Source: Blastococcus colisei (GTDB taxonomy: Bacteria; Actinomycetota; Actinomycetes; Mycobacteriales; Geodermatophilaceae). From it: 64,000 nucleotides of DNA. The position numbers and the translations under genes were made by a program. Of the stretch, positions 1 through 64,000 are shown piece after piece. Every line of letters starts with the position of its first letter. The stretch's first letter is position 1. A model generated the notes under the pieces. It ran no database searches. It had not been told where the DNA came from and saw only the letters and a list, made by a program, of their open reading frames with translations. The stretch lies in the NCBI RefSeq assembly GCF_006717095.1, contig NZ_VFQE01000001.1, positions 2,976,001-3,040,000 on the forward strand, written 5' to 3'.

Positions 1-126
1 CGGGGCTCGGACTGGTACCTGCTCGCGGCGGGCGCCTTCGTCTCCATGGTGCTGCCCCTGCTGGTCTTCCTCGCCCTGCAGCGGTACTTCGTCCGCGGGC
101 TCCTGGCCGGCAGCGTCAAGGGCTGA
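1..126 (+). CDS. Carbohydrate ABC transporter permease, C-terminal end (partial)
   Basis: Only the last 41 codons are inside the window; the gene begins upstream. The reading frame is open from base 1 and stops at TGA 124-126. The peptide has one hydrophobic membrane segment followed by an ending of the type QRYFVRGLLAGSVKG. That ending is the usual C-terminus of the MalG-type (second) permease of sugar ABC importers. Such proteins form the membrane channel with a partner permease and a cytoplasmic ATPase. The gene converges on wag31, with a strong hairpin between them. The substrate cannot be judged from this fragment. Confidence 0.8.
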   Translation, partial: RGSDWYLLAAGAFVSMVLPLLVFLALQRYFVRGLLAGSVKG

Positions 127-136
127 CGGAGTACGA

Positions 137-174
137 CGAAGGGGCCCTGGACCATACGGTCCAGGGCCCCTTCG
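137..174. terminator. Bidirectional terminator hairpin
   Basis: A perfect 17-bp stem (137-153 with 158-174) encloses the four-base loop ATAC. The stem begins CGAA and ends TTCG, so each strand has a short A/T-containing flank. It sits between the convergent ABC permease and wag31 genes and should stop transcription from both sides. Confidence 0.8.
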
Positions 175-187
175 CGTGGGTACTTCG

Positions 188-907
188 TCAGGCGGGTGCG
201 TGCTGGTTCTGCCGGTTGGCCCCCGCGGGCTCGGCCGAGCCGCGGCTGTCGAGGTCGCGCAGGTGCGACTCGAGGTAGGACCGCAACCGCGTGCGGTACT
301 CGCGCTCGAAGGTCCGCAGCTCCTCGATCTTGCGCTCCAGGCTGCTGCGCTTCTCCTCCAGACCGCTCATCGCCTCGACGTGCCGGCGCTCGGCGTCCTG
401 CTCGAGGCTGGCGGCCTTCGAGCGGGACTCCCGCTCCATCGTCTCGGCCCGGGTGCGCGCCTCGGTCACCATGGACTCGGCGCGGTGCTTGGCCTCGGCG
501 ACCATCTGCTCGCTCTTGGCGCGGGCGTCGGACATCAGCCGCTCGCTGTTGGTCTTGGCACCGGTGAGCATCTGCTCGGCCTGCGCCTTGGCCTCGTTGA
601 CGTAGCGGTCCGCCGTCTCGGTGGCCAGGGCGAGCATGCGGGAGGCGCGGGCGCTGTCGTCCTCGCGGGGCTGCTGCACCGGCGGAGGCGGAGCGGCCAC
701 CGGGGCCGGGGCCGGCGCAGGCGCCTCGTCCATGCGGCCGCCGCGACCCACACCGGCCCGCAGCTCGTTGTTCTCCTCGATGAGCCGGGCGAGCTCGGCT
801 TCCACGACGTCGAGGAATGCGTCGACCTCGTCCTCGTCGTAGCCCCGCTTGCCGATGGGCGGCTTCTTGAAGACGACGTTGTGCACGTCGGCAGGCGTGA
901 GTGGCAT
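188..907 (-). CDS. wag31: Cell-pole organising protein DivIVA/Wag31
   Basis: This coiled-coil protein marks the poles and directs tip growth and septal wall synthesis in Actinobacteria. The 239-residue product begins [10 protein letters not shown], the standard Wag31 start. An N-terminal DivIVA domain occupies about residues 1-55, with the membrane-contacting stretch [14 protein letters not shown]. An Ala/Pro-rich linker covers about 60-85 and a long heptad-rich coiled coil about 90-225. I chose the ATG at 907 over the in-frame GTG at 916 because GAGGTGA lies 5 nt upstream of it. It is the last gene of the dcw operon and ends just before the terminator. Confidence 0.93.
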
Positions 908-979
908 CGGGGTCACCTCGGGTCGGACGGCGGGAACAGGGACGTTCTCGGACGGGCGGCGGCTCTGGTCCCGATGGGC

Positions 980-1273
980 TCAGGCATAGGCGAGCGACTG
1001 CGTGATGCTCCGGAGGATCAGCACGGCGATCAACAGCACCATAAACCCGAGGTCCAGTCGGATGGACCCCAGGTTCAGTGGTGGGATGACCTTCCGGACC
1101 GCCTTCAGCGGAGGGTCGGTCGTGGTGTAGACGACCTCGAGGCCTGCGGCGACGAGGCCGGTGGGGCGCCAGCTACGGGCCAGCACCATCACCCAGTCGA
1201 CGACGAACCGCGCGAAGAGCAGGACGAGGAAGACGAGCAGCACCGACGAGACGATCTGCCAGAAGAGAGCCAC
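980..1273 (-). CDS. YggT family membrane protein
   Basis: A 97-residue protein with two hydrophobic segments (about 5-27 and 72-95) around a short loop containing PPL and IPP motifs, the pattern of the YggT family. YggT-type genes often sit next to sepF and divIVA. The biochemical role is not settled; a part in division or osmotic tolerance has been proposed for the family. The GTG start at 1273 has GAGGACC just upstream. It lies between sepF and wag31 and is probably co-transcribed with both. Confidence 0.85.
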   Translation of the reverse strand: MALFWQIVSSVLLVFLVLLFARFVVDWVMVLARSWRPTGLVAAGLEVVYTTTDPPLKAVRKVIPPLNLGSIRLDLGFMVLLIAVLILRSITQSLAYA

Positions 1274-1356
1274 GGTCCTCGTTCGTTCGGGGCACCTCGC
1301 GTGCCGTGTCCACAGTCGCGCGAGCTCCGGGAGCGCGCCTCACCTACCGCCTGGCC

Positions 1357-2109
1357 TCAGGACTGGTTGAAGAAGCCGCCTTCGCGGATCCGGGCCTTGT
1401 CCTCGGCCGTCACGTCGACGTTCTGCGGACTGAGCAGGAACACCTTGGCCGTGACGCGCTCGATACTACCGCGCAGTCCGAAGGACAGTCCCGCGGCGAA
1501 GTCGACGAGCCGCTTGGCGTCGGAGTCGTCCATCTCCGTCAGGTTCATGATGACCGGCATCCCGTCCCGGAACCGCTCGCCGATGATCCGCGCCTCGTTG
1601 TAGGTGCGCGGATGCAGCGTGGTGATCCGGTAGGGCTGCGGCGTCGGCGCGGGGGCCGGCTCGGCGACGACGGCGACCGGCTCACGGACGGCGAGCTTGG
1701 CCGCGGTGGCACCCACCGGGCCGCTGCCCATGGCGGCGCCGCCGCCACCGCCCATGGCCGAGCCACCGCCCATCGCGGAACCGCCCATGGCGCCGATCCG
1801 GGCCGGGCCCGCACCGGCGCCCGCCGGGGCGAGACCGATCGGGCGCCCGGCGCGCTCGCGGCGGACGGGGAGGGGCTCGGGCTCGCGGGTCGCGGGGAGC
1901 TCGTCCTCGAGGTCCTCGTCGACGTATCCGCGACCCGCGTACTCGTCGTCGTAGTGGTCGTCGTACCGGTCGTCGGCGTAGCGACCGCCGTAGCGACGGT
2001 CGTGCTCCGGGTGCTCGGACTGGCGGGCGTCGTACCGGCCGTAGCCGCGGGCGTCGTCGTCCTCGACGAGCCCCAGGTAGATACCCATCCTCCGCATGGC
2101 TCCGGCCAT
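1357..2109 (-). CDS. sepF: Cell division protein SepF
   Basis: SepF tethers FtsZ to the membrane and bundles it; in Actinobacteria it does the job that FtsA does elsewhere. The 250-residue product starts [16 protein letters not shown], the conserved amphipathic membrane-binding helix. A long Asp/Tyr/Arg- and then Gly/Met/Ala-rich disordered linker follows. The folded SepF domain starts near residue 160 ([12 protein letters not shown]) and runs to the end. The frame is open upstream to 2274, but the ATG at 2109 with GGGAGG before it matches the family start. It lies 25 nt after the yggS-type gene. Confidence 0.93.
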
Positions 2110-2134
2110 CGGACCTCCCCCTCTGCTGGCGTCC

Positions 2135-2929
2135 TCAGCGTCGCGTCTGAGTGCGATCGGCCGGGTCCGCGGGATGCTCCCGAGGACCGGGTGACCGGTG
2201 TGACTCGTGTGGCTGGTGAGTTCTGGTCTGGTCGCAGGGTAGGGGCCGATCCCCGAAGAGCGCGGTTCCGACACGCACGAGCGTGGCGCCGGCCGCGATC
2301 GCCGCTTCCAGGTCCCCGCTCATGCCGGCGGAGAGCTCGTCGGCCTCGGGATGGTCGGCCCGCACCTGCGCCGCCAGCACGGCGAGGCGGTCGAAGGCAT
2401 CGCGCGGGTCCTCCCCACGCGGGGCCACCGCCATGAGGCCGCGCAGCCGCAGGCCGGCGGCGTCGCCCACGAGGTCGGCCAGGGCCGGCACGTCGGCCGG
2501 GGAAGCCCCACCACGCGCCGCCGCTGCCCCGGGCGCACCGCCGAGGTCGACCTGGAGGAACACCTCGATCGGCTCCTCTTCCCGCTCCTGGCCGGCCCGG
2601 TCCAGGACGCCGACCAGGGACGCGCGGTCGACCGAGTGCACCACCGCGCCGAGCCGGGCCACGGCGGCGGCCTTGTTGCGCTGGAGCTGCCCGACGAAGT
2701 GCCAGCGCAGCGGCACGTCGGGGAGTTCGGCCGACTTCTCCTGCAGCTCCTGGGCGCGGTTCTCGCCGAAGTCCCGTTGCCCCAGGGCGGCCAGAGCGCG
2801 CACGTCCGCGGCCGGCCAGGTCTTGCTGACCGCCAGCAGGTGCACCGAGGACGGGTCCCGCCCGGCCGCCCGCGCGGCGGCGGCGATGCGCACCCGGACC
2901 GCGTGCAGGTTCTCTTCGAGTCCGGCCAT
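2135..2929 (-). CDS. YggS/PROSC family pyridoxal-phosphate homeostasis protein
   Basis: A PLP-binding alanine-racemase-fold protein that buffers intracellular pyridoxal phosphate; members have no clear catalytic activity. The 264-residue product has the PLP lysine in LAVSKTW (K36), the segment FGENRAQE, the [11 protein letters not shown] motif and an ending with [12 protein letters not shown]. The ATG at 2929 has GGGAGG upstream. The last 25 or so residues after FGDR are low-complexity. Its position between pgeF and sepF is the usual one in Actinobacteria. Confidence 0.92.
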
Positions 2930-2970
2930 GCCCGCATCCTCCCAGCCCGGAGGAAGCGCCCGACCGTGAT

Positions 2971-3702
2971 TCAGCCGAGCCAGACGATGCCGGCCTGCCG
3001 CCCGGTGACGCCGTCGCGTCGATGGGAGAACAGATGCGGGTCCTCCACGGTGCACCGGGGGTCCTGGACCACCTCCGGGATCCCTGCCCTGCGGAGGATC
3101 TCCTCGACGCCGGCCCGAAGGTCGAGACCGGGGGTCCCGCGCCGGGTCGGCACCGCGGCGGACGGCGCGACGCGGGCGACGTCGGCCTGCATGTGCTCCG
3201 GGACCTCGTAGCAGGCACCGCACACCGCGGGGCCGAGCAGCGCCGTCACGTGCCGCGCACGGGCTCCCAGGCTCGCCATGGTCGAGAGGGCGGCGGGCAG
3301 CACTCCCCGCCGGACCCCCTCGCGGCCGGCGTGCACAGCGGCGACCACACCGGTGTCGTGCTCGGCCAGCAACACCGGGACGCAGTCGGCGACGAGGACA
3401 CAGAGGACCAGGCCGGGCGTGGCGGTCACGAGCGCGTCGGTGTCGGGCACCGGACCGCTCGGGGGCCCGTCGACGATCGCGACGCCGGTGCCGTGCACCT
3501 GCGACATCCAGACCAGCCGGTCCTCGGGCACGGACAGTTCGCGCGCGACCCGGCTGCGGTTGGCGGCGACGTCGGCCGCGTCGTCGCCGACGTGGTCGCC
3601 GAGGTTGAAGGAGTCGTACGGAGAACGGGACCGGCCGCCCCGCCGGTCGGTGACGACCCGTCGGGGCCGTACCGCCGGCGGGGCGGCCGGGGTGGAGCTC
3701 AT
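2971..3702 (-). CDS. pgeF: Peptidoglycan editing factor PgeF (multicopper-oxidase-like domain)
   Basis: PgeF-family (YfiH) proteins hydrolyse aberrant UDP-MurNAc precursors in which L-Ser replaces L-Ala, and were once classed as laccases. The 243-residue product shows the metal/active-site residues H70 (WMSQVHGTGV), C107 (ADCVPVLL) and H124 (HAGREGV), and a C-terminal SHRRDGVTGR segment. It starts 28 nt after ftsZ ends, so it should be co-transcribed with it. The location inside a wall-synthesis operon fits a proofreading role on precursors. Confidence 0.9.
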   Translation of the reverse strand: MSSTPAAPPAVRPRRVVTDRRGGRSRSPYDSFNLGDHVGDDAADVAANRSRVARELSVPEDRLVWMSQVHGTGVAIVDGPPSGPVPDTDALVTATPGLVLCVLVADCVPVLLAEHDTGVVAAVHAGREGVRRGVLPAALSTMASLGARARHVTALLGPAVCGACYEVPEHMQADVARVAPSAAVPTRRGTPGLDLRAGVEEILRRAGIPEVVQDPRCTVEDPHLFSHRRDGVTGRQAGIVWLG

Positions 3703-3730
3703 CCGGCAGCCCTGGCTGCACGCGTGCCGC

Positions 3731-5035
3731 TCACTGCTTGAGGAACTCCGGGATGTCCAGCTCTTCCTCGAAGTCCTCGTTGGACAGCGGGCGCCGCCCG
3801 GCGACCGGCCCCGGGATCGGCGGCAGCGGAGGCACGGTGATGCCCCCGCCGTTCACCGCCGGGGCGGGACGGGACGACGTCGCCGCGGGCCCCGCCGGGG
3901 CGGCGTCGTTCGCCGGCGCGGCAGGTGCTGCCTGGGTCGCCTGCGGGACGACCCGCCGCTCCCCCGCCGGCTGGTTGGCCGCCGGGGTCATCGGCCGCCG
4001 GTACGGCGGCAGGCCGGCGGGTGCGGCGGCAGCCCCTGCCGGTGCCCCACCGACGACTCCGGCGGTGGTGGCGTCCTTGCGGGTGGGACGGCCGCTGTCG
4101 AAGCCGGCGGCGATGACGGTGACCCGCACCTCGTCACCGAGGGCGTCGTCGATGACGGCGCCGAAGATGATGTTGGCGTCGGCGTGCGCGGCGTCGGACA
4201 CCAGCGAGGCCGCCTCGTTGATCTCGAACAGGCCCAGGTCCGAGCCCCCGGAGATCGAGAGGAGCACCCCGTGGGCGCCCTCCATCGACGCCTCGAGCAG
4301 CGGGCTGGCGATCGCCTGCTCGGCGGCCAGCAGCGCGCGATTGTCGCCGCGCGCGCTGCCGATGCCCATCAGCGCCGAGCCCGCCCCCGACATCACCGAC
4401 TTCACGTCGGCGAAGTCCAGGTTGATCAGGCCGGGCGTGGTGATCAGGTCGGTGATGCCCTGGACACCGGACAGCAGCACCTGGTCGGCGGTGCGGAAGG
4501 CGTCCATCACGCTGACGTTGCGATCGCCCAGCTGCAGCAGCCGGTCGTTCGGGATCACGATCAGCGTGTCGCACTCGTTGCGCAGCTCCTCGATGCCCGA
4601 CTCGGCCTGGACCGCGCGCCGCTTGCCCTCGAAGGCGAACGGGCGGGTGACCACGCCGATGGTCAGGGCGCCGAGCTTGCGCGCGATGGATGCCACGACG
4701 GGCGCCCCACCGGTACCGGTGCCGCCGCCCTCGCCCGCCGTCACGAAGACCATGTCGGCCCCCTTGAGGACCTCCTCGATCTCCTCGCGGTGGTCCTCGG
4801 CGGCCTGACGGCCCACGTCGGGCTGGGCGCCGGCGCCCAGGCCACGGGTGAGCTCACGGCCGACGTCGAGCTTGACGTCGGCGTCGCTCATCAGCAGCGC
4901 CTGCGCGTCGGTGTTGATCGCGATGAACTCGACCCCCTTGAGGCCGACCTCGATCATGCGATTGACCGCGTTCACCCCGCCGCCGCCGATGCCGACGACC
5001 TTGATGACCGCTAGATAGTTGTGCGGAGGTGTCAT
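3731..5035 (-). CDS. ftsZ: Cell division GTPase FtsZ
   Basis: FtsZ polymerises into the cytokinetic ring that recruits the septal wall machinery. The 434-residue product has a glycine-rich nucleotide loop ([13 protein letters not shown], 13-25), the tubulin signature GGGTGTG (103-109) and the NLDFADV synergy region. A Pro/Ala-rich linker covers about 320-410. The conserved C-terminal peptide LDIPEFLK binds SepF. The ATG at 5035 has GGGGAG upstream. Unlike most dcw neighbours, it has a long 430-bp leader, so it probably has promoters of its own. Confidence 0.97.
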
Positions 5036-5061
5036 GCGGCGCTCCCCAACTGGACCCTCAT

Positions 5062-5090
5062 CCTCAAGTTCAGCCTTACAGTTATGTCAA
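5062..5090 (-). promoter_or_regulatory. Candidate ftsZ promoter element
   Basis: Read on the minus strand, TTGACA (5090-5085) is followed by TAACTGTAAGG and, after a 17-nt spacer, TTGAGG (5067-5062). The TTGACA box is a perfect -35 match, but the -10 candidate is poor. It lies 27-55 nt before the ftsZ start. The block is more AT-rich than its surroundings, which supports a regulatory role; the exact start point cannot be read from sequence. Confidence 0.4.
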
Positions 5091-5405
5091 CTCGGTCGAC
5101 GGAGATGAAGTTAGGTGGGCCCGGAGAGGCCCTACAAGCACCCTCCGCGGGTCGGCGTGTCGGTAGCCTCGTTTCGCACCGTTCCCTGGCGACCCGTTGG
5201 TCACATCGACACCACTAGCTGTGACGACCCGCCCCGAAAACGTCTCATGCCGGGGTGCAGACCCTGTGAGCTCCCTGGGTCGGGAACTCGCAAAAGAGAT
5301 GTTGCGTGTCGGGCGTGTCGCGGACCGCGGCGTGTCGGTCCGCCAGGCCCGGTGGAGCGGTCCGGAACCGCGGGCACACCGTCCGCGACCGGCAGCGGAT
5401 GGAAC

Positions 5406-5462
5406 GGCCCCGCGTCAGGGGCCCGCCCGAGCGTGCGAGGGATGGGGGGACGCGGGGTCCTT
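5406..5462. repeat. Intergenic repeat, copy 1 (downstream of ftsQ)
   Basis: It begins GGCCCCGCGTCAGGGGCCC and continues GAGCGTGCGAGGGATGGGGGG. It matches 60580-60634 after glyA along almost its full length. CCCCGCGTC at one end can pair with GACGCGGGG at the other, so it can fold as a hairpin and may end ftsQ transcripts. Relative to the adjacent gene it is inverted compared with copy 2, which favours a dispersed repeat over a plain gene-end terminator. Confidence 0.6.
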
Positions 5463-5465
5463 CTC

Positions 5466-6362
5466 CTAGCGGAGCACCACCGCGTCGGGGGTGCTGACGT
5501 CGATCGTCCCGGCCGGCTCGAGGCCGCCGGCGTCGATCTCCTCGAGCAGCCCGACCAGCGCCGCGGATTTCGCCCGCGACTCCGACGCGTCGCCCCAGCG
5601 CACGAGCGTCCCGTCGGTCAGCGTCAGCGAGATGTCGTCGGGAGAGGCCGCGGCCGCCCCGGACACCTGGGCCCGGACGTCGGCCGGCAGCGCGCTCACC
5701 GCGGCGATGCCGGCGAGCGTGGCCGGATCCTGCGGCCCGGGCGAGGCGACATCGAGCGGCACGACCCCGTCGGGGGTGCTGCCGGTCACCATGTCGAAGA
5801 GCACGCCCTCGGCGTCGACGAGCGACCGGCGTCCCGGCTCGCCGACAACGGCGACCGGCACCCGTTCCACGACGGTGATGACGACGCTGTCGGGCCAGTT
5901 CCGGGTGACCTCCACCTCGGCGACCTGCGGCAGCCGGGCCACCCGCACCTCGGCGGCCTCGACGTCGACGCGCAGCAGCGGCGTCCCGTCGCCGATGCCG
6001 GCGACCTCCTGCACCTGATCGGCGGGGAGGGTGACCAGCCCGTCCACGTGCACGTCGCGCACCGCGAGCACCGGCCCGGCGAGCAGCAGCCAGGCGAGGA
6101 CGCCGACGGCGACCAGGGCCACCGCCGCCTGCAGTGCGCGACGGTTGCGCCGGTGCGGACGCCCACGCCGGCGGGGCAGTGGGGTGACCGGCGTGGCGGC
6201 ACGCCGGGTGCTGCCGGCCCGCTGGTTGCCGTGCCGCTCGCGCCCCCGACGTCCCCGGGCCTGCCGCTCGGCTCCGGCCGACGTCTGCCGGTCACCGTTC
6301 CGGCTCCCTCGCCGCCGGGACGGTCCGCCGCGGTCCCGCGTCGTGGTCCCCGAGCGGCTCAC
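5466..6362 (-). CDS. ftsQ: Cell division protein FtsQ
   Basis: A bitopic divisome protein that links FtsZ-proximal factors to septal wall synthases. The 298-residue product has an Arg-rich cytoplasmic tail (1-78), one membrane segment (about 79-99), a POTRA domain from about 101 (VRDVHVDGLVTLPADQV) and a beta domain of the FtsQ type (PDSVVITVVERVPVAVV). The GTG start at 6362 overlaps the murC stop by 4 nt, implying translational coupling. The order murC-ftsQ without a ddl gene is normal for Actinobacteria. Confidence 0.9.
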   Translation of the reverse strand: MSRSGTTTRDRGGPSRRRGSRNGDRQTSAGAERQARGRRGRERHGNQRAGSTRRAATPVTPLPRRRGRPHRRNRRALQAAVALVAVGVLAWLLLAGPVLAVRDVHVDGLVTLPADQVQEVAGIGDGTPLLRVDVEAAEVRVARLPQVAEVEVTRNWPDSVVITVVERVPVAVVGEPGRRSLVDAEGVLFDMVTGSTPDGVVPLDVASPGPQDPATLAGIAAVSALPADVRAQVSGAAAASPDDISLTLTDGTLVRWGDASESRAKSAALVGLLEEIDAGGLEPAGTIDVSTPDAVVLR

Positions 6363-7822
6363 CGCTCCCGGTCCTCCGCGACGCCGTCCGCGATCCCGTC
6401 GCCGTCGTCGGCCGCCAGCGCCTTCAGCACCTCCGGTCCCACCATCGACACGTCACCGGCGCCCATGGTCATCACCAGGTCGCCGGGCCGGGCCCGCGCG
6501 GCCAGCGCCGGAGCGGCGGCCGACCAGGAGGGCTCGAACAGCACCCGGCCCGGTGGCAGGGGCACCGCGTCGGCGACCATGGCGCCGGTGACGCCGGGGA
6601 CCGGGTCCTCCCGGGCGCCGTACACGTCCATCACCACGACCTCGTCGGCCAGGCCCAGGGCCTGCCCGAAGCCCTCGGCGAACTCCTGGGTCCGGCTGTA
6701 GAGGTGCGGCTGGAAGGCGACGACCAGGCGCCCCTCCCGGGCGACGGCGCGAGCCGCCTTCAGCTGCGCGGTGACCTCGGTCGGGTGGTGGGCGTAGTCG
6801 TCGTAGACGCGCACACCCCCGACGACGCCCTTGAGCTCGAACCGGCGGTGCACGCCGCCGAAGCGGCCCAGGCCCTCGATCAGGTCGGCGACGGGCAGGC
6901 CGAGTTCCAGACCGGCCAGGAGGGCGGCGGCGCTGTTGAGCGCCATGTGCTCGCCGGGCACCTGGATCGCGACCCGGCCGAGCTCGGTCCCGTCGAGGGT
7001 GGCGGTGTAGCTGGTGGCGTCCGGGCCGACCTCCAGGCCGGTGAGTCGCAGGTCGGCGTCGCCGGTCAGCCCGTAGGTGCGCAGCCGGGCCGGGGTGGGG
7101 ACCGTCCGCAGCCGGGCGGCGCCCGGGTCGTCGGCGCAGACGACGAGGAAGCCCGCGGGGTCGAGGGTCTGCAGGAACCGGTCGAACGCGGCTTCGACCG
7201 CCGCCAGGTCGCCGTAGTTGTCCAGGTGGTCGGCCTCGACGTTGGTGACGATGGCGCTGAACGGCGCCAGGAGCAGGAACGACCGGTCGCTCTCGTCGGC
7301 CTCTGCGACGAAGATGTCGCCCTCCCCGGCGTGCGCGTTGCTACCGGACTCGTTGAGGTCGCCGCCGATCGCGAAGGAAGGGTCGACACCGCACGCCTGG
7401 ACGGCGACGGTCAGCATCGACGTGGTGGAGGTCTTCCCGTGCGTGCCGGCCACGGCCACGCTGCGCCGCCCGGCCATGACGGCGGCCAGGGCCACTGCGC
7501 GCGGCAGCACGCGGAGGCCACGCTCCCGGGCCGCGGCCAGCTCCGCGTTGTCGGGGCGGATGGCCGTCGAGACGACCACGGTGTCCGCCCCGGCGATGTT
7601 CGCGGCGTCGTGCCCGAGGGCCACCTCGGCCCCCAGTGCCCGCAGCGCCAGCAGCGTCGGGGTGTCGCGGCGATCGCTGCCCGAGACGCGGACGCCGCGG
7701 GCCAGCAGGATGCGGGCGATCCCGCTCATCCCGGCGCCCCCGATCCCGACGAAGTGCACGGCGCCCAGCTCCGCCGGCGTCGGGACCGGATCGGTCCACG
7801 CCGCCACGTCCGCGGCGCTCAT
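6359..7822 (-). CDS. murC: UDP-N-acetylmuramate--L-alanine ligase MurC
   Basis: MurC adds L-alanine to UDP-MurNAc with ATP in the cytoplasm, the first step of stem-peptide assembly. The 487-residue product has an N-terminal UDP-binding Rossmann motif (HFVGIGGAGMSG, about 23-34), the ATP loop GTHGKTS (126-132), the acidic EADESD motif, a metal/ATP segment with NVEADHLD, and the C-terminal VYDDYAHHPTEV signature. The ATG at 7822 has GGAG 8 nt upstream. A 94-nt repeat-containing spacer separates it from murG. Confidence 0.96.
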   Translation of the reverse strand: MSAADVAAWTDPVPTPAELGAVHFVGIGGAGMSGIARILLARGVRVSGSDRRDTPTLLALRALGAEVALGHDAANIAGADTVVVSTAIRPDNAELAAARERGLRVLPRAVALAAVMAGRRSVAVAGTHGKTSTTSMLTVAVQACGVDPSFAIGGDLNESGSNAHAGEGDIFVAEADESDRSFLLLAPFSAIVTNVEADHLDNYGDLAAVEAAFDRFLQTLDPAGFLVVCADDPGAARLRTVPTPARLRTYGLTGDADLRLTGLEVGPDATSYTATLDGTELGRVAIQVPGEHMALNSAAALLAGLELGLPVADLIEGLGRFGGVHRRFELKGVVGGVRVYDDYAHHPTEVTAQLKAARAVAREGRLVVAFQPHLYSRTQEFAEGFGQALGLADEVVVMDVYGAREDPVPGVTGAMVADAVPLPPGRVLFEPSWSAAAPALAARARPGDLVMTMGAGDVSMVGPEVLKALAADDGDGIADGVAEDRER

Positions 7823-7916
7823 CGCTCGACTCCGGACTCGTTCCGCTCCTCGCTCGACGCCCCCGGCCGCCTCCGCGGTCGCTCCGCTCCTCGCTCGCCC
7901 GTCGTTCTCGCGGCGC
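7823..7916 (-). repeat. murG-murC spacer with two GAGCGAGGAGCGGA units
   Basis: Most genes in this operon overlap, but these two are separated by 94 nt. On the minus strand the spacer holds GCGAGCGAGGAGCGGAGCGA and, about 41 nt later, TCGAGCGAGGAGCGGAACGA, which are near-identical. The style resembles the 73-nt spacers before dnaE2 and crtB, which share AGCGAGGAG. Function unknown. Confidence 0.55.
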
Positions 7917-9011
7917 TCATCGGGCCACTTCGAGCACGATCCCGGCCAGCCGGTCGTCGGCGTCGGCCACCCCGGCGGCAGCGGCGTGACGGGCGTACCC
8001 GGCGAGCGCAGCCGGATCGGTCAGCAGGGGCGTCAGCTTGCCGGTGATCCAGCCCGCGTCGAGGTCGCCGTCCTCGACCAGCAGCCCGCCCCCGGCCTCG
8101 ACGACCGGGAGCGCGTTGCGCCGCTGCTCGCCGTTGCCGATGGGCAGCGGCACGAAGGCCGCGGGCAGACCGACGGCCGACAGCTCGGCGACGGTGACCG
8201 CCCCGGACCGGCAGAGTGCGAGGTCGGCGGCGGCGTAGGCGAGATCCATGCGTTCCAGGTAGTCGACGAGCACGTAGGGGGCACTACCCGCGGGGCGCGC
8301 CGGGACAGTCACGTGCGTGTTCCTGGGCCCACGGGCGTGCAGCACCTGGATGCCGGCGTCCGTGAGCGCGTCGGCCGCCGCGACGGCCGCCCGGTTCAGC
8401 GTCTGCGCGCCCTGCGACCCGCCGAACACCAGGAGCGTGGGCCGGTCGGCGTCCAGGCCGAACGCGGCCCGCGCCTCCGCGCGGCGGGCCGCGCGGTCCA
8501 GCGAGCCGATGGCCGTGCGCAACGGCATCCCGACGTGCTCACCGCGGTGCAGCGGCGTGCCGGGCGCGGTCACCGCGACCCGTGCGGCCAGCCGGGCACC
8601 GATGCGGTTGGCCAGTCCCGGCAGCGCGTTCTGCTCGTGCACCACGATCGGCACCCCTGCCCGCCGGGCCGCCAGGTAGGCCGGCAACGCGACGTAGCCA
8701 CCGAAGCCGGCCACGACGTCGGCGGACAGCTCCTCCAGCAGCGCGCGGGTCTCGGCCACTGCCCGGCGGACCCGGCCCGGCACGCGCAGCAGGTCCACCG
8801 TCGGCTTCCGGGGCAGGGGCACCGGCGGGATCAGCCGCAGGTCGTACCCACGGGCGGGGACCAGCCGGGTCTCCATGCCGCGGGCGGTGCCCAGGCAGGT
8901 GATCCGCAGGTCCGGGTCCCGGCGGCGCAGCGCGTCGGCCAGGGCCAGCATCGGCTCGATGTGGCCGGCGGTACCGCCACCGGCCAGGACGACGCTCGGG
9001 GAGACGCTCAT
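7917..9011 (-). CDS. murG: UDP-GlcNAc:lipid I N-acetylglucosaminyltransferase MurG
   Basis: MurG transfers GlcNAc to lipid I at the inner membrane face to give lipid II. The 364-residue product is a GT28 glycosyltransferase with [12 protein letters not shown] near the N-terminus, HEQNALPG in the first domain, [13 protein letters not shown] at the start of the second, and [11 protein letters not shown] and the EQRRNA stretch that bind the nucleotide sugar. The ATG at 9011 overlaps the ftsW stop (ATGA). The length is typical. Confidence 0.95.
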
Positions 9012-10573
9012 CGAGCGCCTCCGGGCCGGCGCGGTGCCCCGGACGGCGGCGCCTGCCGGCGGGCGCTCCCCGCTCCGGCGGGTCGCCGCTCGCGAGGCTG
9101 GACGACCCGCCCACGGGACTCCGCGGCGCTGCGGGCGGCACCTCGCTCGAGGGGTACGGCCCGCGGCGGGACCCGCCGCGGCGGACCGGACCGCGGGTGC
9201 AGGACGGTGCGTCCGCCACCGGCGACCGTCCGGGCGGGCTCGCGGTCCGCCGGCAGGCGGCGCGGCCGGACCGGGTCGACGGCGGCCGCCGGCACGGGCA
9301 GCAGCAGCCGGGCCAGCCGGCCACGGGACTGCGCGCGCTGGAACTCGATCGCGGCGGGCTCGGACCGGGCGAAGCGAGCGAGCAGCCCGACGATGAACAG
9401 CGTCAGGATGAGGGACGTGCCGCCCGCCGAGATGAGCGGCAGGGTCACCCCGGTCACCGGCAGGAGCCCGACGACGTAACCCATGTTCATCGCCGCCTGG
9501 CCGACGAGCCAGACCGTGATGCCGACGCAGGCCAGCTGCACGAACCGGTCGGCCGAACGCCAGGCGATGCGGAAGCCGGCCCAGGCCAGGACGCCGTACA
9601 GCGCGATCACGACCAGGCAACCGAGGAAGCCGAGCTCCTCGCCGATGATCGCGAAGATGAAGTCGGACTCGGCCTCGGGCAGGATGTTCCACTTCATCGC
9701 GCTGTTGCCCAGACCGACGCCCCAGAAGCCGCCGGTGGCCAGCGCGTACATGCTGCGGATCGCCTGGAAGCCGCTGTCGCTGGGATCGGCGAACGGGTCG
9801 AGGAACGAGGTGACGCGCGCCATCCGGTAGGGGGCGGCCCAGACCATGACGGCGGCCAGGAGCGCCGCCGCGCCCAGGAACACGCCGAAGTACTTCAGGG
9901 GCATCCCCCCGGCCCAGAGCAGTCCGACGAGGACCAGGCCGAGGCTGACGACGCCGCCGAAGTCCGGCTCGGCGATCAGCAGCACCGCCAGGACCCCGAA
10001 GACCGGCAGCACCGGCACCAGCAGGGACGTCGTCGTCAGGTAGCGCTCGCGCAGGGCGAGGACGTGCGCACCCCAGAGCGCGAACACGAGCTTGGCGATC
10101 TCCGAGGGCTGCAGGAGCGCGAAGCCCAGGTCGAACCACTGCCGGGCCCCGTTGAGCTCCACGCCGATCCCCGGCACGAGGACGAGCACGAGCATCGCGA
10201 CGACCACGAGCAGGCCGATCGGCGACCAGCGGCGGATCAGGCCCGTCGGCAGGCGCAGGGCGATGAGCATCGCGATCAGGCCCAGACCCGCCCAGACCAC
10301 CTGCTGCACGCCCGGCGCCCAGGCGGACTGGTCGTCGAGGGCCGCCTCGATCGAGGAGGCGGAGAAGACCATGACCAGGCCGATGGCCAGGAGCAGCCCG
10401 GCCGGACCCAGGACCAGGTGCGAGCTGGTCATGGGCCCGTCGAGCCATGCCGGGCCGCGGAACCGCGGCGGGCGCTCGGGGCGGGACGGGGCGGCCCGGT
10501 CCCGGGCGGACCGCTCCGGAGACCGAGTGCGGGTACCGGCGGTCACCGGAGCCCGCCCGACCCGTCCGCCCAC
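9008..10573 (-). CDS. ftsW: SEDS peptidoglycan glycosyltransferase FtsW
   Basis: FtsW polymerises lipid II at the septum together with FtsI. The 521-residue product has about ten membrane segments between residues 50 and 405. It carries the SEDS motifs [26 protein letters not shown] and [10 protein letters not shown]. An Arg/Pro-rich N-terminal tail of about 45 residues and a cytoplasmic tail of about 110 residues flank the core; long tails are usual in Actinobacteria. The GTG at 10573 is the longest start; an internal GTG at 10546 is also possible. It follows mraY after 97 nt, where murD would be expected. Confidence 0.93.
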
Positions 10574-10656
10574 ATGGCCCCATCGTCGCTGCTGAGGGCC
10601 CCGGCCAGGCCGATCCCCGGCGCGTGTCGCGGCAGGAGGGCAGATCGACGGCGGCG

Positions 10657-10676
10657 CTGTGATCGGCCGGTCACAG
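10657..10676. repeat. 20-bp near-perfect palindrome at the mraY stop codon
   Basis: CTGTGATCGGCCGGTCACAG reads the same on both strands except for one symmetrical pair. It overlaps the mraY stop (10671-10673) and opens the 97-bp mraY-ftsW gap. It resembles a CRP/GlxR site but the half-sites are 8 rather than 6 nt apart, so it is better described as a short hairpin of unknown role. Confidence 0.45.
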
Positions 10677-11750
10677 TCCGACGAAGCTCAGCCAGTCGGC
10701 ATAGAACAGGCCGATCCCGAACGCCACGGCCATCGCCGTCACCAGCCAGAACCGCACGATGACGGTGTTCTCCGTCCAGCCGGCGAGCTCGAAGTGGTGG
10801 TGCAGCGGCGCCATGCGGAACACCCGCCGGCGGGTGGCACGGAAGAAGGCCACCTGGATGACCACCGAGAGCGTGACGGCGACGAACAGACCGCCCAGGA
10901 CCACGAGCAGCAGCTCCGTACGGGTCACGATCGCCAGACCCGACAGCAGCCCGCCGAGGGCCAGCGAGCCGGTGTCTCCCATGAAGATCCGGGCCGGGCT
11001 GGTGTTCCACCACAGGAAGCCCAGACAGGCGCCCAGTCCCGCGGCGGCCACCAGGGTGACGTCCAACGGGTCCCGCACGGTGTAGCAGCCCTCGATCAGC
11101 TCGTTGGCGCAGTCGTGGGTGAACTGCCAGAAGGAGATGAAGACGTAGGAGGCGAACACCATCGCCGAGCAGCCCGCCGCCAGTCCGTCGAGGCCGTCGG
11201 TGAGGTTCACCGCGTTGGAGAACCCGGCGATGAACAGGTACGCCAGGATCACGAAGGCAACCGTGCCCAGCGCGAACGGGGCGATGTCCCGGACGTAGGA
11301 GACGACCGTGGACGCCGGCGTGACGCCGACGGTGTTCGGGAAGTTGATCGCCAGCACCGCGAACGCCACGCCGACGACCAGCTGGCCGACGAGCTTGGCG
11401 GTCTTGTTGAGCCCCAGGCTCCGGCGGTGCCGGATCTTGAGGTAGTCGTCGAGGAACCCGACCGTGCCCATGCCGACCATCAGGAACAGCAGCAGCAGCC
11501 CGCTGGCGGTGAAGCCCCAGTTGTCCTGGTCGGCGAGGAAGAGGTGCGCGGCGACGTAGCCGCCGACGGTCGCCCCGACGATCACCGTGCCGCCCATCGT
11601 GGGCGTGCCCTTCTTCGACAGGTGGCTCTCGGGGCCGTCGTCCCGGATCTCCTGACCCAGCCCCTGCCGGCGGAAGGCACGGATGGCCAGCGGCGTGAGC
11701 AGGATCGAGATGATCATGCTGAACCCCGCCGCGATCAGGACCGACCTCAT
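10671..11750 (-). CDS. mraY: Phospho-N-acetylmuramoyl-pentapeptide transferase MraY
   Basis: MraY moves phospho-MurNAc-pentapeptide from UDP to undecaprenyl phosphate, making lipid I. The 359-residue product has ten predicted membrane segments. Family motifs include KKGTPTMGG, FLDDYLK (the metal-binding DD pair), NLTDGLDGLA, FMGDTGSLALG and the PLHHHFE histidine cluster. The ATG at 11750 overlaps the murF stop. The C-terminus is intact (ending DWLSFVGL), so the absence of murD after it is not due to truncation of mraY. Confidence 0.96.
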   Translation of the reverse strand: MRSVLIAAGFSMIISILLTPLAIRAFRRQGLGQEIRDDGPESHLSKKGTPTMGGTVIVGATVGGYVAAHLFLADQDNWGFTASGLLLLFLMVGMGTVGFLDDYLKIRHRRSLGLNKTAKLVGQLVVGVAFAVLAINFPNTVGVTPASTVVSYVRDIAPFALGTVAFVILAYLFIAGFSNAVNLTDGLDGLAAGCSAMVFASYVFISFWQFTHDCANELIEGCYTVRDPLDVTLVAAAGLGACLGFLWWNTSPARIFMGDTGSLALGGLLSGLAIVTRTELLLVVLGGLFVAVTLSVVIQVAFFRATRRRVFRMAPLHHHFELAGWTENTVIVRFWLVTAMAVAFGIGLFYADWLSFVGL

Positions 11751-13141
11751 GCGCCGGTCCCGGTCGTCAGCAGGTCGGCGGCGAGCAGCTCCAGCCCGTA
11801 GGCGCGGCTGGCCTTCACGAGGACGACGTCACCTGGACGGAGCACCTCCGAGAGCAGCTCACGGGCAGCGGCCCGGTCCGGCACGTGCACCGACTCCTCT
11901 CCTGCGCGGCGGCCGGCGGCTGCCGCACCCTCCGCTATGCCTACCGCATCGGCACCCACGGCAACGATCAGGTCGACCCCGGCGTCCGCCGCGTCCCGGC
12001 CCAGCCGCTCGTGCTCGGCCGGCGCGTCGGGGCCCAGCTCCCCCATCGCCCCGAGCACGGCGATCCGCCGGGCCGCGGGCAGGCCGGTGAGCGCCGCGAG
12101 GGCGGCCCGCATCGACTCGGGGTTGGCGTTGTAGGCGTCGTTGACGACGGTCACCCCGTCGGCGCGCCGGTCGACCTCCATGCGCCAGCGGCTGCGGGCG
12201 GTGGCGCCCGACAGGGCGGTGGCGACGTCGGCCGGGCGCATCCCGGCGGCCATCGCGGCGCCGGCAGCCGACAGCGCGTTGGCCACCTGGTGCTCGCCGG
12301 CCACCTGCAGCGCGACCGGGTGCTCCTCCCCCGCGGTAACCAGCGTGAAGCGGGGCCGGGCGGCGTCGTCCAGCGTCACGCCGGTCGCCCGCACGTCGGC
12401 GTCGGCGCCCCGGCCGGTCGTGACCACCCGGGCGCGCGTGCGCGCCGCCATGCCGAGCACGCGCGGGTCCTCGGCGTTGAGCACGGCGGTGCCCTCCTCG
12501 GGCAGCGCCTCGACCAGCTCGCCCTTCGCCTGCGCCGTCCCCTCGGGGGTGCCGAACTCGCCCAGGTGCGCGGACCCCACGTTGAGCACCACGCCGATCC
12601 CGGGCGGAGCGATCCGGCACAGCCGGGCGATGTGCCCCGGACCGCGCGCCCCCATCTCGAGCACCAGGAACCGGGTCGTCCCGTCGGCGTCGAGCACCGT
12701 GAGCGGCAGGCCGATGTCGTTGTTGTAGGAGCCGGGCGGGCTCACCGTCGGCCCGGCCGCGGCGAGCACCTGGCCCAGCAGGTCCTTGGTGGAGGTCTTG
12801 CCCGAGGAACCGGTGATGCCCAGCGTCCGCAGTCCCCCGGCGGCCAGCCGGGCGTGGACGCCCGCCGCCAGCCGGCCCAGCGCCACGACCGGGTCGTCGA
12901 CCACCACCGTGGGCAGTGCGTCGTCGGCCCGGGTGGCGAGCGCGCCCACCGCACCGGCCGCCGCCGCGGCGCCGAGGAAGTCGTGGCCGTCGACCCGCTC
13001 GCCGACGACCGCCACGAACAGGTCGCCCGGTGCGACGGCGCGCGAGTCCAGCGTCACCTTCCCGGTGACCCGAGCGTCGGCGGGCACGGTCAGGGCCCCA
13101 CCGGCGAGCGCCGCCACCTCGCGCAGGGTCAGCTCGATCAT
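11747..13141 (-). CDS. murF: UDP-MurNAc-tripeptide--D-Ala-D-Ala ligase MurF
   Basis: MurF adds the D-Ala-D-Ala dipeptide, finishing the UDP-MurNAc-pentapeptide. The 464-residue product begins MIELTLREVAALAGG and has a domain-1 segment ending DSRAVAPGDLFVA, the ATP loop GSSGKTSTK, the GSYNNDIGLPLT substrate segment, EMGARGPGHI, and C-terminal NDAYNANPESM and KASRAYGLE. The ATG at 13141 overlaps the murE stop and the gene's own stop overlaps the mraY start. A longer open frame upstream is antisense-like sequence inside murE and is not part of the gene. Confidence 0.96.
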   Translation of the reverse strand: MIELTLREVAALAGGALTVPADARVTGKVTLDSRAVAPGDLFVAVVGERVDGHDFLGAAAAAGAVGALATRADDALPTVVVDDPVVALGRLAAGVHARLAAGGLRTLGITGSSGKTSTKDLLGQVLAAAGPTVSPPGSYNNDIGLPLTVLDADGTTRFLVLEMGARGPGHIARLCRIAPPGIGVVLNVGSAHLGEFGTPEGTAQAKGELVEALPEEGTAVLNAEDPRVLGMAARTRARVVTTGRGADADVRATGVTLDDAARPRFTLVTAGEEHPVALQVAGEHQVANALSAAGAAMAAGMRPADVATALSGATARSRWRMEVDRRADGVTVVNDAYNANPESMRAALAALTGLPAARRIAVLGAMGELGPDAPAEHERLGRDAADAGVDLIVAVGADAVGIAEGAAAAGRRAGEESVHVPDRAAARELLSEVLRPGDVVLVKASRAYGLELLAADLLTTGTGA

Positions 13142-14736
13142 GCCGAAGTCTCCAGGGCGGCCGTGGTCCCGCCGATGACCTCGCGGAGCACCTCGCGGTC
13201 GTCGAACGGGTGCACGGTGCCGGCGACCTCCTGGCCGGTCTCGTGTCCCTTCCCGGCCACCATCAGCGTGTCGCCCGGCCGGGCCAGCGCGACGGCCGCC
13301 GCCAGCGCCTCCCGCCGTCCTGCGACCTCGTGGACCTCCGCCCGACGATCCGGCGGCACGTCCTCCACCCCGGCGAGCATCGCGGCGCGGATCGCCGCGG
13401 CGTCCTCCGAGCGCGGGTTGTCGTCGGTGACCACCAGGACGTCGCTGCCGGCCGCGGCGGCCGCGCCCATCGCGGGCCGCTTGCCCGGGTCGCGGTCGCC
13501 TCCGCATCCGAGCACGGTGATCAGCCGGCCGCCCGTGGCGCCGCGCAGCGCGGCCAGGGCGGTCGTGACGGCGTCCGGCGTGTGCGCGTAGTCGACGACG
13601 GCCACGAACGGCTGGCCGGCGTCCACGGGCTCCATGCGACCGGGCACCACGGTCGCGGCGATGCCGGTCAGCGCCGTCTCGACGGGGATCCCGACGGCGT
13701 CGAGCAGCGCCACCGCCAGGACGGCGTTGGCCACGTTGAAGCGCCCCGGCAGCCGGACGCGCGCCGGCCAGGTGCGCCCGCCGGGCCCGGCCAGCGTGAA
13801 GGTCGAGCCACCGTCGGGGGCGGCCGAGACGTCCGAGGCGACCCAGTCGGCAGCCCGGTCGGAGGAGCCCTCGATCGACACCGTGCCGGCGTCGGGTCGC
13901 AGCCCGGCCAGGCGGCGGCCACCGTCGTCGTCCACGGTGATCACCTCGCGGCCGGCCCGGCCGTCGAAGAGCATCGCCTTGGCCTGGAAGTAGTCCTCGA
14001 GGTCGCCGTGGAAGTCCAGGTGGTCGCGGCCCAGGTTGGTGAAGCCGGCGGCGGCGAACCGCACGCCGCCCACCCGGCCGAGCACCAGGGCGTGGCTGGA
14101 GACCTCCATGACCACCGCCGAGACCCCCGAGCCGGCCATCGTGGCGAGCAGTGCGTGCAGGGCCGGCGCCTCAGGGGTGGTCCGGACGCTCGGGAGGGCC
14201 GTGACGGTGGGCGAGCCGTCGGCGTCCCGGCCACGGGTCCGCGTCTGCACGGTGCCGATCAACCCGGTGCCCAGCCCGGCCTCGGCCAGGCCCGCCTCGA
14301 CCAGGTAGGCGGTGGTGGTCTTGCCGTTCGTGCCGGTGATGCCGATGACCGTCAGGTCCCGGCTGGGGCCGCCGTACACGCGGTCGGCGACCACGCCGAG
14401 GAGGGCCCGCGGATCCTCGACGACGCAGATCGGCAGGCCGGTGCCGCGGGCGGCCTCGAGGCCCGTCGGGTCGGTGAGGACGGCGACGGCACCCCGCTGG
14501 GCCGCGTCGGCGGCGAAGCACGCGCCGTGCGTCCGCGCACCGGGCAGGGCCGCGTAGAGGTTCCCCGTCCGCACCTCGGTGGACGCGAGGGTCACGCCGG
14601 TGATCAGCGGGGCCTGATCGGGAGTGCCGGCGACGGGCACGCCCACGAGATCGGCCAGGTCGGCCAGGGTCAGTGCGCTGGCCTGCGGTCGGTCCCCCGC
14701 GGGCCGGGGCGCCGACCCGCCGTCGGTCGGGGTCAC
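13138..14736 (-). CDS. murE: UDP-MurNAc-L-Ala-D-Glu--diamino acid ligase MurE
   Basis: MurE adds the third stem-peptide residue. The 532-residue product has the ATP loop GTNGKTTT, NLGRDHLDFHG, VVDYAHTPDA, and the DNPR motif (TDDNPRSED) that marks meso-diaminopimelate-specific enzymes. The wall is therefore predicted to contain meso-DAP. The GTG at 14736 begins a 40-residue Pro/Ala-rich tail before the family core. It is separated from ftsI by 115 bp, so a weak internal promoter is possible. Confidence 0.95.
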   Translation of the reverse strand: MTPTDGGSAPRPAGDRPQASALTLADLADLVGVPVAGTPDQAPLITGVTLASTEVRTGNLYAALPGARTHGACFAADAAQRGAVAVLTDPTGLEAARGTGLPICVVEDPRALLGVVADRVYGGPSRDLTVIGITGTNGKTTTAYLVEAGLAEAGLGTGLIGTVQTRTRGRDADGSPTVTALPSVRTTPEAPALHALLATMAGSGVSAVVMEVSSHALVLGRVGGVRFAAAGFTNLGRDHLDFHGDLEDYFQAKAMLFDGRAGREVITVDDDGGRRLAGLRPDAGTVSIEGSSDRAADWVASDVSAAPDGGSTFTLAGPGGRTWPARVRLPGRFNVANAVLAVALLDAVGIPVETALTGIAATVVPGRMEPVDAGQPFVAVVDYAHTPDAVTTALAALRGATGGRLITVLGCGGDRDPGKRPAMGAAAAAGSDVLVVTDDNPRSEDAAAIRAAMLAGVEDVPPDRRAEVHEVAGRREALAAAVALARPGDTLMVAGKGHETGQEVAGTVHPFDDREVLREVIGGTTAALETSA

Positions 14737-14851
14737 GGGGCTCCAATCTACCGGCGGGCGCCGGTCGGACCGCGCACCTCGGCCGGACCGTCGTCCGCGG
14801 GCAGTGCGGAAGTGCCCGCCGCCGCAGGGCCGGCCGGATGCGGGGTCGGGT

Positions 14852-16696
14852 TCAGGGGGTGCCGGTGAGCGCGAAGTCCGGCCGGGCGGTCCCCGAGGGG
14901 ACGACGCCGTCGGCGGTCAGGGCGAAGCGCAGGATGTCGGCGAACACCGGCGCCGCCACCTGCCCGCCCTCGGCATTGCTCGTCGGGCGCTCGAGGTCGA
15001 CGGCCACCACGTACTGGGGGTCGTCGGCCGGCGCGAAGCCGACGAAGGTGGTCACGTACCCACCGCCGGCGTAGCAGTTGCACTCGGGGTTGGCCCGCTG
15101 GGCGGTGCCGGTCTTCCCGGCCACCCGGAAGCCCTCGATCTGGCCGAGCGGCGCGGTGCCGCCGGGCCCGACCACCGCCTCGAGCATGTAGGCCATGTCG
15201 TCGGCGGTCTCCTCGCTGATGACCCGGGTGCCCTCGGGGTCCGGGGTCTCGGCGGCCCGGCCGTCGGGGCCGGTGAGCGAGTCGACGACGCGCGGGGGGA
15301 TCCGCACCCCGTCGTTGGCGATGGTCTGGAAGACCGAGGCCATCTGCAGCGTCGTCACCGACACGCCCTGGCCGATCGCGACGTTCGCGGCGCGGATGCC
15401 GCTCCAGTCGTCGGAGTCCTGCAGGATGCCCGCGCTCTCTCCCGGCAGCTCGATGCCGGTGGCCTCGCCGATGCCGAAGGCGCGCAGGTACTCCCCCAGC
15501 TTCTGGTTCCCCACCTCGCGGGCCAGCATGATCGTGCCGACGTTGCTCGACTTGGCCAGGATCCCGGTGACCGTCCAGTCGACCGGCTCGTGGTTGGACG
15601 CGTCGGAGACCACCCGGTCGCCTGCCTGGATCTGCCCGTCGACGGACAGGACGGTGTCCGGCTCGGCCACCCCTTCTTCGAGGGCGGCCGAGAGCGTGAC
15701 GGCCTTCATGACCGATCCGGGCTCGAACACGCTGGACACGATGGGGTTGCCGAGCAGGTCGGGATCGGTCGCCGAGTAGTTGCCCGGGTCGTAGCCGGGG
15801 CACGAGCCCATGGCGACCACCTCGGCCGTTCGGACGTCGAGGACGACGGCGGAGGCGCGGGTCGTCGCGCCGTCGGCACACGCCTCCCCCAGCCGCTGCT
15901 CGGTCACGTACTGCAGGTCCTGGTCGATGGTCAGGTTCACCGAGTCGCCGTCGGTCGCGGGCGTGGACTCGTCGATGCCCGACGGGATGGGATGGCCGCC
16001 GCTGCCCACCTCGACCCGGCGCTCACCGGGGGTGCCCGCGAGCTCGTCCTGGAACGTCTGCTCGATACCGGCGAGACCCGCGCCGTCGTGCCCCACGAAC
16101 CCGATGACCTGACCGCCCACGGTGCCTGCCGGGTAGAGCCGGACGGGGTCGTCCTGGAGCACGATCCCCGGCAGCTCCAGCGCCTCGATGGCGTCGGTCG
16201 TCTCCGGCGGGACCTGCGCGGCCAGGACGACGTACCGCCCTTCTTCCGAGAGTTTCCCGGTCAGTTCCGGGACCGGGACGCCCAGCAACGTCGTCAGGGC
16301 CAGTGCGGTGCGCTCCGGGTCGCGGACGACGGTGGGGTCGGCGACCACCCGGGACGCGTCGACGGTGTAGGCGAAGGGGTTGCCGTCGCGGTCCAGCACC
16401 GCCCCCCGGAGAGCGGCCACGGAGAAGGTCCGCAGCCGGTCCTGCTCGGCCGCATTGGCGTAGTCCGCGCCGTCCACTCCCTGCAGGTGGGCCAGCTTGC
16501 CGACGACGAGGACGAGCAGGGTGATCATGATGGCGAGACCCCACCGGTTGCGGAGGCTGCGCTGGCCCATCGACAGGCCGACGTCGCTGCGCCTGCTGCC
16601 CGGGGTGCGCCGGGGCGTGAACGGGCCGGGCCGGCCGGTCGCGCGGCCGACCGACCGCGGACCCGCCCCACCACTCCCTGGGCCGGTGTTCGGCAC
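14852..16696 (-). CDS. ftsI: Septal penicillin-binding protein FtsI (PBP3 class B transpeptidase)
   Basis: FtsI cross-links septal peptidoglycan and works with FtsW. The 614-residue product has a cytoplasmic tail rich in Gly/Arg/Pro (1-50), one membrane anchor (about 53-70), a dimerisation domain, and a transpeptidase domain. Catalytic motifs are SVMK (S328, K331), SSN (384-386) and KTGT (529-532). An ECNC sequence just after KTGT offers two nearby cysteines in the periplasmic domain, as seen in some actinobacterial FtsI proteins. The GTG at 16696 lies 3 nt after the ftsL stop. Confidence 0.95.
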   Translation of the reverse strand: MPNTGPGSGGAGPRSVGRATGRPGPFTPRRTPGSRRSDVGLSMGQRSLRNRWGLAIMITLLVLVVGKLAHLQGVDGADYANAAEQDRLRTFSVAALRGAVLDRDGNPFAYTVDASRVVADPTVVRDPERTALALTTLLGVPVPELTGKLSEEGRYVVLAAQVPPETTDAIEALELPGIVLQDDPVRLYPAGTVGGQVIGFVGHDGAGLAGIEQTFQDELAGTPGERRVEVGSGGHPIPSGIDESTPATDGDSVNLTIDQDLQYVTEQRLGEACADGATTRASAVVLDVRTAEVVAMGSCPGYDPGNYSATDPDLLGNPIVSSVFEPGSVMKAVTLSAALEEGVAEPDTVLSVDGQIQAGDRVVSDASNHEPVDWTVTGILAKSSNVGTIMLAREVGNQKLGEYLRAFGIGEATGIELPGESAGILQDSDDWSGIRAANVAIGQGVSVTTLQMASVFQTIANDGVRIPPRVVDSLTGPDGRAAETPDPEGTRVISEETADDMAYMLEAVVGPGGTAPLGQIEGFRVAGKTGTAQRANPECNCYAGGGYVTTFVGFAPADDPQYVVAVDLERPTSNAEGGQVAAPVFADILRFALTADGVVPSGTARPDFALTGTP

Positions 16697-16699
16697 GTG

Positions 16700-17182
16700 T
16701 CAGTTCCCGTCCCCGGGTGCGGCCGGAGCGCCTTCCAAAGCAGGGGCCGGAGCGGGGCTGCCGCGCAGCACGGACCCGCCGTCGGGGTCGATGACGAGGT
16801 AGGCGGCCGGGCCGGCCGGGACCAGGCCGGCCGCGACCGCTGCCGCCGCGATCTCGGCGGGCGTGCCGCCGCTGACGACCTGCTGCTCGAGCCGCTGCAC
16901 CTCCTGGGCCCGGGCGGCGTTGTCCGCCCGCAGCTCGGTGGCCTGGAGGGAGTCGACCGCGATCGCGGTGTTGAGGATCAGCAGGCCCAGCGTGGTGCCG
17001 ACCAGCATCGCCACGACCAGCAGCACGAAGGGCGCGCGCGGGGAACGCAGCGCGCGGGGCGCCCGGCGCCGCGACCGCACGCTGGGGATGCCGGGGACCA
17101 GGCGCAGGTCGGGGCGGGGTGTGGTCCGGGCACCGGTGCGCGGTCCGGCGACGCCGGGGACTCGGGCGGTGGCGCGGGTCAT
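16700..17182 (-). CDS. ftsL: Cell division protein FtsL (FtsL-like, septum formation initiator type)
   Basis: A small bitopic divisome protein that acts with FtsQ and DivIC/FtsB to activate FtsWI. The 160-residue product has a basic N-terminal tail, one membrane helix (about 51-72, [20 protein letters not shown]) and a short leucine-containing coiled coil ([20 protein letters not shown]). An Ala/Pro-rich tail ends it. Identification rests on topology, coiled coil and position between rsmH and ftsI. The ATG at 17182 overlaps the rsmH stop by 4 nt. Confidence 0.85.
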
Positions 17183-18162
17183 GCGGCCCTCCGGATGCGT
17201 TCGGCGGCGCGGACTCGCGCGGACGCGGCCCGGGGGTTGGCGGCGAGCTCGTCGGCCGAGGCAGCCTCGCCGCCGCGGGTGAGCAGGCGCAGGACCGGTC
17301 CCAGCTCGGGCACCGGCAGGGGGAACTCCGGTGGGGTGCGGTCGACCGCCTCGGCGGCGAGGGTCTGCTTGACGATCCGGTCCTCGAGGGAGTGGAAGGT
17401 GAGAACGACGACCCGCCCGCCGACGGCGAGGGCCTCGATCGCCGCCGGCAGCGCCCGCTCGAGCACGCCGAGCTCGTCGTTGACCTCGATGCGCAGCGCC
17501 TGGAACGTCCGCTTCGCCGGGTGCCCTCCGGTGCGGCGGGTGGCGGCCGGGATCGACTCGCGGACGAGCTCGGCGAGGCGGCCGGTGCTGGTGAACGGCT
17601 CCCGGGCCCGCTCGCGCTCGATGGCCGCGGCGATGCGGGAGGCGAAGCGCTCCTCGCCGTAGACCCGGAGGACGCGGGCGAGCTCCTTCGGCGAGTAGGT
17701 GTTGACGATGTCGGCGGCGGTGCGCGGTGTCTCCGGGTCCATCCGCATGTCCAGCGGGGCGTCGGCGGAGTAGCTGAAGCCGCGGTCGGGGCGGTCCAGC
17801 TGCAGCGAGGAGACACCGAGGTCGAACAGGACCCCCTGGACCTCGTCGATGCCCAGGCGGGCGAGCACGTCGGGCAGCTCGTCGAAGACGGCGGGCACCA
17901 GGGTGGCGCGGTCGACGTGACCTGCGGCCTCGATCCGCCGGGCGGCTTCGGCGCGCGCCTCGGGGTCGCGGTCCAGGCCGATCAGCCGGAGGCCGGGGTG
18001 GGCGTCGAGCATCGCGAGGGCGTGCCCGGCCAGCCCCAGGGTGGCGTCGACCAGGACGGCGCCGTCGGCGGAGCAGGCGGGGGCGAGGAGGTCGGTGACC
18101 CGCTCGAGGAGGACGGGCACGTGCACCGGGCGGCCGGGCTCCGGCGCCTCGGTGCTGCTCAT
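17179..18162 (-). CDS. rsmH: 16S rRNA (cytosine(1402)-N(4))-methyltransferase RsmH (MraW)
   Basis: RsmH methylates N4 of C1402 in the 16S rRNA decoding centre, using SAM. The 327-residue product shows HVPVLLERV near the start, the SAM-binding segment [35 protein letters not shown] and the C-terminal [12 protein letters not shown]. The glycine-rich loop reads LGLAGH where many members have LGGGGH. It is the second gene of the dcw cluster and follows mraZ after an unusually long 376-bp gap. Confidence 0.95.
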
Positions 18163-18538
18163 CGTCGCTGCCTCTCGAACGGTCCGGGGTTGCTTCCCGG
18201 AATGGTGCCGCGCGGCCGGACCCGAAAGTGGGACGCAACGGTTCCGCTGGGGGTGGTGGGGCGGGGAGGAGACAGTGGGGCGGAGTGGGGGCGGGAGTTC
18301 TGCGCCCGGGGGGAGCCCGCCCCCCGCGGGGCCGCCTGGCGTCGGGGAAGAGCGTCAGGTGGCGTCCCGCGGGGGCGGGGTGGTCCGCCCACCCGCGTGG
18401 CGAGCTCTGCGAGGACGCGGGACCGAGCCGCGGGGAAGGCGGCTGGGGCCCGGGCCGGTCGAGCCGCGGGGAAGGCGGCTCGAACGGAGGAGGCGTCCTC
18501 GAGAGGCCCGCTCTGGCGGGAGGAGGCGATCCCGGGGA
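18163..18538. other. mraZ-rsmH gap with duplicated hairpin (376 bp)
   Basis: On the minus strand a 127-codon frame starts with GTG at 18542, overlapping the mraZ stop, and ends at 18159, overlapping the rsmH start, in both cases by 4 nt. The protein would be Pro/Ala/Arg-rich with no recognisable domain, and there is no clear ribosome site, so I do not call it a gene. The plus strand carries GAGCCGCGGGGAAGGCGGCT twice (18461-18480 and one nearly identical copy 36 bp earlier). Each copy can fold into a GAGCCGC/GCGGCTC hairpin, which may attenuate transcription. Confidence 0.5.
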
Positions 18539-18973
18539 TCACGACAGCGTCGGCATCCCCTCGCTCTCCAGGTCGGCGTAGGCGGCCTCCAGTTCGGCCA
18601 CGTAGGCCTCCCAGTTGGCGGCGTCCCAGATCTCGAAGCGGGTGTCCACGCCGACGATGACGACGTCGCGGTCCAGCCCGGCGTACTCGCGGAGGCTCGC
18701 GGGGATGGTGATGCGGCCGGTCTTGTCCGGCTCGATCTCGACCATCGACCCGAAGCTCATGCGGGCGGCCATGCGCGCCCGGGCGGTGTCCGACGGCGCC
18801 ATCGCGGCCATCGCGGCGCTCTGCTCGGCGACCCGGTTCATGGTGAGGCCGTAGATGCAGCGCTCCTGGCCCTTCTTGATCACCATGCCGTCGGCCACCT
18901 GGTCGCGGAAGCGGACGGGGAGGGCGAGCCGGCCCTTCTCGTCGAGCCGCAACGGGTAGCTGCCGACGAACAC
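18539..18973 (-). CDS. mraZ: Division/cell wall cluster transcriptional repressor MraZ
   Basis: MraZ is an AbrB-fold, ring-forming DNA-binding protein that represses its own dcw operon. The 144-residue product has two SpoVT/AbrB-like repeats: FVGSYPLRLDEKGRLALP at the start and VEIEPDKTGRITIPASL in the middle. The GTG at 18973 with the ribosome site GGGGGTGAT matches the family start; a longer frame to 19111 runs through the operator and is not used. It is the first gene of the dcw cluster. Confidence 0.93.
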   Translation of the reverse strand: MFVGSYPLRLDEKGRLALPVRFRDQVADGMVIKKGQERCIYGLTMNRVAEQSAAMAAMAPSDTARARMAARMSFGSMVEIEPDKTGRITIPASLREYAGLDRDVVIVGVDTRFEIWDAANWEAYVAELEAAYADLESEGMPTLS

Positions 18974-19036
18974 CGGATCACCCCCTGCATCTGTCCTCCA
19001 CTGGCTCCGCAGCGACCCCTGGTCGGCCCCTGCCTC

Positions 19037-19082
19037 CCCACCGGGCGACACAGTAACCCACCAGCCCCCACTCGACACCACT
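19037..19082. promoter_or_regulatory. MraZ operator: phased GTGG boxes upstream of mraZ
   Basis: Read on the minus strand, AGTGGT (19082-19077), AGTGGG (19072-19067) and GGTGGG (19062-19057) follow at exactly 10-bp steps. A fourth GGTGGG (19042-19037) is in phase 20 bp further. Known MraZ operators are direct repeats of TGGGN with 5-nt spacers, so the pattern fits. The boxes lie 64-110 nt ahead of the mraZ start, where they would overlap the promoter. Confidence 0.75.
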
Positions 19083-19242
19083 CGACGCCGTGTCGTGACC
19101 TGCTCCCCCACGGGGGCCGAGCCGGGACGCCCGGAGCCCGACGGCGCAGGTCACGGGGCGGAACCGGCCTCCGGCGTGGGGTGCGGTGGGGAGCGGGGGC
19201 GGGCTCCGGTCCAGATCCGGTTCCGCCACGTACGGTGGGGAC

Positions 19243-20226
19243 GTGACGGAGGCGACACGCACCGCCGACGGAGCGGCCGGTCCGTCGGTCGACGTCGCCG
19301 CGGTCGGGGCTGGTATCGCGGCCAACATCGGCCGCGTGGTCCAGGGCAAGGACGACGTGGTCCGGCTGGCGATGGTGGTACTTCTCGCCGAGGGCCACCT
19401 GCTGATCGAGGACGTGCCCGGGGTCGGGAAGACCACCCTGGCCAAGGCGCTGGCCGCCTCGGTGGATGCCTCGGTGCGGCGGATCCAGTTCACGCCCGAC
19501 CTGCTGCCCAGCGACGTCACCGGGGTGGCGGTCTACGACCAGGAGTCGCGGGCGTTCGAGTTCAAGCCGGGCGCGGTCTTCGCCAACATCGTCGTCGCCG
19601 ACGAGATCAACCGCGCCTCCCCCAAGACGCAGTCGGCCCTCCTCGAGTGCATGGAGGAGCGCCAGGTCACCGTGGACGGCGTCAGCTACGAGCTGGCCCG
19701 GCCGTTCATGGTGATGGCGACGCAGAACCCGCTCGAGATGGAGGGGACCTACCCGCTCCCCGAGGCACAGCGCGACCGCTTCACCGCACGGGTGTCCATG
19801 GGCTATCCCGGTCGGGACGCCGAGCTGGCGATGCTCGACGAGCGGTCGACCACCGATCCGCTCGCCTCCCTCACCCCGGTCGCCGACGCCGCCACGGTGC
19901 GCGACCTGGTGCACGCCGTGGGCACCCTCTACGTCTCCGACGCCGTCCGGCGCTACGTCGTCGGGCTGGTGGAGGCCTCGCGGCGGTCCCCGCACCTGCG
20001 CCTGGGCGCCTCGCCGCGGGCCGGGCTCCAGCTCCTGCGGGCGGCCCGCGCCTCGGCGGCGCTGTCCGGACGCGACCACGTGCTGCCCGACGACGTCCAG
20101 CTGCTCGCCGCACCGGTCCTGGCGCACCGCCTGCTCCTGACCGCCGACGCCGCGCTCGGCCGGCGCGGCCCCGAGCAGATCGTCGCCGAGCTGCTGTCCA
20201 CCGTCCCGGTTCCCCGCGGGCGCTGA
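19243..20226 (+). CDS. MoxR-family AAA+ ATPase
   Basis: MoxR ATPases act as chaperones that activate or assemble partner proteins, often a DUF58 or VWA protein encoded next door. The 327-residue product has a Walker A loop (DVPGVGKTTLAKAL, about 60-74), a Walker B region (VVADEINRASPKTQSALLE) and sensor motif ATQNPLEMEGTYPLPEAQ. I used the GTG at 19243, with GGTGGGGA before it; the frame extends 19 codons further upstream without a better site. It heads the moxR-DUF58-tgpA operon, divergent from mraZ. Confidence 0.9.
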   Translation: MTEATRTADGAAGPSVDVAAVGAGIAANIGRVVQGKDDVVRLAMVVLLAEGHLLIEDVPGVGKTTLAKALAASVDASVRRIQFTPDLLPSDVTGVAVYDQESRAFEFKPGAVFANIVVADEINRASPKTQSALLECMEERQVTVDGVSYELARPFMVMATQNPLEMEGTYPLPEAQRDRFTARVSMGYPGRDAELAMLDERSTTDPLASLTPVADAATVRDLVHAVGTLYVSDAVRRYVVGLVEASRRSPHLRLGASPRAGLQLLRAARASAALSGRDHVLPDDVQLLAAPVLAHRLLLTADAALGRRGPEQIVAELLSTVPVPRGR

Positions 20227-20232
20227 GCCACC

Positions 20233-21618
20233 GTGCCGACGCAGGCTGGCCGGGTGCTCTCCTCCCTGACCGTCCGCGGGCGGTGCGTGGTCGCGGCCGC
20301 GGCGACGCTGCTGCTGGTCGGCGCCCTGCTCGGCGAGCGGCCGCTGGTGCAGCTCGCGGTGTTCACCCTCGCGCTGCCCCTGCTGTCCGCGGTGGCGGTG
20401 GCCCGGCAGCGGTTCCGGATCAGCGCCCGGCGCACCGTCACCCCACCACGGGTGCCCCGCGGCGAGACGGCGGACGTGGTGCTCGAGCTGACCAACTCCG
20501 ACACCCGCACCGGTGGGCTCTGGTTGCTGACCGAGCAGCTGCCCGCCGACCTGGGCTCCTCCCCCCGCTTCCTCGTCGAACGGCTCGCCCCGGGTGCGCG
20601 CACGGCGCTGTCCTACCGGGTGCACGGTGCCCGGCGGGGGCGGCACGTGCTCGGCCCCCTGCGGCTGCGGCTGGTCGACCCGTTCGGGCTGGTCGAGCGC
20701 AGCGCCGTCGGCGCCGACAGCGCACCGCTGCTCGTCGTCCCCCGGGTCCGACCGCTCGGGACCGACGGGCCGGCCGGCGGGCACGGCGGGGGCGGCGAGG
20801 GCTCCCGGCGCACGATCGCCGTGCACGGCGAGGACGACGTGAGCATCCGGGAGTACCGCCAGGGCGACGACCTCCGGAAGGTGCACTGGCGCGCGACCGC
20901 CCGCACCGGCGAGCTCATGGTCCGGCTCGAGGAGCGGCCGTGGCGGGCCCAGGCCACCCTGCTGGTCGACACGCGCGCCCGTGCGCACGTCGTCGCCCCG
21001 CGCGTCCGGACGGCCGACGCGGTCCGGATCGGCCCGGCCGGGGACGACGCCCCGCCGGTGGACAGCCTGGAGTGGGTCGTGGAGGCCGCGGCGAGCATCG
21101 GGACGGAGCTGGGCCGCAGAGGCGCGGCCCTCCGCGCCGTCACCGACACCGGGGAGCTCGTGCCGGCCTCCGGGCGCGGCCGGCTCGGCGCCGAGGACCT
21201 CCTCGACCGGTTGGCCGCGATCGGCCCGTCCCGGCACTCCGGCCTGGGCGTCGGCGTGGAGCAGGTGTGCCGGGCCGCCGGCGACGGGCCGGTCGTCTGC
21301 CTGCTCGGGGCGGTCGGCCCCGACGACGTGGTCGAGCTCATCCGCAGCCGGACGGGCCCCACGACGGACCTGGCGATCCTGACCGACATCGAGAGCTGGG
21401 TCGCCCCCGCGCCCGGCCGTGGCCGACGGATGTCGACCGCCTCCCGCGGCGCGCTGGCCGCTGCGCGGGAGGACGCCGCGACCCTGTTGCGGACGGCCGG
21501 CTGGCGGGTGGCCGTGGCCCGCGCGGACCGGACCGTCGCCGAGGTGTGGGCCGAGCTCGGTGGACCGCTGCAGGCGGAGACGACGACCGTCGCGGAGCTC
21601 CACGGGACTCGCGCATGA
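20233..21618 (+). CDS. DUF58 domain-containing protein
   Basis: A membrane-anchored protein of 461 residues. Two hydrophobic segments lie near the N-terminus (about 18-33 and 38-55). An extracellular-type beta domain follows, then the DUF58 motif SIREYRQGDDLRKVHWRATART (about 198-219, interrupted here only by normal variation). DUF58 is a VWA-like domain usually encoded between moxR and a transglutaminase. The trio may govern maturation of secreted or membrane proteins, but the substrate is unknown. It starts 6 nt after moxR and overlaps the next gene by 4 nt. Confidence 0.88.
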   Translation: MPTQAGRVLSSLTVRGRCVVAAAATLLLVGALLGERPLVQLAVFTLALPLLSAVAVARQRFRISARRTVTPPRVPRGETADVVLELTNSDTRTGGLWLLTEQLPADLGSSPRFLVERLAPGARTALSYRVHGARRGRHVLGPLRLRLVDPFGLVERSAVGADSAPLLVVPRVRPLGTDGPAGGHGGGGEGSRRTIAVHGEDDVSIREYRQGDDLRKVHWRATARTGELMVRLEERPWRAQATLLVDTRARAHVVAPRVRTADAVRIGPAGDDAPPVDSLEWVVEAAASIGTELGRRGAALRAVTDTGELVPASGRGRLGAEDLLDRLAAIGPSRHSGLGVGVEQVCRAAGDGPVVCLLGAVGPDDVVELIRSRTGPTTDLAILTDIESWVAPAPGRGRRMSTASRGALAAAREDAATLLRTAGWRVAVARADRTVAEVWAELGGPLQAETTTVAELHGTRA

Positions 21619-23987
21619 CCGACCAGGACGTCCGTCCCGCCGTGGCCGCCGCGGTGGCCACGTTCCTGGGCGCTGCGGCGCTCACCCCGGTCTACACCTC
21701 GGGCGCATGGGTGGGTCCGGTGCTCGCCGTCGTCCTCACCGTCCTGGCCGGTGGGCTCCTGCTGCGCACCGGAGCCAGGGCACTGTGGGCGGGCCCCCTG
21801 CGTGGAGGCGCCCCTTCGGCCCGGGTGTCGGCGCTCGGCGTCGCACTCGTGCCGGTGGGTCAGCTGCTGCTCGTCCTGGCCGTCCTCACCGCGCTGTTCG
21901 CCCCCGCGGAGGCGATCGCGGGGGTGGTTCCGACGTCCGCGAGCCTCGAGCAGCTGGTCGCGGTCTTCGCCGACGGCTCCGCCGAGCTCCGCGAGCAGGC
22001 CACCCCGGCCCTGCCACTGACCGGCCTGCTCTCGCTCACGGTATTCTTCGTCGGGCTGATCGCCGTCCTCGTGGACCTGGTGACCGTCGCGGGGCGGCAG
22101 GCGACCCTCGCGGGGCTCGGTCTGCTCGTCCTGTACTGCGTGCCGGTGGCCACGGTCACCGGCGGCATCGGGCTGGTGGCGCTGGCCGCCCCGGCCGCCG
22201 GCCTCGCCCTGCTGATGTGGAGCGACCAGCGGAGCCGGCTGGCCTCGGCCGGGCGCACGAGCCGCCGTAGCGGCGGCACCGGAGGGCGGACCGCCGTGCG
22301 GATCGGGCTCGCGGCCCTGGCCGCCGGCCTGGTCCTCGGGTCCCTGGTGCCCACGCTCGCCGAGGGTTCGCTGGCCACGGGCTTCGGCGGCGGATCAGGG
22401 GGCGCCACCGGCACGTCCATCGATCCGGTCGCCACGATGCAGGGGCAGCTGACCCTTCCCGAGCCGATCGACCTGCTGCGGCTGGAGACCACGGTGGAGG
22501 ATCCCGGCTACCTGCGCGCCGTCGCCATCGACGAGTACGACGACGAGTCCGGCTGGACGCTCTCCAACCTCAGCGGTGAGGAGTCCATCGCCGACGACGA
22601 CCGTCTGGCGCCCCTGCCGGGCCGCCAGACGGCCCGGCCGGTCACCGCGACGATCCGGGTCCTCGAGCACGACGACCGGTTCCTGCCGACGCTCTTCTCC
22701 CCCCAATCGGTCCGCCTGGACGACGAGAGCCAGGGAGGCGCCGACGGATGGCGGTTCGACCCTGCGACGGGCACGGTCTACGGCCGCGAGGTGACCAGCG
22801 GGGGCCTGAGCTACACGGTGACCGCCAGCGAGCCGCGCCCGACGGCCGCCCAGCTGGCCGGGGCGGGCCAGCTGAGCCCCGACGACCCGGTGCAGCAGCT
22901 CTTCACCGCTCTCCCGCTGCTCGACCCCCGGGTGACCGACCTGCTCGCCGAGGTGACCGCGGGGGCGAGCACCCCCTACGAGCGCGTGCGCAGCATCCAG
23001 AACTTCCTGACCGACCGGGACAACGGCTTCATCTACAGCCTCTCCACCTCACCGGGCACCACCGGAGACGACCTCGTGGACTTCCTGCGCCTGCGCCGCG
23101 GCTACTGCGAGCAGTACGCCGGCGCGATGGCGGTCATGGTGCGGGCAGCCGGGGTGCCGGCGCGGGTGGCCCTGGGGTACACGCCGGGCACCGAGCAGGA
23201 GGACGGCAGCCGGCTGGTCACCAGCGACGACGCCCACGCCTGGGTCGAGGTGTACTTCCAGGACCTCGGCTGGGTGCCCTTCGACCCGACGCCCATCGCC
23301 CGGGACCGCGCCGTCGACCTGCCGTGGGCGCCCCGCGCCGGCGAGGAGGACCGGACCGACGACCGGGCGGCGGTCCCCGTGCCGACGGCGCCGTCGCAGC
23401 CGCTGCCCTCCGCCCCCCGGGATCTCGCCGAGGGTGGGGCGCCTGGGGCGCAGCAGGGTCAGGGTGCCGAGGACGCGCTGTGGCCCCTGCTGGGCGCCGT
23501 CGGTCTCGCCGTGCTCGTCGGTGGGCTCGTGGCGTCGCCGGCCGCGACGCGCACCCTCCAGCGCCGGCGCCGGATCGCGACCGGGACGGCCGGGGCCCTA
23601 TGGGACGAACTGACCGCCACCGCGCTGGACGTCGGTGTGCCGACACAGCCGACGTGGACCCCACGGCGGACCGCCCGCGAGCTGGGAGCCGTCCTGGGCC
23701 GGACCGGCACGCCCGGCGAGGGCGCCGACGCGGTGCTGCGGCTGGCCCTGGCCGAGGAGTCCGCCAGCTACGGGCCGGCCGCCGATCAGCGCGTGCACCC
23801 CGACCTGGCCGACGCCGTGCAGACCGCCCGGCGGGGGCTGCTGGCCACCCTGCCCCGCGGCGCCCGCCTGCGCGCCCGGCTCTGGCCGGCGTCCCTGGTC
23901 AGCGGCGCCGGGAGCCGGCTGGCCACCGCGGTGGCCCGGAGGGTCCCTCGCCGGTTCCTGCTCCGCCGGTGGACCCGCCCGGCCTGA
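21615..23987 (+). CDS. TgpA-type membrane transglutaminase-like protein (DUF3488)
   Basis: A 790-residue membrane protein with six or so N-terminal membrane segments (about 10-215 and 230-250), a large extracellular transglutaminase-like domain and a further membrane helix near residue 625 before a cytoplasmic tail with a DUF4129-like region. The catalytic triad is visible: Cys in RRGYCEQYAG, His in DDAHAWVEVYF and Asp in VPFDPTP. The ATG at 21615 overlaps the DUF58 stop. Related proteins are periplasm-facing proteases or transamidases; the substrate here is not known. Confidence 0.88.
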   Translation: MTDQDVRPAVAAAVATFLGAAALTPVYTSGAWVGPVLAVVLTVLAGGLLLRTGARALWAGPLRGGAPSARVSALGVALVPVGQLLLVLAVLTALFAPAEAIAGVVPTSASLEQLVAVFADGSAELREQATPALPLTGLLSLTVFFVGLIAVLVDLVTVAGRQATLAGLGLLVLYCVPVATVTGGIGLVALAAPAAGLALLMWSDQRSRLASAGRTSRRSGGTGGRTAVRIGLAALAAGLVLGSLVPTLAEGSLATGFGGGSGGATGTSIDPVATMQGQLTLPEPIDLLRLETTVEDPGYLRAVAIDEYDDESGWTLSNLSGEESIADDDRLAPLPGRQTARPVTATIRVLEHDDRFLPTLFSPQSVRLDDESQGGADGWRFDPATGTVYGREVTSGGLSYTVTASEPRPTAAQLAGAGQLSPDDPVQQLFTALPLLDPRVTDLLAEVTAGASTPYERVRSIQNFLTDRDNGFIYSLSTSPGTTGDDLVDFLRLRRGYCEQYAGAMAVMVRAAGVPARVALGYTPGTEQEDGSRLVTSDDAHAWVEVYFQDLGWVPFDPTPIARDRAVDLPWAPRAGEEDRTDDRAAVPVPTAPSQPLPSAPRDLAEGGAPGAQQGQGAEDALWPLLGAVGLAVLVGGLVASPAATRTLQRRRRIATGTAGALWDELTATALDVGVPTQPTWTPRRTARELGAVLGRTGTPGEGADAVLRLALAEESASYGPAADQRVHPDLADAVQTARRGLLATLPRGARLRARLWPASLVSGAGSRLATAVARRVPRRFLLRRWTRPA

Positions 23988-24007
23988 GCATCCGCTCCCC
24001 CGACGCC

Positions 24008-24039
24008 GAGAGCCGCCGTCCGGAGGGGCGGCGGCTCTC
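24008..24039. terminator. Bidirectional terminator hairpin
   Basis: A perfect 11-bp stem GAGAGCCGCCG / CGGCGGCTCTC with a 10-nt loop lies between the convergent tgpA-type and DUF3040 genes, 20 nt past the first stop codon. There is no strong U tract, as is usual at this GC content. Confidence 0.75.
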
Positions 24040-24056
24040 AGGGCATGCGCGGTGGG

Positions 24057-24476
24057 CTACTGGTCGTAGCGCCGGCGGAAGCGCTCCTCGAGGCGGCTCT
24101 TCAGCGGCTGCCGGCCCGGCCGGTTCGCACGGCCAGGGCGCCCGGGTCGCCCGGGCCCGGCCGGCCCACGACTGTCGGCCGGCGCGCTGCCGGCCTCGAC
24201 CACGCCGGTGGCCGCCTTGTAGTTCAGGACGGCGAGGGCCGCACCGGCGAACATCACCAGCGAGCCCAGGGCGCCGACGGGGACGGACTGGGCGACGGCG
24301 CCGCCGACCAGACCCGCGAGCCCGATGACCACCAGGACGACGCCGACCTGCAATGCGCGGCGGGCCTTCAACCGGCGGTCACCGGTGCGTACAGACGAGG
24401 CGAACTTGGGATCGTCATCGACGAGGGCGCGCTCGATCTGCTCCAGCAGACGCTGCTCGTGCTCGGAGAGCGGCAC
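24057..24476 (-). CDS. DUF3040 domain-containing membrane protein
   Basis: A 139-residue protein starting MPLSEHEQRLLEQIERAL, the DUF3040 signature, with two membrane segments (about 45-62 and 68-88) and a basic Gly/Pro/Arg-rich C-terminal tail. The family is specific to Actinobacteria and its function is unknown; genes of this type are often found close to the dcw cluster or dinB. The GTG at 24476 begins the signature directly. Confidence 0.85.
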   Translation of the reverse strand: MPLSEHEQRLLEQIERALVDDDPKFASSVRTGDRRLKARRALQVGVVLVVIGLAGLVGGAVAQSVPVGALGSLVMFAGAALAVLNYKAATGVVEAGSAPADSRGPAGPGRPGRPGRANRPGRQPLKSRLEERFRRRYDQ

Positions 24477-24602
24477 GTCGACCTCCAGGTGGGCGGAGCC
24501 AGGGCCGTCGGTGGCTCCCGCCGACGGTGACTTCGAGGATACGAGGCCTTTGCGGGCTGCGAAAGGCGACCACGCGACGACCCGTGTTCGATCGTCGCTC
24601 GA

Positions 24603-25895
24603 TCACTCCTCCGGGTAGGCAACGACCGGGGGGCCGCTGCGGTTCCTGGCTCGCTGACCAGCGGATGCGCCCTGCCCACTCCACTCCTGCCCACCCTGCC
24701 CACCCGGCCGCCCCGACCGGTGGAGCAGCGTCGCCGGCCGGACCGCGCCGGCGCCGAACCGGCGCGCCGCGCGGTCCGCGGCGAGCTCGGCCTCCCGGCG
24801 GCCGCGCTCCCGGGCACCGAGCTCCAGCTGCTGCGGAGCGGAGCCCGCGTCGATCAGGCGCTCGGCCCGGACGCCGACCAGCCGGATGCGGGCCCGCTCG
24901 AGGCCGAGCGCGTCGTAGAGGGCCCGCGCGGTGTCGTAGAGCTCCTGTCCCACGTCGGTGGGGACGTCGAGGGTGCGGCTGCGGGTGATCGTGGCGAAGT
25001 CGGCGAACCGGACCTTGATGCTGACCGTGCGGGCCAGCCATCCTCCGGCGCGCAGCCGGCCCGCCGTCCGCTCGGCCAGCAGGAGGAGCTCGCGGTGGAT
25101 CACCACCGGGTCGTCGACGTCGGTGCCGAAGGTCTCCTCGTGCCCGGTGGACTTCTCGGGCTCGTGTGGAACCACCCGGCGCGGATCGCGGCCCCAGGAC
25201 AGCTCGTGCAGGTGCGAGCCCGAGGTCGCGCCCACCGCCCGCTGGAGGGTCCTGGCCGGCACGTGCGCGAGGTCGCCGACGGTGCGCAGCCCGAGGCGGA
25301 GCAACTGCTCCTCGGTCTTGGGGCCCACGCCCCACAGCGCTCCCACGGGCAGCGGGTGGAGGAAGTCCATGACCTCCGGCGGGCGGACGACCAGCATCCC
25401 GTCGGGCTTGGCGCGGGTGGAGGCCAGCTTGGCGACGAACTTGGTGCCGGCCACCCCGACCGAGCAGGTGATCCCCTGCTCGTCGAAGACCCGGGCGCGG
25501 ATGTACTCGCCGATCTCCGCCGCGTCCCCCAGCCGGCGCCCGGCACCCGAGACGTCGAGGAAGGCCTCGTCCAGCGAGAGGGGCTCGACCAGCGGGGTGA
25601 TCGAGCGGAACAGCGCCATCACCGACCGCGAGACCTCGCTGTAGAGCGCCATGTCCCCCGGCAGCACGGTCGCCGTCGGGCACAGCCGGAGGGCCCGGGC
25701 GGTCGGCATGGCTGCGTGCACGCCGTAGCGGCGGGCCTCGTAGGTCGCGGAGGTGACCACTCCCCGGTTGCCGGCTCCGCCGACGATCACCGGGGTGCCG
25801 GCCAGGTCGGGGCGCCGTCGCACCTCGACGCTGGCGAAGAACGCGTCCATGTCGACGTGCAGGATTGTGCAGCCCGCCACCCGTCCCGATCCCAT
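24603..25895 (-). CDS. dinB: DNA polymerase IV (DinB)
   Basis: A Y-family translesion polymerase of 430 residues. Catalytic carboxylates are visible in ILHVDMDAFFASVE (D15, D17) and PLSLDEAFLDVS (D109, E110). The palm/finger residues TYEARRYGVHAAM, the helix-hairpin-helix (ALWGVGPKTEEQLLRLG) and the little-finger domain follow. The ATG at 25895 has GGGGAGG upstream; the open frame beyond it is not family-like. The tail after about residue 375 is Arg/Gly-rich, and no clear beta-clamp motif was identified. A perfect SOS box 17 nt upstream indicates damage-inducible expression. Confidence 0.93.
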   Translation of the reverse strand: MGSGRVAGCTILHVDMDAFFASVEVRRRPDLAGTPVIVGGAGNRGVVTSATYEARRYGVHAAMPTARALRLCPTATVLPGDMALYSEVSRSVMALFRSITPLVEPLSLDEAFLDVSGAGRRLGDAAEIGEYIRARVFDEQGITCSVGVAGTKFVAKLASTRAKPDGMLVVRPPEVMDFLHPLPVGALWGVGPKTEEQLLRLGLRTVGDLAHVPARTLQRAVGATSGSHLHELSWGRDPRRVVPHEPEKSTGHEETFGTDVDDPVVIHRELLLLAERTAGRLRAGGWLARTVSIKVRFADFATITRSRTLDVPTDVGQELYDTARALYDALGLERARIRLVGVRAERLIDAGSAPQQLELGARERGRREAELAADRAARRFGAGAVRPATLLHRSGRPGGQGGQEWSGQGASAGQRARNRSGPPVVAYPEE

Positions 25896-25911
25896 CACGC
25901 CTCCCCTCGTC

Positions 25912-25927
25912 TCGAACAAGTGTTCGA
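25912..25927. promoter_or_regulatory. LexA-binding SOS box of dinB
   Basis: TCGAACAAGTGTTCGA is a perfect inverted repeat (TCGAAC-N4-GTTCGA) and matches the actinobacterial SOS box. It lies 17 nt before the dinB ATG, inside the presumed promoter. It is also the only strong regulatory site in the 225-bp gap shared with the divergent repeat-peptide cassette. Confidence 0.9.
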
Positions 25928-26077
25928 TCCTGTGATCCGGACAGTACCGACCCGGACAGCGGGACGCGCGCGGCGGCGCGGCGTCGTGTCGTGGTCGTGA
26001 CCTGGCGGCGTCGTCGCTGGTCGGCTGGTGAGGAGTGCAGGTGTCGGACGAGGATGACGGAGGTATCAGCGACGGGA

Positions 26078-26095
26078 GGCTGCCGGCCGGCAGCC
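26078..26095. repeat. 18-bp perfect palindrome in the leader of the repeat-peptide gene
   Basis: GGCTGCCGGCCGGCAGCC is a complete palindrome, 25 nt before the ATG of the Ala-Asp-Gly-Gly repeat gene. As RNA it could form a hairpin only with a tight loop; as DNA it could be an operator for a dimeric regulator. No regulator is encoded in the cassette. Confidence 0.5.
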
Positions 26096-26120
26096 CCGGA
26101 CCGACCTGGACGGAGATGCC

Positions 26121-26405
26121 ATGGCTCTCGACGACGACGACATGACCAGCACGGAAGGTCCGGCCGACGGCGGGGCCTCGGGCAGCCCGGGCACCCACGA
26201 CGGCGGCGCGGACGGCGGAGCCGACAGCGGCGCCCACGGCCCGGCTGACGGCGGAGCCGATGGCGGCTCCGACGGCGGAGCCGATGGGGGCGCGGACGGC
26301 GGTGCCGACGGGGGTGCCGACGGGGGTGCGGACGGCGGAGCCGACGGTGGTGCCGACGGTGGCGCCGATGGCGGTGCCGACGGTGGCGCGGACGGTTCGG
26401 CCTGA
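26121..26405 (+). CDS. Ala-Asp-Gly-Gly repeat peptide (possible modified-peptide precursor)
   Basis: I do not know an assigned function for this 94-residue protein. It starts MALDDDDMTSTEGP, followed by about 40 residues of irregular Gly/Ala/Asp sequence, then one SDGG and nine perfect ADGG units and the ending ADGSA. There is no signal peptide, membrane segment, cysteine or lysine. GGAG lies 6 nt before the ATG at 26121. It is followed directly by a cupin_4/JmjC-type oxygenase and a ferredoxin-like protein. The repetitive acidic sequence beside an iron oxygenase suggests it is the substrate, for example for beta-hydroxylation of Asp; that is inference. The codons for the repeats vary (GAC/GAT, GGC/GGT/GGG/GGA), so the protein repeat has outlived recent DNA duplication. 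Confidence 0.75.
   Translation: MALDDDDMTSTEGPADGGASGSPGTHDGGADGGADSGAHGPADGGADGGSDGGADGGADGGADGGADGGADGGADGGADGGADGGADGGADGSA
26280..26387 (+). repeat. 12-bp tandem repeat, nine units, coding for ADGG
   Basis: Nine units of the form GCC-GAC-GGN-GGN run without interruption. Wobble bases differ between units, so the repeat is stronger at the protein level than at the DNA level. On the opposite strand it creates a long spurious frame reading Ala-Pro-Pro-Ser repeats. Confidence 0.9.
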
Positions 26406-27688
26406 CCGAGGGCCTGACCATCCAGGGCCGGGCGGAGCATGAGCTCCGCCCGGCCCTGCGGCGGTGCACGAACATCGACCCGCGCGTCTTCGCCGAGCAG
26501 TACTGGTCCCGCCGGCCGCTGCTGACCCGCGCCGAGGACACCGGCGGCTCCTTCACCGACCTGCTCGACCTGGCCGCCGTCGACGAGCTGCTCTCCCGCC
26601 GCGGACTGCGCACGCCCTTCCTGCGCATCGCCAAGGACGGCGCCGTCGTCGACCCCGAGCGCTTCACCACGTCCGGGGGCGCGGGCGCCGAGATCGGCGA
26701 CCAGGTGTCGTCGGACGCGGTGCTGCGACTGTTCGCCGACGGCAGCACCGTCGTGCTCCAGGGCCTGCACCGGCTCTGGCCGCCACTGATCGAGTTCGCC
26801 GACCAGCTGGCCGCCGACCTGGGCCATCCCACCCAGGTCAACGCCTACGTCACCCCGCCGTCCTCGCGCGGGTTCAGCCCGCACTACGACGTGCACGACG
26901 TCTTCGTCCTCCAGGTGGCCGGCGAGAAGCACTGGACCATCCACGAGCCGGTGCTGCGCGACCCGCTGCGCACCCAGCCCTGGAACGACCGTGCGGCCGA
27001 GGTCGCCGCGGCCGCGGAACGCGAACCGGTCATCGACGCGGTGCTGCGACCCGGCGACGCGCTCTACCTGCCCCGCGGCTACCTGCACTCGGCGAGGGCC
27101 CTGGGCGAGATCAGCGCGCACCTGACCATCGGGGTCCACTCGGTGACCCGGTGGGCGGCGGCCGAATCCGCCCTGGACCTGGTCCGCACCCTCGCCGCCG
27201 ACGACCCGGAGCTGCGCGGCTCCCTGCCGCTCGGGGTCGACCTGAGCGATCCCGGCTCGGTCCGCGACGAGGTGGCCGCGGTGATCGCCGGCCTGCAGGA
27301 GTGGCTGGGCCGGGTCGACCCCGCCGAGGTCGCCGACCGGCTGCGCGCCGGCACCTGGGCGCAGGTGCGCCCCGAGCCCGTGGCCCCGCTGACCCAGTCC
27401 GCCGCGGCCGCCGCGATCGGCCCCGGCACGGTCCTGCGGCTGCGCCGCCGGCTGCGGTGCAGCCTGCGGGACGCCGCCGACGGCCGGGTGACCCTGCTGG
27501 CCGGACGGCGCTCGCACTCCTTCCCGGCCGACGTGGGAGACGCGCTGGCCGCGCTCCTGGAGGTCGGTGAGCTCGAGGTCGGTGACCTGCCCGGCCTGGA
27601 CCCCGACGATCGGATCACCCTCGCGAGGCGGCTGGTGACCGAGGCGATCGCCACCGTCCCCGATGCGGGGACGACCACCGCGCCGTGA
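26402..27688 (+). CDS. Cupin_4/JmjC-type Fe(II)/2-oxoglutarate oxygenase
   Basis: The family hydroxylates protein side chains (RoxA/YcfD acts on a ribosomal-protein Arg; MINA53/NO66 on His). From 26402 the product is about 428 residues. Cupin_4-like sequence begins at FAEQYWSRRPLLTRA (about 30). The iron triad is H161-x-D163 (SPHYDVHDVF) and probably H229 (LYLPRGYLHSA). A C-terminal winged-helix-like region follows. The start is unusual: no in-frame ATG, GTG or TTG exists between the stop at 26246 and the GTG at 26705, which would lose about 75 conserved N-terminal residues. The best candidate is CTG at 26402, overlapping the TGA of the repeat-peptide gene in the NTGA manner seen across this genome. 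The stop overlaps the next gene's GTG. Confidence 0.8.
   Translation: MTEGLTIQGRAEHELRPALRRCTNIDPRVFAEQYWSRRPLLTRAEDTGGSFTDLLDLAAVDELLSRRGLRTPFLRIAKDGAVVDPERFTTSGGAGAEIGDQVSSDAVLRLFADGSTVVLQGLHRLWPPLIEFADQLAADLGHPTQVNAYVTPPSSRGFSPHYDVHDVFVLQVAGEKHWTIHEPVLRDPLRTQPWNDRAAEVAAAAEREPVIDAVLRPGDALYLPRGYLHSARALGEISAHLTIGVHSVTRWAAAESALDLVRTLAADDPELRGSLPLGVDLSDPGSVRDEVAAVIAGLQEWLGRVDPAEVADRLRAGTWAQVRPEPVAPLTQSAAAAAIGPGTVLRLRRRLRCSLRDAADGRVTLLAGRRSHSFPADVGDALAALLEVGELEVGDLPGLDPDDRITLARRLVTEAIATVPDAGTTTAP
26423..26458 (+). other. Perfect 16-bp hairpin between repeat-peptide and oxygenase genes
   Basis: CAGGGCCGGGCGGAGC and its exact complement flank the loop ATGA. The hairpin starts 18 nt after the repeat-peptide stop codon and lies in the first codons of the oxygenase if that starts at 26402. 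No U tract follows. It could act as a partial terminator or an mRNA-stabilising element that gives more peptide than enzyme, and it could hinder translation of the oxygenase. Confidence 0.7.
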
Positions 27689-28620
27689 CGGCGAACAGCG
27701 CCCCGCCGGAAGGCACCCGGCCGCTGGGGCGGCTCGACGACAGCCGCTGCTCGGTCCAGGCCCTGGTCCGGGGCGACTCCCCCGTGGCGACCGCCTCCCC
27801 CGCCCAGCGCTGGCTGCTGATCGAGCAGCCGGGCCCCTGGGGACGCGACGCGCTGACCGAGTCACGGTTCGACGCCGAGGTGGCGCCGCTGCTGGCGAGA
27901 CGGTCCCGCGCCGAAGGGGTGCGGCTCCTGCTGGTCCGCCGCCCCGGGGACCGGCTGGCCGACTCCGGGCGCCGCTGGGCCTACGCCGACAGCCGCCCGG
28001 GGCACGAAGGGCTGTGGTGGTCGGTGCGGACGTCGGACGCCGACCTGCTCACCGCGCCCTGGGACGGATCGGTCGGCGCAGCGGCACCCGGCCCCACCTA
28101 CCTGGTGTGCACGCACGGCGGGCACGACGCGTGCTGCGCGTTGCGCGGCCGGCCCCTGGCCCGCGCCCTGCCGGCGCCGGGACCGGCCGACGTCTGGGAG
28201 TGCAGCCACCTCGGCGGTGACCGGTTCGCCGCCAACGTGCTGGTGCTGCCGCACGGCTTCTACTACGGGCAGGTGCCGGGCGACGGCGCCGACCTGGTCG
28301 CCGCGCACACCCGCGGCGAGGTGGCACTCCCCTGGTTGCGCGGGCGGGCCGGCGTCCCCCCGCCCGGGCAGGCCGCCCAGCACTTCGCCCGCGGCGAACT
28401 GGGACTGTTCGGCCTCCACGACCTGCCGGTGGTCTCGATGGAGCAGCGGACGCCGCCGGGCTCGGAGATCGAGCGGTGGGTGGTGACCCTGGCCGGCCCC
28501 GACGGGGACGTCGTCACCCGCGTGGAGAGCCGCCCGTCGACCGTGGCCGCCCGGCTGACCTGCCGGGCCACGCATCAGGCGCACTCGCGCACCTGGCACG
28601 TGACGTTCGCGGCGGCCTGA
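27685..28620 (+). CDS. Sucrase/ferredoxin-like (Suc_Fer-like) protein
   Basis: A 311-residue protein whose central region matches the Suc_Fer-like family, a thioredoxin-fold ferredoxin-like group: VCTHGGHDACCALRGRP (141-157), then VWECSHLGGDRFAANVL (170-186). Cysteines 142, 150, 151 and 173 are the candidate 2Fe-2S ligands. The family's physiological role is unknown. The GTG at 27685 overlaps the oxygenase stop, so the two are translationally coupled. An electron-transfer or redox-sensing role for the oxygenase or its peptide product is plausible but unproven. Confidence 0.85.
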   Translation: MTANSAPPEGTRPLGRLDDSRCSVQALVRGDSPVATASPAQRWLLIEQPGPWGRDALTESRFDAEVAPLLARRSRAEGVRLLLVRRPGDRLADSGRRWAYADSRPGHEGLWWSVRTSDADLLTAPWDGSVGAAAPGPTYLVCTHGGHDACCALRGRPLARALPAPGPADVWECSHLGGDRFAANVLVLPHGFYYGQVPGDGADLVAAHTRGEVALPWLRGRAGVPPPGQAAQHFARGELGLFGLHDLPVVSMEQRTPPGSEIERWVVTLAGPDGDVVTRVESRPSTVAARLTCRATHQAHSRTWHVTFAAA

Positions 28621-28632
28621 CCGGGTGCCGGC

Positions 28633-28923
28633 TCACGCGCCCCGTCGCGCCAGCCGTGGTCGTCGGTGATCGCTGTCGTTGCGGAGGCGGAGGTGCACGG
28701 GGACGGCGCCGTGGCGGAGCGCGTCCGAGGTGATCTCGTCGATCACCAGAACCAGCTGCTCGACCCAGTCCGAGAACGGGACGACGGGCGCATCATCATC
28801 GGCCAGGAAGGCACGGATGCTGGCCCGGATGCTCGGCAGATCGACCAGCTGCGTCGGGTCCCGGTGCCACATCACGGTGAAACCCGAGGGAAGGCGGGCC
28901 ACCGGCCATCCTGTACCGGGCAC
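28633..28923 (-). CDS. Truncated HATPase (RsbW/SpoIIAB-like) anti-sigma-type protein
   Basis: Only 96 residues, against about 130-150 for the family. The N-terminal half resembles a GHKL ATPase anti-sigma regulator, with LVLVIDEITSDALRHGAVPV corresponding to the N-box. The key N-box asparagine (normally TNALRHG) is Asp here, and the G1/G2 boxes are missing because the frame stops 12 bp short of the convergent Suc_Fer gene. It is probably a decayed remnant of a sigma-factor switch whose STAS partner lies upstream. The GTG start at 28923 is uncertain. Confidence 0.5.
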   Translation of the reverse strand: MPGTGWPVARLPSGFTVMWHRDPTQLVDLPSIRASIRAFLADDDAPVVPFSDWVEQLVLVIDEITSDALRHGAVPVHLRLRNDSDHRRPRLARRGA

Positions 28924-29034
28924 AGGACCTCGGATCGCGCGTCGTCACAGCGCTCGCATGCCGGTCGCGCCAGCGTCCGGTCAGGGGAACTGGCCAGTCC
29001 ATGGAAACACGGCACGGGGCTCAGCGGCCCTTCA

Positions 29035-29418
29035 TCAGCTCGCCGGTACTGCCATGAGTTCCCAGAGACCGGTGATCTGCAACGGCCGCCGCACTGCCCG
29101 GCCACCACCGCGGACAGCGAGCTCGATTCCGTCGGCCCGGGCCAGGCGGTGAGCCTCTGCCAGAACGGTGAGCCCGGCGGAGTTGAGGAACGTGACTCCG
29201 GTCAGGTTCACGATCACCTGCGTGCACGGTGGCCGCAGGCAGCTGACGAGTGCCGAACGGAGCACCGGCGCGGAGACGGAATCGATCTCACCGGTCGGCG
29301 CCACCGTCACGGCTGTGCCGGAATCCGACGACACCACCTCGATGCCGAGCAGATCGTCTGCCACGAACAACTGAACATCGTCGGTGTCCGAGCCGTCGCG
29401 CCCAGCAGAGGAATCCAC
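29035..29418 (-). CDS. STAS domain anti-sigma factor antagonist
   Basis: A 127-residue SpoIIAA/RsbV-like protein. An acidic N-terminal stretch (1-30) precedes a STAS domain: VTVAPTGEIDSVSAPVLRSAL, then VIVNLTGVTFLNSAGLTVL, where the serine of LNSAGL is the usual phosphorylation site. Such proteins release a sigma factor by binding its HATPase anti-sigma factor. The adjacent HATPase-like gene is truncated, so the working partner may be elsewhere. GTG start at 29418. Confidence 0.87.
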   Translation of the reverse strand: MDSSAGRDGSDTDDVQLFVADDLLGIEVVSSDSGTAVTVAPTGEIDSVSAPVLRSALVSCLRPPCTQVIVNLTGVTFLNSAGLTVLAEAHRLARADGIELAVRGGGRAVRRPLQITGLWELMAVPAS

Positions 29419-29587
29419 GAAGATCCAGGCCTCTCGACCAGAGCCCGACCGTCGAGCACTGCGCCGGACCGGCGCGGCTGGGAGGCGGACGCTTCCTGAT
29501 CGCGGCTGAGGCCTAACCGCTGGGGCGAGATTACCGCCGTGTCGTCGGCTCGACTACCCCCAGCCGAACCACGCGACGACGTGGCGG

Positions 29588-30328
29588 CTACCCGGAGGTC
29601 TCGTCGGATCCCTCGCCGACGGCCCGCACGATGTCCGCGGCAATCGTGCGGAGCTTGACGTTGCGGCCTTGCGAGGCGCTGCGCAAGATCTCGAAGGCCA
29701 TTCCCGACGAGCATCGCTGCTGGGCCATCAGGATGCCGATGGCCTGGTCGATGATCGAGCGGGAGGTCAGCGCCTCCGCCAGCTGCTGACCGTGGCGCGT
29801 GCGCTCGGCCAGGCGGAGCGCGACGCCGACCGCACCGGAGGCCTGCTGTGCCCAGCGTTCGGCCTGGGCTCGGGTCTCGGCGTCGAAGGTGCCTGCTTCG
29901 GTCGAGTACAGGTTCAGTGCCCCGAAGTGCCGGCCATCGACTCCCATCGGGGTCGAGAGCACCGACCGCACTCCTTGAGCCAGGGCATAGCTGCGGTAGT
30001 TGCCCCACCGATCGTCGACGGCCATGTCCGGGGCGGACACGACGGCGCCGGTGCGCATGGACTCCAGGCACGGACCCTCGTCCTGGGCGTACTGGATCTC
30101 GTCGGCCCGTGCGGCCAGGTCGTCGCTGCTGGCCACAGTCCGCGTCTTGTCGTCCAAGCGCACGGTGATAGCGCACGACCCGTGCCCGGCCGCGGCCAGT
30201 TGCACCAGCTCGTCGAGGAACTCGGTCATCCCCTCCGTGCTCAGGATCAGTTCCTGCAGGGCGGACTGGTCGACGCGTGCATCCTCGTCCGTCGTGGGCG
30301 TGGGGGTGTCAGCCATCGAGTCGGCCAT
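29588..30328 (-). CDS. GAF and ANTAR domain-containing RNA-binding regulator
   Basis: A 246-residue cytoplasmic regulator. A GAF domain spans about 30-170 (ITVRLDDKTRTVASSDD, DEGPCLESM, LSTPMGVDGRHFGALNLYS), and a C-terminal ANTAR domain about 180-235 (ALTSRSIIDQAIGILMAQQRCS). ANTAR domains act as antiterminators by binding paired hairpins in leader RNA. Proteins of this architecture are common in Actinobacteria beside STAS genes and respond to stress. It starts MADSMADTP at the ATG 30328; a second Met is four codons in. Confidence 0.9.
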   Translation of the reverse strand: MADSMADTPTPTTDEDARVDQSALQELILSTEGMTEFLDELVQLAAAGHGSCAITVRLDDKTRTVASSDDLAARADEIQYAQDEGPCLESMRTGAVVSAPDMAVDDRWGNYRSYALAQGVRSVLSTPMGVDGRHFGALNLYSTEAGTFDAETRAQAERWAQQASGAVGVALRLAERTRHGQQLAEALTSRSIIDQAIGILMAQQRCSSGMAFEILRSASQGRNVKLRTIAADIVRAVGEGSDETSG

Positions 30329-30531
30329 CGTGGTGTCGTTCCCGCAGCCAGAGCTGGTGCTGTTCGCCGTCGTTCACCAAGGACGGTGAACCCCGGGCTC
30401 GGCTCACTCGAGGAGACCTCGATCGACATCGAGCCTACGCGCACCTGCGGCGGATGCGGTGAGAACCGGCCGCCCGGTCGATCAGCCGCCGGAGCGCGTC
30501 AGCCCACAGCGGCTGTGCGAATGCCTGATGG

Positions 30532-31704
30532 TCAGCCGAGTGCGCGTCCCCGCGCCATCAGCAGCGGGATGGCGAGTTCGGTGGCGGTGAGCGAGCCGTG
30601 GTACCCGATGAGGCTGCTGGGCCCGGGCTCCCGCCGCGGCGCGGTGAGTGCCCAGGTGCCGCGGGCCAGGGCGACGACGTCGCCGATCCGCTCCGCGACG
30701 CCGTCGTCCACCGGGCCGAAAACGCCGCTCACGACGGCGTCCTCCCGGCTGCCCACCCACGCCCGGTCGCCGAGCACCTCGCGCCAGCGGTGCAGGACGT
30801 CGTCCTCGGCGCCCGGCTCGGCGTGCACGTAGCGGGCGCGCGGCTCCCCCGCCAGCAGCCGGACGCCGTCGGCGAGGTCGGGCTCCTGGTCGAGGTCGAA
30901 ACGGGTGGCGTCGGGGACGTCCAGCATCCCGTGGTCGGCGGTGACCATCAGCGCCGCGTCGTCGGGTAGGCCGGCGACGAGCTCCTCGACGACGCGGTCG
31001 ACGAAGGCCAGCTGCCTCCGCCACGCCGCCGAGCCGACGCCGCGCACGTGGCCGGTGAGATCGAGCTCGGGGATGTAGCCGTAGACGAGGGCGCGGGGCG
31101 TGGCGGCCAGCGAGCCGAGCACGAGGGCGCAGAGGTCGCCGTGGCTGACCGCGCCGGTGTAGGTGGCGCCGCGGTAGACCGCCCGGGTGAGACCGGAGCC
31201 GGCATAGCTGTAGGGCCCGACGGCGGTGGCGGGGACGCCGGCGGCGTCGGCCTGCTGGAAGACCGTGCGCTGCGCCTGCCAGACGTCGGGGTCGGGGTCG
31301 TCGCCCCACTGGACGTGGTTGAGCGCGCGCTCCTCCCCCGGGACGGCGGTGACGAAGCCGAGGATGCCGTGGGCGCCCGGCGGGAGGCCGGTGCCCAGCG
31401 TCGCCAGGCTGACCGGGGTGGTGCTGGGGCACGGCGCGGAGAGGTCGCCGACCGGGCTGCTGAGCGCGGCGAGGGTCGGGGCGAGGTCGGCGTGGGTCCG
31501 TACGAGGTCGGCGCCCAGGCCGTCGATCAGGAGCACGGCAACCCGGCGGGCGCCGCCGAGGGCCCCGGTGAGGCCGAGCGGATCGGTGGGGAGGTCGCCG
31601 CGCTCGACCGGGACGCCGAGCGCCGCGGCGGCGCTGGGAAGCACGTCGGCGAGCGTCGCGGTGCCGTACGGGGGGACGGCGAGGTCGTCTGGGAGGCGAC
31701 TCAC
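30532..31704 (-). CDS. Type I phosphodiesterase/nucleotide pyrophosphatase family protein
   Basis: A 390-residue alkaline-phosphatase-superfamily enzyme. The N-terminal metal site is VAVLLIDGLGADL, the nucleophile region is PSTTPVSLATLGTGLPPGAHGI (Thr within STTP), then YGYIPELDLTGHVRG and the second metal site VTADHGMLDVP. No signal peptide is apparent, so it is likely cytoplasmic. It starts with a GTG at 31704 overlapping the stop of the methyltransferase gene, so the two are coupled. The substrate is not evident. Confidence 0.87.
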   Translation of the reverse strand: MSRLPDDLAVPPYGTATLADVLPSAAAALGVPVERGDLPTDPLGLTGALGGARRVAVLLIDGLGADLVRTHADLAPTLAALSSPVGDLSAPCPSTTPVSLATLGTGLPPGAHGILGFVTAVPGEERALNHVQWGDDPDPDVWQAQRTVFQQADAAGVPATAVGPYSYAGSGLTRAVYRGATYTGAVSHGDLCALVLGSLAATPRALVYGYIPELDLTGHVRGVGSAAWRRQLAFVDRVVEELVAGLPDDAALMVTADHGMLDVPDATRFDLDQEPDLADGVRLLAGEPRARYVHAEPGAEDDVLHRWREVLGDRAWVGSREDAVVSGVFGPVDDGVAERIGDVVALARGTWALTAPRREPGPSSLIGYHGSLTATELAIPLLMARGRALG

Positions 31705-32429
31705 GCGCGGGCGGCCAGGACGTGCAGGCCGGTGGCGACGTCCCGGTACGGCGAGGCCTCGGCGAGGGCCACCTCGAGGGCGCGGACGGCCTGCGGGTCG
31801 GCCCCGGACATCCCCTCCAGAAGCTCGGCGACGACGGAGACGCCGCGCCACGGCCCCGGGGTGAGGGCCGCCCCCGCGACGAGGGCGAGCAGGTCGTCGG
31901 GGCTGAACCTTCGCCGGGCGGGCCTGGCGCGCCCCGGGGCGGGATCCCGGTCCTCGAGGAGGGCGAGCGCCTCGACGGGGTGCCCGGCGACGGCCCTCGC
32001 GAGCACGGCGCCGGCGCGGTTGACCGTCGCGACGCTCACCTGACCGCCCGGCCGGAGGGCGCGGGCGATCTCCCGGAGGGTGACGGCCGGGTCGTCGACG
32101 ACCTCGAGCACGTAGTGGCACAGGGCCAGGTCGTAGCCCGCGGACGCGTCGTCGACAGCGGGCAGGACCTCGTGCAGCAGGTCGCCGTCGCCCTGGACGC
32201 CGTGCACCCGGGCACCGACGCCGTCGGTGTCGGCCCGCCGTCGCAGGGTGGCGAGGGCGTCGGCGCTGGGGTCGACGACGGTGACGTCGTGGCCCAATCG
32301 GGCCAGCGGGACGGCGAACATGCCGCTGCCGCCGCCGACGTCGAGCACCCGCAGCGTGCTGCCCGCGCCCACCAGCGGGTCGAGCGCGGCCCACACGGCG
32401 GCGGTCCGGGCGGGTAACTGCTCCGTCAT
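31701..32429 (-). CDS. Class I SAM-dependent methyltransferase
   Basis: A 242-residue methyltransferase. Motif I is RVLDVGGGSGMFAVPLA (about 27-43), followed by VTVVDPSADAL, and the post-I acidic stretch and motif IV LALCHYVLEVVDDP. It ends in a helical C-terminal cap. The ATG at 32429 (MTEQLPARTAAVWAAL) was preferred to an upstream in-frame start that adds 46 low-complexity residues. Coupled with the downstream phosphodiesterase. Substrate unknown; the fold is of the UbiE/SmtA type. Confidence 0.85.
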   Translation of the reverse strand: MTEQLPARTAAVWAALDPLVGAGSTLRVLDVGGGSGMFAVPLARLGHDVTVVDPSADALATLRRRADTDGVGARVHGVQGDGDLLHEVLPAVDDASAGYDLALCHYVLEVVDDPAVTLREIARALRPGGQVSVATVNRAGAVLARAVAGHPVEALALLEDRDPAPGRARPARRRFSPDDLLALVAGAALTPGPWRGVSVVAELLEGMSGADPQAVRALEVALAEASPYRDVATGLHVLAARA

Positions 32430-32613
32430 CGACGCAGGGGGCGTGGGCACCTCAGCGAGCCTAGTGGCGGCAGGCTGCGACCACTCGCTCGCGCGAGCCC
32501 GAGCCGGCGAGGCCCGCCGTCCTTCCCTTCGAGCCACCGACCTCGCGCTCCGACACGAGGACGGCAACCCGCAGGTGAGGTTCGCCGCTGTCTCGTGGGA
32601 GGGGCGGGTCCTC

Positions 32614-33099
32614 TCAGGCGGGGACGCTGTCGGCGGCCCGCTTGATCTCGGCGATGTCGATCCGGCGCATCTGCAGCATGGCCTGGGTGGCTCGCTGCGC
32701 CCGGCCGGGGTCGGGATCGTTGAGCATGCTCATCAGCTCCGTGGGGGTGACCTGCCAGGAGACGCCGAACTTGTCCTTGAGCCAGCCGCACATGCTCTCC
32801 TCGCCGCCCTCGGTCAGCCGGGTCCAGTAGTGGTCGGCCTCCTCCTGGTCCTCGCACATGATCTGGAAGGAGACCGCCTCGCTGAACGGGAACTGGGGCC
32901 CGCCGTTGAGGGCGGTGTAGGGCTGCCCGTCGAGGGTGAAGTCGACGGTCAGGACGTCGCCCTCCTTCATCGGCGGGGGCATGTCGGGCCCGTAGCGCGT
33001 GACGTCCCCGATGCTCGAGTTCGGGAAGATCGAGGTGTAGTGCCGGGCGGCCTGCTCGGCCGTGCCGTCGAACCAGAGACAGGGAATCTGCTTGGGCAT
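32614..33099 (-). CDS. VOC family protein (PhnB-like)
   Basis: A 161-residue glyoxalase/bleomycin-resistance-fold protein of the PhnB/3-demethylubiquinone-methyltransferase-like group. Typical segments are PCLWFDGTAEQAARHYTSIF at the start, GPQFPFSEAVSFQIMCEDQ and the central pair of DHYW and KDKFGVSWQVTP. Members are small dimeric proteins, many of unknown activity. ATG start at 33099. It is separated by 184 bp from the methyltransferase gene; that gap shows no further gene. Confidence 0.87.
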   Translation of the reverse strand: MPKQIPCLWFDGTAEQAARHYTSIFPNSSIGDVTRYGPDMPPPMKEGDVLTVDFTLDGQPYTALNGGPQFPFSEAVSFQIMCEDQEEADHYWTRLTEGGEESMCGWLKDKFGVSWQVTPTELMSMLNDPDPGRAQRATQAMLQMRRIDIAEIKRAADSVPA

Positions 33100-33271
33100 G
33101 GGGCCGTCCTCTCTCGCGTCCGGCCGGGTCGCCGGCTGATGGGTAGACCGTGGCCCGGCGCAGGACTCATCGGTTGGCTCCGGAGCAGCCGCCGGCGCGA
33201 TGGTCGTTTGCCGACCGGCCGTTCACGGGCACCCCTCCACGGTCAACACCGCCGTCGACCGAGGAGTGCCC

Positions 33272-33466
33272 ATGCCCACGTCCACCCGCCCACGCCTGCT
33301 CCGTTCCACCGCGGCGGCCTTCGCGATCACTGCCGCATCCCTCACCACGGTCGCGTGCGGGTCGGACGTCGTCGACGACGGTGTCGAGCAGAACATCGAG
33401 GAAGGTGTCGAGGACGCCGAGCAGGAGGTCGAGGACGCCACCGACGGCGAGGACGAGGAGGGCTGA
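33272..33466 (+). CDS. Small acidic lipoprotein
   Basis: A 64-residue predicted lipoprotein. A basic start (MPTSTRPRLLRS), a hydrophobic stretch (about 13-28) and the lipobox LTTVACGS place Cys31 as the lipidated residue. The mature part is about 34 residues, almost all Asp/Glu/Val/Gly with EEG and DAEQEVED repeats. GAGGAG lies 5 nt before the ATG at 33272. Function unknown; it may be a surface-exposed acidic tail. It converges on the antitoxin gene. Confidence 0.75.
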   Translation: MPTSTRPRLLRSTAAAFAITAASLTTVACGSDVVDDGVEQNIEEGVEDAEQEVEDATDGEDEEG

Positions 33467-33535
33467 GCCCCCTCGCGCGCGGCCCGGTTCGGAGGGCCAC
33501 CGGCCTTCGACCTCAGCGGTTCACGGCCCCTTTGC

Positions 33536-33823
33536 TCAGGACGCGAGGTACCGCTCGAGGGCTTCGCGAGCGACATCGGAGATGCGCCGCCCCTGCCGGG
33601 CAGCCTCAGCGGCGGCCTTCGCCCGCAGCTCGGGTGTCACCCTGAAGGTCACCTGTGGAGACGGCGCCTTCGCTCCGGTCAGGGACGGTCGTCCCCGGCC
33701 GACAAAGGCCAGCGCGTCATCAGTGGCGCGCTCGGCGTACTCCTCGGTGATCCGCCGCCCCTGACTGTCTCGTACGTCCTCTCTTCGGAGGTCGACGTCA
33801 GGTCCCATCCGGTACTTCGTCAT
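33536..33823 (-). CDS. Ribbon-helix-helix-type antitoxin (BrnA/CopG-like)
   Basis: A 95-residue protein with a C-terminal RHH-like motif (PQVTFRVTPELRAKAAAEAA, then GRRISDVAREALERYL) and an N-terminal region with RITEEYAERATDDALAFVGRGRPSL, typical of CopG-like antitoxins. The ATG at 33823 overlaps the stop of the preceding gene by 4 nt. It should bind and neutralise the upstream product and repress the pair. Confidence 0.75.
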   Translation of the reverse strand: MTKYRMGPDVDLRREDVRDSQGRRITEEYAERATDDALAFVGRGRPSLTGAKAPSPQVTFRVTPELRAKAAAEAARQGRRISDVAREALERYLAS

Positions 33824-34074
33824 GACTTCCTCCGTAGTGCAGTCGGCATGACGTGAATGACCAGGAGCCCGGTAGGCAGAACCACTGTCACGATCTCCAA
33901 CTCCACACCTCGGTCGTCAGGTCCGATCCAGACCTTGCGGGCATCGAGCTCTCCATCAGCCGGAATCTCGTGTGGCGCGACGTTCTCGATCACATGCACC
34001 GCGTGTGCTTTACCGACTCGATGTCGACGGGCTGACTGGGTGAACCTGATCTCCTCGCTCAGTGAATTTTGCAC
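33820..34074 (-). CDS. Probable toxin of a toxin-antitoxin pair
   Basis: An 84-residue basic beta-rich protein (IRFTQSARRHRVGKAHAVHV, WIGPDDRGVELEIV, LLVIHVMP). It resembles small RelE/BrnT-like proteins that pair with RHH antitoxins, though I cannot name the family with certainty. The toxin is encoded first, then the antitoxin with a 4-nt overlap, as in BrnT/BrnA. The GTG at 34074 lies in an AT-rich patch with no ribosome site, so it may be translated leaderless. Confidence 0.65.
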   Translation of the reverse strand: MQNSLSEEIRFTQSARRHRVGKAHAVHVIENVAPHEIPADGELDARKVWIGPDDRGVELEIVTVVLPTGLLVIHVMPTALRRKS

Positions 34075-34126
34075 TGCATTAATCTTTCGGTCAACGACCC
34101 GTCCGTCATCTACCCTCCGGCGCGGA

Positions 34127-37100
34127 TCAGTGGCCCGAGCTGCCGGGACTGGAGTGCCAGAGCTTGCGGGGCGGTCCGGACGCCGCCCGCCGGGCTGCCA
34201 CCTTCGAGTCCTCCCCGGCGGGCTTGATGTCGGCGTAGGGCGACATCCGGAACCCCGTGGGATGGACCAGCACCGGCCGGACGACGACCGGCCGCGAACC
34301 GTGCGATGCCGCGGCCCCCGCGATCGCCTGCTCCGTGAACTCCCCCGAGGCGGCCATCAGCTCGCGCACGCCGTCCGGTCCGTCGGCCTCCCACGCCTCG
34401 TGCAGGGCCGGCAGTTCCCACGCCCCGGTCGCCCGCAGCGAGACCCCGCGCGGGCCGGTGCGGCGCAGCACCCCCCGGATGACCAGCAGCCACGAGTGGA
34501 AGACCGTGGTGGCGTAGGGGCCCTGCGCGTCCTCGAAGAACGTCGAGTCGGTGCAGCCGGTGCCGTCGTCCAGGGTCACGAACACCACCCGCCGTCCGGA
34601 GCGGATCGGCGGCGTCTGGGTCGCCACCTTGACCCCGGCGACCAGCACCTCCGCACCGCTGCGGCAGGTGAGCAGCTCCCCCGCCGGAACTGCGCCGATG
34701 GCGGACAGGAACGGCCGGTAGAAGTCGACGACGTGCCGGCTGGCGTCCAGGCCGAGCACCTCCAGCTCGGCGCGCACCAGCTCGGCGTCGGTGAACTCCG
34801 GCAGACCGCTCCCCTCTGCCCAGCTGAGCCCCGCCGATCCGTCGTCCTCCCGTCCTCCTTCCCCTGCGACTCCCTCCTCCTCGAGCCCCAGCCCCATCAG
34901 GTCCAGGCTCAGCTGGCCGCTCGAGTTCACGCGGGCACCGCTGCGGCTCCACCGGTCGAGCTCCCCGATCTGCAGCAGCAGGTCGCGTCGGGTCACCTGT
35001 TTCCGGCGGTGCGTCGGCCGGCCGGCCTCCCGGTCGCGGACCCCGAAGCCGTAGAGGGAGTCGAAGCCCCCGGCCAGCACCAGCCGTTCGACCACGGGTC
35101 GGGAGACCGACGCGCGGTGCCAGAAATCCGTCAGTGACCGATAGGGCTGGCCGGTGACGATCCGGGCCACCTCGTCGTCGGAGATGCCCTTCACGTCGGC
35201 CAGGGCCAGTCGGATCCCGTAGCGGGACGGGTCGCGCATGGTGGCCGGCATCCATTCCGGCCGCAGCCAGTGCTCGATCTCTACTTCAGCCTCAGAGTTA
35301 TCGGCCTCGAGCCGCTCCACCCGGTAGGGGCCGGTCGATGCGTTGACGTCCAGGCCGAGCACCCGGATCCCGAAGTTGCGGGCGTCGTCGAGGATCAGCC
35401 GCTTCGGGTACATGCCCGGGTCGTGGGTGAGCACCCCGGCGAGGAAGGCCGCCGGATGGTGGGTCTTCAGCCAGGCCGACTGGTAGGTGGGCAGCGCGAA
35501 CGCCGCGGCGTGGGCCTTGCAGAAGCCGAACGACCCGAAGGCGGCGAGCACCTGCCAGACCTGCTCGGCCACCTCCACCGGGTAGCCCTTGTCCAGCACC
35601 CGGGGCACGAACCAGGCCCGGACCTCGGGATGGGCGTCCTTCTCCCCCAGCGCCCGCCGCACCTCGTCGGCCTCGGCCAGGGTCACCCCGGCCATCCGGG
35701 CCACGATCTGCAGCACCTGCTCGTGGAAGACCACCACCCCGGCGGTCTCCTCGAGGCAGAACTCGAGGTCGGGATGCGGGTACTCGGTCGCCCGCCAGCC
35801 GTTCCGGGCCATGAGGAACGGGGTGACCATGTCGCTCTTCACCGGCCCGGGCCGGAACAGCGAGATGTCGATGACGATGTCCTCGAACGTCCGCGGCCCG
35901 AACTTGCCCACCAGCTCCCGCTGCCCCGGCGACTCGATCTGGAACATGCCGAGGGTGCGGGTGCTGCGGATCAGCTCGAAGGTCGTGGGGTCGTCCCGCG
36001 GGACGGCGTCGATGTCGACGGTCTCGCCGTCGACCCGGGCCACCTCGTCGAGGGCGTGCGCGATCGCCGACTGCATCCGGATGCCCAGCAGGTCGAGCTT
36101 GAGCAGCCCCAGCTCCTCGACGTCGTCCTTGTCGAACTGGCTCATCGGATAGCCGAGATAGCTGTTCTCCACCGGTGTGCGGTCGAGCAGCGTGGCATCC
36201 GACAGCAGCACCCCGCACGGGTGCAGCGCGATGTGCCGGGGCAGACCGTCGAGCCGGGACACGAGGTCGAACATCAGGTCGAGATCACCGCTGCCGCCGG
36301 ATCGCTTCGAGCCCAGGCGGCTGGCCCGCAGCTCCGGGAGGTCCTTGAGCGCGGCGTGCACCTGGTTGGCCCGGATGTGCGGAAACGCCTTGGCGACGGC
36401 GTCGATCTCGGCCGGGGGCAATCCGAGCGCGGCCCCGACGTCGCGGATGGCGTGCCGCACCCGGTAGGTGTCCATCATCGAGATGCAGCTGACCCGGTCC
36501 GCGCCGAAGCGGTCGATCACCGCGTCGTAGACCTCCATCCGCCGGGCGGACTCCACGTCGATGTCGATGTCGGGCAGCTGGTGGCGCAGCGGGGAGAGGA
36601 ACCGCTCCATCAGCAGCCCGTACCGGAGCGGGTCGACGTCGGAGATGCCGAGCAGGTAGGTGACCAGGCTGCCGGCGCCGGAACCGCGGGCAGCGGCCCG
36701 AACCCTCAAGCTCTTGATGAGGTCGACCACGTCGGCGACGGTGAGGAAGTAGGACGGGTAGCCGAGTGAGTCGATCACCGCCAGCTCCTCGTCCAGCCGC
36801 TGCCGCACCCGCTCCGACGGCGCCATCCCGCGCCGGCCCAGGCCTGCCTCGCACCGCGCCCGCAGCACCCGCGACGGGCCCATCCCCCGCTCGGCGGGGG
36901 TGGTGACGACGTCGAGCTCGGGATAGCGGACGCTGCCGATGCCGAGGTCGTCGCGGATGTCGACGGTGCACTGCTCGGCCAGCCGGGCGGTGCCCTCGAG
37001 GAGGCGCAGTGCGGCGTCCCGGTCGGGGCCGACCAGGTCCTCGGCCACCGCGGCCATCTCCTTGCCCGACTTGAGGTAGCCCTCGGCGGTGCGCCGGTCG

Positions 37101-37897
37101 ACGTGCCGCTCGTCGAGCGGGACCAGCCGGCGTGCGGCGTCCAGCACGTCGGCGGTCGGCGCGTCGAGGGCGTCGACGTACCGGACGGCGTTGCTGAGCA
37201 CCACCGGGACGCCCTGCTCGGCGGCGAACCGGAGCATCGCCTGCGCCCGCACCCGGTCGCCGTGGCCGCGGTGGTGGACCAGCTCGAGCACCAGCCGGCC
37301 CGGACCGAAGGCGGCCCGCCAGGCGTCCAGATGGGCTGCCGCGTGGTCGGCCCGGCCGGTGAGCAGCGCCCGGCCGACCGCCGAGTCGGGGCCGAGCAGT
37401 GCGATCAGCCCGTTCGCGTGCTCGGCCGCCATGGCCAGCGAGCTCACCGGCTCCCCGCGCGTGCCGCGTAGATGGGTGGCGCTGGTCAGCCGGCACAGCG
37501 AGCGCCAGCCGACGCCGTCCCGGGCGAGGAAGGTGACCCGCGGCAGTCGCGGGTCGACGCTCGCCCCGCCACGGGCAGGACTGCGACGGCCGGGCGCGCG
37601 CAGCCGGGGCGGCCGAGCGCCGGACTCCTCCCCGCCCAGGGCACGGGCCAGCGCCGGGGGCACCGTCGCGTCGAGGGCCGGGGCGACGGCGAGGTCCACC
37701 CCGAAGATCGGCCGCACCCCGGCCGACCGGCAGGCCAGCGCGAACTTCACCGCGCCGTACAGCCCGTCGCGATCGGTGAGCGCCAGCGCCGGCATGCCGT
37801 GCTCGGCGGCGCGGGCCACGAGATCGGCCGGGTGGTTGGCTCCGTACCGCATCGAGTAGCCGGAGGCGACGTGCAGGTGGACGAAGGGGTCGCTCAC
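34127..37897 (-). CDS. dnaE2: Error-prone DNA polymerase DnaE2 (ImuC)
   Basis: A C-family polymerase for damage-induced mutagenesis, working with ImuA'/ImuB in Actinobacteria. About 1,256 residues. A PHP domain is at the start (HLHVASGYSMRYGA, ALTDRDGLYG), the palm has LPDIDIDVESARR with catalytic aspartates, and QVLQIVARMAG and FCKAHAAAFALPTY follow. The C-terminal OB region has VFVTLDDGTG. I used the GTG at 37897, preceded by GAGGAGG; a frame extending to 38122 overlaps the HEPN gene and is not used. It is the last gene of an SOS-controlled operon. Confidence 0.93.
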   Translation of the reverse strand: MSDPFVHLHVASGYSMRYGANHPADLVARAAEHGMPALALTDRDGLYGAVKFALACRSAGVRPIFGVDLAVAPALDATVPPALARALGGEESGARPPRLRAPGRRSPARGGASVDPRLPRVTFLARDGVGWRSLCRLTSATHLRGTRGEPVSSLAMAAEHANGLIALLGPDSAVGRALLTGRADHAAAHLDAWRAAFGPGRLVLELVHHRGHGDRVRAQAMLRFAAEQGVPVVLSNAVRYVDALDAPTADVLDAARRLVPLDERHVDRRTAEGYLKSGKEMAAVAEDLVGPDRDAALRLLEGTARLAEQCTVDIRDDLGIGSVRYPELDVVTTPAERGMGPSRVLRARCEAGLGRRGMAPSERVRQRLDEELAVIDSLGYPSYFLTVADVVDLIKSLRVRAAARGSGAGSLVTYLLGISDVDPLRYGLLMERFLSPLRHQLPDIDIDVESARRMEVYDAVIDRFGADRVSCISMMDTYRVRHAIRDVGAALGLPPAEIDAVAKAFPHIRANQVHAALKDLPELRASRLGSKRSGGSGDLDLMFDLVSRLDGLPRHIALHPCGVLLSDATLLDRTPVENSYLGYPMSQFDKDDVEELGLLKLDLLGIRMQSAIAHALDEVARVDGETVDIDAVPRDDPTTFELIRSTRTLGMFQIESPGQRELVGKFGPRTFEDIVIDISLFRPGPVKSDMVTPFLMARNGWRATEYPHPDLEFCLEETAGVVVFHEQVLQIVARMAGVTLAEADEVRRALGEKDAHPEVRAWFVPRVLDKGYPVEVAEQVWQVLAAFGSFGFCKAHAAAFALPTYQSAWLKTHHPAAFLAGVLTHDPGMYPKRLILDDARNFGIRVLGLDVNASTGPYRVERLEADNSEAEVEIEHWLRPEWMPATMRDPSRYGIRLALADVKGISDDEVARIVTGQPYRSLTDFWHRASVSRPVVERLVLAGGFDSLYGFGVRDREAGRPTHRRKQVTRRDLLLQIGELDRWSRSGARVNSSGQLSLDLMGLGLEEEGVAGEGGREDDGSAGLSWAEGSGLPEFTDAELVRAELEVLGLDASRHVVDFYRPFLSAIGAVPAGELLTCRSGAEVLVAGVKVATQTPPIRSGRRVVFVTLDDGTGCTDSTFFEDAQGPYATTVFHSWLLVIRGVLRRTGPRGVSLRATGAWELPALHEAWEADGPDGVRELMAASGEFTEQAIAGAAASHGSRPVVVRPVLVHPTGFRMSPYADIKPAGEDSKVAARRAASGPPRKLWHSSPGSSGH

Positions 37898-37970
37898 GCG
37901 GCCTCCTCGCTGGCGCTCGTCAGCCCCGTGACCGTGGCTGCTGTGTCTACTGGTGAGCTCGCAAGCTCGC
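37898..37970 (-). repeat. 73-nt intra-operon spacer element, copy 1 (before dnaE2)
   Basis: The spacer between the HEPN-gene stop and the dnaE2 GTG is exactly 73 nt. It aligns without gaps to the 73-nt spacer between crtI and crtB, with about 73% identity. Its 3' part GACGAGCGCCAGCGAGGAGG is identical in both and supplies the ribosome site. Its 5' part starts with GCGAGCTTGCGAGCTC, an imperfect palindrome. Confidence 0.7.
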
Positions 37971-38477
37971 TCACCGCCTGGGCCCGGATGCGGTGCCGCC
38001 GACCACCCGCGGACGGGTGTAGGTGCTCCGGGCCGGTTCGGGCGCGGACAGGTTCCCGTACGAGGCGGCGAGGCAGTTCTCCACGACGCCGAGGAAGGCG
38101 CCGACGTCGCGGACGAGGTCATCGGCCTCTCGCTCGGTCACCGCTCGGGACAGCCCGGCCTCGGCGGCGGCCCGCTTCGCGGCGCCGGCGGCGAAAAAGG
38201 TGGCCCACTCGCCCAGCTCGGGCGCGACCTGCCCGAGCAGCACCCACGCACTGCGGGGACGACGGCGGGCGGGCTCGGGGCGGGTGCGGGCGGCCAGCAC
38301 CGCCGCCGCGCCGCGCAGCGCGCCCAGGTGGGCGGTGGCGTAGCGCTGCCGCGGATCGGTTGCCGCAGCCGCCTCGGCCAGCCCGCGGTGCGCCTGGTCG
38401 AGGAGCTGCGCCGCCGCGGCGGGCATCGCGGGGGGCAACGGCAGCTGGCCGACGGGGACGGCTCGGGCGGCGCCCAT
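37971..38477 (-). CDS. SAV_6107 family HEPN domain-containing protein
   Basis: A 168-residue helical protein of the SAV_6107 HEPN type, a family regularly found next to dnaE2 in Actinobacteria. Visible features are DQAHRGLAEAAAATDPRQRYATAHLGALRGAAAVLAA in the first half and EREADDLVRDVGAFLGVVE in the second; the canonical HEPN Rx4-6H motif is not obvious. Function unknown. Its ATG at 38477 overlaps the last base of the DUF6504 stop (TGATG), so it is translated from the same transcript. Confidence 0.8.
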   Translation of the reverse strand: MGAARAVPVGQLPLPPAMPAAAAQLLDQAHRGLAEAAAATDPRQRYATAHLGALRGAAAVLAARTRPEPARRRPRSAWVLLGQVAPELGEWATFFAAGAAKRAAAEAGLSRAVTEREADDLVRDVGAFLGVVENCLAASYGNLSAPEPARSTYTRPRVVGGTASGPRR

Positions 38478-38800
38478 CAGTCGTGCACCCGCACGAGCCA
38501 CCAGCGGTTGCCCGCCGCGTCCCAGGTGAGGTCGTAGACCCCCGCGAAGCTGGTCCGCGACCGCCCGGCCCGCACCGCCTCGACCCGCCACACCTCCTGG
38601 GTGGCGACCAGCTCGGCGGAGGCCCCACCACCGGTGGCGTCTCGTCGCCACCACGGCGCGGTCTCGACCCAGGAGTCGAGCAGTTCGCCCACCAGGTACC
38701 GGGACTGCCCGCGCCAGAACTGCACCGGCCCCAGCGGTCCACGCTCGACCTGGACCTCCTCGCCGGCCCGTCCGACGACCTCACCGAGCACCCGGCTCAC
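38477..38800 (-). CDS. DUF6504 family protein
   Basis: A 107-residue protein beginning VSRVLGEVVGRAGEEVQVE and ending GVYDLTWDAAGNRWWLVRVHD. This is the small DUF6504-type protein usually encoded just upstream of dnaE2. The central part has FWRGQSRYLVGELLDSWVE and an Arg-rich strand. The GTG at 38800 has GGGGAGG 8 nt upstream; the open frame beyond it runs through the SOS boxes and is not used. First gene of the LexA-regulated dnaE2 operon. Function unknown. Confidence 0.8.
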   Translation of the reverse strand: MSRVLGEVVGRAGEEVQVERGPLGPVQFWRGQSRYLVGELLDSWVETAPWWRRDATGGGASAELVATQEVWRVEAVRAGRSRTSFAGVYDLTWDAAGNRWWLVRVHD

Positions 38801-38888
38801 GACAGCCTCCCCACGCTCCGACTCCCCCGCCGGTCCGGACCGCCGCTCCGGGTGGGGAAGGACCGTGGAGCGGCGGAAGACCGACCGT

Positions 38889-38916
38889 ACTCGAACATCT
38901 GTTCGAACACAGGTTC
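38889..38916. promoter_or_regulatory. Two overlapping LexA SOS boxes of the dnaE2 operon
   Basis: TCGAACATCTGTTCGA (38889-38904) is a perfect TCGAAC-N4-GTTCGA box. A second box starts 12 bp later, TCGAACACAGGTTCCA (38901-38916), with the intact core GAAC-N4-GTTC. The two share four bases, so both cannot be bound in the same way on the same face, or LexA binds cooperatively. They lie about 90 nt before the DUF6504 start. Confidence 0.88.
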
Positions 38917-39085
38917 CAGTAGACCTGACCCCGGGGGCGGCGTCAAGACGCGGCGACCGTGTCGGCGTCGAGCCAGCGACCGACCGCTGTCGTCCTACCT
39001 CGCCGGGCCTGACACGCGAGATCCCTGGTTCGGGAGAGGCGGCAGCTCCGCACACCCCTGCTCCGGATCGGGGCGCGCGCTGCCC

Positions 39086-39421
39086 TCAGAAGCCCGCTGG
39101 AGGCGCGAGGTCCAGCAGCAGGGCCAGCGCGAGGTCGATCTGCTGCTGCTCGGCGTGGGTCAGGTGGCCCACCTGTTCGCCGAGGCGCACACCCGGGTCC
39201 ACCGCCGTCAGGGCATCGCACAGCACGCGTGTCGGTCCGGCCCCCCAGTCGACCTCCGGTCGGACGACCATCGAGCGCGCCCTGGTGCTGGTCGGCGCCA
39301 CGATCCATCGGGACAGCAGGTCGAACCGTGAGGCCGGCAGCACGACCGCGTAGCGCGGCCCGGTCTGCTCGTGACCCCGGGCCTGCCGGTCGGCACGGAG
39401 CCGGTGGACGGCGCCCCTCAC
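39086..39421 (-). CDS. MazF/PemK-type endoribonuclease toxin
   Basis: A 111-residue MazF-fold protein. It retains GPRYAVVLPASRFD, the core WIVAPTST, a DW pair and the C-terminal QQQIDLALALLLDL. The canonical N-terminal GDI(Y/W) is replaced by MRGAVHRLRADRQARGHEQ, so the usual active-site start is diverged. MazF toxins cleave mRNA. The GTG at 39421 overlaps the antitoxin stop by 4 nt. Confidence 0.75.
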   Translation of the reverse strand: MRGAVHRLRADRQARGHEQTGPRYAVVLPASRFDLLSRWIVAPTSTRARSMVVRPEVDWGAGPTRVLCDALTAVDPGVRLGEQVGHLTHAEQQQIDLALALLLDLAPPAGF

Positions 39422-39654
39422 TCCTCGGCGCCGGTCAGTTCTCGGACGGCGGCAGCCAACTCGGCGCGATCGGCTGGATCTGCCGCGGCCTCGGCGATCT
39501 CCAGCTCCGCCTGGCGACGGAGCGCCTCCCAGCGGGTGAGTCGAAGAGCCTCGGCCAACACCTGGTCGGCACTCACACCGCGCTCGGCGGCCAGCCGGCG
39601 GACCTCGTCCCTCGTCTCGCGGGAAACCCGGACAGTGGTGTCACCCTGCGCCAT
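39418..39654 (-). CDS. RHH antitoxin of a MazF-type pair
   Basis: A 78-residue protein starting MAQGDTTVRVSRETRDEVRR, a ribbon-helix-helix DNA-binding start, then a helical toxin-binding tail rich in Ala/Glu (ELEIAEAAADPADRAELAAA). It is upstream of and overlaps the MazF-like gene. No clear ribosome site precedes the ATG at 39654; TATGCT and the operator lie immediately upstream, so the transcript may be leaderless. Confidence 0.8.
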   Translation of the reverse strand: MAQGDTTVRVSRETRDEVRRLAAERGVSADQVLAEALRLTRWEALRRQAELEIAEAAADPADRAELAAAVRELTGAEE

Positions 39655-40076
39655 GAGTACAGCATACGTTATGCATACACATGCTGAAAGGCGTCGCACG
39701 GTCGCGCCCGAATTCACGATGCGGGACATGGCACCTCCGTTCCCGCGGGAAGGCGATCGACGACGACCTCGCTCACGACGCGGCGAACACCCAGGGCTAC
39801 TCGACAGGGACAACACCCTGGCCACCACCGGTTGGCGCGTTGGCGTCGAGACCGAGGCAGGTCTTCTCCTGCTCATCAGTACTGACCCGCAGGTGCGCCA
39901 TGGACTTCTCACCCCGTCACGCCTTGCATCCTGCCCGACGGCATCACCGATCGTCGGGACCCAGAGGGTGCCGCCCCGGTCACGGCCATCGGGCAGACAT
40001 CGGCCCCGCGATGCGTGTCCCCGGTCCGGAAGCGACCACGGGGGCAAGCCTCCCGGGCCGGTGGCAGGATCGGGCC
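39655..40076. other. Intergenic region between the MazF-type pair and the YbaK-like gene (422 bp)
   Basis: The first 25 bases hold the antitoxin operator. The remainder has frames open on both strands but none with a recognisable domain or ribosome site. Base composition is lower in GC near the operator and returns to the genome level by about 39750. I see no further structure. Confidence 0.5.
39662..39678. promoter_or_regulatory. Operator-like direct repeat upstream of the RHH antitoxin
   Basis: GCATAC-GTTAT-GCATAC: two identical hexamers 11 bp apart, with an embedded inverted repeat GCATA-CGT-TATGC. It ends 7 bp before the antitoxin start, within the presumed promoter. RHH antitoxins bind such short repeats to repress their own operon. 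Confidence 0.55.
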
Positions 40077-40640
40077 ATGGATCCGGCCATGCCTCCACCG
40101 ACCTCGCCGGAGCATCCCCGGGTCACCGAGGTGGCGCGCCTCCTGCGCGCCGCCGGTGCCGCCGGCGAGGTGCACCACCTGCCCGACAGCGCGCGCACCG
40201 CCGCCACGGCCGCCGCGCAGCTCGGCGTCCCCGTCGGCGCGATCGCGAACAGCCTCGTGTTCGACGTCGACGGCAACCCGCTGCTGGTGCTGACCAGCGG
40301 CGCCCACCGGGTCGACGAGACCCTGGTCGCCACTCTGCTCGGCGTCCCCCGGATCAGCAGGGCGACGCCGGAGTTCGTCCGCCGGCACACCGGGCAGGCG
40401 ATCGGCGGCGTCGCCCCGATCGGCCACCCCGAGCCGATCGGCACGCTCGTCGACGTCGAGCTGGCCCGCTACGACCGGGTCTGGGCCGCCGGCGGGCACC
40501 CGCACACCGTCTTCCCCACGACCTACGACGAGCTGCTCCGCCTCACCGGCGGCACGGCGGCGGAGGTCGGCACCGGGCCGACCGCGACGACCGCGAACCC
40601 TGCAGCCACCCACTCCACCGCCCCGGCGGCCCTCCCGTGA
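40077..40640 (+). CDS. YbaK/EbsC-type aminoacyl-tRNA deacylase family protein
   Basis: A 187-residue member of the YbaK/ProX editing-domain family, which hydrolyses mischarged tRNAs. It has AAQLGVPVGAIANSLVFDVDG with the start of the conserved strand, SGAHRVDETL, and the signature GQAIGGVAPIGHPEPI. The C-terminal 20 residues are Thr/Ala-rich. The ATG at 40077 was chosen over an earlier in-frame start because AGGA precedes it and the family begins here. The stop overlaps the GTG of the next gene. Confidence 0.88.
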   Translation: MDPAMPPPTSPEHPRVTEVARLLRAAGAAGEVHHLPDSARTAATAAAQLGVPVGAIANSLVFDVDGNPLLVLTSGAHRVDETLVATLLGVPRISRATPEFVRRHTGQAIGGVAPIGHPEPIGTLVDVELARYDRVWAAGGHPHTVFPTTYDELLRLTGGTAAEVGTGPTATTANPAATHSTAPAALP

Positions 40641-41257
40641 CCGACACCCGGCCCGCCACCCGCGTCATCGAGCTGCCGACGTCGTGGCTGCGCGAGCACA
40701 TGCACGAGGCGCTCACCATCTACGGCCTGGCGATGGGGTACGACTCCGCCGTCGTCGCCGGCCGCTACGGCTACGCGATCCAGCACACCGAGCGCCCCGG
40801 CTTCCGGGCCGTCGGCGCCTTCGCCGAGACCGGGACGGGTGGGGGCGAGCCAGCCGAGCAGCTGGTGGGCTTCGGCTACGGCTACGTCGTCGCGCCCGGC
40901 CAGTGGTGGCACGACCAGGTGCGCGCGGCGCTGGACCGGCGGACGGCGAAGAAGTGGCTGCCCGACGCCTTCGAGGTCTGCGAGCTGCACGTCCACCCCG
41001 ACCACCAGAGCCGCGGACTGGGCCGCCGCCTCCTGCGCGCCCTGGTCGCCGGCGTCCCCCAGCCCGTCGCCCTGCTCTCCACCCCGGACGCCGACACCAA
41101 GGCGTTCCGCCTCTACCACGCCGACGGCTTCGTGGACCTGGCGCGCGGCTACCACTTCCCGGGCGACTCGCGGCCGTTCGCCATCCTCGGCGTCCGGCTC
41201 CCCCTCCACCCCCGCGAACCCCTGCATCCGGACGACCGGGACCGGGCGAACAACTGA
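40637..41257 (+). CDS. GNAT family N-acetyltransferase
   Basis: A 206-residue acetyltransferase. The acetyl-CoA loop is visible as LHVHPDHQSRGLGRRLLRAL (about 116-135), followed by a C-terminal strand and helix with AFRLYHADGFVDLARG. The GTG at 40637 overlaps the YbaK-like stop by 4 nt, so translation is coupled. It is followed 3 nt later by the carotenoid oxidoreductase gene. The substrate cannot be told from sequence; the coupling with an aminoacyl-tRNA deacylase gene may be meaningful. Confidence 0.85.
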   Translation: MTDTRPATRVIELPTSWLREHMHEALTIYGLAMGYDSAVVAGRYGYAIQHTERPGFRAVGAFAETGTGGGEPAEQLVGFGYGYVVAPGQWWHDQVRAALDRRTAKKWLPDAFEVCELHVHPDHQSRGLGRRLLRALVAGVPQPVALLSTPDADTKAFRLYHADGFVDLARGYHFPGDSRPFAILGVRLPLHPREPLHPDDRDRANN

Positions 41258-41259
41258 GC

Positions 41260-42945
41260 GTGCCGACCTCACTGCCAGCCACAGATGCCCGTGTCGACGT
41301 CGTGGTGATCGGTTCCGGCCACAACGGGCTGGTCGCCGCCTGCTACCTGGCGCGCGAAGGACTGTCGGTGGAGGTCGTCGAGTCCGACGCGGTGCTCGGC
41401 GGCGCGGTCTCGACCGTCGAGCGCTGGCCCGGCGTCCTGGTCGACCGGGGCTCCAGCGCGCACGTGATCATCCGGCAGAGCGGCATCGTCGAGGAGCTCG
41501 AGCTGGCCGCCCACGGCCTGCGCTACATCGACTGCGACCCGTGGGGCTTCGCGCCCGCGCCATCGCCGGGCGACGCGGGGCCCGACGGCCGTCCGCTGGT
41601 CTTCTCCGTCGACCTCGATGCGACGTGCGCCTCGATCGCCGAGGCGTGCGGCCCCGACGACGCCGAGGCCTACCGCCGCTTCGTCGAGGTGTGGGGGCCG
41701 CGCAGCCGCGCGGTCGCCGCCTCCTTCGGCCGACGGCCGAACGCGGCGGGGCTGCTCCGGTCGTTCTGGCCGCTGGGGGCACCGGCGGACGGGCGGCCGC
41801 GCACCCCCGGCGGCGAGCTCGCCGTCGACTTCCTGGGCTCCGGCGACGCCCTGCTGGACCGCTGGTTCCGGAGCGAGCGCCTCAAGGCGGCGCTGGCCTG
41901 GTTCGGGGCGCAGTCCGGGCCACCGATGTCCGAACCCGGCACGGCCGCGATGGTCGCCTGGTTCGCGCTGCTCCACGATGTCCCGCCCGGACATCCGGTC
42001 GGTGGCTCCGGAGGGCTCACCGCGGCGCTGCGCCGCCGGCTGGAGTCCGACGGCGGGCGGGTGGTGCTCGGCGACGGCGCCGCCCGGCTGCTGACCGGGG
42101 ACGACGGCGCCGGCGGCCGGCGGGTCACCGGGGTGCAGACGGTCGGCGGACGGCGCCTGCACGCCGACGCCGTCGTCGCCGCCTGCCACGTGAACGTGAC
42201 CCGGGAGCTGGCGGGAAACGACGCCCCTCCCGCGCTGGCCGACGCCGATCCGCCCCTGGGCAACGGCTTCGGACTGGTGGTGCGCGCGCTCACCGACTCA
42301 CCCCCGGTCTATCCCGGAGCGCCCCCCGAGCAGGCCCTCCAGGGACTCCAGCTGCTCTGCACCGACCGCGCGGAGCTGGCCTCGGCGCACGGCGACTGGG
42401 CGGCCGGACAGCTCCCGCGCAGCCCGGTGCCGCTGGCGATGTGCTTCTCGGCGAGCGACGACACCCTCGCCCCGCCGGGGCAGCACGTCGTCACGATCTG
42501 GGGCCAGTGGTACCCGTACGCGCTCGCGGACGGCGCCGACTGGGACGCCCTGGCCGAGGGCGAAGCCCAGCGCCTCGTCGCCGCGGTCGACCGCTACGCC
42601 CCTGGTTTCGCGACGTCGGTGCAGGAGCTCTACGTCCAGACGCCGCTGCGGCTCGAGCAGGAACTGTCCCTGCTCCGTGGCAACGTCATGCATGTGGAGA
42701 TGGGCCTGGCCAGCATGTTCGCCTTCCGGCCGACCCCTGCCCTGTCGGGCTACACGGTCCCGGGCCTGCCCGGCCTGTACCTGGCCGGCGCCTCGACCCA
42801 CCCCGGTGGCGGCGTGTCCGGCAACTCCGGACGGACGTCGGCACGCGTGCTGCTGGCCGACCGGCGCGCGCTGCCGCGGGCCCGAGCCACGGCCGGCCGG
42901 GCGCTGCGCCGCACCGCCGCCCGACTGCGGCGGACGTCCGCGTGA
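41260..42945 (+). CDS. CrtO/CrtD-like FAD-dependent carotenoid oxidoreductase
   Basis: A 561-residue flavoprotein of the phytoene-desaturase superfamily. The FAD motif is VVVIGSGHNGLVAACYLARE (15-34), the wording typical of the CrtO ketolase/PYROXD2 branch. The C-terminal FAD motif is LYLAGASTHPGGGVSGNSGR. Next to cruF and a glycosyltransferase it may be a CrtO-type ketolase or a 3',4'-desaturase; the choice cannot be made from sequence alone. The GTG at 41260 has only a weak ribosome site and lies 2 nt after the GNAT stop. It overlaps cruF by 4 nt. Confidence 0.8.
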   Translation: MPTSLPATDARVDVVVIGSGHNGLVAACYLAREGLSVEVVESDAVLGGAVSTVERWPGVLVDRGSSAHVIIRQSGIVEELELAAHGLRYIDCDPWGFAPAPSPGDAGPDGRPLVFSVDLDATCASIAEACGPDDAEAYRRFVEVWGPRSRAVAASFGRRPNAAGLLRSFWPLGAPADGRPRTPGGELAVDFLGSGDALLDRWFRSERLKAALAWFGAQSGPPMSEPGTAAMVAWFALLHDVPPGHPVGGSGGLTAALRRRLESDGGRVVLGDGAARLLTGDDGAGGRRVTGVQTVGGRRLHADAVVAACHVNVTRELAGNDAPPALADADPPLGNGFGLVVRALTDSPPVYPGAPPEQALQGLQLLCTDRAELASAHGDWAAGQLPRSPVPLAMCFSASDDTLAPPGQHVVTIWGQWYPYALADGADWDALAEGEAQRLVAAVDRYAPGFATSVQELYVQTPLRLEQELSLLRGNVMHVEMGLASMFAFRPTPALSGYTVPGLPGLYLAGASTHPGGGVSGNSGRTSARVLLADRRALPRARATAGRALRRTAARLRRTSA

Positions 42946-43772
42946 CCACGGCGCTCGCGGCGCGCACCCGGGCCTGGCGGCCGGCCCCCGGGAACGTGCT
43001 CCCGCTGCTGATCGCGGTGGCACTGGTGCTCACCGCCATCGCCTATCCGCTGAGTTCGGGGGCCGCCCGCGACACGGTCAGCTGGACGATCGTCGTCCTC
43101 GGCTCGCTGCTGTCGGTGGTCCACGCCGGGCTCAGCCGCGGGGTGCGCACCGCGGCCGGCGTGCTGGCCCTCGTCACCGCGACGGCGATCGCGTTCGAGT
43201 CGATCGGCCTGGCCACGGGGTTTCCCTACGGGACCTACCGCTACAGCGACGCCCTCGGCCCGACCCTCCTGGGCGTGCCGTTCCTCGTCCCGCTGGCCTG
43301 GCTGATGATGGCGTGGCCGAGCTGGGTGCTGGCCGACCGGCTCGCCCGCCCGGTCCGGACCGCGTTGCGCCGCCCCGGCCGCGTCGTCTGGGCGGCGGCG
43401 ATCTTCGCCGCCTGGGACGTCGTCCTCGACCCGCAGATGGTCCAGGCCGGCTACTGGACCTGGACATATCCGCAGCCCGGGCTGCCCGGTATCGACACCG
43501 TGCCGCTGACCAACCTCGGCGGCTGGCTGCTCGCCGGGCTGGTGCTCATGGCGCTGCTCGACCTGCTGGTCACCCGCACCGCCATACCGGACGACGCCCG
43601 CATCAGCGACGCGGCGCCCTTGCTCGTGCTCGGGTGGATGACGCTGGGCGGCGCACTGGCGCACGCCGGATGGCTGGGGCTTCCCGGGTCGGCGGCCTGG
43701 GGTGCGGCTCTCGCCGTCCCCGTGCTGGTCGTGCTCGTCCTCCAGCACCGGGCCGCCGCGGGCCGCCGGTGA
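42942..43772 (+). CDS. cruF: Carotenoid 1',2'-hydratase CruF-like (DUF422 membrane protein)
   Basis: A 276-residue membrane protein with about eight hydrophobic segments. It matches the carotenoid biosynthesis DUF422 family: IAFESIGLATGFPYGTYRYS, LGVPFLVPLAWLMMAWPS, AAWDVVLDPQMVQAGYWTW and GGWLLAGLVL. Members hydrate the 1',2' double bond of acyclic carotenoid ends (CruF) or act in bacterioruberin synthesis. It is coupled at both ends by GTGA overlaps and followed by a GT2 gene, the CruF-CruG order known from cyanobacterial myxoxanthophyll synthesis. Confidence 0.85.
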   Translation: MTTALAARTRAWRPAPGNVLPLLIAVALVLTAIAYPLSSGAARDTVSWTIVVLGSLLSVVHAGLSRGVRTAAGVLALVTATAIAFESIGLATGFPYGTYRYSDALGPTLLGVPFLVPLAWLMMAWPSWVLADRLARPVRTALRRPGRVVWAAAIFAAWDVVLDPQMVQAGYWTWTYPQPGLPGIDTVPLTNLGGWLLAGLVLMALLDLLVTRTAIPDDARISDAAPLLVLGWMTLGGALAHAGWLGLPGSAAWGAALAVPVLVVLVLQHRAAAGRR

Positions 43773-44866
43773 GCCTCGTCCGCGTCCTCGCGGGGGTATC
43801 GGTCCTCGGGGCTCTGCACGCGGCGCTCAACGTGGTGCTGCTCCGCCGTCCGCCGGTCGACCCTCCGCCCGTCCGCCGGCCGGTCACCGTCGTCGTGCCG
43901 GCCCGGAACGAGGAGGAGCAGATCGGCGGCTGCCTGACCGCCCTGCTCGACCAGCGCGGGGTGCCCGCCCTCCGGGTGGTCGTGGTGGACGACGGCTCCA
44001 CCGACGGGACGGCGGCCGTCGTCGAATCGGTGGCCGACCCGCGCGTCCGGCTGGTCCGGGCCGCCCCTCCGCCGGCCGGCTGGCTGGGCAAACCGCACGC
44101 GTGCGCCACCGGGGCGGCCGCCGCCGACGATGGTGACGACGGGGTGCTGGTCTTCGTCGACGCCGACGTCCGGCTCTTCCCCGACGCGATCGCCGGCGCC
44201 GTCGCCGTCCTGGAGCGGCACGGCCTGGACCTGGTCTCGCCCTGGCCGCGCCCGCTGGCGCACGGCCCGGCCGAGCGGCTCGTGCAACCCCTGGCGCCGT
44301 GGCTGTGGGCGACCACGCTCCCGCTGCGGCTCGCCGAGCGCTCCCGCCGGCCGTCGCTCGCCGCCGCGAACGGTCAGTTCCTGGTGCTCGGCCGGCGCGG
44401 GTACGACCGGGCAGGGGGCCACGCGGCCGTCCGGGGCGAGGTGCTCGAGGACATCGCCCTGCTGCGCGCGGTCAAGCGCGCGGGAGGGCGCGGCGTCCCG
44501 ATCGACGGCTCGCGCCTGGCCGCCTGCCGCATGTACTACGGGTGGCCGGCGCTGCGGGACGGCTACGCCAAGTCATTGTGGGCGGCGGTCGGCGGTCGCC
44601 CCGCCGCGAGCGTCGCGGCGGCGGTCGCCCTCACCGCCGTCTGGGTGGTGCCCCCCGTCGCCGCGCTCCGCGGCTCCCGCGCCGGGCTGGTCGGCTGGCT
44701 GGCCGGCGCGGCCGGTCGTGCCGCCGTCGCCGCGGCGACCGGCGGCCGGATCTGGCCGGACGCCCTGGCCCACCCGGTGTCGATCCTGGTGTTCGACGCG
44801 CTGATGGCTCGGTCGGTCGTCGGCCACCGGCGCGGCACCCTCACCTGGCGGGATCGGCACCTGTAG
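43769..44866 (+). CDS. Family 2 glycosyltransferase (CruG-like)
   Basis: A 365-residue membrane-associated glycosyltransferase. An N-terminal membrane segment is followed by VTVVVPARNEEEQIGGCL (about 32-49), the nucleotide-sugar site VVVVDDGSTDGTA, the metal motif VFVDADVRLFPDA and the acceptor-region EVLEDIALLRAVKRAGG. C-terminal hydrophobic segments follow. Beside cruF it probably adds a sugar to the 2'-hydroxyl of a carotenoid, as CruG does. Its last 26 bp overlap the 3' end of the convergent esterase gene. Confidence 0.83.
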   Translation: MSLVRVLAGVSVLGALHAALNVVLLRRPPVDPPPVRRPVTVVVPARNEEEQIGGCLTALLDQRGVPALRVVVVDDGSTDGTAAVVESVADPRVRLVRAAPPPAGWLGKPHACATGAAAADDGDDGVLVFVDADVRLFPDAIAGAVAVLERHGLDLVSPWPRPLAHGPAERLVQPLAPWLWATTLPLRLAERSRRPSLAAANGQFLVLGRRGYDRAGGHAAVRGEVLEDIALLRAVKRAGGRGVPIDGSRLAACRMYYGWPALRDGYAKSLWAAVGGRPAASVAAAVALTAVWVVPPVAALRGSRAGLVGWLAGAAGRAAVAAATGGRIWPDALAHPVSILVFDALMARSVVGHRRGTLTWRDRHL

Positions 44867-45761
44867 GTCGCTCCGCCGTCCCCGCTGCCACCGACGCGAC
44901 GATCTCGCGGGCCGCGGCACGGCCCTCGGGAGCCGGAACCAGCGGGTAGACGTGGACCGCCCCCTCGCAGACGGTGAGGCGGAGCGCCGGGCCCTCGGCC
45001 GCGGCGCGGTCCCGGAGGAGGAGGGCGTCGGGCAGGCAGATGTCGCGGGTGCCGACGTAGAGGTCCGTCGGAGGGAGCCCGGCGAGGGAGCCGCCCAGCG
45101 GGCTGAGCCGCGGGTCGGTCGGGTCGTCGCCCCCGGCCCACGCGTTCGCCGCCTCGTGCAAACCCGCGGTGCTCAGCCAGGGGTCGCGCTCCTCGACGGC
45201 AGGCAGGTCGGGGTTGCTGAGGGTCAGGTCCAGCCAGGGGGCCACGAGCACCAGCCGGCCCGGCTGCGGCAGCCCGGCGTCGCCGAGGGTCTGCGCGAGT
45301 CCGAGGGCCAGTCCCCCGCCCGCCGAATCGCCCACCACCGTGATCGCGGCGGCGTCCACGTCGGCCACGAGCTGCCGGTAGACCTCGGTCAGGAACGGAT
45401 ACGCGTCCCGGTAGGTGTGCTGCGGCGCGAGGCCGTAGCTGGGCACCTCCACGCGGACGCCCGCGTCGGCCATCCTGGAGATCAGCGTCCAGTGCTGCGG
45501 GGAAATCTCGCTGATGTAGGCGCCGCCGTGGAGGTAGATCGCGGCGCGTGCGGCACCTCCACCTCGCGGAGCCACGGTGTGGCAGTCGAACCCGCCGACC
45601 CGCCGGGTGCTCACCGCGTGCCGCCTGCGCACCTTCGCGGGCGGTCCGGACGGGCCCTTCGGCGCCGCGACCCGTGCGCGACCACGTTCGGCGGTGGCCA
45701 TCCGCGGCTTGTAGGCCAGGCGCAGGACCGCGGCGACCACCTTCATCTGCAGACTGCTCAT
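44841..45761 (-). CDS. Alpha/beta hydrolase, hormone-sensitive-lipase family
   Basis: A 306-residue esterase-like hydrolase. The oxyanion motif is IYLHGGAYISE (about 99-109), the nucleophile elbow is VVGDSAGGGLAL (Ser about 170), and the acid and His residues fall in YVGTRDICLPDA and EGAVHVYPL. I took the ATG at 45761 (MSSLQMKVVAAVLRLAY); the frame is open far upstream but that part is not family-like. Natural substrate unknown. Convergent with and slightly overlapping the glycosyltransferase. Confidence 0.87.
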   Translation of the reverse strand: MSSLQMKVVAAVLRLAYKPRMATAERGRARVAAPKGPSGPPAKVRRRHAVSTRRVGGFDCHTVAPRGGGAARAAIYLHGGAYISEISPQHWTLISRMADAGVRVEVPSYGLAPQHTYRDAYPFLTEVYRQLVADVDAAAITVVGDSAGGGLALGLAQTLGDAGLPQPGRLVLVAPWLDLTLSNPDLPAVEERDPWLSTAGLHEAANAWAGGDDPTDPRLSPLGGSLAGLPPTDLYVGTRDICLPDALLLRDRAAAEGPALRLTVCEGAVHVYPLVPAPEGRAAAREIVASVAAGTAERPTGADPAR

Positions 45762-45866
45762 GTGCGGACCATCGCTCCCGTCGTCCGGCGGCTCGCGACA
45801 CCCTAGACGGCGGTATCCCCCGGCCCCGCCTGCGCGGACGGATCGGGTGCCGGCGACGATGGGCCG

Positions 45867-46517
45867 GTGACCGACTCCGCCGAGCGCGCGCTCTTCGACC
45901 CCACCGAGATGGAGACGGGCGCGTTCTACCGCGTGATGAACTCCGTCGTCGTCCCCCGCCCGATCGCGTGGGTGTGCAGCCGCTCGGCCGACGGCGTCCT
46001 CAACCTGGCGCCGCACTCCTTCTACACGGTGGCCTGCGTCGACCCGCCGGTGGTCCAGTTCACCTCGGTCGGCCGCAAGGACTCGCTGCGCAACGTGGAG
46101 GCGACGGGCGAGTTCACCGTCAGCCTCACACCCGAGGCGCTCTTCGAGCAGATCAACGCCACGGGCACCGACTTCCCCGCGGGCGTGAGCGAGGCCGAGG
46201 AGTGCGGCGTCCGGCTGGAGCCGAGCGAGCGGGTCTCCGTGCCGCGCGTCGCCGAGTCACCGGTGTCGGTCGAGTGCACGCTGCACTCGACCGTGCGCCT
46301 GGGCGACAGCACGGTGGTGTTCGGCCGGGTCCGGTTGATCAGCGTGCGGGCGGATGCCGTCCGCGACGGTCGGCCCCGGATCGAGCACCTGCGTCCACTC
46401 GCCCGGCTGGGCGGCAACGAGTGGACCACGATCGGGGAGATCAAGGAGATCCCGCGGATCCCCTACCGCCGCTGGGCCGAGGACCCCACCATCGGCGAGC
46501 AGGTCCGCGGGGACTGA
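45867..46517 (+). CDS. Flavin reductase family protein (FMN-binding split-barrel)
   Basis: A 216-residue protein of the flavin-reductase-like FMN-binding family (DIM6/NTAB). It contains FYRVMNSVVVPRPIAWVCSR, NLAPHSFYTVACVDPPVVQF, SLRNVEATGEFTVSL and the second half TLHSTVRLGDSTVVFGRV. Members reduce flavin or use FMN in small-molecule redox reactions. GTG start at 45867. It diverges from the esterase gene across a 105-bp gap and has no obvious partner monooxygenase nearby. Confidence 0.88.
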   Translation: MTDSAERALFDPTEMETGAFYRVMNSVVVPRPIAWVCSRSADGVLNLAPHSFYTVACVDPPVVQFTSVGRKDSLRNVEATGEFTVSLTPEALFEQINATGTDFPAGVSEAEECGVRLEPSERVSVPRVAESPVSVECTLHSTVRLGDSTVVFGRVRLISVRADAVRDGRPRIEHLRPLARLGGNEWTTIGEIKEIPRIPYRRWAEDPTIGEQVRGD

Positions 46518-46572
46518 CGGAGGATCCCCTCGCCGCTCGACATCCCGGCTGCTGAGAGGTGCTCGACCACGG

Positions 46573-46644
46573 GGGTTGACCCGGTGCGGCGGACGTTCAG
46601 CCGCACTACGGCCCGGCTCAACGTCGGACGGCGAGGGTCAACCC
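46573..46644. terminator. Long imperfect inverted repeat between flavin reductase and adoK
   Basis: GGGTTGACCC (46573-46582) and GGGTCAACCC (46635-46644) form the outer arms. Inside, GACGTTCAGCCG and CGGCTCAACGTC can pair with one mismatch. The whole can fold as a two-part stem of about 70 nt between two convergent genes, so a bidirectional terminator is likely. Confidence 0.5.
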
Positions 46645-46652
46645 GGGCCGCC

Positions 46653-47630
46653 TCAGCCCGGCAGGTGTGGCGCGATCTCGTCGGCGGCGTCGGCGCCGAA
46701 GGCCTCGGCGAACCGGGCGAGGAAGCTCTCCTCGGGCAGGTCGTACTCCTGGGTGCCGATCACCTCGACGGCCGCGGTCGCGACGGCGGAGCCGAGCTGG
46801 GTGGCCCGCTCGAGGCCCAAGCCCCACGTGCGGCCGGCGATGAACCCGGCACGCAGGGCGTCACCGCCGCCGGTCGGCTCGACCGGCTTGGTCTCCGGGA
46901 CGGCGATGACCGAGATCTGCTCGGCATCGGCCTGGCGGACCAGGACCCCGTCGGCGGCACGGGTGGTGATCCACGTGCCGACCCGGGCGAGCACCTCGAC
47001 CTCGTCCCAGCCGGTCTTCTGCTGGAGCAGGTGGGACTCGTACTCGTTGGTGAACAGCAGGTCCGCGCCGTCGACGAGGTCGCGGATCATGTCGCCGTCG
47101 GCCCAGGCCAGCTGCTGGCTCGGGTCGGCAGCGAACCGGTAGCCGCGCTGCCGGCACTCCTGGGTGTGCCGCACCATCGCCTTGGGATCGTTCGGGCCGA
47201 CGACCACGAGGTCGAGCCCACCGACGCGGTCGGCCACGGGGGCGAGCTCGATGGTGCCCGCCTCCGACATCGCGCCCGAGTAGAAGGACGCGATCTGGTT
47301 GTTGGCGGCGTCGGTCGTGCACACGAACCGGGCGGTGTGCTTCAGCTCCGACCAGTGCACGCTGCGGGTGTCCACCCCGTGCCGCGTCAGCCAGGCGTCG
47401 TACTCCGCGAAGTCGCTCCCGACCGCCCCCACCAGGACCGGCCCCAGACCGAGCAGGCCCAGCCCGTAGGCCATGTTCGCGCCGGCACCGCCCCGGTGCT
47501 GCACCAGGTCGTCGACGAGGAAGGAGAGCGACACGTTCTCCATCTGGCCCTCGACGAACTGCTCGACGAACTTCCCCGGGAAGGTCATCAGGTGGTCGGT
47601 GGCGATGGAGCCGGTGACGACGACGGGCAC
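46653..47630 (-). CDS. adoK: Adenosine kinase / PfkB-family carbohydrate kinase
   Basis: A 325-residue ribokinase-fold kinase that closely matches the mycobacterial AdoK/CbhK (Rv2202c) type: TGSIATDHLMTFPGKF near the start, SLSFLVDDLVQHRGG, HTARFVCTTDAANNQIASF, GPNDPKAMVRHTQECR and LFTNEYE. The catalytic motif reads PTGGGDALRAGF, with the Asp base present. AdoK phosphorylates adenosine to AMP for purine salvage. The GTG at 47630, with GAGGGAG upstream, fits the family start; a frame extending to 47711 is not used. Confidence 0.9.
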   Translation of the reverse strand: MPVVVTGSIATDHLMTFPGKFVEQFVEGQMENVSLSFLVDDLVQHRGGAGANMAYGLGLLGLGPVLVGAVGSDFAEYDAWLTRHGVDTRSVHWSELKHTARFVCTTDAANNQIASFYSGAMSEAGTIELAPVADRVGGLDLVVVGPNDPKAMVRHTQECRQRGYRFAADPSQQLAWADGDMIRDLVDGADLLFTNEYESHLLQQKTGWDEVEVLARVGTWITTRAADGVLVRQADAEQISVIAVPETKPVEPTGGGDALRAGFIAGRTWGLGLERATQLGSAVATAAVEVIGTQEYDLPEESFLARFAEAFGADAADEIAPHLPG

Positions 47631-47746
47631 GGAACGCTCCCTCGGTGCTGGATCGGCGGAACGCACACCGCACGATGTCGGGTGCCCTGACGCGGTGCAG
47701 AACACCCGCACACCTTAGGAGCACGGTGCGTACGCGGCCCGACGAG

Positions 47747-48400
47747 TCACTCCGCCAGCATCCGGCGGAGCGAGATGCCCAGTTGCACGACTCCGACCGC
47801 GCCGAGCAGTGCACCGACACCGGCGCCCGCGGTCACCACCAGCTCGTCGGCCCCCGTTCCCGCGAGCACCCCGGCGCCGCCCAGGGTCATCCCCGTCATG
47901 GCGACGCGGGTGGGCCGCTCCCACACCGACAGCGCCCCGGTCTCCCCCACGCCCGCCTGGCCTGCCCGTGCCCGCAGGTAGTCGGGCAGCCAGCACAGGG
48001 CGCCGAAGAGGACGGCCAGCCAGCCGGGCGCGCCGGCGACCCACAGCGCGCCGGCGTAGGCCGCCTCGCTGAGCCGGTCGACGACGGAGTCGAGGACGAA
48101 CCCGCGCCGGGAGGCGCGGCCCGTGCCGATCGCCAGCGCCCCGTCGAGGGAGTCGAGCAGACCGGACAGTCCCACGAGAACGCCTGCGGCGATCAGCCAC
48201 GCCCCGCCGGCTGCTGCGGGGACCAGCGCGGCGGCCGCGACGAGCAACCCGAACGCGGTGGCGACGACGGGGGGCAGCCCGGCGAGCGGACGCGCCAGGG
48301 TCCAGGCGGCGGTCAGCCAGCCGCGCACCAGGGGGCGGGCGGTGTCGGTGTCGCCGTGCCAGCGCGACCAGGCGGCGAGGTACTCGTCCCGGCTCAGCAC
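47747..48400 (-). CDS. CDP-alcohol phosphatidyltransferase family membrane protein
   Basis: A 217-residue membrane protein with five or six hydrophobic segments. The catalytic signature DGxxA-x9-Gx3Dx3D is seen in SLLDSLDGALAIGTGRASRRGFVLDSVVD, except that Ile replaces the usual Arg after the Ala. Such enzymes move a phosphatidyl group from CDP-diacylglycerol to an alcohol (inositol, glycerol, or similar). The acceptor cannot be deduced. GTG start at 48400. Confidence 0.85.
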   Translation of the reverse strand: MLSRDEYLAAWSRWHGDTDTARPLVRGWLTAAWTLARPLAGLPPVVATAFGLLVAAAALVPAAAGGAWLIAAGVLVGLSGLLDSLDGALAIGTGRASRRGFVLDSVVDRLSEAAYAGALWVAGAPGWLAVLFGALCWLPDYLRARAGQAGVGETGALSVWERPTRVAMTGMTLGGAGVLAGTGADELVVTAGAGVGALLGAVGVVQLGISLRRMLAE

Positions 48401-48462
48401 GTCTCCCCCTCGCCCGCGGATTCCGGACAGGGGGCCACGGCCCGAACCCTAAGGTGCGCGGC

Positions 48463-48841
48463 CTATCCGAGGGCGACGAGCAGGCAGGCGGCGCCCAGCA
48501 GCAGGGCGACCGGCGTCATCACGAGCCGCTCCGCCCTGCTGCGAGACGCGGCGTTCATGACGACACCCAGCGGGAAGTAGCCCACCAGGACCCAGATCCA
48601 CACGCCGGAGAAGCCGGCCGGCAGGAAGGACGGGACGCCCGCCGCCTGGAGGACCACCCCGGCGATCATGACGTAGAACAGGACCGACACCGCGCTGCTG
48701 ATCCGGAGGTTGCGCGGCAGGACGACGTGCTGCCCGCCCCACGCCAGCCGGCCGTACGGCATCCCGGCAGCGAGCATCACCTGCAGGACGGCGAGCCCCC
48801 CCGAGGACGAGGCAGGCCAGGAGGGCAGCGATCTCGCTCAC
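48463..48841 (-). pseudogene. Small actinobacterial membrane protein gene with a frameshift in a G7 tract
   Basis: The start frame (GTG 48841) reads MSEIAALLACLVLGG and then runs into low-complexity sequence. The other frame continues with a natural membrane protein: LAVLQVMLAAGMPYGRLAWGGQH, then four-helix-type segments and LVMTPVALLLGAACLLVALG. The switch is at seven Cs at 48796-48802 (seven Gs on the coding strand); six would join the frames exactly into about 125 residues. This is a single-base insertion, a sequencing error or a phase-variable tract. The family is a small four-helix membrane protein of unknown function. Confidence 0.75.
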
Positions 48842-49050
48842 CCCGGCAGGTTAGGGGTCGGCTCAGAGATCGAGGTGGAGGCAAAGCGCGTCGTCGACCG
48901 TCATCAGCCACGCCGGCACGCGACCCAGCGTCGGTCCGATGCGCTCGATCTCAGGACCCGTACGCGCGCGGTCCAATGGCCGAGCTGCCCGACCAGCCCC
49001 GCCACGCCCACTACTGATTCGGCATCAACCGCCTGAGCAGCGCTTCCGGC

Positions 49051-49086
49051 TTGCCGAACACAGCATTCGAACGTATGATCGAACAC
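49051..49086 (+). promoter_or_regulatory. Promoter with SOS-like box, leaderless DUF222 gene
   Basis: TTGCCG (49051-49056), a 17-nt spacer, and TATGAT (49074-49079) form a good promoter. The start point would fall at 49086-49087, exactly on the ATG at 49087. The -10 sits inside TCGAACGTATGATCGA (49067-49082), an SOS box with one departure from the palindrome (GATCGA for GTTCGA). LexA bound here would block the promoter, and the mRNA would be leaderless. Confidence 0.65.
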
Positions 49087-51314
49087 ATGACGACGGAAGC
49101 GGCGACGGGCGACTGGTACGCCGCGGCGCGCCGCCGGGCCGTTGCGGCGGGCCGGCGGCGTCGAGCGGCGAAGGCGTCCACCGAGTTGCCCGAGCTGGCG
49201 CCACCGGTCGCACTGTCTGACGGCCCGCTCGGCGCCGTCCAGGCGGCGGACCGCGAGATCGGCCGGCAGACCGCCCTGAGGGCACGCGCGGTGGCCGAGT
49301 TCGCCGCCACTCGCCCAGCCACCGCCGACCGGGCGCAGGGCGAGCCGGGGGCGATGAGTCCCGAACGCTGGGCCGCCCGCCCCGAAAACCTGCGGCCGGT
49401 CAGCGAGTGGGCCGCCCGCGAACTCGTGGTGGGCCTGTCGATCAGCGCGTCGGCGGCCGATGTCATGCTGAGCCGGTCACTGAATTTGGTGTACCGGCTG
49501 CCGGGCACGCTGGCCGCGCTCGAGGCCGGAGCGCTGCACCCCGGCCACCTCTGGACGATGCTGGACAAGGTCGCCCCCATCGACGACCCGATCGTTCGGG
49601 CCGAGGTGGAGGCCGAGCTGCTGCGCTGGGCCGCTGGCCGGATCGTCGCGCCGGCGCAGTTGGCCGACAAGGCACGCCGCTTGGTAGCCACGCGGGACGC
49701 CAGATCCGCCGCCCGGCGGCTGGAGAAGGCCCCCTGAAGCAGCGCGGTGTCTACCTCCGACCGGACGATGTCGATGGCATGGCCACCGTCACCGTGGTCA
49801 CCACCATGCCGGAGGCCCAGGCGCTGTACCGGGCACTGATCGCCTGCGCGGAGGCCCTCGACGGAGACGACGACTCGCGCACGCGAGGACAGAGGATGGT
49901 CGACTGCCTGCTCGATCTGGTCCTACGCCCCGGTGAGAGCGACCTGCCGCCGGTGCAGGTGCTGCTCACGGTGGTCGCCTCGATCGCCACACTCGCCCGC
50001 GGTGATGCGCCCGGCGAGGTCGACGCGCAGGTCGTCCCCGCCGAGATGATCCGCCAGTTCCTCGCCGCCCTGACCGGCTGTGACCGGCAAAGCCCCACCG
50101 ATGTCGACGAAGCACAGCAGGAGCAGCCCGCCGACCGGGCCGCGTGGCACCAGCGGGAGCAGCCTGTCGACCCGGCCCTGTGGCCGCAGCAGGACGAACT
50201 GGAGCGCTGGTGGGCTGAGATGGAAAGGCGGGTGCTGGCCGATGAACTCGTCGATCCCGACCCCGAACGCTGTCCCCACCCCACCTCGGGAGACCCCGTC
50301 GCGGTATCTCCTGACCCGGATCTGTGGCTCGACGGCCACTGGGTGGAACCGCCCGACGACCTCTGGGCGGAAACCTCCGACGAGCCGCCACCCGAATGGC
50401 TGCTACGTGAGCCGCCGTCGTGGTCGCTCGATGAGCCGCCACAGCCGCCACACTCACCGCTGACCGATCCGGCGCGCGTCGCTGAGTCGTCCCCCGACGC
50501 GAGTCCGCCCGGCAGGTCCTCGCCGGCAGGCGCGCATGCAGCCGCCGGTGCAGGGACGTCACCAGTCGATGGAGAGCAGTCGACCGGGCCTGCTTGGTGG
50601 GTCACCGCCGACCGGGCGGTCGACGACGCCGGGCAGGCGATGTTCCGAGCCGGACAGGCGCTGACCCATGCCGAACGGATGGTGCGTGCCGCCGCGGCAG
50701 CCGACGCCGCGGACGAGGACGCCTGGCAGGCCGGCCCCGGGGGTGGGCTCACGGGCGCCGCGGACGCGCTGGACGCGCTGCGGTGGGCAACCGACGCCCA
50801 GCGTGAGCTGCTCACCGACCTGCTGACGACCACCGGCGGAGGTGGGTTGGCCGAACGACCCCGGATCGCCCTCACCGACGCACTCTCCGGCACGCTGCTC
50901 GCCCTCACCGACCTGCCCGGGCTGCGCCGCGCGGGCAGCTGCGGTCGGGCCGCGTGCCGCCGGCACGCGGCCGACTGCAGCCACGATCTCAGCGACCGGC
51001 CCGGGCTGGGCCCGCCCGGTCCGACGGACGGCTACCGTCCCTCGGCCGAACTCGATCGCTGGATGCGCGCCCGCGACCGGCGCTGCCGATTTCCGGGCTG
51101 CCGTCGCCGTGTGCCCCGGGGCGGCGAACTCGATCACGACCGCCCGTACCCGCTGGGGCCGACCAGCGCCGAGAATCTCGTGGGGTACTGCACCGCCGAT
51201 CACCGCGGCAAGCATCAGGCGCCCGGGTGGGAGCACCGGCTCGAGCCGGACGGCACCCTGACCGTCACCACACCGACCGGCCTGGTCGCCGTCACCACCC
51301 CTCCCCCGTACTGA
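49087..51314 (+). pseudogene. DUF222/HNH endonuclease gene (13E12-repeat type), frameshifted
   Basis: The start frame (MTTEAATGDWYAAARRR) gives the DUF222 N-terminal half and stops at TGA 49735-49737. The adjacent frame continues LKQRGVYLRPDDVDGMATV and carries the rest to the HNH nuclease domain: RCRFPGCRRRVPRGGELDHDRPY followed by NLVGYCTADHRGKH, whose His and Asn residues form the HNH motif. The frames join if the five Cs at 49730-49734 had one more base. The combined product would be about 742 residues. DUF222 proteins are LexA-linked in Mycobacterium and abundant in Actinobacteria. A 190-residue low-complexity Glu/Pro-rich section lies mid-protein. Confidence 0.8.
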
Positions 51315-51517
51315 GAGTCTCCCGCGCAGTCACTTTCCGCACCGAGCGTTCCCAGCCGTCGTGCTGCGTGCGAGCGCAGGACTTGACCGCCGCACCGGCC
51401 CGTGGGGATGCTGTTCGCGGGCGGGGCGACCTTTCTGTCGCACCTCCGGGTGCTGACCTGACTGCAGCATGACTGCCACGGGGCGCCCCGCCCACCATCT
51501 CGCATCGGCTACAGGGG

Positions 51518-52186
51518 ATGAACTCGCAAGCCCCGGGGCACCCCGAGCCCATGGCACCGATCAGTGACGCCGTCGTCGTCGACGTCCTCCGCCGGGTCGA
51601 CCGGCTGACCGCGCCCCTCGTCCGGCGGCTCGGCCGCCCACCGGCCCTTCCGCAGGAGGAGCGGGACGCGTGGTGGGCCGACCGCGTCTCCCGGGTGGCG
51701 GCCGGCGTCTCCGCGGCACCGCGCATCGCCGGAAAGCTCGCCGACCTGCTCCCGCTGCAGAACACCGTCGGGACGGCGGTCCAGTCCGTTGTCGTCCTCG
51801 GGGTCGCGTCGGAGCACGGCGTCGAGGACCCGGCCGCCCGGATCTCCCTGCTCACGAAGGTGCTCCTCCAGCGCGACCTGACCGCCGAGCAGGTGCAGGC
51901 GCTGCTCGAGCGCGCCGAGGGCGCCTACACCGAGGAAGCGCTGGGAGCCAAGGACCAGCGCAGCGGGATCCGCGGCACCGCCCGCACCCTGTGGCGCGTC
52001 GCCCGCCTGCTCGGCCGGATCGACGACGCACTGGACGCCCGCCCCAAGGGCAAGCGACGCTTCCGCCTGCTGTCGAACCTGCCGGTCGTCGGCCTGGCGG
52101 GCGGCTACTTCGCCGAACGCGAGGGTCTGCGCCGCGCGGCGGCCGACGCGGCTGCCGTCCTGGAGGGCCGCCCGGTCAGGAGGTGA
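51518..52186 (+). CDS. Hypothetical protein with a helical core
   Basis: I do not recognise this 222-residue protein with confidence. It is helical, with a conserved-looking block [34 protein letters not shown] and a C-terminal [22 protein letters not shown]. The PVVG-GG-containing end recalls EcsC-type proteins, but the match is weak. No signal peptide or membrane segment is clear. The ATG at 51518 gives the longest frame; another ATG at 51551 is possible. Its last 11 bp overlap the convergent metF. Confidence 0.7.
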
Positions 52187-53078
52187 CCGGGAGGTGCGCG
52201 AGGTTCTCGTAGACCTCGCGTGTCGCGGTCGAGCGGTTCATGGTGATGAAGTGGATGCCGGGGACTCCTTCGGCGAGCAGCGTCCGGCACAGCTCGGTGG
52301 CCACCTCGACGCCGAACGCACGGACGGCGGCCTTGTCCTCGGGCCGGTCGCCGTCCAGCGCGGCGAACCGGTCGGCGAGGTCGGCGGGGAACGCCTGACC
52401 GGACAGCTGCACGATGCGGCTGATCTGGCGGGCGCTGGTGACCGGCATGACCCCGGCGATGATCGGGACGTCGCAGCCGTGGCGGGCCACCCGGTCGCGC
52501 AGCCGCAGGTAGTCCTCGGCCCGGAAGAACATCTGCGTGATGGCGAAGTCCGCGCCGGACCGGCACTTGTCGACGAACCGGGCGATGTCGGTCTCGAAGT
52601 CCGGAGAGCGCGGGTGCTGCTCGGGGAAGGCGGCGACGCCCACCGAGAAGTCACCCATCGACTTGATCAGCTCGACCAGCTCGGCGGCGTAGTTCAGCCC
52701 GGCCGGATGAGCCCGCCACTCGGCCTGCGGGTCGAGGCCCGGCGGGTCGCCGCGCAGTGCGAGCAGGTTGCGCACCCCGGCGGCGGCCAGGCGGCTCACC
52801 ACGTGCCGCAGCTCGGCGACGCTGTGGTCGACCGCGGTCAGATGGGCCATCGGCGTCATCGTCGTCTCGGCGGCGATGCGCTCGGTGATCGCGACGGTGC
52901 CCTCGCGGGTGGAGCCACCGGCCCCGTAGGTGACCGACACGAACGACGGCTGCAGGCGCTCCAGCTCGCGCAGCGCCGTCCAGAGCTGCGGCTCGGCCTC
53001 CGGCGTCTTCGGCGGGAAGAACTCGAACGACCACGTCGGCCGCCCGGCGGCGAGGAGCTCGTTCACGGTCCGGGTCAC
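52176..53078 (-). CDS. metF: Methylenetetrahydrofolate reductase MetF
   Basis: MetF reduces 5,10-methylene-THF to 5-methyl-THF for methionine synthesis, using FAD. The 300-residue TIM-barrel product has [12 protein letters not shown] (N-terminal, with the catalytic Glu), [52 protein letters not shown] and a C-terminal [10 protein letters not shown]. The GTG at 53078, with GGGAGG 5 nt upstream, fits the family; the frame stays open for 119 codons further. It diverges from crtE over a 259-bp gap that shows no further gene. Confidence 0.93.
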
Positions 53079-53325
53079 GGCCTCCCACGGTACGTGCGGT
53101 CCCCGGAGCGGCGGGCGCCGGCGGGCTACGACATTTCTCACCCCTGCGCATCCAGGCGGACGGCGCCGACGGAAGAAGGGATCGGCAGCGGCTTCGGCCG
53201 TCACCGCCGAGAGCGACCCTCGCCGCTCCCGGTCGACCGTCGCGCGCTGCGCGAGGAGGGTGGAGAAGATGAGCCGGAGCCCGGGACCTGCTCTGCTGCA
53301 GAGGTCGAGCGCGATCGGGTTGGGC

Positions 53326-53331
53326 AATACT
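53326..53331 (+). promoter_or_regulatory. Candidate -10 box for leaderless crtE
   Basis: AATACT ends 6 nt before the GTG at 53338, so a start about 7 nt downstream would put the first mRNA base on the GTG. No -35 match is evident. The crtE GTG has no ribosome site, which supports leaderless initiation; the promoter itself is weakly supported. Confidence 0.3.
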
Positions 53332-53337
53332 GGGCCG

Positions 53338-54456
53338 GTGACCGCCGCCCGGACCCAGCACCGCGAGCCCGCGGCTCCACCACTGGCAGCAGCCGAGCTC
53401 GACCGCCTCCGGACGGCGGTCAGCGCGGCCCTCACGGAGTTCCTCGACCGTCAGCGGGAGACGCTCGCCGCGATGGACCCGAGCCTGATCCCCGTCGTCG
53501 ACGAGGTCTGCGCCCTGGCCGCGGGCGGCAAGCGGCTGCGCCCGGCGTTCGCCTACTGGGGCTGGCGCGGCGCCCAGGACGGCGTGGCCGGCGAGGACGA
53601 CGCCGCCGTCCTCACGGCGGTCGCGGCCCTGGAGTTCGTGCACGCGAGCGCCCTGGTGCACGACGACGTCATGGACGGCGCGACCACCCGGCGCGGCCGG
53701 CCCGCCACCCACATCGGCTTCGCCACCCGCCACACCGGCGACGAGCTCGACGGCGACCGGGAGATGTTCGGCACCGGGGCGGCCATCCTCGTCGGCGACC
53801 TGGCCCTCGTCTGGTCCGACGAGCTGCTGCGCAGGTCCGGCATCTCCGTCGCGGCGCTCTCGCGGGCGCGGACGGTCTGGGACACGATGCGCACCGAGGT
53901 CACCGCCGGGCAGTACCTGGACCTGCTGCGGGCCGCCGGCGGCCTGCCCGGCCCCGACGGCGCGCTCACCGTGGCCCGCTACAAGAGCGCCGGGTACACG
54001 GTGCAGCGTCCCCTGCAGCTGGGTGCCGCCATCGCCGGCGCCGGGCCGGAGATCACCGACGCGTACACGGCGGTCGGACTGCCCCTCGGGGAGGCGTTCC
54101 AGCTACGCGACGACGTCCTCGGCGTGTTCGGCAACCCGGCCGTGACCGGCAAGTCGGCCGACGACGACCTGCGCGAGGGTAAGCAGACGCTGCTGATCGC
54201 CCTCGCCGAGGAGGCCGCGGACGCCGACGGCCGGCGACTGCTCGATGACCTGCTCGGCAACGCCGGCGCCGGCCCCGAGGAGTTCGACGCCCTGCGCGCC
54301 CTGCTGGAGTCCACCGGGGCCCGCACCCGCGTCGAGGAACGGATCACCGAGCGGACCGCCCTGGCCCGCGAAGCCATCGCCGACGCCCCGATCGCCGACG
54401 ACGCCCGCGCCGCCCTCGACGCCCTCGCGGTGGCCGCCACCTCCCGCACCGCCTGA
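53338..54456 (+). CDS. crtE: Geranylgeranyl diphosphate synthase (polyprenyl synthetase) CrtE
   Basis: A prenyl chain-extending enzyme of 372 residues. The first Asp-rich motif is [16 protein letters not shown] and the second is [22 protein letters not shown], with the metal-binding DDVMD and DDVLG. GGKRLRP precedes them. It makes the C20 precursor for the carotenoid genes that follow. The GTG at 53338 is the best start; there is no ribosome site, and AATACT (53326-53331) lies at the right distance for a leaderless transcript. TGATG overlap with crtI. Confidence 0.9.
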
Positions 54457-55949
54457 TGGTCCGCACCGTCCCCGGGCACACCGAACGCGTCGTCGTCGTC
54501 GGGGCCGGCCTCGCCGGACTGGCCACGGCGCTGCGCCTGCGTGGAGCCGGGCGCGAGGTCACGGTCGTGGAGCGCGCCCCCGGACCAGGGGGCCGGGCGG
54601 GCCGCATCGACCGCGGGGGCTACTCCCTCGACACCGGGCCGTCGGTCTTCACCGCACCCGAAATCGTGGCCGACACGCTCGCCGCGGTCGGCGACAAGCT
54701 CGAGGACCGGCTCACCCTCGTCCCGCTGGAGACCACCTATCGGGCGCAGTACGCCGACGGCTCGCATCTGGACGTGCACGCCGACCCCGACGCCTTCGCC
54801 GCCGAGGTGGCTCAGCTCTGCGGGCCGGCCGAGGCGACGGCCCTGCGCCGGTACCTGGCCGACCTCGCCGAGCTCTACCGGCTGCAGCTGACCACCTTCA
54901 TCGACCGCAACCTCGACTCGCCGCTGGACCTCCTGGGCCCGGAACTGCTCGCCCTCGCCCGCAGCGGCGGCTTCGGCCGGCTGTCCCGGCACGTCGAGCG
55001 GTACTTCGCCGACGACCGGCTGCGCCGGCTGTTCAGCTTCCAGGCGCTCTACGCCGGGGTCTCCCCGTTCCGCGCCATCGCCGCCTACGCCGTCATCGCC
55101 CAGCTCGACATCGGGGCCGGCGTCTGGCACCCCATGGGTGGGATCGCCGCCGTCCCGACCGCCCTGGCCGCCGCCGCGGCCGACGCGGGGGTCACCTTCC
55201 GCTACGACGCCGACGCCGAACTGGAGGTCGATGGCTCCCGGATCACCGCGGTCCGGACGTCGGCCGGCGAGCGGTTGCCCGCTGACGCCGTCGTCGTCAC
55301 CGCCGACCAGCCCTGGCAGCTCGTACCCGGGCTCCGGCCGCCCCGCCGGCCGGTGTACTCGCCGTCCTGCGTCGCCCTCCACGTGGGCGTGCGCTCCGAG
55401 CTGCCCGGCCAGGCGCACCACACGATCAGCTTCGGCGAGTCGTGGCGCGGGGTGTTCGAGGACCTGACGCGCGCCGGCCGACCGATGACCGACCCCAGCC
55501 TGCTGGTCAGCATGCCGAGCCGCACCGACCGCAGCCTCGCCCCCGAGGGCGGCCAGGTGCTGAGCATCGTCGCCCCGACGCCCAACCTGGACCGGCGCAG
55601 CGGCGGCAACCCCGACCTGGACTGGACGACGCTCGGCCCCCGCTACCGCGACGAGGTGCTGGCCATCCTGGAGGCCCGCGGCTGGACCGGGCTGACCGGC
55701 GCGATCGAGGTGGAGGAGATGGCGACGCCGCTGGACTGGGCCGCCCAGGGCATGGCTGCGGGCACCCCGTTCGCCCTCGCGCACACCTTCGGTCAGACCG
55801 GGCCCTTCCGGCCCTCGACCCTCCCCCGCCGCGGCCCGGAGAACGTGGTCCTCGCCGGCTCGTCCGTGCAGCCCGGCGTCGGGGTGCCGATGGTGCTGAT
55901 CAGCGGCCGGCTGGCCGCCGAGCGGATCACCGGGCCGGTGCCGAGATGA
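54456..55949 (+). CDS. crtI: Phytoene desaturase CrtI
   Basis: A 497-residue FAD flavoprotein that desaturates phytoene, usually to lycopene. The FAD motif is VVVVGAGLAGLATALRLRG (12-30), followed by PGGRAGRIDRGGYSLDTGPS, and a C-terminal ENVVLAGSSVQPGVGVPMVL. The sequence SFGESWRGVFEDLTR is in the substrate domain. It starts at the ATG 54456, overlapping the crtE stop by one base (TGATG). crtB follows after a 73-nt spacer. Confidence 0.92.
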   Translation: MVRTVPGHTERVVVVGAGLAGLATALRLRGAGREVTVVERAPGPGGRAGRIDRGGYSLDTGPSVFTAPEIVADTLAAVGDKLEDRLTLVPLETTYRAQYADGSHLDVHADPDAFAAEVAQLCGPAEATALRRYLADLAELYRLQLTTFIDRNLDSPLDLLGPELLALARSGGFGRLSRHVERYFADDRLRRLFSFQALYAGVSPFRAIAAYAVIAQLDIGAGVWHPMGGIAAVPTALAAAAADAGVTFRYDADAELEVDGSRITAVRTSAGERLPADAVVVTADQPWQLVPGLRPPRRPVYSPSCVALHVGVRSELPGQAHHTISFGESWRGVFEDLTRAGRPMTDPSLLVSMPSRTDRSLAPEGGQVLSIVAPTPNLDRRSGGNPDLDWTTLGPRYRDEVLAILEARGWTGLTGAIEVEEMATPLDWAAQGMAAGTPFALAHTFGQTGPFRPSTLPRRGPENVVLAGSSVQPGVGVPMVLISGRLAAERITGPVPR

Positions 55950-56022
55950 CCGAGCTCGCGAGGTCGTCCAGAGGCAGAGCACGCTTCGGCACGAGGCCGA
56001 CGAGCGCCAGCGAGGAGGACTC
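55950..56022 (+). repeat. 73-nt intra-operon spacer element, copy 2 (before crtB)
   Basis: This spacer between the crtI stop and the crtB GTG has the same 73-nt length as the spacer before dnaE2. They align end to end without gaps at about 73% identity, with an identical 20-nt stretch at 55999-56018 that contains the ribosome site GAGGAGG. The functions of the flanking genes are unrelated, so the element is not inherited as part of a gene duplication. Confidence 0.7.
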
Positions 56023-56976
56023 GTGACGCTGCTGCGGCCCCCGGGCACCCAGGCGGCCCGGCAGGAGCAGCTGGCCGCCGCCTACCGGCACTGCGCCGCG
56101 ATCGCCGCCCGGCACGGGAAGAGCTACCACCTGGCGACCCGGCTGCTGACCCCCGACCGGCGCCCGGCCGTGCACGCGCTCTACGCCGCCGCCCGCACCG
56201 CCGACGACCTCGTCGACCATCCCGGCGCCGATCCCGAGGGCGACCTCGCCGAGTGGTCGCGGGCGGTGCTGGCCGAGCTGGAGGCGGGCTGGTCCGACGA
56301 TCCGGTCCGGCTGGCGCTGGTGCACACCTACCGCCGTCACGACATCGCCGTCGAGCACCTGGTCGACTTCCTCGCCGCGATGACCAGCGACCTCGACGTC
56401 GACTCCTATCCCGACATGGCCGCCCTGGACCGGTACATGTGGGGCTCGGCGTCGGTCATCGGCCTGCAGGTGCTGCCCGTCCTCGGGACCGCGCGCGGGG
56501 TGACCCGCGAGGAGGCCGCGCCGTACGCCATCGCGCTCGGCGAGGCGTTCCAGCTGACGAACTTCCTGCGCGACGTCGCCGAGGACGTCGACCGCGGCCG
56601 GGTCTACCTGCCTGCCGATGCCATGGCCGCGCACGGGGTGACCCGCGAGCAGCTGGTGCAGAAGCGGCACGACGAGCGGTTCGCCGCGCTGATGCGTGAG
56701 ATGGTCGCCGTCGTCCGCCGCCGGTACGACGACGCCGCCCCCGGCACGCCCCTGCTGGCGCCGGAGTCGCGCGACTGCGTGCGGGCGGCGACCGCCCTCT
56801 ACGGCGGCATCCTCACCGAGATCGAGCGCGCGGACTACCGGGTGCTCGACCGGCGGGTGTCGGTGTCCAAACCGCGGCGCCTGGCGGTGTTCGCCCGCCG
56901 GTTGACCGCCGCCCAGCTGGCCAGGGTCAGGGTGACCATGGCGAAGCCGAAGAGCAGGTCCTCCACCGGTGCGTAG
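56023..56976 (+). CDS. crtB: Phytoene synthase CrtB
   Basis: A 317-residue squalene/phytoene synthase that condenses two GGPP to phytoene. The Asp-rich motifs are YAAARTADDLVDHP and LTNFLRDVAEDVDRGRVYLP, and the family's YMWGSASVIG segment is present. The GTG at 56023 follows the shared spacer with a good ribosome site. The C-terminal 47 codons overlap the convergent lycopene-cyclase subunit gene on the other strand. The product ends in a basic KPKSRSSTGA tail that may be a read-through artefact of the overlap. Confidence 0.92.
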   Translation: MTLLRPPGTQAARQEQLAAAYRHCAAIAARHGKSYHLATRLLTPDRRPAVHALYAAARTADDLVDHPGADPEGDLAEWSRAVLAELEAGWSDDPVRLALVHTYRRHDIAVEHLVDFLAAMTSDLDVDSYPDMAALDRYMWGSASVIGLQVLPVLGTARGVTREEAAPYAIALGEAFQLTNFLRDVAEDVDRGRVYLPADAMAAHGVTREQLVQKRHDERFAALMREMVAVVRRRYDDAAPGTPLLAPESRDCVRAATALYGGILTEIERADYRVLDRRVSVSKPRRLAVFARRLTAAQLARVRVTMAKPKSRSSTGA

Positions 56977-57182
56977 GCGATGCGCGGGCCCCAGATCGTG
57001 TCCGGGTCGTAGGTCACGACGTCCAGCCCGGTGAGCACGCCGTTCATCAGCAGCTGGAAGGTCACGATGATCGCGTAGGCGGTCCAGAAGACCTTCCGGG
57101 TCACCATCCGCGTCCGGTAGACGGCCAGGTCGACGACGAGGACGCCGACGACGGCGAGCAGCGCAAGGGTGGAGTAGGTCAC
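56835..57182 (-). CDS. crtYd: Lycopene cyclase subunit (CrtYd-like)
   Basis: A 115-residue membrane protein with three hydrophobic segments. It is the second subunit of the small heterodimeric cyclase found in Actinobacteria. The hallmark YAPVEDLLFGFAM contains the catalytic-type Glu/Asp pair, preceded by IWGPRIA. The GTG at 57182 overlaps the stop of the upstream subunit by 4 nt. The C-terminal tail (RRANTARRRGLDTD) is Arg-rich and overlaps the crtB 3' end for 142 bp; the true protein may be functional without that tail. Assignment as Yd and not Yc is by position. Confidence 0.8.
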   Translation of the reverse strand: MTYSTLALLAVVGVLVVDLAVYRTRMVTRKVFWTAYAIIVTFQLLMNGVLTGLDVVTYDPDTIWGPRIAYAPVEDLLFGFAMVTLTLASWAAVNRRANTARRRGLDTDTRRSSTR

Positions 57183-57523
57183 CGCTCGGCCTCCTCGGCG
57201 GGATAGCCGGCGTCCCAGCCGGTCACCCGGCGCACCGCCTCCAGCGCCAGCACCGAGCACAGCGGGACGACGACGAAGAAGAGCACCTCCTCGAGCGGGA
57301 TGCCGCCGGGCAGCCGGACGCCGAGGGTCAGCTCGTCGCTGTAGTCCCAGTGCCCCTGCGCGATGGCGTAGAGCACCCAGACGACGAAGACGGCGAACTC
57401 GGGCAGCGCCGCCAGCAGGAAGCGGCGCCAGCGGGCGTAGACCCGCACCTTCAGGACGATCTCGAGCGGCGCGGTGACCACGAGGCACCCGGCGAGCAGC
57501 GCCAGGTACGTCAGGGAGCCCAC
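57179..57523 (-). CDS. crtYc: Lycopene cyclase subunit (CrtYc-like)
   Basis: A 114-residue membrane protein with three hydrophobic segments, the first subunit of the two-part lycopene cyclase. The motif GGIPLEEVLFFVVVPLC carries the acidic pair; the start MGSLTYLALLAGCLVVTAPLEIVL is typical. The two subunits together close beta- or epsilon-type rings on lycopene. GTG at 57523. It follows an Rv2175c-like gene after 43 nt and may share its promoter. Confidence 0.85.
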   Translation of the reverse strand: MGSLTYLALLAGCLVVTAPLEIVLKVRVYARWRRFLLAALPEFAVFVVWVLYAIAQGHWDYSDELTLGVRLPGGIPLEEVLFFVVVPLCSVLALEAVRRVTGWDAGYPAEEAER

Positions 57524-57566
57524 GGGATCAGCTTCGTCCCGGTGCCGCCGTCCGGATGCACCCCGC

Positions 57567-57890
57567 TCAGAACGCCAGGGCCTGGGCCCGGCGGGTGACC
57601 TCGGTGTGCCGGTCGTCGCGGAGCGCCTGCACCGGCGTGCCGGGAAGCGTGTCGTCCTCCCGGAACAGCCAGTCGAAGGCCTCCTCGTCGGTGAAGCCGC
57701 CGTCCTCGAGCACGGTCAGCAGCCCCGGCAGATGCTTGAGGATCACGCCGTCCTGCACGAAGTCGGCGGGGATCTTGCCGTTGCCGCTGCCGGGGACGGC
57801 CATGAGCTTCCGGTCGCGCAGCAGCTGGCGGACCCGGTTGGGCGAGGTGCCCAGGAGCTGGGCGACCTCCGCGGGGGTGAGCGTGTCCAT
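57567..57890 (-). CDS. Rv2175c family DNA-binding protein
   Basis: A 107-residue helix-turn-helix protein of the Rv2175c type: MDTLTPAEVAQLLGTSPNRVRQLLRDRKLMAV, a winged MerR/excisionase-like HTH, then a C-terminal domain with FVQDGVILKHLPGLLTVLEDGG. In Mycobacterium tuberculosis, Rv2175c is a substrate of the kinase PknL, encoded by the adjacent gene. Here a PASTA kinase gene lies 2.8 kb away. The ATG at 57890 has no ribosome site and lies 13 bp from the start of a divergent gene; it is predicted leaderless. Confidence 0.87.
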   Translation of the reverse strand: MDTLTPAEVAQLLGTSPNRVRQLLRDRKLMAVPGSGNGKIPADFVQDGVILKHLPGLLTVLEDGGFTDEEAFDWLFREDDTLPGTPVQALRDDRHTEVTRRAQALAF

Positions 57891-57907
57891 AGAGTCCCAG
57901 CCTATGG
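57887..57907. promoter_or_regulatory. Symmetrical bidirectional promoter with start codons in the -10 boxes
   Basis: CCATAG and CTATGG form an inverted repeat around a 9-nt centre. The plus-strand -10 (TAGAGT, 57890-57895) overlaps the minus-strand ATG, and the minus-strand -10 (TAGGCT, 57904-57899) overlaps the plus-strand ATG. Each would start transcription 7-9 nt downstream, on the other gene's ATG, so both mRNAs would be leaderless. Confidence 0.55.
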
Positions 57908-58983
57908 CTCCGACGTCCGACCCCGCCGCGTACCTGCCCGGCACGGGTCCCGAGCACCTCGATCTGGCCGCCCTGGAGGACCAGGCCCGCACCCTCCTCC
58001 CGCCGGCGGTCGCCGACTTCTACGCCGGCGGTGCGGAGTCCGAGGTCACGCTCGGGGAAGCCCCCGCCGCCTGGCGGTCGTGGCGCCTGCGGCCCCGCGT
58101 CCTGGGCGGCCTGTCGGCGGTCCGGCTCGGCACGTCCCTGCTCGGCAGCGAGGTCGCGACGCCGATCGGCGTCGCCCCGTGGGCCTTCCAGGCCCTGGCG
58201 CATCCCGACGGCGAGCGCGGGACCGCGCGGGGTGCCGCCGCCGCGGGTGCGCTGATGACGGTGTCGACGTCGGCGACCGCTCCACTGGCCGCCGTCGCCG
58301 CCACCGAGGCGGACTCGCCCAAGTGGTTCCAGCTCTACCGGCAGCACTCCCCCGCCCACACCGACGACCTCGCCCGCCGGGCGGGGCAGGCCGGCTACCG
58401 CGCGCTCGTCCTCACCGTCGACCTGCCGGTCTTCGGCCGCCGTCTGCGCGACGTCGCCAACGACTTCGCCGTCCCGGCCGACCTGCCGCCGGGCAACGTG
58501 CCGGCATCCGGCTCCGTCGCCGCGGAATCCCCCGTCTGGACCTTCGACGACATCGGCCGGTTCGGGGAGCTGTCCGGCCTTCCGGTGGTCGCCAAGGGTG
58601 TTCTCCGCGGCGACGACGCCGCGCGATGCGTGCAGGCCGGCGCCGCCGGGATCTGGGTGTCCACCCACGGCGGCCGGCAGGCCGATCCGGTGATCGCCAG
58701 CGCGCACGCCCTTCCCGAGGTGGTCGGCGCCGTCGGCGACGAGGCCGAGGTCTACGTCGACGGAGGGATCCGGGCCGGCTCGGACGTGCTCACCGCGCTC
58801 GCCCTCGGCGCGAGCGCCGTGTTCGTCGGGCGCCCGGCGATCTGGGGCCTGGTCACCGGTGGCGAAGCAGGGGTGGCACGGATGCTGGACGGGCTGACCG
58901 CCCAGCTGGCCCACACCATGCTGCTGTGCGGAGTGCCCGACGTGCGGGCGGTGCCACGGGACGCGATCACGCCGGCGCGATAA
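57904..58983 (+). CDS. FMN-dependent alpha-hydroxy acid oxidase/dehydrogenase
   Basis: A 359-residue TIM-barrel flavoprotein that oxidises 2-hydroxy acids such as lactate. FMN/substrate segments include [43 protein letters not shown] and [14 protein letters not shown]. The catalytic block is [14 protein letters not shown] (His in STHGGRQ, where most members have SNHG). The ending [27 protein letters not shown] is typical. The ATG at 57904 lacks a ribosome site, in line with leaderless initiation. The stop is followed at once by the ZTP riboswitch. Confidence 0.88.
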
Positions 58984-58989
58984 CCTTCC

Positions 58990-59065
58990 GGCGGGCCGTG
59001 ACTGGCGCGTCGAGGTGGGCCACCACCGGGGAGCGGCCTGGAGGACCCCGCCGTGCGCCTGGGCA
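58990..59065 (+). promoter_or_regulatory. ZTP (pfl) riboswitch upstream of glyA
   Basis: The leader has GGCCGTGACTGGCGCG, then ACCACCGGGGAGCGG, a variable linker, and CCGTGCGCCTGGGC, the conserved blocks of the ZTP riboswitch in this order. These form P1 with its internal loop and the P3 pseudoknot. The aptamer senses ZTP/ZMP, which builds up when folate-derived one-carbon units run short, and turns on one-carbon genes such as glyA. The glyA ribosome site is about 17 nt past the aptamer. Confidence 0.85.
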
Positions 59066-59095
59066 CCTTCCCGACGTCTCGCGCAGGAGCCCCCG

Positions 59096-60577
59096 ATGAC
59101 CCCGCCCGTAGGAAACCAGCCGCCCGCAGGAACCCACTCGTTCGACGGCGCCGCCGCCTCGGCCGCGTACCGCGGCGCCCTCCAGGTGATCGGCGAGGTG
59201 GAGCCACGGGTCGCCGAGGCCATCGGCGCCGAGCTCACCGACCAGCGCGCCTCGCTCAAGCTCATCGCCAGCGAGAACTACGCCAGCCCGGCCGTGCTCC
59301 TGACCATGGGCAACTGGTTCAGCGACAAGTACGCCGAGGGCACCGTCGGGCACCGCTTCTACGCCGGCTGCCAGAACGTCGACACCGTCGAGGCGCTGGC
59401 CGCCGAGCACGCCCGCGAGCTGTTCGGCGCCCCCTACGCCTACGTCCAGCCGCACTCGGGAATCGACGCCAACCTGGTGGCCTTCTGGGCCGTCCTCGCC
59501 CAGCGGGTGGAGCTGCCGGCGCTGGAGAAGGCGGGCGCCAAGCACGTCAACGACCTGACCGACGCCGACTGGGCGCAGCTGCGCCGCGCGCTGGGCGACC
59601 AGCGCATGCTCGGCATGTCGCTGGACTCGGGGGGCCACCTCACCCACGGCTTCCGGCCGAACATCAGCGGCAAGATGTTCGAGCAGTCCTCCTACGGCAC
59701 CGACCCGGGCACCGGCCTGCTCGACTACGCCGCCGTCCGCGCACGGGCGAAGGAGTTCCGTCCGCTGATCATGATGGCCGGGTACTCCGCCTTCCCCCGC
59801 CGGGTGAACTTCGCGACGATGCGCGAGATCGCCGACGAGGTGGGCGCCACCCTCGTCGTCGACATGGCCCACTTCGCGGGCCTGGTCGCCGGCAAGGTCT
59901 TCACCGGCGACTTCGACCCGGTGCCGCACGCCCACGTCGTCACCAGCACCAGCCACAAGTCGCTGCGCGGTCCGCGCGGCGGGTTCGTGCTCGCCCAGCC
60001 GGAGTTCGCCGACGCCGTCGACCGCGGCTGCCCCATGGTGCTCGGCGGGCCGCTCCCCCACGTGATGGCCGCCAAGGCCGTGGCCTTCGCCGAGGCCCGG
60101 CAGCCGGGCTTCGCGACGTACGCCCAGAACATCGTCGACAACGCGGTCACGCTCGCCGACGGGCTGCGCGAGCGCGGCGTGCGGCTGGTCACCGACGGCA
60201 CCGACAACCACCTCGTGCTGCTCGACGTCAGCTCGTTCGGGCTGACCGGGCGGCAGGCCGAGTCCGCCCTGCTGGACGCCGGCATCGTCACCAACCGCAA
60301 CTCCGTGCCGGCCGACCCCAACGGCGCCTGGTACACCTCCGGCGTCCGGATCGGCACGCCGGCCCTCACCACCCGCGGCTTCGGCGCCCCGGAGTTCGAC
60401 CGGGTCGCCGAGCTCATCGCCGGCGTCCTCGAGGGGACGACGCCGACGACGACGTCCTCCGGCGAGCCGTCGCGCGCCAAGTACACGCTGGCCGAGGGGC
60501 TGGCCGGGCGCACCCGTGACGCGGCGGCGGAGCTGCTCAGCGGTCACCCGCTCTACCCGGGCCTCGACCTGGCCTGA
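59096..60577 (+). CDS. glyA: Serine hydroxymethyltransferase GlyA, long form
   Basis: GlyA interconverts serine and glycine and charges tetrahydrofolate; it is PLP-dependent. The 493-residue product has [37 protein letters not shown] and the PLP lysine in [13 protein letters not shown]. Between [18 protein letters not shown] and [10 protein letters not shown] there is an insertion of about 35 residues ([20 protein letters not shown] and on), absent from E. coli-type enzymes. The ATG at 59096 has AGGAG upstream. The ZTP riboswitch upstream fits its one-carbon role. Confidence 0.94.
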
Positions 60578-60579
60578 GC

Positions 60580-60634
60580 GGCCCCCCGCAGGGGCCCACC
60601 GCGAGCGTGCGAGTGATGGGGGGCAGGGGGTGTT
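60580..60634 (+). repeat. Intergenic repeat, copy 2 (downstream of glyA), terminator-like
   Basis: It matches 5406-5462: GGCCCC-CCGCA-GGGGCC, then GAGCGTGCGAGTGATGGGGGG, then a G-run and TTTTT (60633-60637). The hairpin GGCCCC/GGGGCC starts 3 nt after the glyA stop. The U tract supports a terminator for glyA in this copy. Confidence 0.6.
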
Positions 60635-60705
60635 TTTCATCTGCACCACGGGCCACGGCGGCCCCCTGTACCGCGTGGTTGGCCGACCCTCGCCGAACTC
60701 CTACC

Positions 60706-60711
60706 TACACT
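60706..60711 (+). promoter_or_regulatory. Candidate -10 box for leaderless pknL
   Basis: TACACT ends 7 nt before the GTG at 60719, so a start point at about 60718-60719 would give a leaderless mRNA. No -35 at the right spacing is evident (TTGGCC at 60679 is 21 nt away). Confidence 0.35.
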
Positions 60712-60718
60712 CGCTCGA

Positions 60719-62713
60719 GTGGACACTGCCGTGACCGACCCCGTGGTGGGACTGGTCCTCGAGGGGCGTTACCGCCTCGAGGAGCGGCTCGCGCGTGGCG
60801 GCATGTCCACGGTCTACGCGGCCACCGACCTCCGCCTGCACAAGACCGTCGCGGTCAAGGTGATGGCCGAGCACCTGGCGCACGACCCGACGTTCGTCGA
60901 CCGGTTCACCCGCGAGGCGCGCGCCGCGGCCATGCTCAGCCACCCCAACGTCGTCGGCGTCAGCGACCAGGGCAGCGACCAGGGGCTGGTGTTCCTGGTC
61001 ATGGAGCTCGTCCGCGGCCGCACCCTGCGCGACCTGCTCACCGCCCGCGGCCGGCTGACCGTCGCCGAGGCGTTCGCCGTCCTCGAGCCGACGCTCTCCG
61101 GCCTCACCGCCGCCCACCGGGCCGGCATCGTGCACCGCGACATCAAGCCCGAGAACGTGCTCATCGGCGTCGACGGCGTGGTGAAGGTGGCCGACTTCGG
61201 GCTCGCCCGGGCCGTCGTCGGCACCGGTCAGACCAGCCAGACCGGCGGCGTCCTGATCGGGACGGTCGCCTACCTGTCCCCCGAGCAGCTCGAGCGCGGC
61301 CGCGCCGACGCCCGCAGCGACATCTACGCCGCCGGCATCGTGCTGTACGAGATGCTCACCGGCCACCCGCCCTTCGGCGGTGACACCCCGCTCGCGGTGG
61401 CCTACCAGCACGTGCACCACGACGTGCCCGCGCCGTCGGCCGAGGTCCCCGGGCTGCCGTGGGCCGTCGACGAGCTGGTCGCGCGCACCACCCGCCGCGA
61501 CCCGGCGGGCCGCCCGCTGGACGCCGGCGCGTTCCTCGCCGAGCTCGGTCACGTGCGCAAGGACCTCGGCATCGAGCCGGTCCCGGTGCCGACCGGCCGC
61601 AGCACCGCGGGTCCGGGCACCCTGCGCCCGACCAACCGGCCCACCCGGCCGCGCCCCCATGACCGGCACCCCAGCGATCCGGGCACCGCCGTGTTCGGCA
61701 GCCAGCGCACCGACCGGGCCGGGCGGACCAGCATGCTCCCGACCGTGGGCCCCGGCGCGACGATGAACGTCAACGGCCGCCGGCCGGCCGGGCTGGAGCG
61801 GCCGCGTCCGGGCGTCCCGCAGCACATCCGGCGCCGCCGGGCCCGGTTCGCCGTCGCGATCGTGGCGCTGCTCGCCATCACCATCGGCGCGGTCGGCTGG
61901 TGGCTGGGCAGCGGACGGTGGACGCAGATCCCCCAGCTGGTCGGACAGGACCAGGCCGCCGCGATCGACCTGCTGCAGGGGGCCGGGCTCGACCCCGACT
62001 GCTGCGAGGAGGTCTGGAGCGAGGAGTTCCCGGCCGGCGTCGTCATGTCGACCGAGCCCGGGGTCGGGGAGGCCATCCGCGGCACCGACGTCCGCCTCGT
62101 CGTCTCCCAGGGGCCCGAGCGCTTCATCGTGCCGACCGAGCTCGTCGGCAAGCCCTACGACGAGGTCGTCGCCCAGCTGCAGGAGAGCGTCCCGGTCCAG
62201 CTGACCAGGGACGACGAGTACGACGACAGCGTCGCCGCGGGCCTCGTCGTGGGGTTCGTGCCGGCCGCCGGAACCGAGTTGCGGCGCGACCAGGTCGTCA
62301 CGGTCGTCGTCAGCGCCGGGCACGCGCCGGTGCCGGTCCCGGACGTGACTGGACAGAGCCCCGAGCAGGCGCAGGCCAACCTCGAGGCGCTCGGCTTCAC
62401 CGTCGCGCGTGGCGAGGACGGCCGCAGCGCCGCCGTCGACACCGGCGAGGTCATGTCGGTCAGCCCCGGCCCGGCCGACGGGCCCGCGCCCTACGGCAGC
62501 GAGGTCACCGTCGTCGTCTCCGCCGGGGTTCCGCTGGTCACCGTGCCCGACGTGACGGGCATGAAGGAGGACGAGGCGACCGCCGCCCTGCAGGCCGCCG
62601 GGCTCACCGTGGACGCCACCAAGTTCTTCGGCAACAAGGTGCGTCAGCAGCAGCCCGCCGCAGGCGAGAGCGTCGAGCAGGGGACCGCGGTCAAGATCCT
62701 GGTGGCCTTCTAG
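60719..62713 (+). CDS. pknL: PASTA-domain Ser/Thr protein kinase (PknL/PknB type)
   Basis: A 664-residue membrane kinase. The Hanks-type kinase domain spans about 17-280: ATP lysine K47 (VAVKVMAE), catalytic loop HRDIKPENV (D141), DFGLA, and SPEQ. A Pro/Arg/Thr-rich juxtamembrane stretch follows. One membrane helix (about 375-397, VAIVALLAITIGAVGWWL) precedes four PASTA repeats to the C-terminus, which bind muropeptides or lipid II. In Mycobacterium this type phosphorylates Rv2175c, whose homologue is encoded 2.8 kb upstream on the other strand. The GTG at 60719 or 60731 could both serve. Confidence 0.9.
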   Translation: MDTAVTDPVVGLVLEGRYRLEERLARGGMSTVYAATDLRLHKTVAVKVMAEHLAHDPTFVDRFTREARAAAMLSHPNVVGVSDQGSDQGLVFLVMELVRGRTLRDLLTARGRLTVAEAFAVLEPTLSGLTAAHRAGIVHRDIKPENVLIGVDGVVKVADFGLARAVVGTGQTSQTGGVLIGTVAYLSPEQLERGRADARSDIYAAGIVLYEMLTGHPPFGGDTPLAVAYQHVHHDVPAPSAEVPGLPWAVDELVARTTRRDPAGRPLDAGAFLAELGHVRKDLGIEPVPVPTGRSTAGPGTLRPTNRPTRPRPHDRHPSDPGTAVFGSQRTDRAGRTSMLPTVGPGATMNVNGRRPAGLERPRPGVPQHIRRRRARFAVAIVALLAITIGAVGWWLGSGRWTQIPQLVGQDQAAAIDLLQGAGLDPDCCEEVWSEEFPAGVVMSTEPGVGEAIRGTDVRLVVSQGPERFIVPTELVGKPYDEVVAQLQESVPVQLTRDDEYDDSVAAGLVVGFVPAAGTELRRDQVVTVVVSAGHAPVPVPDVTGQSPEQAQANLEALGFTVARGEDGRSAAVDTGEVMSVSPGPADGPAPYGSEVTVVVSAGVPLVTVPDVTGMKEDEATAALQAAGLTVDATKFFGNKVRQQQPAAGESVEQGTAVKILVAF

Positions 62714-62715
62714 CG

Positions 62716-63606
62716 GTGCTCCCCCGTTCCACGCCCCCCATCGGGGCGCACATCCAGATCAAGGGCGGCCTCGCCAAGGGCGGGCTCGCCTACACCGACG
62801 CCGTCGGCGCCCGCGCCGTGCAGGTGTTCGTGGGCAACCCGCGCGGCTGGAAGCTGACCGCCGGCGACCCGAGGCAGGACGCGCTCTTCATCGAGGGCTG
62901 CGCGGAACGGTCCGTGCCCTCGTTCATCCACACGCCGTTCCTGGTGAACGTCGGCTCCCCCACCGAGGCGACCGTCGAGCAGTCGATCGCCTCCATCGCG
63001 CACAACCTGCGGCGTGGCGCGGAGCTCGGCTGCGCCGGCGTCGTCGTGCACGCGGGCTCAGCAGTGGGCGAGGACCGCTACGAGGCGGCGCTGCGCCAGC
63101 TGCACGACCGCCTGCTGCCGGTGCTGGACGCCGCACCGGACGGCGGGCCCCGGCTGCTGATCGAGCCCACGGCCGGTGGCGGCAAGGCCCTGGCCGCCAC
63201 GGTCGAGGACCTCGGCCCCTACTTCGCGGCGCTGGAGGACCATCCGCTGCTCGGCGTCTGCTTCGACACCTGCCACGCCTGGGCGGCCGGCCACGACCTG
63301 GCGGTGCCGGGCGGGATGACAGCGACCCTGGACGCCCTGACCGCCACCGTGGGCCCGGGCCGGCTCGGGCTGGTGCACGCCAACGACTCGCTCGACGAGT
63401 GCGGCTCCAAGCGGGACCGGCACACGACGATCGGCGAGGGCTCGATCGGGGTGGCGCCGTTCGCGGAGCTGCTGGTCCACCCCTCGACGTCCGGCGTCCC
63501 CGTGGTGGTGGAGACGCCGTCCGAGCTCGACGGCTCGCCGTCCGCCGGCCACAAGCGCGACATCGCGCTGCTCAATTCACTCGTGCAAGCCCGCGCCGCC
63601 GCCTGA
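62716..63606 (+). CDS. nfo: Endonuclease IV-type deoxyribonuclease (Nfo)
   Basis: A 296-residue AP endonuclease of the TIM-barrel, three-zinc type. Metal ligands sit in IGAHIQIKGGL, VVHAGS, LLIEPTAGGG, FDTCHAWAAGHD (H and D), VHANDS and KRDRHTTIGEGSIG. The GTG at 62716 lies 3 nt after the pknL stop. The enzyme nicks DNA at abasic sites during base excision repair. The ordering with pknL is not obviously functional. Confidence 0.93.
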   Translation: MLPRSTPPIGAHIQIKGGLAKGGLAYTDAVGARAVQVFVGNPRGWKLTAGDPRQDALFIEGCAERSVPSFIHTPFLVNVGSPTEATVEQSIASIAHNLRRGAELGCAGVVVHAGSAVGEDRYEAALRQLHDRLLPVLDAAPDGGPRLLIEPTAGGGKALAATVEDLGPYFAALEDHPLLGVCFDTCHAWAAGHDLAVPGGMTATLDALTATVGPGRLGLVHANDSLDECGSKRDRHTTIGEGSIGVAPFAELLVHPSTSGVPVVVETPSELDGSPSAGHKRDIALLNSLVQARAAA

Positions 63607-63616
63607 GGCCGCGGCG

Positions 63617-63667
63617 CTGTGCACTGATGCGCAGTTCCTCGGCCTGGAAGTGCGCATCAGCGCACAG
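63617..63667. terminator. 22-bp stem hairpin between convergent nfo and DUF559 genes
   Basis: Arms CTGTGCACTGATGCGCAG(TTCC) and (GGAA)GTGCGCATCAGCGCACAG pair over 22 bases with two mismatches, one of them a G-T pair. The loop is TCGGCCT (63639-63645). It lies 10 nt after the nfo stop and reaches into the DUF559 3' end, so it can terminate from both sides. The arms have the look of a dispersed palindrome. Confidence 0.75.
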
Positions 63668-64000
63668 TGCCTCCCCGAAGGAGGCGGAGCCGGGCGGTGT
63701 GGACGGCGACGATCTCGTGGCGGCATGCCTCCGGTGAACGCGTCAGGCGGGCGAAGCTGAAGCGCAGGGTCTGCCAGCCCACCGTCGCCAGGAGCGCATC
63801 GCGCCTGATGTCGCGCTCGCGCTGAGCCCGCGACCCGTGCCAGGCGGCCCCGTCCATCTCGACCGCGAGCATCGACTCCTCGCACGCGGCATCGAGCACG
63901 AACGTCTCGGCGCCGACCGCCACGCGGCGCTGCTGCACGAACCGCGGCATGCCCGGCGCACGCAGGACGTGCAGGCAGCCCCAGATCTCGAGTTCGCTCT
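63657..64000 (-). CDS. DUF559 domain-containing protein (partial, start beyond window)
   Basis: About 114 residues are visible; the frame is open to the end of the window, so the gene continues upstream. The peptide has the DUF559 pattern: LHVLRAPGMPRFVQQRRV, AVEMDGAAWHG, RDIRRDALLATVGWQTLRFSFARL. The acidic DG and WH residues are those of the PD-(D/E)XK-like nuclease fold of the Vsr/DUF559 group. These proteins are common in Actinobacteria, and their function is unknown. The frame overlaps the terminator hairpin at its 3' end. Confidence 0.8.
   Translation of the reverse strand, partial: SELEIWGCLHVLRAPGMPRFVQQRRVAVGAETFVLDAACEESMLAVEMDGAAWHGSRAQRERDIRRDALLATVGWQTLRFSFARLTRSPEACRHEIVAVHTARLRLLRGGTVR

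Follow-up and report, generated by a model that had tools for sequence, protein, structure and literature searches.

Among described 2-oxoglutarate oxygenases, MINA53, NO66 and ycfD hydroxylate C-3 of their targets (excerpt of PMC4543633). In biphenomycin-type RiPP clusters, the JmjC/cupin hydroxylases BpmG and PbsQ act on the precursor, as described in an excerpt of PMC12257519, and for JmjC homologues in 'RiPP-like genomic contexts' an excerpt of PMC12710340 gives six references, one of them Xia et al. 2025 (JACS). Here we analysed a window of 64,000 nucleotides from a soil actinobacterium (the whole stretch of DNA under study) containing a cassette that we read, with a probability of roughly 0.57, as a RiPP-like system making multiply β-hydroxylated aspartate peptides, perhaps under stress. 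No paper dealing with JmjC-linked peptides of the ADGG or Asp-rich kind, or with Suc_Fer proteins and RiPPs together, was found among the open-licence PMC matches listed and, judged from these listings, Pfam and NCBIfam, the peptide system may be undescribed.

The cassette comprises three plus-strand genes in the order repeat peptide, JmjC_2 oxygenase and Suc_Fer, with adjoining genes sharing 4 nt, which confirms the tight order claimed by an earlier note on this DNA. Its features, in window coordinates, are:

26041..26066, plus strand: promoter-like element GTGT-N16-AGGTAT, about 60 nt 5′ of the peptide start, resembling sigma-B-family promoters
26121..26405, plus strand: putative precursor peptide gene, 94 aa, with an acidic start MALDDDDMTST, an Asp-rich core, 13 ADGG units and a conserved end ADGSA
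26280..26387, plus strand: nine perfect ADGG units in a row, their codon differences all at third positions
26402..27688, plus strand: JmjC_2 (cupin_4) 2-oxoglutarate oxygenase, 428 aa counted from the inferred CTG start; nearest solved structures NO66 and MINA53
26882..26890, plus strand: first two iron ligands, H161-x-D163; H240 at 27119-27121 completes the triad, and K176 is likewise invariant
27685..28620, plus strand: Suc_Fer-like thioredoxin-fold ferredoxin, 311 aa, with a GTGA overlap at 27685-27688 and C142-x8-C151 ... H175-x3-D179

The peptide (MALDDDDMTSTEGPADGG...ADGGADGSA) has GGAG directly 5′ of its ATG. The nine perfect ADGG units reported in the earlier note are present, among 13 in total, but the peptide does not end in them, as had been stated; ADGSA comes after. 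Pairwise codon differences among the nine units number 0, 0 and 78 at codon positions 1, 2 and 3, bearing out the varied codons described before. Because differences within the array fall at third positions only, the repeat is evidently kept as protein and not merely as DNA, and a chance or DNA-level origin of the array was ruled out on this ground. A Pfam search of the window peptide returned no match. Inspection by eye gave no evident signal peptide, and the precursor is probably cytosolic.

The second gene matches Pfam JmjC_2 (PF08007) at 9.1e-28, with 96.8 bits against a curated cut-off of 22. From the upstream stop to 26705, about 100 residues inside the conserved protein, its frame holds no ATG, GTG or TTG, and the start is most likely, to judge from the sequence, the CTG at 26402, within the CTGA that carries the peptide stop. 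This junction occurs in 43/43 window-family loci whose junction was read. The shared overlap and the lack of a standard start in the window could also be explained if the repeat frame served only as a translational leader, coupling or tuning expression of the oxygenase, or were the frameshifted N-terminus of that enzyme. We find this scarcely credible: codon drift within the array is purely synonymous, repeat number varies freely between loci, the preceding base and the stop type vary outside the family (CTGA in 14/30, GTGA in 10/30 and others in 6/30), and at some loci, such as L036 and L043, the oxygenase has a separate ATG after the peptide stop.

The H-x-D...H iron triad previously assigned to this protein is borne out by H161, D163 and H240; these residues and K176 do not vary in either of two alignments that include the window protein, one of 18 rows and one of 30. 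The invariant Lys of JmjC_2 enzymes binds 2-oxoglutarate. The closest solved relatives of the oxygenase are NO66 and also MINA; in the best NO66 chain (4y4r) its profile alignment spans residues 38-443 and reaches the C-terminus, whereas in the other NO66 chains it covers roughly the N-terminal two thirds. Ribosomal-oxygenase-like 2-oxoglutarate oxygenases carry a C-terminal winged-helix domain. Sequence comparison of the C-terminal region of the window oxygenase with Pfam and PDB gave no convincing match to an RRE or other leader-binding domain, which not all RiPP systems have; RRE-like folds fused to PF08007 are described in some eukaryotes (excerpt of PMC12710340).

One line of evidence that ties the peptide to the oxygenase is their co-occurrence. 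A repeat peptide lies directly upstream of the oxygenase in all 30 window-family loci read, out of 108 genomes with a match, and in 73/73 of the named loci having at least 300 nt upstream. Seven of the 80 named loci (L156, L159, L163, L167, L175, L177 and L184) had less than 300 nt upstream and were left out; three of the seven show a partial repeat. At the named locus L190, no start codon was located for the peptide. Absence of the repeat gene beside most oxygenase homologues, which the earlier note had held would speak against its reading, was thus checked for and not seen. A small precursor gene beside a modifying enzyme, as a conserved pair, is a hallmark of RiPP systems and is present here.

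Wider sampling extended the pairing. With a 13% Asp threshold, chosen after earlier loci had been seen, an Asp-rich small ORF precedes 99/108 JmjC_2 proteins read in the class and phylum samples, against 20/436 other ORFs; the count is 55/55 in the class at E ≤ 1e-70 and 18/18 among those read from other classes. None was found upstream of the remaining 9/108. At L088, L091, L117 and L119 the upstream ORF is doubtful and non-repeat, and at L070 and L074 it is Asp-rich yet non-repeat. The class sample covers 90 of 115 genomes with a match, the 25 left out being nearly all weaker; the phylum sample covers 20 places from 19 genomes, with L212 and L220 dropped as they had no upstream sequence. Peptides were sorted into types A–C according to their Asp-containing motifs or their content of Asp. 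These types, including a short one of 35-38 aa, follow the oxygenase tree: the label changes 11 times on it, and 49.8 times on average after shuffling. Co-occurrence and parallel change of peptide and enzyme support the earlier claim of a dedicated substrate, and we consider it probable that the peptide is what the oxygenase acts on. Similar pairs in most oxygenase relatives examined suggest that this kind of peptide, if modified as predicted, may be widespread.

An oxygenase match occurs in 108/112 genomes of the window's family, and the cassette therefore looks like core physiology there and not like an optional antibiotic. Across the phylum it is patchy, in about one in six sampled genomes (46/296 at E ≤ 1e-20); in the class, 55/344 genomes match at E ≤ 1e-70. 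Carriage on plasmids was set aside, as the 20 plasmid records matching at E ≤ 1e-20 include no close relative: all are below 60% identity and none aligns over 80% of the query.

What the oxygenase does to the peptide can be approached from core composition. Asp is abundant, and His, Cys and other candidate targets are missing from many cores. His occurs in 85% of type A, 14% of type B and 0% of type C cores, Cys in 0%, 4% and 0%, and no type has Tyr in more than 10% of its cores. G, S or T stands at +2 for 1069/1104 core Asp in the named peptides. These figures lend weight to the earlier proposal of Asp as the likely target, and Asp hydroxylation is, on balance, the reaction we favour; our confidence was lowered slightly because the types were themselves defined through Asp motifs, so that finding Asp in all of them is partly circular. 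If the enzyme behaved like NO66 and MINA53, its target would instead be the His of a G-H-D-G-G motif, given 86 HDGG motifs in the 73 named peptides and nearest relatives that hydroxylate His (excerpt of PMC4543633). With His lacking in 15% of type A, 86% of type B and all type C cores, and a natural variant without it in the L007 peptide, such a target is very improbable.

Alternatively, the oxygenase could act on the peptide with a different outcome, such as Gly or Ala backbone oxidation, desaturation, cross-linking or oxidative chain cleavage. Every core contains Ala and 96-100% contain Gly, and RiPP 2-oxoglutarate enzymes can cross-link Cys and Tyr or oxidatively cleave the backbone (excerpt of PMC12636437). 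We hold these outcomes to be rather unlikely, since the nearest solved relatives are C-3 hydroxylases and, for cross-linking, Cys is missing from type A and C cores and Tyr is scarce throughout.

Further features bear on recognition and context. A leader motif like LDDDDIxT occurs in 27/52 type A, 20/28 type B and 63/73 named peptides, with 0.2 expected in each type set; by this narrow, post hoc pattern it is absent from 25/52 type A and 8/28 type B peptides. No protease or exporter, a frequent though not constant companion of RiPP genes, was seen conserved among the 40 largest neighbour clusters. In the same clusters, built from ORFs of at least 80 aa at 64 loci, only the oxygenase and Suc_Fer families were shared between loci inside and outside the window's family, which leaves the earlier guess of a wall-associated product unsupported. 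Neighbours that recur within the family, only some of them annotated, include the dinB side and an opposite-strand phosphodiesterase and methyltransferase; beyond the family they do not accompany the cassette, and on this ground we regarded them as unrelated.

Sigma-B-type general-stress promoters carry GNNT or GTTT followed by GGGTA. Upstream of the cassette, the strict sigma-B pattern GNNTN14-16GGGTA[CT] was found at 12/29 loci outside the window's family, compared with 6/223 for other ORFs; shuffling of the 29 gave 0.26 on average and never more than 2. Inside the family it was found at 0/43 loci. A looser [AG]GGTA[ACT], picked after viewing the sequences, occurs at 24/43 family loci against 5/234 other ORFs. 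Judged by these patterns, many lineages seem to express the cassette from a sigma-B-type, general-stress promoter. Iron or zinc regulation was also considered, and a scan of 72 loci with simple IdeR- and Zur-like patterns found no upstream site. In 24/72 loci a LexA-like site lies upstream; SOS control was set aside, the window's site (25912-25927) being assigned to the divergent dinB-like gene because it adjoins that gene.

Hydrophilin or LEA-like stress proteins are Gly-rich, highly hydrophilic and stress-induced. The peptide could be an independent protein of this sort, with the oxygenase merely co-transcribed and modifying, for example, a ribosomal protein; the acidic Gly-rich composition (38% G and 17.8% D over the 73 named peptides), the stress-type promoter and the kinship of the oxygenase to ribosomal oxygenases would all fit. 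However, the peptide type shifts in step with the oxygenase clade, and the type of 35-38 aa is unlike a hydrophilin. The pairing also persists while other compared neighbours differ between groups, and we regard an independent stress protein as quite unlikely.

The third gene matches Pfam Suc_Fer-like (PF06999) at 2.5e-17 and has the CX8C motif, consistent with its earlier description as a thioredoxin-fold ferredoxin-like protein. We take the Apd1/Aim32 thioredoxin-like ferredoxins to belong to this family. HX3D is found in 14/15 aligned Suc_Fer proteins, with Cys in place of D in L191. Within the fetched stretches, Suc_Fer accompanies type A (45/52) and type B (27/28) peptides and not type C (0/13), which upholds its proposed link with the cassette. 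It was not found at 12/80 named loci, one of them incomplete, nor at L210, and a genome-wide search (E ≤ 1e-8) gave none in 3/7 genomes without a nearby copy.

In the preferred reading, a minimal RiPP-like hydroxylation cassette, the first gene would supply a precursor with a short acidic start and many Asp-containing repeats, on which the NO66-like JmjC oxygenase would work repeatedly, most likely adding a hydroxyl to C-3 (β) of Asp in A-D-x-G units. Suc_Fer may hold the oxygenase iron reduced across many turnovers, a role that is possible but tentative. The product would be an acidic, Gly-rich poly-β-hydroxyaspartyl peptide that perhaps protects the cell from within by hydration or metal binding, although a protective function is doubtful.

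If this reading is right, about one sixth of sampled phylum genomes would make an acidic, heavily hydroxylated peptide that easily escapes notice, its gene being short and repetitive and the peptides tried having no match among Pfam or NCBIfam models. Polymer-like multi-site modification would join the peptide repertoire, many bacterial PF08007 enzymes would gain a substrate, and poly-hydroxyaspartate, which might serve as a ligand for iron or calcium, would become available from a genetically encoded source. More speculatively, the cassette could represent a phylum-wide, undescribed ribosomal peptide class, in which a dedicated oxygenase of the NO66 kind, frequently partnered by a ferredoxin, takes a peptide instead of the ribosome as its substrate and turns Asp-rich tandem repeats into poly-β-hydroxyaspartate that protects against stress inside the cell or binds metals.

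Compared with known systems, the window Suc_Fer keeps the PF06999 domain and C-x8-C of the Apd1/Aim32 type. The Aim32 motif is given as CX8C-Xn-HX3H (excerpt of PMC8482512); in the window protein HX3H gives way to HX3D (H175-x3-D179), so that the second His ligand is replaced. The Cys-Tyr cross-linking enzyme of Xia et al. 2025 (JACS), to judge from its title and a citing sentence in PMC12636437, is likewise a 2-oxoglutarate oxygenase acting on a RiPP precursor, but the type A and C cores described here lack Cys. With biphenomycin-type clusters the window cassette would share a JmjC hydroxylase whose substrate is a ribosomally made precursor; there, according to the excerpt of PMC12257519, the hydroxylation falls on Orn and serves as tailoring in clusters that also contain MNIO, radical SAM and protease genes, whereas here only Suc_Fer recurs besides the oxygenase and the substrate would be a tandem Asp repeat. 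Finally, NO66, MINA53 and YcfD have the PF08007 domain, the HxD...H triad and the invariant Lys in common with the window oxygenase. In contrast to these enzymes, which target one ribosomal-protein His or Arg, the window oxygenase is encoded with its own repeat peptide, and its predicted target is Asp in many repeats.

The cassette reads as three genes:

26121-26405, plus strand, repeat peptide gene, 94 aa (ORF reading)
26402-27688, plus strand, oxygenase gene, likely start CTG 26402 (ORF reading; Pfam JmjC_2)
27685-28620, plus strand, Suc_Fer gene (ORF reading; Pfam Suc_Fer-like)

Neighbouring genes overlap by 4 nt, CTGA between peptide and oxygenase and GTGA between oxygenase and Suc_Fer, confirming the tight order described in the earlier note. 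The peptide, which matched no Pfam or NCBIfam model, contains 13 ADGG units. Nine of these form a perfect, unbroken run (26280-26387) as had been claimed, but the run is not terminal, since ADGSA follows; pairwise differences within it number 0, 0 and 78 at codon positions 1, 2 and 3. The oxygenase is the one PF08007 match in the genome. Its frame has no ATG, GTG or TTG before 26705 in the window, and gene callers blind to CTG may shorten it by ~100 residues. The proposed H-x-D...H iron triad is borne out, as H161, D163 and H240, along with K176, are invariant in the aligned oxygenases.

Peptide and oxygenase occur together across genomes. In the family, Geodermatophilaceae, 108 of 112 genomes, covering all 12 genera, have a match to the oxygenase, and the peptide lies directly upstream in all 30 loci read from the 108, two peptides being cut by a contig end. 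The ends of these peptides are constrained (starts like MALDDDDMTS, tails GADGSA or near), and repeat number is highly variable. An even class sample of 344 genomes gave matches in 115, of which 55, the window's genome among them, reached E ≤ 1e-70. The best 80 of at least 552 relatives confirmed by a named scan were taken further; they include Kribbella, Paractinoplanes, Actinokineospora, Cellulomonas, Herbiconiux and Saccharopolyspora, and every one of their 73 loci with at least 300 nt upstream carries a repeat peptide. In the phylum sample, 46/296 genomes match at E ≤ 1e-20. Outside the class, 20 places were fetched, and an Asp-rich peptide precedes the oxygenase in 18/18 readable ones, nearly always of a different kind (DGDATDTTDGD and similar).

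Over window, class and phylum loci combined, a small upstream ORF with at least 13% Asp accompanies 99 of 108 oxygenases (four doubtful: loci L088, L091, L117 and L119), compared with 20 of 436 other ORFs in the same search. All nine loci lacking one (L086, L098, L099, L103, L109, L112, L115, L116, L118) match weakly, with E values no better than 8.9e-47, though equally weak matches elsewhere do carry it. By an eye tally of the class sample, the DNA pattern for DGGADGxA occurs at least four times on one strand in 28/55 genomes with an ortholog versus 4/289 without. The earlier note named absence of the repeat gene beside most homologues as what would refute its reading; by these counts the gene is present beside most. 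The system appears real and widespread though patchy, and the pairing strongly suggests that the peptide is the substrate of its oxygenase.

Peptides upstream of the oxygenase fall into three main types:

Type A: ADGG or GPADGG..HDGGADG repeats, 52 loci
Type B: DGTD, DADA repeats, 28 loci
Type C: 35-38 aa, mostly EVTSRDxTAGGDxDGTDxSSDFI, 13 loci

Five peptide labels placed on the tree of 108 oxygenases require 11 changes versus 49.8 in shuffles, a difference that shows clustering rather than independent events because the FastTree tree has long branches and closely related rows. Type C loci (L095, L100-L102, L104-L108, L110, L111, L113, L114) form a distinct JmjC_2 clade; their conserved peptide mostly ends TSRDxTAGGDxDGTDxSSDFI, and the fetched stretches hold no Suc_Fer. 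Judged by sequence, this is a second RiPP-like pairing.

Several loci have features of their own. L070 and L074, two genomes in the same genus, carry in place of the ADGG peptide an Asp-rich ORF that lacks repeats and ends DDPELxGADLxEDQ...GPTxEPGA. L210 has a third repeat style, TDQGVxGGTYGPRDAG, and its oxygenase falls in the DGTD clade. The L154 repeats are interrupted by a non-repeat insert, LIDKVRDKVRDVIGGDKG. At L020, ten ADGG codon units form a further array (999-1118); it precedes the precursor array by several hundred bases and may represent an additional precursor gene.

Asp is the best candidate target residue, since His and Cys are often missing from cores and the Asp context is regular. 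His is present in 85% of type A cores, 14% of type B and 0% of type C, and Cys in 4% of type B cores but in none of the other two types; Ala occurs in all and Gly in 96-100%. G, S or T stands two residues after 1069 of 1104 core Asp in the 73 named peptides. These figures do not follow from how the types were defined. That 100% of cores contain Asp partly does, because types were assigned by simple rules using Asp-containing motifs or Asp content, which leave a few rows in another clade (e.g. L093, L117).

A start motif like LDDDDIxT or LSDEDIxT occurs in 27/52 type A and 20/28 type B peptides, against an expectation of 0.2 per set, and in 63/73 named peptides. As this narrow pattern misses 25/52 type A and 8/28 type B peptides, recognition either acts on the core itself or involves leaders that vary.

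Suc_Fer was found at 68 of the best 80 named loci, one of the 12 misses being a cut locus. In the stretches fetched for class and phylum loci it accompanies 45/52 type A, 27/28 type B, 0/13 type C and 0/15 other loci; outside the class it lies downstream at 17/20 places (it is absent at L210, and the sequence at L211 and L212 is short or truncated). Seven type A genomes have no Suc_Fer nearby; four of them carry one elsewhere and three have none at E ≤ 1e-8. Suc_Fer is therefore not essential everywhere. Our guess is that it donates electrons to restore iron that has become oxidised in an enzyme that turns over many times. The metal motif of Suc_Fer reads CX8C...HX3D, whereas Aim32 has CX8C...HX3H.

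A Shine-Dalgarno-like motif precedes 70/72 peptide starts. The strict pattern GNNTN14-16GGGTA[CT] occurs within 200 nt upstream at 12/29 loci outside the family versus 6/223 other ORFs (shuffles: mean 0.26, maximum 2), and at 0/43 family loci. A looser [AG]GGTA[ACT], chosen once the sequences had been viewed, occurs at 24/43 family loci versus 5/234 other ORFs (shuffles: mean 4.2, maximum 9), mostly 57-66 nt upstream of the peptide start. Because these motifs are enriched and the strict form resembles sigma-B-family promoters of Streptomyces coelicolor, such as GTTAGA-N13-GGGTAC (in a passage of PMC8346170), stress control is plausible, especially outside the family. A LexA-like palindrome, TCGAACAAGTGTTCGA, lies at 25912-25927, immediately beyond the start of a dinB-like gene (IMS family) that runs divergently on the minus strand, and LexA-like sites precede the peptide in 24/72 named loci. 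Just downstream of the cassette, domain matches mark minus-strand STAS-domain (29038-29418) and GAF-ANTAR (29588-30328) regulator genes; the STAS-domain one belongs to the partner-switching type, which is commonly linked with stress sigma factors.

The earlier note took the repeat protein as the oxygenase substrate, with Asp as target, a reading that is borne out in part. Pairing and the clustering of types by clade back the first part and composition backs the second; the modified product is predicted. We give about 0.57 to the whole reading, a RiPP-like system making a beta-hydroxylated Asp peptide, lowered from 0.6 because the universality of Asp is partly circular. Hydroxylation of Asp by the oxygenase, lowered from the same starting point, we rate a shade below that, slightly better than even. 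The steps from modification to product function are tentative.

As had been supposed, a system of this form appears undescribed within the libraries searched, and both RiPP-like ingredients, precursor and 2OG oxygenase, are already known separately. The best solved relatives of the oxygenase are NO66 and MINA. An excerpt of PMC4543633 has MINA53, NO66 and ycfD hydroxylating C-3 of His or Arg; in Asp, the corresponding carbon would again be C-3. The L088 peptide, beside a JmjC_2 protein, ends FLICDPDPSDDCWIVCNPNYCY and is Cys- and Tyr-rich, perhaps akin to the 2OG-dependent Cys-Tyr cross-linking reported in a citing sentence of PMC12636437. Section 6 of PMC12710340 places bacterial PF08007 homologues in RiPP-like contexts, with no further detail there, and describes RRE-like folds in some eukaryotic PF08007 proteins; sequence search gave no convincing RRE match in the oxygenase. 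The JmjC/cupin enzymes BpmG and PbsQ, in an excerpt of PMC12257519, hydroxylate Orn in biphenomycin-type precursors.
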